Virus record (IMG/VR): IMGVR_UViG_3300027714_000122
Span: 1 to 23,719 of that record
Length of the DNA stretch: 23,719 nucleotides
Strand: one strand, 5' to 3'
DNA from: a virus
Shown here: piece after piece, positions 1 to 23,719 of the stretch
Layout: every line of letters starts with the position of its first letter
Numbering within the stretch: position 1 is the stretch's first letter
Position numbers and translations under genes: made by a program
Notes under the pieces: model-generated
Database searches by the model: none
What the model saw: only the letters and a program-made list of their open reading frames with translations
Told to the model about the DNA's origin: nothing

Positions 1-3
1 GAT

Positions 4-366
4 ATGACCAACACAGTGTACATCGTGACAAGAGCAAGAGAGAATAAATTTGGGTGGACGCCAGACCTGACAGACGCAGCCAAATACGCTGACAAAATGC
101 AGGTGGTCTTCGAGCCTGAAGACAAACCACAGTTCAATCCAAGCAAGGCTATCGATACAGCTCGAAAGGTGATGCAGGGATTTAGCCCAGATGACTACCT
201 GCTCTGGGCTGGAGGTGGAGATCCAATAGCAGTCATGATTGCTTGCATGGTTGCATCTGAAGAAAGTGAGGAAGTGAATGTCCTACGTTGGGAGAGAAAC
301 TTCGATGAAGGTGAGAGAGATCGAAGGAAAGGTTGGTATCTCCCAGTTAAGTTAAATCTGGCTTGA
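4..366 (+). CDS. Conserved phage protein of unknown function (120 aa)
   Basis: Complete reading frame starting at the ATG at position 4; the upstream context is cut by the window edge, so a more upstream start cannot be excluded. The protein is soluble, with no signal peptide or membrane segment. It opens with a beta-strand-like VYIVTRA, has a central DYLLWAGGGDP segment (about residues 65-75) and ends with a charged WERNFDEGERDRRKGWYLPV region. The GGGDP turn followed by a hydrophobic helix looks like a small alpha/beta fold. Proteins of this general look are common as small accessory genes near phage replication or packaging modules, but I cannot give a function. It is the only gene upstream of the promoter-like region at 386-421, so it may belong to the preceding transcription unit. 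Confidence 0.75.
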   Translation: MTNTVYIVTRARENKFGWTPDLTDAAKYADKMQVVFEPEDKPQFNPSKAIDTARKVMQGFSPDDYLLWAGGGDPIAVMIACMVASEESEEVNVLRWERNFDEGERDRRKGWYLPVKLNLA

Positions 367-385
367 AAACTTTTTTTATCTTTTA

Positions 386-421
386 TTGATAAGAGGGGTT
401 GCTATACTGTATATAGTATAG
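386..421 (+). promoter_or_regulatory. Possible promoter with an overlapping 20-bp palindrome
   Basis: TTGATA at 386-391 is followed after 18 bases by TATATA at 410-415, a plausible sigma70-like pair. The stretch 402-421 (CTATACTGTATATAGTATAG) is an inverted repeat with a single non-Watson-Crick position (G409 opposite T414), so an operator over the -10 region is possible. It lies in the only clear gap before the small-gene series starting at 458. The region is A+T-rich, so part of the match could be chance. Confidence 0.35.
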
Positions 422-457
422 TAGGTTTAATTATAGTTAATTAGAAAGGGAAGCGAA

Positions 458-583
458 ATGAAAGTTAAGACAATTATTGTAGACTCAACTTCAAGGGCTT
501 GGAAGAAGGCACAGTTAAAACGTCATAAAGCAAAAGTTAGAAATGTCGGAAAGAAAATAAGTAAAGATCTAACAAATTATTAA
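458..583 (+). CDS. Small basic protein (41 aa)
   Basis: ATG at 458 preceded by a good ribosome-binding site (GAAAGGGAAG) and ended by TAA at 581-583. The 41-residue product is strongly basic, with Lys and Arg concentrated in the middle (WKKAQLKRHKAKVR, about residues 15-28). It begins with a short hydrophobic strand (TIIVD). The amphipathic basic helix could bind nucleic acid, but that is inference from composition only. It is the first gene after the promoter-like site at 386-421 and is followed 21 bases later by the next small gene. I do not recognise the family. Confidence 0.6.
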   Translation: MKVKTIIVDSTSRAWKKAQLKRHKAKVRNVGKKISKDLTNY

Positions 584-604
584 TCAACTGAGAAAGGAAG
601 TAAA

Positions 605-889
605 ATGGAAGTTTTTGTAAGTTCATATTTATATCGAGGAGAGTTGCCAAATGAAGCAACTCATCCAGATGAGGCTATTCAGGAAGCTTGGAATATAAAA
701 GCTGAAGATGCCAAAGGTTATCGTTATGTGTTGGATGGTTTTAATGTGGATTGTAAAGATAGTGCAGAGAAGCTTGAAGCAAAGATAAAAGCTCATTTGG
801 CTTCAGAAGGTAAGCTTAATCTTGATTATTGGACAGAGACTGAGCCTTGTTATGGTTCAGATGCGTATTGTGAAATGTATGGATTTTAA
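605..889 (+). CDS. Small acidic protein of unknown function (94 aa)
   Basis: ATG at 605 is preceded by GAGAAAGGAAG, a good ribosome-binding site. The product is soluble and mildly acidic, with a predicted strand start (MEVFVSSYLYRG), helical middle (DEAIQEAW and SAEKLEAKIKAHLASEG) and a Tyr/Cys-rich tail (CYGSDAYCEMYGF). No family recognised. The stop codon at 887-889 directly abuts the first strand of a hammerhead ribozyme (890-941), so its mRNA 3' end is probably set by ribozyme cleavage after 935. The tail (Y-G-x-D-x-Y pattern) loosely resembles the end of the next protein (969-1208), which might be a distant paralogue; the similarity is too weak to assert. Confidence 0.75.
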   Translation: MEVFVSSYLYRGELPNEATHPDEAIQEAWNIKAEDAKGYRYVLDGFNVDCKDSAEKLEAKIKAHLASEGKLNLDYWTETEPCYGSDAYCEMYGF

Positions 890-941
890 TTCGCACTGAT
901 GAGGGGGGTTGCTACCCCCCGAAACCCTCTGGGTCTGCGAA
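890..941 (+). ncRNA. Hammerhead ribozyme, type I, copy 1
   Basis: All core positions of the hammerhead are present in order. Stem I is TTCGCA 890-895 paired with TGCGAA 936-941 (6 bp). CTGATGA is at 896-902. Stem II is six G at 903-908 with six C at 915-920 and loop TTGCTA. GAAA is at 921-924. Stem III is CCC 925-927 with GGG 931-933 and loop TCT. U934 and C935 complete the GUC triplet, so cleavage is predicted between 935 and 936. The open end is stem I, making it type I. The 3-bp stem III is very short. Loop bases TTGC 909-912 can pair with GCAA 943-946. It starts at the base after the stop codon of the 605-889 gene. Recognised from the established consensus; activity not tested. Confidence 0.88.
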
Positions 942-946
942 AGCAA
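891..946 (+). repeat. Intergenic direct repeat, unit 1 (hammerhead region)
   Basis: This segment is repeated at 1209-1268. The 13 bases at 891-903 are identical to 1209-1221, and the roughly 29 bases from the end of stem II through the GCAA at 943-946 are identical to those ending at 1268. Only the stem II/loop region between them differs, and there the differences preserve pairing. The repeat is explained by the ribozyme plus a conserved GCAA extension. Confidence 0.9.
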
Positions 947-968
947 TAACAAAAAAGGAACTAAATTT

Positions 969-1208
969 ATGATAGTAGAAGTAAAAATAACTCTAGAGCT
1001 AGACGAGCCGAAGCCAAATGTTAATTATAGTTACATTGCTGAAGGGAGCGATCAAGAGAAAAGCGAAATTGCAAGTCAAACAAATCTAGCAATAATTAAT
1101 GCTGTGAAAGAAAAGTTAAATGAGTACGGAGCTGACGCTTTTCTGCAAGAAGATGATTATGGATATGATGGTTATGTAATAGATCATTCATTCCCATACG
1201 GACATTAA
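969..1208 (+). CDS. Small acidic protein flanked by two hammerhead ribozymes (79 aa)
   Basis: Start chosen at the ATG at 969, preceded by AAAAAAGGAA at a good distance. The in-frame TTG at 909 lies inside the ribozyme stem-loop and is unlikely to be used. The 79-aa product is acidic and soluble, with a strand (IVEVKITLEL), a helix (IINAVKEKLNEYG) and an aromatic, Asp-rich tail (DDYGYDGYVIDHSFPYGH). No family recognised. Its position is the notable point: hammerhead copies lie directly before its ribosome-binding site and directly after its stop codon. Cleavage at 935/936 and 1257/1258 would release a 322-nt RNA containing only this gene. Confidence 0.72.
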   Translation: MIVEVKITLELDEPKPNVNYSYIAEGSDQEKSEIASQTNLAIINAVKEKLNEYGADAFLQEDDYGYDGYVIDHSFPYGH

Positions 1209-1262
1209 TCGCACTGATGAGTGGTGGGGTTGCTCCCCACCCGAAACCCTCTGGGTCTGCGA
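1209..1262 (+). ncRNA. Hammerhead ribozyme, type I, copy 2
   Basis: Stem I is TCGCA 1209-1213 with TGCGA 1258-1262. CTGATGA is at 1214-1220. Stem II is G1221-C1242, a bulged T1222, then GGTGGGG 1223-1229 with CCCCACC 1235-1241. GAAA is at 1243-1246, stem III CCC 1247-1249 with GGG 1253-1255, and U1256 and C1257 precede the predicted cleavage. Relative to copy 1 the stem II sequence changes on both strands but still pairs, which supports selection on RNA structure. Loop TTGC 1230-1233 can again pair with GCAA 1265-1268. It starts at the base after the stop codon of the 969-1208 gene, and cleavage would leave a 28-nt leader before the ATG at 1286. Confidence 0.87.
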
Positions 1263-1268
1263 AAGCAA
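1209..1268 (+). repeat. Intergenic direct repeat, unit 2 (hammerhead region)
   Basis: Second copy of the repeat at 891-946, about 320 bases downstream. The two copies bracket one small gene, so this may have arisen by duplication of a gene-plus-ribozyme unit or by insertion of a ribozyme-bounded element. Confidence 0.9.
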
Positions 1269-1285
1269 TTTAGAAAGGAAGAAAA

Positions 1286-1477
1286 ATGGCATCCAAAAAA
1301 AAACCAGATTCAATCTACAAATACATTTGTAAAGATACACTCAACTCTAGGACTTTTAATTCATTTAAAAAAGTTAGAGAAAGTGTCGTTTCATTACCTA
1401 AAATACCAGAGAAATTTATTGCATCTAAAAATGATGATGAAAATATAATAGATATTAATAATGAGGGAGGAGATTAA
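1286..1477 (+). CDS. Small basic protein of unknown function (63 aa)
   Basis: ATG at 1286 follows AGAAAGGAAG, a good ribosome-binding site located just downstream of the second hammerhead's cleavage point. The product is Lys/Ser-rich with a basic first half (MASKKKPDSIYKYICKD) and an acidic Asn/Asp-rich tail (NDDENIIDINNEGGD). There is no membrane segment and no recognised domain. The stop lies one base before the start of the zinc-ribbon gene at 1479, so the two are probably translated together. Function unknown. Confidence 0.6.
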   Translation: MASKKKPDSIYKYICKDTLNSRTFNSFKKVRESVVSLPKIPEKFIASKNDDENIIDINNEGGD

Positions 1478-1478
1478 T

Positions 1479-1667
1479 ATGACACTCGCAGTTTCACATT
1501 GTCCAGATTGTCATAAAAAACTAAAGGCTAAAGACTCAAGAGAACACACTGCCTATGGATTTCAAACAGTCAAAAGAAGAAGAGTGTGCTTGGAATGTGA
1601 CTTTAGAATAACTACAATAGAAGTGCCACTCAATGTTGGTAACGAAGTATTCGGAGAGGATAATTAA
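1479..1667 (+). CDS. NrdR-like zinc-ribbon protein lacking the ATP-cone (62 aa)
   Basis: Start chosen at the ATG at 1479 because GGGAGGAG lies just upstream; the in-frame ATG at 1461 is inside the previous gene. The protein is one treble-clef zinc ribbon: C8-P-D-C11 and C37-L-E-C40. The middle and end match NrdR, the bacterial repressor of ribonucleotide reductase genes: an acidic-Ser-Arg element (DSR, 19-21), an Arg triplet (33-35) directly before the second Cys pair, and FRITTIE (42-48), which corresponds to NrdR's RFTTxE. NrdR is about 150 aa with an ATP-cone after the ribbon; here the protein stops after the ribbon. I infer a DNA-binding protein without nucleotide sensing. It could act on its own phage promoters or on host NrdR boxes. 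A generic phage zinc-finger regulator is the alternative. Confidence 0.7.
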   Translation: MTLAVSHCPDCHKKLKAKDSREHTAYGFQTVKRRRVCLECDFRITTIEVPLNVGNEVFGEDN

Positions 1668-1820
1668 ATGGATCTCGAAAAAAATGAAATTGAATTATTA
1701 CTAATCGCAATCAATAGCATTATAGTTCCAGATGAAATACAACTTCATCCTAAAGATCGAACTACAGCTATTAAAAAAAGAGCTATACGAAAATTAAATA
1801 AAATGAAAAAAGAGGATTAA
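1668..1820 (+). CDS. Small protein of unknown function (50 aa)
   Basis: ATG at 1668 immediately follows the stop of the zinc-ribbon gene (TAAATG), and the frame ends at TAA 1818-1820, directly followed by the next ATG. The likely ribosome-binding site is GGAGAGGA inside the end of the preceding gene. The product has an acidic, hydrophobic N-terminal helix (LEKNEIELLLIAINSIIV) and a very basic C-terminal half (IKKRAIRKLNKMKKED), a two-helix layout. No family recognised. Tight packing between two coding genes supports that it is real. Confidence 0.55.
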   Translation: MDLEKNEIELLLIAINSIIVPDEIQLHPKDRTTAIKKRAIRKLNKMKKED

Positions 1821-1886
1821 ATGCTAATATCACTTATCGGTTTTATAGTTGGAACAATAGTCATCGCAATGATTATGTATAATTAA
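1821..1886 (+). CDS. 21-aa single-pass membrane microprotein
   Basis: The ATG at 1821 abuts the previous stop codon, and AAAAAAGAGGA upstream could serve as ribosome-binding site. The 21-residue product is almost entirely one hydrophobic helix (ISLIGFIVGTIVIAMIM) with a GxxxG-like spacing (G7, G11) that often mediates helix packing. It is too short for standard gene callers. The tight ATG/stop junctions on both sides favour a real gene, but so short a frame in A+T-rich DNA could arise by chance. Possible roles are a membrane-effector microprotein or lysis accessory; none can be shown. Confidence 0.4.
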   Translation: MLISLIGFIVGTIVIAMIMYN

Positions 1887-1899
1887 AAAGGAATAAATC

Positions 1900-2190
1900 A
1901 TGATACTGAAATCTTGGAAGTTTAAAGGATTTAATGCAAAGCAAACCATGCCAGATTGGGTGCAGGAAAACTCCAGCAAAAGAAAGGGAAGCTCAAACCT
2001 CTTTGCACATACACAAGCTGGAGAAACTCCAGTGAAAAATGGGCAATACATAGCTCTCTCTTTGAGAGGCCACATAACAATTCACGATGATAAACCAGAT
2101 AATCTATTCGTTGTTACAAAAGAAATAATTGCAGGGATTGCATTCTTAACTATAGTTGCCGTCGTTATTGTCGTTATTCTTGCTATGTGA
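1900..2190 (+). CDS. Small protein with C-terminal membrane anchor (96 aa)
   Basis: ATG at 1900 follows AAAAAGGAATAAATC, a good ribosome-binding site. The first ~70 residues are polar and basic, with Ser/Lys-rich stretches (NSSKRKGSSNLF). The last ~22 residues (IIAGIAFLTIVAVVIVVILAM) form one clear transmembrane helix ending at the C-terminus, a tail-anchored layout with most of the protein probably in the cytoplasm. No family recognised. It is the last gene before the terminator at 2220-2247 and closes the small-gene block. Confidence 0.65.
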   Translation: MILKSWKFKGFNAKQTMPDWVQENSSKRKGSSNLFAHTQAGETPVKNGQYIALSLRGHITIHDDKPDNLFVVTKEIIAGIAFLTIVAVVIVVILAM

Positions 2191-2219
2191 TATGGATATA
2201 CATACTGTCTCGAAAACTT

Positions 2220-2247
2220 GGCCCACTTAGGTGGGTCTTTCTTTTTT
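2220..2247 (+). terminator. Rho-independent terminator before the terminase genes
   Basis: GGCCCAC 2220-2226 pairs with GTGGGTC 2231-2237 (7 bp including one G-U) around loop TTAG. It is followed by TTTCTTTTTT (2238-2247). It lies 30 bases after the stop of the membrane-anchored protein gene and separates the small-gene block from the packaging genes. The 57 bases between it and the terminase start hold no clear promoter that I can defend. Confidence 0.85.
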
Positions 2248-2304
2248 CTGCATTATGTATTACATTAATCAAAATACAGCTCACCACTGCAAGAAAGGTT
2301 AGGA

Positions 2305-2772
2305 ATGGCAAAGAAAAAAAATCCAGTCGGTAGACCTAAGTTCGAGATCACTGATGAGGTTCTTGAGAAGACAGAACTCCTTATGGCAAAGGGTTTAACA
2401 GTAGAACAATGTGCAGGAATGCTAGGCATTTCTCCAGCAACTTTCTACAATAAACAACTAGAAAATTTGGAGTTTATGGAGACTATAAAAAGAGGTCAGG
2501 CTCTTGGGATTGATGCTGTGACCAATGCTTTGTTCGAGAATGCTACTGTAGAACGAGATAATACTGCGATTATTTTCTATCTTAAAAACAGAGCAGGGTG
2601 GGTAGATAAGCAAGAAATTCAAGCAACTGTCGAACAAAAACACGTTATCGATTTAACAAGGATACCTGATGAACAGCTCAAATCTATTGAAGCAGCATTT
2701 AGCAGGGCTGACGCTAGAGAAGGTGAAAGCGGAGCAATACCGCAGATCATTGAAGGCGTTTACAGCAGCTAG
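2305..2772 (+). CDS. terS: Terminase small subunit
   Basis: The small terminase subunit recognises viral DNA and hands it to the large subunit for packaging. The 155-aa protein starts at the ATG at 2305 after AAGAAAGGTTAGGA. A basic N-terminus with an AT-hook-like GRPK (9-12) precedes a helix-turn-helix (about 31-52, LTVEQCAGMLGISPATFY). A helical oligomerisation region and the phrase YLKNRAGW, typical of small-terminase proteins, follow. The acidic C-terminus would contact the large subunit. It comes directly before and overlaps the large-subunit gene. Family assignment rests on the HTH layout, the NRAGW motif and the neighbour; length is normal. Confidence 0.88.
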   Translation: MAKKKNPVGRPKFEITDEVLEKTELLMAKGLTVEQCAGMLGISPATFYNKQLENLEFMETIKRGQALGIDAVTNALFENATVERDNTAIIFYLKNRAGWVDKQEIQATVEQKHVIDLTRIPDEQLKSIEAAFSRADAREGESGAIPQIIEGVYSS

Positions 2773-4174
2773 TTGGGCTACAATCGAGCCTGGTGTGCCA
2801 TTCCTAAACAATTGGCACATTGATGCAATAAATGAGCACCTCCAAGCTGTGATCGAGGGTGATATCAAACGCCTGATCATCAATATACCTCCACGGCACA
2901 TGAAAAGCCTCTCGACTGCTGTATTACTTCCAGCATGGGCATGGACACGAGATCCGTCCATGAAGTTTATGTATGCATCTTACGCTGCCTCACTGTCGAT
3001 CAGAGATAGCACCAAGTGCCGTAGGTTGATTGAGAGCCCTTGGTATCAGGCTCACTTCCCAGATATTACCTTGACATCTGATCAAAATACCAAAGGTCGA
3101 TTTGAGAACTCTGCTACTGGATATCGTATAGCTACCTCAGTTGGGGCAGCAGCTACTGGAGATGGTGGTGACGTGGTGCTAATTGACGATCCTGCATCTG
3201 CAAGTGACGCTCAGTCTTCAGCTATGAGAACTTCTGTCATGGAGTGGTGGGATCAGACAATGCAGACACGTTTGAACGATCCAAAGACTGGTGCATTTAT
3301 TATCATTGCCCAGAGGCTTCATGAGCAAGATTTATGTGGTCATATACTCTCACAAGAGCTTGGTGATGACTGGGATCACCTTATGTTGCCCAGTCGCTAC
3401 GAAATAGGTCATCCTACGCCAGTCAGGTCATCTCTGGGGTTTACAGATCCAAGAACTAAGGAGGGTGAGCTTCTCTGGCCTGAACGCATGGATGAAAAGA
3501 CAGTATCTGACCTAGAACGCTCTCTGGGCTCTTATGCAGCTGCTGGTCAGCTCCAACAGCGTCCAGCTCCAAAGGGTGGTGGTATTCTCAAGGCTGAGTG
3601 GTGGGTTCCTTGGGAAAGTGATGACCTACCTGATATTGAGTATGTCCTACAGTCGTATGACACTGCATTCAGCACCAAAGAAACTGCCGACTACTCAGCT
3701 CGCACAACTTGGGGTGTTTTCAAAATGAACGGTCAAATGAATGCCATAGTTCTCGAAATGTGGTATGATCGAGTGAGCTATCCTGATCTCAGGAAAATGG
3801 CACAAGAATCATATGAGGAGTGGCAACCTGACACAATCCTGATCGAGAAACGAGCATCAGGTCAATCGTTGCTCCAAGATTTACGTCAATCTGGATTGCC
3901 TGTATTAGCCTACAATCCTGATCGAGACAAACAAGCACGAGCTCACGCATCGTCTGCACTTTTGGAAGACGGAAGAATTTGGTATCCAAAAGGAAAAAAG
4001 TGGTGTAAAACATTAATTGATACCTGTGCTCAATTTCCAAAAGGTCATGATGACTTGGTAGACACTTGCACTCAGGCTTGGTTAAGATTACGAAAAGGGT
4101 GGTTTGTAACTCACTCAAATGATTTTGATGAAGATGATTATGAAGAGAGAAAAAGGATAACTCTGTATGGCTAG
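2669..4174 (+). CDS. terL: Terminase large subunit (ATPase and nuclease)
   Basis: This is the packaging motor: an N-terminal ATPase pumps DNA through the portal and a C-terminal RNase H-fold nuclease cuts the concatemer. In 501 aa I see a Walker A-type PPRHMKSLS (74-82; Met takes the place of the usual Gly before Lys), Walker B VVLIDDP (169-175) and a coupling motif AQRLHEQD (214-221). The nuclease acidic residues are D331 in QSYDTAF, E393 in LIEKRASG and the HDD at 460-462. The ATG at 2669 overlaps the small-subunit gene by 104 bases. An AAGGA six bases upstream supports this start, and little of the ATPase fold would be lost at any later start. The portal gene overlaps its end by 8 bases, implying coupled translation. 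Confidence 0.95.
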   Translation: MNSSNLLKQHLAGLTLEKVKAEQYRRSLKAFTAASWATIEPGVPFLNNWHIDAINEHLQAVIEGDIKRLIINIPPRHMKSLSTAVLLPAWAWTRDPSMKFMYASYAASLSIRDSTKCRRLIESPWYQAHFPDITLTSDQNTKGRFENSATGYRIATSVGAAATGDGGDVVLIDDPASASDAQSSAMRTSVMEWWDQTMQTRLNDPKTGAFIIIAQRLHEQDLCGHILSQELGDDWDHLMLPSRYEIGHPTPVRSSLGFTDPRTKEGELLWPERMDEKTVSDLERSLGSYAAAGQLQQRPAPKGGGILKAEWWVPWESDDLPDIEYVLQSYDTAFSTKETADYSARTTWGVFKMNGQMNAIVLEMWYDRVSYPDLRKMAQESYEEWQPDTILIEKRASGQSLLQDLRQSGLPVLAYNPDRDKQARAHASSALLEDGRIWYPKGKKWCKTLIDTCAQFPKGHDDLVDTCTQAWLRLRKGWFVTHSNDFDEDDYEERKRITLYG

Positions 4175-6650
4175 AGAACCAGTTCCAATTCAACAATCCA
4201 TAGCTCCCTTTGCAGAAACAGCTCCTGCTGATGAACTGCAAGTTGAAGAAATTGGTGATGACGTTCTAATAGGAGATCCAGAGCTAGATAATATTGAAGA
4301 GATAGATACTAACTTTGATGCAAACCTTGCGGAAGATATGGATGAAAAAGAACTTAATAGTGCAGCATCAGAACTTATTTCATATTACAACAATGACCGT
4401 GAGGCTCGATCAGAGTGGGAAGAACGCTACAAAAAAGGGCTCAAGACTTTAGATCCTGATGGTGGTATGGAGGAATCAGAAGATGAACGTGCCACTCGTG
4501 GTTTATCCATAGTGGTGCATCCTATGATTGCAGAAGCTGCTACCCAGTTTAATGCAAAGGCTATTGCAGAGCTTTATCCTAGCGGTGGTCCAGTTAAGAC
4601 TGTGATTATTGGAGATCCTAATGAGGAGCTCGAAAATCAGTCTCGAAGAGTTCGTGAATATATGAACTACCAAATTACAAAGGAAATGCCTGAGTACTTT
4701 CCTGATTTGGATCAGATGTTATTTCATCTTCCGCTGGTGGGTCAAACTTTCAAGAAGGTTTGGTGGGACAGCAATATGGATCGCCAGTGCTCGCAGTTTG
4801 TAAAGGCTGAAGACTTTGTAGTGGCTCCTGAAAGCAAAGATCTCTACACCTCACCTCGATATACTCACGTTATTCGTATTCCTAAGAACGACTACAATCG
4901 ATACGTCCAGTCAGGTTATTATTTACCAAGTGACGATAAAGGTGGTGATATCGATCCATCTGGAGACACAATTGGTGAGATTGAGGGTGTTGATCAATAC
5001 GGTGATGATTCTCAAGATAACGTAATGACACTGCTGGAGATGCACGTTTATCGTAACTTTGAGGATGATAAATCTGACGATGATGATAACAATGTTGTTG
5101 GCATTCCTTATGTTGTCACTGTTGATTACGATAATGAGAATATTGTAAGCATACGCAGAAACTGGCGTGAAAATGACGATAAGAAGATGAGGAGAGACTG
5201 GTTTGTCTCTTATAAGTTCTTACCTGGTCTTGGGTTTTATGGCTTTGGCTTGTATCATCTCATTGGTGGGTTAGGCAAAGCAGCAACTGGATCTCTACGA
5301 GCTCTCTTAGATTCTGCAGCGTTTTCCAATATGCAGGGTGGATTTAAGTTACGAGGTCGAGTTTCAGGTGGTGAGGTTCAGGTTAACCCAGGTGAGTTTG
5401 TTGATCTTGATGCCACAGTTGACGATGTCAATAAAGCGATTATGCCACTGCCGTTTAAAGAACCCAGTAGTGCATTGTTTAATCTGCTTGGATTTATTGT
5501 AGACGCAGGGCAGAGATTTGCCAGCACTGCTGATTTGAATGTTGGGGACGTAAATCCAAATGCACCTGTTGGCTCAACAGTCGCACTTATTGAGCAAGGA
5601 TCAAAATCCTTCTCAGCGATTCACAAGAGGTTGCACTATGCACAGGGTCAAGAGTTTAAGCTGATCGCTGATCTTAATGCTGAAAACTTACCTGAGCAGT
5701 TTACGTTTTCGTTAATAGGCAGTAGTTCTGAAATATTCGCTGCTGACTTTAATGATCGCATTGATATCCTCCCAGTCAGTGACCCCAACATATTTAGTTC
5801 TGCCCAGCGGATTGCTCAAGCTCAAGCTATTTTGCAAATGGCTCAGTCGGCCCCTGAAATGCACGATATGTACGCTGCCTACAAACGTATGTATGAAGCT
5901 ATCCGAATACCAAATATTGATGAGATACTAAGAAAACCAGAAGACGCACCACGGATGGACCCAATTGATGAAAACATGGCAATCATGTATGGCAAGCCAA
6001 TTCGAGCATTTATTGAGCAGGAGCATGAATCTCACATTGCTGTTCATATGCAGTTTATTCAAGATCCATCATTGGGTGGAAACCCTGGTGCTCAACAGAT
6101 GCAGCCGATATTAATTGCTCACATAGCGGAGCACGTTGCGTTATTATATAGAACTCGTATGGAGGCTGGTGTTGGGGTTCCATTACCACCAGTTCCAAAC
6201 TTTGCAGATAAAGACTTTAAGTTTGAGGATATCAGTCCAGAGCTAGATAACTTAATTAGTCAACGTGCTGCTCAAGTGGTTCAGGAAGCTCCACAAATGA
6301 AGCAGATCGCTGCTATTACATCTCAAGGCAAACAGGAGCAACCTAATCCGCTACAATATGCCCAGCAACTTGCTCAGTTAGAGACTGAAGCTCTGAAGGC
6401 AAGGACGCAAGCACAAATTGCTGGAGATCAAGCTAAGGCTCAGTCTTCTATTCAGATCAAGCAAGCTGAAGCTCAACAAAAAATGCAGATAGATGCAGCA
6501 AAAGCTCAGGCAGATATGCAAGCTAAAATTCAGAAGTTAGAGGCTGAATTGCAAATTGAGCGTGAGAAAAATATGGCCAAGATGCAAATGGAACGAGAAA
6601 AGAATGCAGCGGAAATTCAGATGGAGGCTATAAAGAATGTTACCGAATAA
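4167..6650 (+). CDS. Portal protein, large podovirus type with helical C-terminus
   Basis: The portal forms the twelve-subunit ring at one capsid vertex through which DNA enters. The call rests on the position right after the large terminase and on the sequence: an acidic N-terminal arm (about 1-55), then SELISYYNNDREARSEWEER, a typical portal start, and the RGLSIVVHPMI and LPLVGQTFKKVWWD segments. The C-terminal ~130 residues are nearly uninterrupted, Gln/Ala/Lys/Glu-rich helix (heptad-like QAKAQSSIQIKQAEAQQKMQ), predicted to make a coiled coil. At 827 aa it is longer than most portals. P22-type portals (725 aa) also have a C-terminal helical barrel, and this may be a comparable one. AAGGA lies upstream of the ATG at 4167. 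Confidence 0.88.
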   Translation: MAREPVPIQQSIAPFAETAPADELQVEEIGDDVLIGDPELDNIEEIDTNFDANLAEDMDEKELNSAASELISYYNNDREARSEWEERYKKGLKTLDPDGGMEESEDERATRGLSIVVHPMIAEAATQFNAKAIAELYPSGGPVKTVIIGDPNEELENQSRRVREYMNYQITKEMPEYFPDLDQMLFHLPLVGQTFKKVWWDSNMDRQCSQFVKAEDFVVAPESKDLYTSPRYTHVIRIPKNDYNRYVQSGYYLPSDDKGGDIDPSGDTIGEIEGVDQYGDDSQDNVMTLLEMHVYRNFEDDKSDDDDNNVVGIPYVVTVDYDNENIVSIRRNWRENDDKKMRRDWFVSYKFLPGLGFYGFGLYHLIGGLGKAATGSLRALLDSAAFSNMQGGFKLRGRVSGGEVQVNPGEFVDLDATVDDVNKAIMPLPFKEPSSALFNLLGFIVDAGQRFASTADLNVGDVNPNAPVGSTVALIEQGSKSFSAIHKRLHYAQGQEFKLIADLNAENLPEQFTFSLIGSSSEIFAADFNDRIDILPVSDPNIFSSAQRIAQAQAILQMAQSAPEMHDMYAAYKRMYEAIRIPNIDEILRKPEDAPRMDPIDENMAIMYGKPIRAFIEQEHESHIAVHMQFIQDPSLGGNPGAQQMQPILIAHIAEHVALLYRTRMEAGVGVPLPPVPNFADKDFKFEDISPELDNLISQRAAQVVQEAPQMKQIAAITSQGKQEQPNPLQYAQQLAQLETEALKARTQAQIAGDQAKAQSSIQIKQAEAQQKMQIDAAKAQADMQAKIQKLEAELQIEREKNMAKMQMEREKNAAEIQMEAIKNVTE

Positions 6651-6888
6651 TATGTTAGCATCTATTAGACCTATTAATCCTGCTGCATTTGGTAATATAG
6701 TACCGAAAAAACCTCCACAGGGGCAACCTCCACAGCAGGGACAAATGGCACAAGGGCAACCTCCACAAGGTGGAGATCAAATGACAGATTACTTAATGAA
6801 CAAAGTCGAAGAGATTAAAAAAAGATTAGGACAAGGTGATGTTGGTGCATTGTCAAGTGTTACAGAAGCTATGAGGAGTCAAGGATGA
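6637..6888 (+). CDS. Pro/Gln-rich small protein overlapping the portal gene end (83 aa)
   Basis: ATG at 6637 lies inside the last codons of the portal gene with GGAGG nine bases upstream, so translation is probably coupled; a second ATG at 6652 is a less well-placed alternative. The centre holds a repeated Pro-Pro-Gln-Gly-Gln motif (about residues 27-47). A helical, charged C-terminus (KVEEIKKRLGQGDVGALSSV) follows. It ends in an ATGA overlap with the next gene. The composition suggests a flexible linker protein in the virion or a portal-associated factor. No family recognised. Confidence 0.65.
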   Translation: MLPNNMLASIRPINPAAFGNIVPKKPPQGQPPQQGQMAQGQPPQGGDQMTDYLMNKVEEIKKRLGQGDVGALSSVTEAMRSQG

Positions 6889-8411
6889 ATAATTATGGTG
6901 CTTTAAAATCATTACCTGCCCAAGCAACAATTAAGGGTCAACCTCATCAACTAAGTTACATAACTCCTCAAGAGGCAGGTGTTTTAAAAATGTTAGGTGG
7001 TTCTGGAGAAAATTTTAATGGAGTTCCTGCTTACGTTAGAACAGATGATTATGTTCCAAGTAACATGAATCCTAATATAGCAGCAGGTTATCAACAAGCT
7101 GCTGATTCTGGATATAAAGGTGCAGGATCGAGCGGATATAATAACAACAACGATAATAAAAAACCCAAAGTAGAAACTCCAAAAAGTTATTTTGATTTCA
7201 ATAAAACAGAAAACGAAAATTATGAAATGGCTCTTGCTTTAGATTTTAAGTGGGCTAAAGATATGGACAATGAATTTCAAAAAGAAACAAATCCTAACTA
7301 TATTGACCCCGATGCATTTACAGCACCAATGCTCCCAGAAACAGGTGAAGCTGGGGAGGCTTTTGATGCAGGTTCATATTTAGGCAGTGACGATGTTAAA
7401 TTAGCGAGTTCAACAGACGCTAGCAGTGGCGGTGCTCAATTAGCGAGTTCAACTGAAGTTATACCTAAAACTTTTACTGGCGTAGATGATTCCTCTTTTA
7501 ACGAAGGTCAAAATGTTGGTTATACACCAGCAGTTGCCCCTGCACCGACTAGCTTTGACAATAACTTTACAGGCACAGAAGAAGAGTTAATGAACCGTGG
7601 TGAATACACTGGAGAGATCCAAACACTTGGCGACGGATTGTTCGAAGTATATGTTGACTCTTATAGCGACCCTAAAGAAGACAACTTCGATCTGTTTGGT
7701 GGAGACCAAAATTTTACAATATTCGGAATACCAATACCATTCTCAGACACTATTTATGATCTAGTTACTGGTGGCGGTGATAATGATGATAGATATTATG
7801 GTGGTGCAGACAGCATCAATACTGATGACGGTGTAGATCTTAATGGTGGTGGTGGGGGAAACGACGATCCTAAATTTAAATACACCGACATTTTTAAGCC
7901 TAAGTATAAAAGCTCTGCAATGATTTCTGGCGGTGGAGGTGGAGGAATCTGGGATAGGTTTAGAAACAGTTACTTTACTAAATATGGTTTAGAAGGTGAG
8001 TCTGCTGACTATGAAGAAATAGAAGTTACTTTTGACCCAGAGAGCGGTGTTTACTTTTACCCAGACGGCACTCCTATAAACCCTGAAGAATTAGAAGGTT
8101 TAAATATTGGGGATATTATACAAAAGGAAGATGGTAAAACAAAAACTGGTAGGCAGAAGTTCAATTCTAAGACTGGTGAGCTGATAGAAACTAAGTTATA
8201 TGATCAAACTTACAGCACCCCAGAAGGCGAAGAAATAACAGGAAATCAAACATTTGCTGCAGACGGAATTGGTTCCGACGGATCATACACTAGTGACCCA
8301 AGAATATACGATCCAGCTACAGGCACTATGGTTTCATCAACTCAATATAATTTAAATTTATCAAGGCAAGCAGAAGCTGACTATTTAGCTTCATTAAATC
8401 AAGGAGATTAA
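6885..8411 (+). CDS. Low-complexity Gly/Asn/Asp-rich protein, probable virion-associated (508 aa)
   Basis: ATG at 6885 overlaps the previous stop by four bases (ATGA). The protein starts with a compact segment (KSLPAQATIKGQPHQLSYITPQEAGVLKMLGG). It continues with long acidic, Gly-, Asn- and Ser-rich stretches, including a duplicated LASST element near residues 172-190 and poly-Gly runs near residues 320-360. The C-terminal part has a regular TFDPESGVYFYPDGTPINPEEL segment. There is no signal peptide, membrane helix or catalytic motif. Its place between portal and scaffold suggests a head-internal or portal-associated structural protein, by position only. Confidence 0.7.
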   Translation: MNNYGALKSLPAQATIKGQPHQLSYITPQEAGVLKMLGGSGENFNGVPAYVRTDDYVPSNMNPNIAAGYQQAADSGYKGAGSSGYNNNNDNKKPKVETPKSYFDFNKTENENYEMALALDFKWAKDMDNEFQKETNPNYIDPDAFTAPMLPETGEAGEAFDAGSYLGSDDVKLASSTDASSGGAQLASSTEVIPKTFTGVDDSSFNEGQNVGYTPAVAPAPTSFDNNFTGTEEELMNRGEYTGEIQTLGDGLFEVYVDSYSDPKEDNFDLFGGDQNFTIFGIPIPFSDTIYDLVTGGGDNDDRYYGGADSINTDDGVDLNGGGGGNDDPKFKYTDIFKPKYKSSAMISGGGGGGIWDRFRNSYFTKYGLEGESADYEEIEVTFDPESGVYFYPDGTPINPEELEGLNIGDIIQKEDGKTKTGRQKFNSKTGELIETKLYDQTYSTPEGEEITGNQTFAADGIGSDGSYTSDPRIYDPATGTMVSSTQYNLNLSRQAEADYLASLNQGD

Positions 8412-8412
8412 A

Positions 8413-9057
8413 ATGGCTGAAGAAACTATAGAACAAATGAACAGGCTGTTGGATGATCCTTCTACCCCCCCTATGGCTAGATCTCCTATGGGTGGATCTA
8501 TGGCAAGTCCACCAATGCCTAGACCAGAAATAGAAATGATTACGTCTGCCCAACAAGGTCTTATGGAAATGGACCCTGACGGAACTAAGGATATTGTTGA
8601 TGGATTGGAAGTCACAAAAAACAAAGTTATGGCTGGAGGTAATTTAACAGAAGTTGAATCTACAGGAATTATGTCAATCTTACAAAAACTTGGTGGTGCA
8701 TTAGGTGGCATGATGGGTGGTTCTGGAGATCGCATGACATATATGGTTGATGGAAACCCAGTTGAAATGACTGAGGGCGAAAGAATGTCAGCTATTAATG
8801 CTGGTATGCTTGTTCAGGATGTAGAGTCTGGAATTAGAGGTATGGAGCCAATGACAGGCAGTAGTACAATGACTCCAGATGAACTTATGAGGCAATCTTC
8901 TGGATCTTCTATGACTGACGCTGAGAGAGCTATCGGTGAAAATGAAGAGTTCAATCGTAGAGTTCAGGAAGAGCAAGAGCGTATGTTTCGCATGAATAAC
9001 CCAGAAGGAATGTCAACAATGGCGCCAATGCCCAGACCAACAATGATAGGAGAATAA
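8413..9057 (+). CDS. Met/Gly-rich protein, probable virion-associated (214 aa)
   Basis: ATG at 8413 after AAGGAGATTAAA. The product is unusually rich in Met, Pro, Gly and Ser (SPMGGSMASPPMPRPEIEM; LGGALGGMMGGSG near residues 90-105) and ends with APMPRPTMIGE. The PMPRP motif occurs twice, near the N- and C-termini, which may mark a binding peptide. A central acidic segment (MEMDPDGTKDIVDGLEVTKN) and a helical QEEQERMFRM near the end are the only other regular parts. No domain recognised; function unknown, with location among structural genes as the only clue. Confidence 0.7.
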   Translation: MAEETIEQMNRLLDDPSTPPMARSPMGGSMASPPMPRPEIEMITSAQQGLMEMDPDGTKDIVDGLEVTKNKVMAGGNLTEVESTGIMSILQKLGGALGGMMGGSGDRMTYMVDGNPVEMTEGERMSAINAGMLVQDVESGIRGMEPMTGSSTMTPDELMRQSSGSSMTDAERAIGENEEFNRRVQEEQERMFRMNNPEGMSTMAPMPRPTMIGE

Positions 9058-9058
9058 T

Positions 9059-9343
9059 ATGGCTGAAGTAAATGTAGAAAACATGGAAGAGAATGCTGAA
9101 CTCTTCATGGAGAAAATGGGCTTTGCCCATAACGCTGATGGACTTGAAATGTCAGACGATCAGCTTGTTAACTTTTTATTGCTATGCCACCATATGCAGT
9201 ATGGCGTTGGTGACGAGTACGAAGAAGAAGAAATGATGGAAGAAGATATGCATCACGATGGATCTGACGTTAAGGTCAAGATTATGAAAGTCGGATCAGG
9301 TGACGATGTCCACGCAATGATGAATAAAATTCTGGGAGGCTAA
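9059..9343 (+). CDS. Small acidic protein (94 aa)
   Basis: ATG at 9059 one base after the previous stop, with AGGAGA upstream. The protein is strongly acidic, with a Glu/Met-rich stretch (DEYEEEEMMEEDMHHDG, about residues 56-72). Two predicted helices around FLLLCHHMQYG precede it, and a short basic/hydrophobic VKVKIMKVG follows. The cluster of Met, His and acidic residues could bind metal, but this is speculation from composition. It directly precedes the first of the Lys-rich mini-proteins (9345), so a strongly acidic protein and a strongly basic one are made from adjacent genes. No family recognised. Confidence 0.68.
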   Translation: MAEVNVENMEENAELFMEKMGFAHNADGLEMSDDQLVNFLLLCHHMQYGVGDEYEEEEMMEEDMHHDGSDVKVKIMKVGSGDDVHAMMNKILGG

Positions 9344-9344
9344 T

Positions 9345-9467
9345 ATGCCTTATAGTAAATACTCTCCAAAGCAGAAGAAGTTAGCTGCAGTTGCAGGTGA
9401 TAAAAAAAAGATCACTGCTGCTGACCTAAAGGCTTTGCGTAAAAAACCTAAGAAGAAAACAAAGTAA
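9345..9467 (+). CDS. Very small Lys-rich protein (40 aa)
   Basis: ATG at 9345 preceded by GGGAGG. The 40-residue product is extremely basic: about 14 Lys, with a KYSPKQKKLAAVAGDKKK start and a LRKKPKKKTK tail. Its stop overlaps the next start in TAATG, so the 629-aa gene downstream is probably translated by reinitiation. First of the Lys-rich mini-proteins in 9345-13456. Likely a nucleic-acid-binding peptide, perhaps packaged with DNA; this rests on charge only. Confidence 0.65.
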   Translation: MPYSKYSPKQKKLAAVAGDKKKITAADLKALRKKPKKKTK

Positions 9468-11356
9468 TGGCTGAAGAAACCATCCAAGGTGGGACTGAGG
9501 CTGATTACGCTGAGTATGCGAAGAGTCTTGCTGTTGATATCCCTGAGATTACTTGGAAGGATGTAGGCAATGTTGCCTTAGACTTCACACCTATTATTGG
9601 TGACATCAAGGGTGGTTACGAAACTGTCCAGATGATTGGTGACGAACTTGCCAAAGACAATCCTAATTACAAGTTGATTGGTATTCTTGGTGGCATGGGA
9701 GCTGCAGCTACTATTATTGGTTTGGTTCCTGGTGCTGGTGACCTTGCTAAGAAAACTATTATGTCAGGAGCAAGAAGTGTTTCTGAAGGAGCTAATAAGG
9801 TTGTTAATGCTATGCCAGCCTATGATCCAAGTACGCTAGGATCTATGGGTGGCAATATATTTGCTGGTAAAGCAGGATCAACTGATCTTTTAGGAAATCC
9901 AATTGGTAGTATAAGCCAATTGTATACAAATAGAGTTCCTGGTGCTGATCCAAGGTTTGGTCCTACTGGTCGTATATCTACTCGTGTACCAACGCAAGGG
10001 ACTGAAAAAACAGGAGGAGTCTTCCCAACAGAAGAAGTCTACAGTGGTGAACTTGTAATTGATAAAGCAGCTATGGATCTTGGAGATACAACTTCAAAAA
10101 ATATGGAAGTGTTATCTTCTAAAAGAAAAAATCCAGAAATTAAAAATCCATATGTTGATAATGAATCATATTTCCCAGGGTTTGCTGGTATACAAGGTTT
10201 ACCTCCAGAAGATGCTGCTGAATTTGTTAGTGCTATGCAAAAAGAAAACTTAAACTGGGTTATGGATAAACTACCAAAAGATTTTCAAAACCGTGCAAAA
10301 CTTTGGTATGTTGGGGCAAATCGTTTTTCTGAAGAACTTTCAATTAAATACGGTGTTCCAAGATCTTCTATGTCTGGCGTAGTAGCAGCTCTTTCTCCAC
10401 AAATGGATTGGTTTAAAAATGCATCTTTAGCAGAACGTGTCGCAGATGCAGTAATTAATAACAGAAATTTTCCTTGGTCATCTGAAATGACTTCTGTTGC
10501 TAAAAAATATCCAACATTTACAGATAAAAACAATGCAAAAGTATGGGAAAGCATAAAAGGCAAATCATACTCTGATCTTGAAACTACAAAACAAAAAGCA
10601 ATGTGGATAAGAGCTTATGATGAATCTCACAACCCAAAAACATATCGAGCACTTACTCCTGAAGGTGACCTTGGTGACATTGTTTTAAATGCAGATGGCA
10701 ATCCAGCAAAAATTGGTTGGGGCCAATTTGGAGAAATTGAAAAAGCTGTAAAGGCAATTGAAAGTAATGGAGATTTTAAAATTATTTCTGATGCAATGGG
10801 ATCTCAACACAAAGTTAGAAACTTTTTTAATAACATAGAAGTTCCATTTTCAGATATGGGAGATGTTACTATTGACACTCACGCTATTGCTGCAGGGTTA
10901 ATGAGGCCATTGTCTGGTGCGGACCAATTAACAACTCAAGGTTTAGGAATGACTGGTGGAGCGTCAAAAGCTACAGGTACGAAAGGAATGTACGGTTTAA
11001 CAGCAGATGACTATAGATCTGTTGCTGCAGAACGTGGACTTTTGCCAAGAGAAACTCAATCAATTGTTTGGGAAGGTATAAGAGGTCTTTTCAACAATAA
11101 AAGTCTAGATAACAAAATTAAAATTAATGCTATATGGACTGCTGTTGACCGTGGAGATTTAACTCAAAAACAAGCTCTTGATTTAATTGAAGAGGCTTCA
11201 GGAGGTTTTAGTAGCACTAGTTGGATTAATGAACCTAGACCTAAAAGATCAATAGCTGGAGGAGGAACGACAATGTTTGGTGTTCCTATTGCTGGTGCTG
11301 CTACATTAGGAGCACTGCCTTCTGAAAAAGAAACATCAAGAGAAATGGATATGTAG
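9467..11356 (+). CDS. 629-aa two-part protein: hydrophobic pre-toxin-like N-terminus plus a possible helical enzymatic domain
   Basis: ATG at 9467 shares a base with the previous stop (TAATG). Residues 31-100 carry DVGNVALDFTPIIGDIKGG, a Gly/Ala-rich hydrophobic stretch and GLVPGAGDLAKK. This DFxPxxGDxK...VPGxGD pattern is seen in pre-toxin regions of polymorphic toxins and in phage proteins thought to reach membranes. A Gly/Thr-rich linker (about 110-200) leads to a helical domain (about 235-560) with W280-Y-V-G-A-N, AALSP (307-311) followed by W and N, K449-VRNFFNNI and VTIDTHAI (467-474). The K...F..N...DTH arrangement recalls HhH-GPD base-excision glycosylases (helix-hairpin-helix Lys, then Asp), but I cannot confirm it. 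Bases coding for the second part look more A-rich than the first. It could be an ejected virion protein. Confidence 0.72.
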   Translation: MAEETIQGGTEADYAEYAKSLAVDIPEITWKDVGNVALDFTPIIGDIKGGYETVQMIGDELAKDNPNYKLIGILGGMGAAATIIGLVPGAGDLAKKTIMSGARSVSEGANKVVNAMPAYDPSTLGSMGGNIFAGKAGSTDLLGNPIGSISQLYTNRVPGADPRFGPTGRISTRVPTQGTEKTGGVFPTEEVYSGELVIDKAAMDLGDTTSKNMEVLSSKRKNPEIKNPYVDNESYFPGFAGIQGLPPEDAAEFVSAMQKENLNWVMDKLPKDFQNRAKLWYVGANRFSEELSIKYGVPRSSMSGVVAALSPQMDWFKNASLAERVADAVINNRNFPWSSEMTSVAKKYPTFTDKNNAKVWESIKGKSYSDLETTKQKAMWIRAYDESHNPKTYRALTPEGDLGDIVLNADGNPAKIGWGQFGEIEKAVKAIESNGDFKIISDAMGSQHKVRNFFNNIEVPFSDMGDVTIDTHAIAAGLMRPLSGADQLTTQGLGMTGGASKATGTKGMYGLTADDYRSVAAERGLLPRETQSIVWEGIRGLFNNKSLDNKIKINAIWTAVDRGDLTQKQALDLIEEASGGFSSTSWINEPRPKRSIAGGGTTMFGVPIAGAATLGALPSEKETSREMDM

Positions 11357-11526
11357 TGGCTGCAAAGAAAAAACCAAAGAGAGATGCCTGTTATAAAAAG
11401 GTAAAGGCTCGTTACACTCGAAATGGTGGAACGTGGCCTTCTGCCTATGGATCTGGAGCTTTGGTTAAGTGTCGCAAGGTAGGTGCAAAAAATTGGGGTA
11501 AGAAGAGTGCCAAGAAAAAAAAGTAG
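11356..11526 (+). CDS. Small Cys/Lys-rich conserved phage protein, DUF5872-like (56 aa)
   Basis: The start is the GTG at 11356, overlapping the previous TAG by one base, matching the overlap style of its neighbours; no ATG is available. The product has a DACYKKVKARY start, a WPSAYGSGALVKCRKVGAKNW core and a poly-Lys end. CYxKVK...WPSAYxSGALxKCRKxGAxxW is a recurrent small-protein signature in viruses and phages that I believe is Pfam DUF5872; the number is from memory. Two Cys (residues 12 and 39) are conserved. Strongly basic; a role in DNA binding or condensation is inference. Confidence 0.7.
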   Translation: MAAKKKPKRDACYKKVKARYTRNGGTWPSAYGSGALVKCRKVGAKNWGKKSAKKKK

Positions 11527-11743
11527 TGGTAACAGTCTAAAAGATTGGTTTGGTCAAAACAAAGGCAAGGGCTGGGTTGATTGTAAGACTGGCAAGCCTT
11601 GTGGACGTAAGTCTAGAACCAAGACCAAGAGAGGCTATCCTGCCTGTAGACCGACAATGTCACAATGCAAATCAAAGACAGCAAAAACAGCAGCAAAAAA
11701 GAAAACTTCAGCAAAACGAGTAAATTGGAAAGGTAAGAAATAA
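11507..11743 (+). CDS. Small Cys/Lys-rich protein, DUF6321-like (78 aa)
   Basis: I choose the GTG at 11507 because it gives a PRKKSSGNSLKDWFGQN start, typical of this family, and has GGGG eight bases upstream. A longer GTG start at 11483 is possible. It overlaps the previous gene by 20 bases in another frame. The core GWVDCKTGKPCGR, then KRGYPACRP and SQC, carries four Cys (a possible metal site), and a Lys-rich tail follows. The GKPCGR...YPxCRP signature is one I associate with DUF6321 of phages. The role is unknown. The next gene starts in TAATG at its stop. Confidence 0.68.
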   Translation: MPRKKSSGNSLKDWFGQNKGKGWVDCKTGKPCGRKSRTKTKRGYPACRPTMSQCKSKTAKTAAKKKTSAKRVNWKGKK

Positions 11744-11913
11744 TGGCTAAAGGTGTAAAGCATTACTTCAAGAACGGAAAAGAACACAAAGGAGCTACTC
11801 ATAAAGATGCAAAAGGCAAAGTTATGTCTGGTAAAACCCACACATCTTCCAGCAAGTTCCTAGTTCACAAAAAAGACCTGTCAGATAAAGCTAAGAAAGT
11901 TGCTAACTCATAA
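11743..11913 (+). CDS. Very small Lys-rich protein (56 aa)
   Basis: ATG at 11743 overlaps the previous TAA by one base (TAATG), and its own TAA overlaps the next start the same way. The product is basic and His/Lys/Ser-rich: KHYFKNGKEHKGATHKDAKG, then SGKTHTSSSKFL and a helical KDLSDKAKKVANS. The HYFKNGKEHKG start is a hairpin-like motif I have a sense of having seen in marine phage small proteins. Function unknown. Confidence 0.62.
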   Translation: MAKGVKHYFKNGKEHKGATHKDAKGKVMSGKTHTSSSKFLVHKKDLSDKAKKVANS

Positions 11914-12170
11914 TGGCAACTTACAAAGGTAAGAGTGTTAAATTAAACAACCCAAGAAGAATTGCTAAGGGTGAGACATCCTATGGCAAAAAGAAATCTG
12001 TTGTTTATGTGACTGATGGTGATAAAGTTAAACGTGTTACCTTTGGTGATCCCAATATGCGTATTAAGAAAAATCAAAAGGGACGTAGAAAGAATTTTAG
12101 GGCAAGACACAATTGTGATGAGCCTGGTCCGAAAACAAAGGCACGATATTGGTCGTGTAAGGCGTGGTGA
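11913..12170 (+). CDS. Conserved small basic phage protein with RRKxFRARHxC motif (85 aa)
   Basis: ATG at 11913 in a TAATG overlap. The sequence KLNNPRRI, then KKSVVYVTDGDKVKRVTFGD, PNMRIKKNQKGRRKNFRARH, and a C-terminal Cys, YWSCKAW, is a widespread small phage protein. The same signature (FGDPNMxIK...RRKSFRARHxC...YWSCxxW) also occurs inside larger proteins. It looks like a small beta-rich domain with two Cys (about 76-83 and 68), possibly a metal or disulphide site. Function is not known. It ends in TGATG with the following membrane-protein gene. It is the best-conserved-looking member of the mini-protein series. Confidence 0.78.
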   Translation: MATYKGKSVKLNNPRRIAKGETSYGKKKSVVYVTDGDKVKRVTFGDPNMRIKKNQKGRRKNFRARHNCDEPGPKTKARYWSCKAW

Positions 12171-12271
12171 TGAAAAATAAATGGATTTGGATTGGGTTGG
12201 GAATAGTAATATTTATTGCTCTTATATCTTACGGAGTAAATAAAGCTATGTGTACACCACCTTGTCTTTAA
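12170..12271 (+). CDS. 33-aa single-pass membrane protein with C-terminal Cys pair
   Basis: ATG at 12170 overlaps the previous stop (TGATG). A basic start (MKNKW) leads into one hydrophobic helix (IWIGLGIVIFIALISYGV, about 6-23). A short tail with two Cys around Pro-Pro (MCTPPCL) ends the protein. This positive-inside orientation would place the Cys tail in the periplasm. It directly precedes the probable holin gene, so a lysis accessory (antiholin or small spanin-like) role is possible. It lacks a clear lipobox, so spanin is not supported. Confidence 0.55.
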   Translation: MKNKWIWIGLGIVIFIALISYGVNKAMCTPPCL

Positions 12272-12571
12272 ATGGAGAAGCTAACCACACACGAAAAAAG
12301 TACAATAACTTGGCGTTGGACTGCACTTATATTTTATTTGGTAATTTGCTTTTACGACTTTCTATTTTGTCCAGTGTGGTGGGGATTAAACAGACCAGAC
12401 ATTTCCCAATTTATGGAAATTATAAATTCAACTAAGGAGCCAATGGTTCAAATGGAATTGATGAAAAAACTAACAGGACAACATGAGCCATTTACACTTT
12501 TGGGTGGTGGGTTGTTTCATCTGGCATTTGGAGCAATTCTAACAGGCTCCTCGCTTGCAAATAAAAAGTAG
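12272..12571 (+). CDS. Probable holin (two to three membrane segments, 99 aa)
   Basis: Holins form membrane holes that trigger lysis and release endolysin. The ATG at 12272 abuts the previous stop. TM1 (about 15-38, WTALIFYLVICFYDFLFCPVWW) and a C-terminal TM (about 76-93, LLGGGLFHLAFGAILTGS) flank a polar loop of ~35 residues. The WRW...D...P pattern in TM1 and the LxGGGLFHLAxGAIL motif near the end are typical of phage proteins annotated as holins. The terminal NKK is a short cytoplasmic-style basic tail. No endolysin gene is visible in the window, so lysis genes are split or the enzyme lies elsewhere. Confidence 0.68.
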   Translation: MEKLTTHEKSTITWRWTALIFYLVICFYDFLFCPVWWGLNRPDISQFMEIINSTKEPMVQMELMKKLTGQHEPFTLLGGGLFHLAFGAILTGSSLANKK

Positions 12572-12588
12572 AAAGTGGGGGAATAGAA

Positions 12589-13110
12589 ATGCCTGATCAA
12601 AAAAATAATTATACAATGGGCGGTAGATCTAATTCGTTTAGTAGACCAACAGAAATGGGTAGTCTTCAATCGCTTCCAGATTCAAATCTACAATCTTCTT
12701 ATGCAGCTCTTTTTGATAGAGCACGAGGAAAAATCCAAGCAGGAGGCTCTGAAGGTGCTATAGCTAGTTATCTTTCTCCTATAATCAATCAAGCTCAACA
12801 ACAACAAAGCCAAGAGCTTACTGCTAAAATACAGCCTTATATTGGTGAAGTTAAACAACTAACAGACAGAACTTTTCCTGATTTATTTAGTGGCAGTGGT
12901 CTTGGTAATCTTGGTGGACTTTTTGGTCAACCTTTTGGAGGTGGCATGGGTAATGGATACGGTGATGGAATTGGAGGTGGCATGGGTAATGGATTGAGTG
13001 ATCCTACGAGTGATATACTAAGTAGTCTTCTTAGTTCTTCGGTTGCCGACTCAAGTCCTGCTTCTGGCATAGGATCAAATCCTTCACCATATACTTTAGG
13101 TATAAAATAA
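12589..13110 (+). CDS. Gly/Ser/Gln-rich protein of unknown function (173 aa)
   Basis: ATG at 12589 after GTGGGGGAATAGAA. The N-terminal half is helical and polar (YAALFDRARGKIQAGGSEGA; INQAQQQQSQELTAKIQPY). It is followed by a Gly-rich segment with a repeated GGGMGNG unit (about residues 117-135) and a Ser/Pro-rich tail. The Gly repeat is encoded by a 21-base direct repeat at 12937-12957 and 12973-12993. The layout suggests a virion linker protein. No domain recognised. Confidence 0.65.
   Translation: MPDQKNNYTMGGRSNSFSRPTEMGSLQSLPDSNLQSSYAALFDRARGKIQAGGSEGAIASYLSPIINQAQQQQSQELTAKIQPYIGEVKQLTDRTFPDLFSGSGLGNLGGLFGQPFGGGMGNGYGDGIGGGMGNGLSDPTSDILSSLLSSSVADSSPASGIGSNPSPYTLGIK
12937..12993 (+). 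repeat. 21-bp direct repeat, period 36
   Basis: GGAGGTGGCATGGGTAATGG plus one A occurs at 12937-12957 and again at 12973-12993. The 36-base period preserves the reading frame (12 codons), so it adds one Gly-rich unit to the encoded protein. It looks like a local slippage duplication and may vary between related genomes. Confidence 0.85.
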
Positions 13111-13112
13111 AA

Positions 13113-13304
13113 ATGGCACGAGCAGCAATTAAAAAAGTGGCACAGGCAGAGATTAGAGCAGCGAAGAGCTTTCTGGAACGTAGGAATATTAAATCTGACG
13201 AGATCTCTCCTAAAGAATTTGCAAAAGCTGCAAAAGAACTTGACAAGAGTTTTATTGAAACACTAAGAATATTGGCTCGTGAATTATCTGGTGGTCAAGC
13301 ATGA
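13113..13304 (+). CDS. Small helical protein (63 aa)
   Basis: ATG at 13113, two bases after the previous stop; no strong ribosome-binding site is visible, so translation probably follows the upstream gene. The whole product is predicted helical and charged (AAIKKVAQAEIRAAKSFLER; KEFAKAAKELDKSFIETLRIL), a helix-turn-helix-like pair with an amphipathic pattern. It ends with a four-base ATGA overlap into the Lys/Met-rich gene. Possible roles include a small scaffold or oligomer adaptor. No family recognised. Confidence 0.62.
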   Translation: MARAAIKKVAQAEIRAAKSFLERRNIKSDEISPKEFAKAAKELDKSFIETLRILARELSGGQA

Positions 13305-13456
13305 TGAATAGAAGTAGTTTTGGTCAATTAATGAAAGGAGGAAAAACTATGTATGGTAAAAAGAAGCCTATGGGCATGAAGAAAAAACCAATGACAATGG
13401 CAAAGAAAAAGCCAATGGCAAAAAGAAAACCAATGATGAAGAAGAAAGGGTATTAA
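13301..13456 (+). CDS. Lys/Met/Pro repeat mini-protein (51 aa)
   Basis: ATG at 13301 overlaps the previous TGA (ATGA). A second ATG at 13304 is equally plausible, and GAAAGGAGG inside the gene would also suit the ATG at 13349. The product is built from short KKPM-type repeats (KKKPMGMKKKPMTM, KKKPMAKRKPMMKKK) and is extremely basic, with a Met-rich character. Similar repeat peptides appear in marine phage genomes as unnamed proteins. Role unknown; DNA binding by charge is the simplest idea. It ends in TAATG with the next small gene. Confidence 0.6.
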   Translation: MMNRSSFGQLMKGGKTMYGKKKPMGMKKKPMTMAKKKPMAKRKPMMKKKGY

Positions 13457-13590
13457 TGTCAGAAGAAAAAAAAGATGTAACTGTTAAGGTTTCTGGCGTT
13501 TCGATGTCAGGAGGTGTAAAGAATGACAGTAACAGACCTACTCCAGAAGATAAAAAAGAATCTAAAGGAGAAACGGCTAGAGATAGCTGA
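13456..13590 (+). CDS. Possible small protein overlapping the next gene (44 aa)
   Basis: ATG at 13456 shares its A with the previous TAA, like several neighbours. The 44-aa product is polar and Lys/Ser/Glu-rich (KKDVTVKVSGVSMSGGVKND), with no regular fold visible after residue 25. Its last 68 bases overlap the next gene in another frame, so one of the two may not be fully used. The AGGAGG inside it is the ribosome-binding site of the next gene. Confidence is limited by the low complexity and the long overlap. Confidence 0.4.
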   Translation: MSEEKKDVTVKVSGVSMSGGVKNDSNRPTPEDKKESKGETARDS

Positions 13591-13720
13591 AAGCATGGTT
13601 CAAGGTCGGATCTCCGACTTTGGAACATATCAAAAGAACGTAGGTATTGCAGAGGGTTTAGAACAAGCTTCTGAGATTATCAACGAAACATTAAACAAAT
13701 TAAATGAAGAGGATGAATAG
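13523..13720 (+). CDS. Small helical conserved phage protein (65 aa)
   Basis: ATG at 13523 with AGGAGGTG upstream. The product is a helical protein starting TVTDLLQKIKKNLKEKR, then EIAESMVQGRISDFGTYQ and GIAEGLEQASEIINETL. This layout (short helix, loop with YQ, helix with GxxxG) is common in small proteins adjacent to phage scaffold and capsid genes. It sits directly before the GroES-like gene. Function not known; the consistent place in virion operons suggests a role in head assembly. Confidence 0.72.
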   Translation: MTVTDLLQKIKKNLKEKRLEIAESMVQGRISDFGTYQKNVGIAEGLEQASEIINETLNKLNEEDE

Positions 13721-13723
13721 ACC

Positions 13724-14119
13724 ATGTCTCATCAACATGAATACAAAGACGAGTCTACAGAACAAACAATAGATTCGCACCAACTACCAGTTCCATTAAA
13801 TTGGAAAGTGCTAGTACATCCCAATCAAGTTAAAATGAAGACAAGAGGTGGTTTGCATTTGCCAACTATCTCAAAAGACAATGAGGAGTATTTAACTGCT
13901 CACGGTCGCATTGCTTCTATGGGTGATCTTGCATTTAAAGATAGGGATACTGGGGCTTCGTGGAAGATGAACTCTCCGAAAGTTGGTAATCGAGTTACTT
14001 ACGGCAAATATGCAGGTCAAAAAGTAACAATTAATGGTGTAAGGTTTCTCTTGCTGAATGACGATGAACTAACGTCAATTCTACCAGAGGATGCCGAAAT
14101 CACCGCTTACTTAGCGTAA
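13724..14119 (+). CDS. GroES-like co-chaperonin
   Basis: GroES caps the GroEL chamber and helps fold proteins such as capsid subunits. The 131-aa product aligns along the Chaperonin-10 fold: PLNWKVLVHP (about 24-33) matches PLHDRVIVKR and KTRGGLHLP (39-47) matches the mobile-loop KSAGGIVL. GRIASMG (61-67) matches the GEVLAVG strand, KVGNRVTYGKYAG (86-98) matches KVGDIVIFNDGYG, and DDELTSIL (113-120) matches the ESDILAI end. It has a 20-residue polar N-terminal extension and a longer middle loop. Known phage relatives are T4 gp31 and other phage co-chaperonins. Its location next to scaffold and capsid genes suits folding of phage structural proteins with host GroEL. Confidence 0.9.
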   Translation: MSHQHEYKDESTEQTIDSHQLPVPLNWKVLVHPNQVKMKTRGGLHLPTISKDNEEYLTAHGRIASMGDLAFKDRDTGASWKMNSPKVGNRVTYGKYAGQKVTINGVRFLLLNDDELTSILPEDAEITAYLA

Positions 14120-14138
14120 AACTTGGAAGGACGCTACC

Positions 14139-15035
14139 ATGGCAAACGAAGATGTAATCAATGAAATTGAAGATGAGATCAAGAAGGCGAAAGGTGAGCC
14201 TGAGGATTTTCAAATTGAAATAACAGATGATCCTGTCGAAGAAGTTAAGGACATTATTGAAGAAGAAAAAGCAGCGAGTGAAAACCAAGAAGAGGATTAC
14301 GGCCCCAAAGTACAAAAGAGGATTAAGAAACTTGTTGATCAGCGGAGACAAGCTGAAATTCAATCTAAACAAATCCAAGAGCAAAATGCCCAGCTTAGTG
14401 CAAGACTTGCTCGACTTGAACAAGGGTCTGTTCAAAACAGCGAGAAAGCTTTTAATCAAAGATATTCTCAAACAAAGGCTGCTTTAACAAAGGCAGTTGA
14501 GGAAGGTGACACAGAAGCTCAAGTTAACTTCCAAGAACAAATGGCTGATATGAGAGCTTCAATGCGAATTGCAGAAATGCAAAAGCAGCAAAGGTCGCAA
14601 CAAGCTGCCTCTCCAACTGTTGGAAGAGCACAGCAAGCTGTTCAAAATCCAGCTCCTCAAAAAGCTATGGGTTGGTGGGAAAACAATCGTTGGTTTAATT
14701 CCACAGGTTTTGAGCGAGAAACGGCAGCAGCTCGCTCTATTGATGTTCAACTTGATTTAGAAGGATATGATAAAGATTCTGATGAATATTATGAAGTGTT
14801 GAATAATCGTTTACAAAAAGTATTTCCTGAGTTAAACTCCCAACCAAGCCCAAATAAGGCTAGAGTAAAAAGTAGACAACCAGTTGCACCAACTACAGGT
14901 GGCTCATCTTCTTATAAAGGCAATAGAGTGCGTATGTCGCAAGATCAACTTAGGATGGCTAGAGAACTTGGAATTACAGATGAAGCAAGTCTTAAAAAAT
15001 ATGAGGCTGAAATCAAACGTCAGCAAAGGAGCTAA
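14139..15035 (+). CDS. Probable capsid scaffold protein (298 aa)
   Basis: Scaffold proteins assemble the procapsid and leave before packaging. ATG at 14139 has AAGGA upstream. The product is acidic at its start (NEIEDEIKKAKGEPEDFQIE), has a long Gln/Glu/Lys-rich helix (about 65-165, QAEIQSKQIQEQNAQLSARL) and a middle with WWENNRWF then DLEGYDKDSDEYYEVL. The C-terminus is basic (KSRQPVAP...KRQQRS). Acidic coiled-coil with a basic tail directly upstream of the capsid is the usual scaffold design; the W-rich segment is common in this group. No protease domain is visible here. Confidence 0.75.
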   Translation: MANEDVINEIEDEIKKAKGEPEDFQIEITDDPVEEVKDIIEEEKAASENQEEDYGPKVQKRIKKLVDQRRQAEIQSKQIQEQNAQLSARLARLEQGSVQNSEKAFNQRYSQTKAALTKAVEEGDTEAQVNFQEQMADMRASMRIAEMQKQQRSQQAASPTVGRAQQAVQNPAPQKAMGWWENNRWFNSTGFERETAAARSIDVQLDLEGYDKDSDEYYEVLNNRLQKVFPELNSQPSPNKARVKSRQPVAPTTGGSSSYKGNRVRMSQDQLRMARELGITDEASLKKYEAEIKRQQRS

Positions 15036-15038
15036 CCC

Positions 15039-15521
15039 ATGACTGAGAAAAGAAATGTTCGTGCGGAGCAAGCTCGAAATTCCATGCGTGATGAGCAATC
15101 ACGCCCAGATACTGCATGGAAGCCACCATCATTGTTGGATGCACCCGAACCCCGTCCAGGTTACACTCAACGATGGATAGCTACAAGCATTCAAGGCAGG
15201 GATACTCCTGATAATGTTTATAAACGTATGCGTGAGGGATGGGAACCACGCAAAGCCGATACTGTGAAAGAAAAGTTATTTCCAACTATCAATCACGGTC
15301 AATGGGCAGGGTCAGTTGGAATTGAAGGAATGTTGCTTTGTGAGATGCCTATCGAAAAACATAGGCAGATGAAGAACTATTATCACAGTAGAAGTGTTGA
15401 AGCAAACGAATCAGTTGCAGGGGACTTAGATGCGTTAGGACGAAAAACAGGACAACCTATTTATCAAACTAGGGAATCCTCTTCGAGCCGTGGCAGAGAT
15501 CTCTCTGTTATGGATGATTAA
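15039..15521 (+). CDS. Conserved protein between scaffold and capsid genes (160 aa)
   Basis: ATG at 15039 after AAGGAGCTAACCC. The N-terminal 40 residues are polar and basic with Pro-rich WKPPSLLDAPEPRPGYTQRW. The middle has a compact IATSIQGRDTPDNVYKRMRE and the C-terminal half carries GSVGIEGMLLCEMPIEKHRQ followed by a Ser/Arg-rich tail. I do not recognise an enzymatic motif. The RPGYTQRW...REGWEPRKADT arrangement is typical of small proteins seen between scaffold and capsid genes in related phages. Possibly a minor head protein. Confidence 0.7.
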   Translation: MTEKRNVRAEQARNSMRDEQSRPDTAWKPPSLLDAPEPRPGYTQRWIATSIQGRDTPDNVYKRMREGWEPRKADTVKEKLFPTINHGQWAGSVGIEGMLLCEMPIEKHRQMKNYYHSRSVEANESVAGDLDALGRKTGQPIYQTRESSSSRGRDLSVMDD

Positions 15522-15547
15522 AACTTTACGCTGAAAAGGAGCGAAAA

Positions 15548-16102
15548 ATGGCTAATGTAGATGCAGCCTTTGGGTTTGTCCCAGTTCGCCATATGAGTGG
15601 TAATATCCCTAGAGCGAATAAGTACACTATTGCTTCAGGACTAGCAGAGAACATCTTTACAGGTGATCTTGTTATTCTGATAAGCACTGGTTTGCTTACT
15701 CCGCACACTGCGACAGAAACCAATAATATTGGTGTCTTCGCAGGGGTATCATATACCGCTGCAGATGGTTCATATGTTTATAGTCAATACTGGCCAACAG
15801 GCACAGTGGCTACAGATATAATTGCATATGTATATGATGATCCATATATTGTGTATAAAGTTCAGTCAGCAGGATCACCTGCTCAGACGAACATTGGTAA
15901 TTGTGCTGATGTTGTTGCTGGGGCAGGATCAACTGTGACTGGTCAATCGGGTTTTGAAGCAAGCGGAACAATGGCTGCAGGTATTGCTACCTGTAAGATC
16001 ATTAGCTTGTATGAAGCCCCAGACAACGCATTCGGCACGAACTGTATCATTGAGGTGCTAATTAACGAGCACGTCCTTGGCACGAACGTAGCTGGTATAT
16101 AG
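15548..16102 (+). CDS. Probable capsid decoration protein (184 aa)
   Basis: ATG at 15548 with AAAAGGAGCG upstream. The product is beta-rich and Gly/Thr/Ala-rich, starting ANVDAAFGFVPVRHMSGN and containing IFTGDLVILISTGLLTP and GVFAGVSYTAADGSYVYS. The pattern of alternating short strands, and the position directly before the major capsid protein gene, are typical of head decoration proteins that stabilise the mature shell. A second capsid-associated role is possible. No enzyme motif. Confidence 0.72.
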   Translation: MANVDAAFGFVPVRHMSGNIPRANKYTIASGLAENIFTGDLVILISTGLLTPHTATETNNIGVFAGVSYTAADGSYVYSQYWPTGTVATDIIAYVYDDPYIVYKVQSAGSPAQTNIGNCADVVAGAGSTVTGQSGFEASGTMAAGIATCKIISLYEAPDNAFGTNCIIEVLINEHVLGTNVAGI

Positions 16103-16115
16103 GAGGGTATGAAAA

Positions 16116-17024
16116 ATGGCGATGAATAGAGCACAATTTGCTAAAATGCTTGAGCCAGGACTGAATACTCTTTTCGGTCTTGAATACGATAGCTATCCAC
16201 CAGAATACGCACAGGTATTCTCTTCAAACAGTTCAAATAAAGCTTATGAAGAAGATGTCTTGTTGCAAGGTTTTGGTTCTGCACCAACAAAAGATGAAGG
16301 TGCTAGTGTTTCATATGATACTGGTAGTCAACAATGGACTGCACGTTATCAGCATGAGACAATCGCTTTGGCGTTCTCAATTACTGAGGAAGCTGAAGAG
16401 GATGGCCAATATGGTTCGATTGCTTCTCGTTATACAAAGGCACTTGCACGTTCAATGGCTTCCACTAAGGAAATCAAAGCTGCGAATGTTTTAAATGACG
16501 CACAGACAGCTGGTGTAACTGGTGGTGACGGTGTTGTACTTTTAAGTGCATCTCACCCAACTACTAATGGGAACCAGTCCAACGTGTTAGCAACTGCTGC
16601 TGATTTATCTGAAACTTCACTTGAATCCATTCTTATTCAAATTGCGGATATGAAAGATGATCGTGGACTACGGATTGCAGCACAAGGTACACAGTTGATT
16701 ATTCCAACTGCCTATACCTTTGTTGCAGAGCGTCTGTTGGAATCACAGCTCCGTACTGGAACTGCTGATAATGATATCAACGCTATTAAGTCAGGTGGTT
16801 ATCTACCTAAAGGCTACCATATCATGAGAAGACTTTCTGATGCGGATGCTTTCTTTGTTCAGACGGATGTTCCTGACGGACTAAAGATGTTCCAAAGAAG
16901 CCCAATGAAAAAGGGCATGGAAGGCGATTTCGAGACTGGTAATGTTCGCTACAAAGTTCGTGAACGGTATAGCTTTGGCGTAACCGATTGGCGTGGTATA
17001 TTTGGCACAGAAGGTGCTGCATAA
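16116..17024 (+). CDS. Major capsid protein (HK97-fold type)
   Basis: Start at 16116 after AGGAGGGTATGAAAA. The 302-aa protein opens with NRAQFAKMLEPGLNTLFGLE and has a DYDTGSQQWTARYQ-like strand region, here VSYDTGSQQWTARYQHETIA. The central helix (EEDGQYGSIASRYTKALARS) resembles the spine helix of the HK97 capsid fold. The end, FVQTDVPDGLKMFQRSPMKK then EGDFETGNVRYKVRERYSFG, is a highly typical C-terminal (A-domain) signature of phage major head proteins. Position after scaffold and decoration genes supports the call. It is followed by a hairpin plus T run (17033-17064), which may reduce downstream transcription. Confidence 0.92.
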   Translation: MAMNRAQFAKMLEPGLNTLFGLEYDSYPPEYAQVFSSNSSNKAYEEDVLLQGFGSAPTKDEGASVSYDTGSQQWTARYQHETIALAFSITEEAEEDGQYGSIASRYTKALARSMASTKEIKAANVLNDAQTAGVTGGDGVVLLSASHPTTNGNQSNVLATAADLSETSLESILIQIADMKDDRGLRIAAQGTQLIIPTAYTFVAERLLESQLRTGTADNDINAIKSGGYLPKGYHIMRRLSDADAFFVQTDVPDGLKMFQRSPMKKGMEGDFETGNVRYKVRERYSFGVTDWRGIFGTEGAA

Positions 17025-17032
17025 ATACTACA

Positions 17033-17064
17033 GGGGGAGGGCATTAGCTCTCCCTCAACTTTTA
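17033..17064 (+). terminator. Hairpin after the capsid gene, possible (partial) terminator
   Basis: GGGGGAGGGC 17033-17042 pairs with GCTCTCCCTC 17047-17056 around loop ATTA (10 bp, two G-U). It is followed by AACTTTTAA. The U run is only four long, so termination would be partial. Eight bases after the capsid stop, it could lower expression of later structural genes or protect the mRNA 3' end. The next 43 bases contain a small CAGC-GAAA-GCTG hairpin (17072-17083) and a wider TCCTG/CAGGA pairing before the next ribosome-binding site. Confidence 0.6.
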
Positions 17065-17107
17065 ATCCTGACAGCGAAAGCTGACTTATCCCAGACAGGA
17101 GATCACC

Positions 17108-17716
17108 ATGGGTAACACTACATTTACAGGAGCAGTACGCTCCGAAAACGGCTTTCAAGACGTTACAAAGAATGCAACGACTGGAGCTTACACAACAAAT
17201 TCTACATATAATAACGACGCTACTATTGGTGGAAACTTAACAGTTGCAGGTTCTGTATTTTCAGGTGGGATGCCCACTTTAGGTGGACTTACTGTAACGG
17301 CAAAAGCCACATCTGGCACTGTTTCTTATGTTGCTGGAATTAACATCAATCCATTCACTGGAGGAGCACAACAGATTACTACTCTTCCTGCTGCGACAGT
17401 TGGCGTTGTGTGTATTCACGCTCAGTCGGTAGACACTACGGGGGGAACTGCTTTCCTTAGTTTTGATTGTGCAGGTAGCGATGCTTATGAAACAGGTAGT
17501 ATTATGGAGAGTCGTACAAGTGCTGCGGTCACGTTTGATGCCTCTACCGCAGGAGAAACTCTGTTAAAGTTCACTCCTGCTAACGCAACAACAAATTTAA
17601 TGAGCATTGGTTCTTACATCTATTTTACTTGCACCACAGCAGGTTTGTGGAATGTTTCGTACAATCTTCAAGGTCTTGGAGCAGCTACTACAGGCACGTT
17701 TGTTTTCGCAGCCTAA
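17108..17716 (+). CDS. Probable virion structural protein (202 aa)
   Basis: ATG at 17108 after AGGAGATCACC. The product is beta-rich, Thr/Gly/Ala-rich and opens with NTTFTGAVRSENGFQDVTKN, a start shared by many marine phage structural proteins. An early GGNLTVAGSVFSGG segment resembles the beta-solenoid stalks of fibres, and the rest (about 70-202) appears to be a compact beta domain ending in FVFAA. It is made from a leader with two small hairpins. Possible roles: head fibre or capsid-associated protein. No enzymatic motif. Confidence 0.72.
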   Translation: MGNTTFTGAVRSENGFQDVTKNATTGAYTTNSTYNNDATIGGNLTVAGSVFSGGMPTLGGLTVTAKATSGTVSYVAGININPFTGGAQQITTLPAATVGVVCIHAQSVDTTGGTAFLSFDCAGSDAYETGSIMESRTSAAVTFDASTAGETLLKFTPANATTNLMSIGSYIYFTCTTAGLWNVSYNLQGLGAATTGTFVFAA

Positions 17717-17726
17717 TGTTTAATTT

Positions 17727-17746
17727 GGTGGGGTTAACGCCCCACC
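17727..17746 (+). terminator. Strong intergenic hairpin GGTGGGG/CCCCACC
   Basis: GGTGGGG 17727-17733 pairs with CCCCACC 17740-17746 around loop TTAACG, followed by TATATTTTATAGG. A weak terminator or mRNA-stabilising hairpin between two structural genes; the T run is interrupted. The stem has exactly the same sequence as stem II of hammerhead copy 2, but no core motifs are nearby. Confidence 0.5.
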
Positions 17747-17767
17747 TATATTTTATAGGAGATTAAT

Positions 17768-18373
17768 ATGGGTGTACAAACAGACGTACAAGTCAAGTTT
17801 ATAGCTGATGAGAATGCAGCTGATCCAGATCGGCTTGTTACAGCAGCTAGACCGAATACATCAGCCACAATGGCAGCAACTACCTTCTTAGGCGGCGGTG
17901 CTAGAAACGTGACTGTCACGACGGCAGGAACTGGTGATAACAATAAGACGTGTACTATTACTGGCACTGACGTTTTTGGTAATGCTATTACCGAAGTCAT
18001 AACATCCACAGGTTCTGCTGAAGCAGTTGCAGGTGCTACGTTGTTTTTAACTGTTAGCGCAGTGGAATGCTCTGCTCAGTATGCGGCAAACATCACAGTT
18101 GGCTCTGGATCACTATGTGCCAGCGAAGTTGCTGGTGGTGGACGCACACGACTAAAGGGATACTCAATTGTCTCTGCTGGGACAGCAGGTCTAGTCGACT
18201 TCTTTAATGGCACGCCAGACAGTGGCAGTATTATATTTAAGGCTCAAACGATTGGAACAGATAACACAACTATAGATAACACTATTCCAGACGAAGGTAT
18301 GCTGTTTAAGTCTGGTTTGTCTGTTAAATATACAGTCGCCACGGTTGTATTAATGAATGTCTTTTTTGCTTAG
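17768..18373 (+). CDS. Probable virion structural protein (201 aa)
   Basis: ATG at 17768 after AGGAGATTAAT. A beta-rich, Thr/Gly/Ala-rich protein with repeated VTVTTAGTGDNNKTCTITGT and AANITVGSGSLCASEVAGGG segments, and a clear terminal strand. Length and composition match the preceding gene (202 aa), so the two may be paired virion proteins or distant paralogues, though no direct alignment is evident by eye. It lies between capsid and neck genes, where head-surface or head-neck proteins are expected. No catalytic residues. Confidence 0.7.
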   Translation: MGVQTDVQVKFIADENAADPDRLVTAARPNTSATMAATTFLGGGARNVTVTTAGTGDNNKTCTITGTDVFGNAITEVITSTGSAEAVAGATLFLTVSAVECSAQYAANITVGSGSLCASEVAGGGRTRLKGYSIVSAGTAGLVDFFNGTPDSGSIIFKAQTIGTDNTTIDNTIPDEGMLFKSGLSVKYTVATVVLMNVFFA

Positions 18374-18381
18374 GAATTCAA

Positions 18382-19050
18382 ATGGCACTATCAGGAACAG
18401 TAGCATTTAGACCAGATGTAGAAGAGATAACAGAAGAGGCTTTTGAGCGTTGCGGTATAGATGCTCAAACTCGCACTGGAGGTCAAGCTGTCTCTGCAAG
18501 AAGGAGTTTAAATTTACTATTCTCTGAATTTGCCAATAGAGGAATAAATTACTGGGCTGTTACCCAGAGAACTCTTACTCTTGTAAATGGTACAACAGCT
18601 TATGAACTTCCAGCAGGAACAATAGACATTATTGATGCTGTAATTAGAGAGAACTCAACAGACCAGACTATTAATAGAGTGACAATTGCTGAATACAATC
18701 AGATACCAAACAAAACTACGGCAGGAAAACCTAGCCAGTTTATGCTAGATAAGCAGTACACTCCTGTTATTTATTTTTGGAATGTTCCAAACACAAGCAC
18801 ATACAGTATGGTTTACTGGGCAGTAAATCAACTTGATGATATTACAGCTTCTAATCAGGACACAGACGTTCCTTATCGGTGGTCTGATTGCATATCAGCA
18901 GGGCTCGCTGCAAAGTTATCTTTAAAATACGCTCCTGATCGATTTCAATTATTAAATGAACTTTACGAAAGGGCTTTTAACTTTGCAGCATCTACAGATA
19001 GTGATGGTGTAAGTTTACGAATACAACCAACAGCATTGAATTTGGCATAA
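18382..19050 (+). CDS. Head-to-tail adaptor (neck) protein, P22 gp4-like layout (222 aa)
   Basis: ATG at 18382 after TAGGA. The N-terminus reads FRPDVEEITEEAFERCGI, followed by SARRSLNLLFSEFANRGINYW and RTLTLVNGTTAYELPAGTID. This helix-helix-strand order, with the strand YELP and a later CISAGLAAKLSLKYAPDR helix, is the common arrangement of podovirus neck adaptors, which sit below the portal ring and close the head after packaging. Similarity to P22 gp4 is by layout, not proven. Its stop overlaps the next start (TAATG). Confidence 0.75.
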   Translation: MALSGTVAFRPDVEEITEEAFERCGIDAQTRTGGQAVSARRSLNLLFSEFANRGINYWAVTQRTLTLVNGTTAYELPAGTIDIIDAVIRENSTDQTINRVTIAEYNQIPNKTTAGKPSQFMLDKQYTPVIYFWNVPNTSTYSMVYWAVNQLDDITASNQDTDVPYRWSDCISAGLAAKLSLKYAPDRFQLLNELYERAFNFAASTDSDGVSLRIQPTALNLA

Positions 19051-19676
19051 TGGCAAAATACGCAAAAGGCAAAAAATCATACGCAATAAGCGACAGAGGC
19101 GGTCAAAGAGTACGTTACACTCAGTTAAAGACCACTTGGGATGGCTTGCGTGTCGCTGCTGACGAGTGGGAACCAAAACATCCTCAGCTCACTCCTGCTA
19201 GAAATATTACAGATGCAGAGCAATTGTTTAAGCCAAGATCTGGTGGTCAAGATCGTGAAGATGTTGTTATTTACCTTGCCCACACATTTGATCCTTTTTT
19301 ACCAATTCAAGAAAGACCACCTATTGGTTGTCCTGGTCATGGATCTCAAGGCACGATTGATGTAGATGATTTAGAAAGATATCCAGAAGTTTCAGGTACA
19401 TCTGGTACTGGTGCTGTTGGCTCTAGTTCGATTATTGAGCTTAGTGAAGTTGTTGCGAGTGCTGTAGGAGCTACTGGTGGTGTTGGTACAGAACTTGGGT
19501 TCTTGGAGGTCACTGGAAATGCAGGAACAGCAGGTGCAGGATCTGTTGGAATTGAAGCTACTGAGATTTCACTTAATGAAACAGGGGTTGCAGGTACTGG
19601 TGCTGTTGGTAATGAAGTTGTTGATATCCCTGTTTGGGGATTTGGAACTTGGGGTTCAGGAACTTGGGGTAATTAA
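19050..19676 (+). CDS. Conserved virion protein with Gly-Trp-rich C-terminal repeats (208 aa)
   Basis: ATG at 19050 in a TAATG overlap. The N-terminal half (KYAKGKKSYAISDRGGQRVRY, then WDGLRVAADEWEPKHPQL and YLAHTFDPFLP) is a compact basic domain common in phages next to neck genes. From about residue 124 the sequence becomes Gly/Ala/Val-rich with an imperfect repeat around GTGAVGxE. It ends with WGFGTWGSGTWGN. Gly-Trp tails of this type occur in several phage virion proteins and might form a short beta structure. Function unknown; tail or neck location by context. Confidence 0.7.
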   Translation: MAKYAKGKKSYAISDRGGQRVRYTQLKTTWDGLRVAADEWEPKHPQLTPARNITDAEQLFKPRSGGQDREDVVIYLAHTFDPFLPIQERPPIGCPGHGSQGTIDVDDLERYPEVSGTSGTGAVGSSSIIELSEVVASAVGATGGVGTELGFLEVTGNAGTAGAGSVGIEATEISLNETGVAGTGAVGNEVVDIPVWGFGTWGSGTWGN

Positions 19677-20303
19677 ATGAGCTACACAACATTAAAAGCG
19701 AATATACAGAATTTTCTAGAAGATGATTCAACAGAATTAACAGCTTCTATTGATGAAATTATTACTCAAGCTGAAGAAATGGTATTTCAAAGGTTGCCTA
19801 ATCTCCCTTGTTTTAGAAAAGTAACAACAGCCAACTTAGTTGTTGGAACTTTTGATTACACTGTCGCATTAGCCAGAATGATAAGACAAGTCTCTGTAAC
19901 TGATTCAAACGGCAATGTTATTTATTTAAATCACAGAGTAGATTCTTATTTAAGAGATTATTGGCCTAAGTCAGCAACGACTGGCCAGTCGATAATGTAT
20001 AGCACGAAAAACGCAACAACTGCAGGAACAGTAATAACTCTTGCTCCTACGCCATCTGCGACTCTTGCTTACCAAGTTGACTTTATTGCTCCAGAAACTG
20101 GATTAAGCTCAAGCAATGCAACTACTTGGATCGACACCAATGCTCCTGCAGTTTTACTGGCAGCAGCACTTTATGAAACTTCTGCTTTCCTAAAGGCAGC
20201 AGATACGCTATCACTATATAAAACGCAATTTGATGAAGCTTCACAATTATTTGTTCAAGAAATGCAAAGAAACTATGCAGCAGAATACGAAGGAGGTATT
20301 TAA
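19677..20303 (+). CDS. Second adaptor/neck-type protein (208 aa)
   Basis: ATG at 19677 directly after the previous stop. The start SYTTLKANIQNFLEDDSTEL, then IDEIITQAEEMVFQRLPNLP, resembles the opening helices of podovirus tail-tube or adaptor proteins. Next come a strand GTFDYTVAL, NHRVDSYLRDYWP and a C-terminal helix. The ratio of helix and strand and the order in the operon (adaptor, middle protein, second adaptor) fit a tail-tubular or neck component. It is not a clear match to T7 gp11 or P22 gp4 at sequence level. Strong GGAGG at its end serves the next gene. Confidence 0.72.
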   Translation: MSYTTLKANIQNFLEDDSTELTASIDEIITQAEEMVFQRLPNLPCFRKVTTANLVVGTFDYTVALARMIRQVSVTDSNGNVIYLNHRVDSYLRDYWPKSATTGQSIMYSTKNATTAGTVITLAPTPSATLAYQVDFIAPETGLSSSNATTWIDTNAPAVLLAAALYETSAFLKAADTLSLYKTQFDEASQLFVQEMQRNYAAEYEGGI

Positions 20304-20744
20304 ATGGCTTTAACACAGGCGATGTGTACATTATTTAAGAAGGACGTGTTGTTAGGTGATCATCACTTAGACACTGACACGCTTCATATTGCATTGTATA
20401 CAAGTTCAGCAACGCTGAATGCAACAACAGACGGCTACATAACATCTAATGAAGTCGCAAACGGTAACGGTTACACGACTGGTGGTATTGCACTGGCGAG
20501 TAAAACAGTGGAAGAAAATAGTACCAGTGGGGTATTTGATTCTGCTGACCCAGAGTTCACATCAGCAACATTTACAGCACGAGGGGCTTTGATTTACAAT
20601 AAAACGCTAGGTGATGCTTCATCAAACTCTAGAGGTGCAATTGCAGTCTTGGATTTTGGTGGTGATTTTGCAGTCGTAGGGGGAACCTTTAAGATTATTT
20701 TTCCTGCCAATAGTGCCAGTAACGCAATTATAAGGATAGATTAA
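20304..20744 (+). CDS. Conserved tail-associated structural protein (146 aa)
   Basis: ATG at 20304 after GAAGGAGGTATTTAA. The product has IALYTSSATLNATTDGY, a strand-rich region, then NEVANGNGYTTGGIALAS and FTARGALIYNKTL. The combination of TSSATL...TxxGYxTxNEVxxGxGYTxGG is widespread in phage virion genes preceding the tail fibre. I infer a structural role in the tail or baseplate. It ends one base before the fibre gene. No enzyme motif, no membrane segment. Confidence 0.72.
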   Translation: MALTQAMCTLFKKDVLLGDHHLDTDTLHIALYTSSATLNATTDGYITSNEVANGNGYTTGGIALASKTVEENSTSGVFDSADPEFTSATFTARGALIYNKTLGDASSNSRGAIAVLDFGGDFAVVGGTFKIIFPANSASNAIIRID

Positions 20745-20745
20745 T

Positions 20746-22842
20746 ATGGCAAGCAGTTATGACAATAATTTACGCTTGGATGAACTTGCTACTGGAGATG
20801 GAAGTGGGACGTGGGGGACCACGACAAACACCAACTTAACCTTAATTGCTGATGCTTTAGGATTCCAATCTAAGACAGTAGCGAGTGCATCAACTGATAC
20901 TTTGACAATTCCAAATGGAACAGAGACAGATAACGAGGCGATTAGTCTTTACGTTAAGCTAACAGGTGGAAATCAAGCTTGCACAATAACAGTCGGACCA
21001 CCTACAGTTAAAAAGCTCTGGATTATAGAAAACGCAACAAGCCAAGTTATTACGTTAACACAAGGCAGTGGTGCAAATGTTATTCTCGTTGCGGGTGTGA
21101 CTAAGATGATTTACGCTGACGGTGCAGGCTCTGGTGCTGCATTGAAAGACGCTTTGGTTGGGCTAGAAGTCGGCACAACACTTTTTATTAAAAATGCAGG
21201 AACAGGTGACGATAGTACGGCACAGTTGTTTTTACAGACAGCGGAAGCTGACATTGCTGCAAATGACATATTAGGTAAAATAAACTTTCAAGCTCCAAAT
21301 GAGGGTGAAGGCACAGACGCTATTTTAGTGGCTGCAGCTATTCAGGCGAAGTCAGAAGGTGACTTTAGTGCGTCAAGCAATGCCACCAGTTTAGAGTTTA
21401 TGACAGGAGCTTCAGAAGCTGCTGCTACTAAGATGACGCTTTCGTCAGCAGGTGATTTAACTTTGACTTCAACAACAGCTTCAAGCAGTTCTACTACTGG
21501 TGCTGTAAAAATTGGCGGTGGATTAGGTGTTGCTGCTGACTTATTTGTTGGTGATGACTTAGACGTAACTGGTGCTGTTGTAATTGATGAGACTGCCCTT
21601 GTTACAGGCGTTTTAACTACCACAGCTACACAAGTAGCAACTGGTGGAATTACAAGTGGTTCAAATATTGTTTCTGACACAGACAGCACTGACGATCTTG
21701 GTACAACTGGTGCTCGTTGGGCTAACTTGTTTGTTGATGCGATCACTGCAACCGATCAAATAACAGCTACTGGGTTTACTGGTACGTTAGATGGTATTCT
21801 TGGATCGGGAACTGCTGCTGCTGCAACTGTAACAACTCTTAATACAAGTGGTGCTGTTAACTTAAATCTTACTACTGATTCAACTAGCTCAACTTCAGGT
21901 GCTTTGATTGTTGATGGCGGTGTTGGTGTAGCTAAGAAGTTGTTTGTTGGTACAGACCTAGACGTAGACGGCACAACTAATTTAGACGTAGTAGACATAG
22001 ATGGTGCTTTAACTCAAGATGGTGGAGCAGTCTTTAACGAAGCTTCTGCTGATGTAGACTTTCGTGTGGAGTCCAACGGCAATGCCAATATGTTATTTGT
22101 AGATGGTGGGGAAGATGCTGTCGGCATTGGAAATAATAACCCTGGTGACTTTGGCTCTCTTACTGACAACCTTGTAGTCGGTACAACCAGTGGCAATAAT
22201 GGAATGACAATTGCGAGTGGAACAGATGGTGGTGGACGAATAGGATTTTCTGACACTACTAATGATAGAGGTATGATTGAATACGACCACAATGACGATA
22301 AATTTATATTTTATACAGCAGCTGCTGCAAGAGCAACAATCACTTCTGGTGGTGACATTGATGTTGAAACAGGTGACATATTCTTTTCCACAGCAGGCAA
22401 GGGCATTGTGCTTGGAGCTACGAGTAATACAGCAGCAAATACCTTAGACGATTATGAAGAAGGTACATGGACACCCTCTCTTGGTGGAAACACAAGTTAT
22501 AATGCAAGGTCTGGTACATATACTAAGATTGGAAACAAAGTAACTGTTTGGGCTAATATAGCTATAAATGCTATAGGCACAGGTTCAGCAAGAGATGTTT
22601 CTGGATTACCTTTTACAACGCTCAATATTGCTACGTTTAATGTTAACGGTAATGGAGTTGGTTATTACACTAATCTAGCTACTTCTGTTAGTGGTCTTTT
22701 TGCAATCCCTACTAAAAATGCAACAACAATTAAGTTTACTAGAATTCCTGCAGGTGGGTCAATTACTATGAGCCACAATGACTTTGATGTCTACAAAGGT
22801 AGTGCAGATACATATTTTAATTTTACATATGCGACGGCCTAA
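20746..22842 (+). CDS. Tail fibre protein with repeated beta-stalk and C-terminal receptor-type domain (698 aa)
   Basis: ATG at 20746 after AAGGATAGATTAAT. The N-terminal SSYDNNLRLDELATGDGSGTWG (about 2-23) is a shared attachment segment of marine phage fibres. The shaft has repeated beta units: GAVKIGGGLGVAADLFVGDD (from about 252) and GALIVDGGVGVAKKLFVGTD (from about 384), 132 residues apart. DLGTTGARWANLF lies between them and FVDGGEDAVGIGNNNPG follows. The C-terminal part, from LDDYEEGTWTPSLGG (about 567), then YTKIGNKVTVWANI, is a beta-sandwich type common at fibre tips and probably binds the host surface. No intramolecular chaperone (S74) domain is seen. Confidence 0.85.
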   Translation: MASSYDNNLRLDELATGDGSGTWGTTTNTNLTLIADALGFQSKTVASASTDTLTIPNGTETDNEAISLYVKLTGGNQACTITVGPPTVKKLWIIENATSQVITLTQGSGANVILVAGVTKMIYADGAGSGAALKDALVGLEVGTTLFIKNAGTGDDSTAQLFLQTAEADIAANDILGKINFQAPNEGEGTDAILVAAAIQAKSEGDFSASSNATSLEFMTGASEAAATKMTLSSAGDLTLTSTTASSSSTTGAVKIGGGLGVAADLFVGDDLDVTGAVVIDETALVTGVLTTTATQVATGGITSGSNIVSDTDSTDDLGTTGARWANLFVDAITATDQITATGFTGTLDGILGSGTAAAATVTTLNTSGAVNLNLTTDSTSSTSGALIVDGGVGVAKKLFVGTDLDVDGTTNLDVVDIDGALTQDGGAVFNEASADVDFRVESNGNANMLFVDGGEDAVGIGNNNPGDFGSLTDNLVVGTTSGNNGMTIASGTDGGGRIGFSDTTNDRGMIEYDHNDDKFIFYTAAAARATITSGGDIDVETGDIFFSTAGKGIVLGATSNTAANTLDDYEEGTWTPSLGGNTSYNARSGTYTKIGNKVTVWANIAINAIGTGSARDVSGLPFTTLNIATFNVNGNGVGYYTNLATSVSGLFAIPTKNATTIKFTRIPAGGSITMSHNDFDVYKGSADTYFNFTYATA

Positions 22843-22855
22843 AAAGGAGATAAAA

Positions 22856-23161
22856 ATGGCAAACGGTGACATAACAAAAACAATAGAATACGACAAGATA
22901 GAAGTCGTAAGTACTTGGGCAGTACAGGTACGACAAGCAACAGTTGTGTGGGAAGAACAAGCGGATGGTTCTAAGAACGAACTTACACGCGCTTTTCATC
23001 GTCATGCTCTTGTACCATTTAACTCATCAGAAGATGCGGATGGTAATTGGACACACACAGCTACAGATATATCAGGTGAGGATGCAAGCGTACAAGCCAT
23101 AGCTAATGCATCATGGACGGATGCAGTTAAGGCAGCTTACAAAGCAGCACAAGAAGCGTAG
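22856..23161 (+). CDS. Small protein following the tail fibre (101 aa)
   Basis: I choose the ATG at 22856 (after AAAAAGGAGATAAAA) over an upstream in-frame ATG at 22778 that lies inside the fibre gene. The 101-aa product has strands (KTIEYDKIEVVSTWAVQVRQ; VVWEEQADGSKNEL) and a C-terminal helix (WTDAVKAAYKAAQEA). Proteins of this size are common right after fibre genes, where some act as fibre assembly chaperones or caps. I cannot identify this one as such. No signal peptide or membrane segment. Confidence 0.7.
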   Translation: MANGDITKTIEYDKIEVVSTWAVQVRQATVVWEEQADGSKNELTRAFHRHALVPFNSSEDADGNWTHTATDISGEDASVQAIANASWTDAVKAAYKAAQEA

Positions 23162-23169
23162 GAGCTAAC

Positions 23170-23334
23170 ATGACTGAGGTTGCAGAAATCGACAAAAGGG
23201 TCGTTGCTTTGGAGACTGAAATCAGTATTCAATTTAAAGACTTGTATAATCGTGTTAAGCGGATTGAAGCTTGGGCAGTTGGGTCTGCTACTTCAATTAT
23301 TCTTCTGCTGTTAGCAATACTGTATCGGATGTAA
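23170..23334 (+). CDS. Helix-plus-membrane-anchor protein, possibly XhlA-like (54 aa)
   Basis: ATG at 23170 after TAGGAG. The first ~35 residues form a charged heptad-like helix (EIDKRVVALETEISIQFKDL) and the last ~17 (SATSIILLLLAILYRM) one transmembrane helix ending at the C-terminus. This layout, a soluble coiled coil then a terminal anchor, is that of XhlA-type lysis accessory proteins (usually about 90 aa) found with phage holins. Here it is shorter and no partner holin is adjacent, so the call is tentative. Too short for standard gene calling, yet it fits exactly between two genes with a good ribosome-binding site. Confidence 0.55.
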   Translation: MTEVAEIDKRVVALETEISIQFKDLYNRVKRIEAWAVGSATSIILLLLAILYRM

Positions 23335-23335
23335 A

Positions 23336-23719
23336 ATGTATGAATATGCCATTAAGGAAATTGTAAAAGTAGTTGATGGCGATACAATTGATATTCTAAT
23401 AGACCTTGGCTTTGATCTAACTAAAAAAGAAAGAGTTCGGTTAGCAGGGATAGATACTCCTGAGTCTCGTACTAGAGATCTCGAAGAAAAAGCTATGGGT
23501 CTAGAGGCTAAAGACTTTCTCACTCGAAGATTAAAAGACGGGAAAGCTTCTGGTTTGCGTGTTAAGACAGAAAAAGATGGTAAGTATGGACGGATGCTTG
23601 GTTGGATATTGTGCGGTGAAACAAATATAAATAATGAAATGGTTTATAGAGGTTATGCTTGGGAATATGATGGCGGTACAAAAGCAAAAGACTTAGATCA
23701 ACTTAGAGCAAAGCGAGGC
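23336..23719 (+). CDS. Staphylococcal-type (thermo)nuclease, 3' end cut by window edge
   Basis: The reading frame opens at the ATG at 23336, one base after the preceding stop, and continues past 23719. In the 128 visible residues the SNase fold is clear: a VVDGDTIDI strand (12-20) with the Ca-binding-type Asp, RLAGIDTPE (35-43) with catalytic-type R35 and E43, and GRMLGW (85-90) with R86 equivalent to the second Arg. The enzyme hydrolyses DNA and RNA in a Ca-dependent way. No signal peptide is seen. Possible roles are host DNA breakdown for nucleotides or processing of transcripts. It follows the fibre and helix-anchor genes. Confidence 0.88.
   Translation, partial: MYEYAIKEIVKVVDGDTIDILIDLGFDLTKKERVRLAGIDTPESRTRDLEEKAMGLEAKDFLTRRLKDGKASGLRVKTEKDGKYGRMLGWILCGETNINNEMVYRGYAWEYDGGTKAKDLDQLRAKRG

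Follow-up and report, generated by a model that had tools for sequence, protein, structure and literature searches.

Tandem type I hammerhead ribozymes predicted between small genes of an uncultured marine-type phage belong to a clade placed at gene junctions

Two elements lying between small co-directional genes of a phage have the sequence, fold, covariation and fixed placement of type I hammerhead ribozymes, and they probably cleave themselves and so split an operon transcript into one-gene or few-gene mRNAs. Both were found in the window, which is the whole stretch of DNA analysed here (23,719 nt; IMG/VR record IMGVR_UViG_3300027714_000122, positions 1 to 23,719). The window is a contig of a marine-type phage. 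At the DNA level its nearest isolates are Roseobacter phages CRP-901 and CRP-902, which match it at about 68% in the terminase region. A block of small co-directional genes, most of which fall in no known family, lies upstream of terminase, and both hammerhead-shaped elements sit within it, as the original prediction had placed them, between the ORFs at 605-889, 969-1208 and 1286-1477 and 5' of the terminase genes at 2305-4174. The small-gene unit likely ends at a terminator-like hairpin that precedes the gene for the terminase small subunit. The relevant features of the window are as follows.

605 to 889 (+), ORF of 94 aa upstream of ribozyme 1, with stop codon TAA at 887-889 and a weak match to phrog_1507 (function unknown)
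890 to 946 (+), putative type I hammerhead ribozyme, copy 1, with predicted cleavage at 935/936 (C17 is C935)
951 to 971 (+), Shine-Dalgarno-like AAAAAAGGAA and start codon ATG at 969-971, the ATG 33 nt downstream of cut 1
969 to 1208 (+), ORF of 79 aa between both ribozymes, of no known family, with stop codon TAA at 1206-1208
1209 to 1268 (+), putative type I hammerhead ribozyme, copy 2, with predicted cleavage at 1257/1258 (C17 is C1257)
1271 to 1288 (+), Shine-Dalgarno-like TAGAAAGGAA and start codon ATG at 1286-1288, the ATG 28 nt downstream of cut 2
1286 to 1477 (+), ORF of 63 aa downstream of ribozyme 2, conserved in related loci L020 and L022
2220 to 2247 (+), likely intrinsic terminator, a 7-pair stem and then TTTCTTTTTT
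2305 to 2772, terminase small subunit
2669 to 4174, terminase large subunit
4167 to 6650, portal
16116 to 17024, Mu gpT-like head protein

Other features of the contig include a Pam3 gp32-like protein (PF23992) at its start (4-366) and, within the small-gene block, a 68-aa protein with an NrdR-like zinc ribbon (PF22811; 1461-1667). A match to the Mu-gpT-DE RNA (RF03012) at 17066-17110 (+) scores 41.9 bits (gathering score 49; E 1.1e-6). It lies directly 3' of the Mu gpT-like major head gene (16116-17024), and because it fits this context it is probably a real distant member.

In both copies the core CUGANGA ... GAA ... U-H occurs in order around three stems, and both are of type I, with stem I open-ended and loops closing stems II and III. 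The parts of each copy, including a pseudoknot in which loop II pairs with the bases immediately 3' of stem I, are listed below.

Copy 1, stem I: UUCGCA 890-895 with UGCGAA 936-941
Copy 1, core: CUGAUGA 896-902 and GAA 921-923
Copy 1, stem II: GGGGGG 903-908 with CCCCCC 915-920, loop UUGCUA
Copy 1, stem III: ACCC-UCU-GGGU 924-934 (924-927 with 931-934)
Copy 1, pseudoknot: loop II UUGCU 909-913 (+), the 5' partner, with AGCAA 942-946 (+)
Copy 2, stem I: UCGCA 1209-1213 with UGCGA 1258-1262
Copy 2, core: CUGAUGA 1214-1220 and GAA 1243-1245
Copy 2, stem II: G1221-C1242, bulged U1222, then GGUGGGG 1223-1229 with CCCCACC 1235-1241, loop UUGCU
Copy 2, stem III: 1246-1256 (1246-1249 with 1253-1256)
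Copy 2, pseudoknot: loop II UUGCU 1230-1234 (+), the 5' partner, with AGCAA 1264-1268 (+)

These recomputed positions agree with what had been read from the letters, namely every core element in order in both copies, a stem II of six G-C pairs in copy 1 and of GGTGGGG/CCCCACC plus a G-C pair around a bulged T in copy 2, and predicted cleavage at 935/936 and 1257/1258. The hammerhead is the minimum-energy structure of copy 1 and lies 0.5 kcal/mol above a rival fold for copy 2, the energy of the pseudoknot not being counted. In longer context, the minimum-energy folds from a program that cannot model the pseudoknot lack stem I, and its 3' strand forms a UGC-GAAA-GCA hairpin. Many relatives (L002, L014, L018, L046 and others) carry an extra U between core A9 and stem II (CUGAUGA-U-G...); in the window, the additional U of copy 2 is bulged out past the first stem II pair, and copy 1 has no such U at either place.

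Rfam 15 gave no hammerhead match in the whole window at E 1 and no match for 860-1300 at E 10. Run alone, neither Hammerhead_1 (RF00163) nor Hammerhead_3 (RF00008) matched the window elements; neither copy reached the gathering threshold of these two models, and no match appeared up to E 10. Likewise, the pseudoknotted type I ribozymes of the window, L002, L014, L018, L046, L203 and L222 had no Rfam hammerhead match, relaxed thresholds included. Because Rfam gave no hammerhead match, covariance models were built from relatives. Model R3, which was made from other phages only and excludes both the window itself and any member that shares its stem II, scores copy 1 at 57.2 bits (E 7.5e-14) and copy 2 at 62.6 bits (E 2.2e-15). 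A third ribozyme in the window was sought with R3, and the next-best place reached 10.7 bits (E 0.88), which is chance level. Given that an independently built model separates the two copies so far from the next-best place, a chance match is ruled out for both. The covariance check offered with the original prediction had named the Rfam models and counted the lack of a match as refutation; those models indeed return nothing, whereas the dedicated model matches both copies at about 1e-14. Moreover, Rfam detects other ribozymes in related loci (Twister-P5 in L015, a type III hammerhead in L202 and weak matches in L221 and L167). Since the dedicated model detects both copies and Rfam is able to find these other ribozymes, we conclude that the missing Rfam match reflects a gap in the Rfam models.

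DNA-pattern scans of viral contigs, combined with a structure filter, yielded at least 127 matches at at least 94 distinct loci, with at least 61 distinct sequences; a minority of the 94 loci are other hammerhead subtypes or chance matches that passed the same filter (e.g., L015, L167, L187 and L245). Stem I varies in compensated form (CGCA/UGCG, CCUA/UAGG, CCAA/UUGG, CGCC/GGCG and CCCA/UGGG), and some members have a 19-nt stem II. When 24 relatives were aligned in one register, 98% of cells paired across the 21-pair structure, 11 of the 21 pairs had changed on both sides, and none of 500 shuffles reached the covariation score. When the partners were shifted by 1-3 columns, pairing fell to 38-52%. 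The both-side changes in this alignment include 2 pairs of stem I and 7 of stem II; stem III is invariant there and shows one both-side change in alignment A1. The proposed hammerhead identity is thus backed by covariation across many phages. The relatives come from viral contigs: a blastn search of isolated phages with four representatives gave no match, the full CRP-901 and CRP-902 genomes contain no such ribozyme, and none of 18 pattern matches in bacterial genomes was supported by the covariance model.

The pseudoknot had been overlooked in the original prediction. As one large scan fixed UUGCU and AGCAA by its pattern, loops without UUGC were tested separately. The mean longest loop/tail helix of 25 such loops was 3.6, compared to 2.94 after shuffling, and 0 of 2000 shuffles gave a value as high. 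Compensatory changes also occur in relatives (UAGUU/AACUA, UGGUU/AACCA, UGAUU/AAUCA and GGCUA/UAGCC); the pseudoknot is missing in L167 and in one L221 copy. Its covariation supports a tertiary contact between the stem II loop and the stem I region, and the 5-bp helix formed by loop II with the strand just 3' of stem I would stabilise docking of stems I and II. Pseudoknots between stems I and II are known in all three hammerhead types, occur in about 40% of clustered prophage hammerheads, type I included, and have been shown by mutation and compensation to be important for speed (PMC3088659).

Placement between genes follows a constant layout of stop codon, 0-2 nt, ribozyme, Shine-Dalgarno site and, 22-38 nt after the cut, start codon. 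Among the matches listed, 67 of 88 ribozymes have the stop codon of an ORF of at least 25 codons 4-7 nt before CUGAUGA, which is 0-2 nt from stem I, compared to a stop codon 4-7 nt upstream at 4 of 177 other CUGAUGA sites on the same contigs. A downstream ORF start is present in 90 of 94, again among the matches listed, in most cases 22-38 nt past the cut and almost without exception accompanied by a Shine-Dalgarno-like site, and the flanking proteins are small (medians of 94 and 88 aa). This placement is what would be expected if the cut serves to leave two translatable messages. The window conforms; the two successive stop codons said to precede the pair turned out to be a single TAA before each copy (887-889 and 1206-1208). 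Nor is a tandem pair unusual, as had been supposed: two or more co-directional hammerheads flank small phage genes in the window and in at least six related records (L125, L126, L127, L132, L150 and L217), and clustered prophage hammerheads were already described (PMC3088659). Mixed neighbours occur as well. At L015 (10868-11219), two ribozyme classes adjoin, a Twister-P5 being preceded at a distance of about 250 nt by a hammerhead-like element that has no pseudoknot. L202 (644-1004) has hammerheads of mixed type in tandem, about 260 nt apart: one of type I and one of type III, the latter scoring 37.9 bits with Rfam, which is below gathering.

Hammerhead cleavage is an internal transesterification that leaves a 2',3'-cyclic phosphate and a 5'-hydroxyl (PMC6155905), and from this established chemistry we infer the same reaction and end groups at both copies. 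Both would lie in one co-directional transcript ending at the 2220-2247 terminator, and each would cut after GUC, at C935 and C1257. The upstream message would then end soon after its stop codon, in a structured ribozyme bearing the 2',3'-cyclic phosphate, and the downstream message would start with a 5'-hydroxyl, keep its ribosome site intact and reach its start codon after 28-33 nt. Separation of the operon RNA into distinct mRNAs would leave neighbours free to differ in stability and translation; this effect on gene expression is a prediction. That the RNA is split in cells after C935 and C1257 is suggested by analogy with clustered prophage hammerheads, which cleave in vitro (Perreault et al., 2011; PMC3088659). 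Expression in E. coli showed in vivo cleavage of one Agrobacterium cluster, and a halovirus transcript has its 5' end within 3 nt of a hammerhead site (PMC3088659). What purpose hammerheads serve in phages is an open question (PMC6155905).

It is possible, though not likely, that active ribozymes were selected mainly for the stability of RNA ends and that gene separation is a by-product. The GC-rich remnant would guard the upstream 3' end, and the 5'-hydroxyl, together with a GNRA-like hairpin in some copies, would guard the downstream message. Since 0-2 nt separate the stop codon from stem I, the entire 3' UTR would consist of the structured remnant, and the 3' products of the window would start with UGC-GAAA-GCA, as this explanation would have it. 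However, the 5' hairpin is not conserved, and relatives with UAGG or UUGG in stem I cannot form it yet keep the pseudoknot. UGC-GAAA-GCA, tried as a conserved 5' hairpin of the downstream product, was rejected because UAGG and UUGG members have lost it. The tight spacing, with the stop codon 4-7 nt before the core at most loci, would also suit a translation-gated switch, in which the terminating ribosome masks stem I and cleavage occurs mainly when the upstream gene is untranslated. The same conserved spacing may reflect just the compactness of phage genomes, however, and we consider such gating distinctly unlikely. Release of separate messages by self-cleavage is the reading that we retain.

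Comparison of loci indicates that these ribozymes move. The exact 22-nt stem-loop II of copy 2 was found at at least 20 loci, between at least about 15 pairs of flanking gene families, which implies that the module moves; because it is identical across loci although other stem II sequences fill the same role elsewhere, its spread appears recent. Family F1 lies upstream of at least seven different families at ribozyme junctions, and homologues of the 605-889 ORF (family F7) occur downstream of a hammerhead in L118, L125 and L135. Loci L003, L004, L006 and L008 display all four combinations of two upstream with two downstream genes, the upstream gene of L008 being known for 29 nt only. In the close relative L007, the sequence up to copy 1 has 98% identity to the window, the 79-aa ORF that the window carries between the copies (969-1208) is absent, and what follows corresponds to the window after copy 2. 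Its stem II is a hybrid, the 5' arm resembling copy 1 and the 3' arm copy 2, as exchange between ribozymes would produce. L020 and L022 have a terminase 98% identical to that of the window and yet no ribozyme in the small-gene block, implying that the ribozyme is dispensable. In these two loci the whole small-gene cassette is replaced (window 449-1268 versus L020 1573-2249), and the match to the window begins again at 1268, where copy 2 ends; the 63-aa ORF (1286-1477) is kept, with different upstream genes. Under strict criteria, no gene pair was found both with and without a ribozyme; in a looser case, the upstream gene of L003 has an L002 homologue with no ribozyme after it, and the next genes differ.

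These patterns admit the tentative and, in our judgement, unlikely proposal that the hammerheads are exchangeable joint-and-cut modules passed between gene junctions by recombination. Another reading, in which the DNA repeats are mainly recombination joints for swapping small genes and RNA cleavage is incidental, could draw on the same 22-nt stem-loop II between at least about 15 gene-family pairs, on the four gene combinations and on L007 with its hybrid stem II and no intervening gene. It is improbable, however, since the compensatory changes imply selection on an RNA fold that a DNA joint does not need, and a change of partner is no commoner at ribozyme junctions than elsewhere. Ribozyme junctions were examined as recombination hotspots and rejected as such: the downstream neighbour is conserved at 57% of them, compared to 59% at other small-gene gaps of at least 20 nt. 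Gene shuffling thus characterises the region as a whole, with no enrichment at ribozymes. Finally, it is extremely improbable that the hairpins resemble hammerheads by accident and serve to attenuate transcription or to bind a protein, for although stem II is GC-rich, no U-run follows either element, a terminator search lists none there, and every core letter, together with the pseudoknot, persists through dozens of unrelated gene contexts.

Hammerhead clusters around small phage genes have been described before (PMC3088659; reviewed in PMC6155905); in phage DNA, Perreault et al. (2011) found several hammerheads flanking a single gene or a short run of small genes (PMC3088659). The window resembles that set in its multiple copies around small phage genes and in its stem I/II pseudoknots, type I included. 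Unlike that set, the window's clade comes from uncultured phages distantly related to CRP-901 and CRP-902, and its fixed spacing of stop codon, ribozyme and Shine-Dalgarno site is measured here. Hammerhead_1 (RF00163) shares the type I order of parts and the core; compared to that model, the clade has a short stem I, a stem III of 3-4 bp and the 5-bp loop II/tail pseudoknot, and RF00163 matched none of five clade records at E up to 10. Hammerhead_3 (RF00008) and the RAGATH-1 hammerhead (RF03152) have the same catalytic core, but type III hammerheads open at stem III, unlike those of the window, which neither model matches; Rfam finds weak members near some relatives (L202 and L221). Twister-P5 (RF02684) is likewise self-cleaving and found in phage gene clusters, with an unrelated fold. 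As far as we have searched, the clade, its invisibility to Rfam and the quantified placement are new, with a possible overlap with the supplementary alignment of the 2011 study (PMC3088659), and so is the finding that one ribozyme sequence has spread to gene pairs that are unrelated to each other.

The findings suggest that Rfam scans undercount phage hammerheads. If the ribozymes were indeed joint-and-cut modules, a newly acquired small gene would bring its own cutter and would have an independent message wherever it landed. The clade provides a large comparative set with a fixed placement between stop codon and ribosome site, which makes the idea that phage hammerheads process mRNA directly testable.
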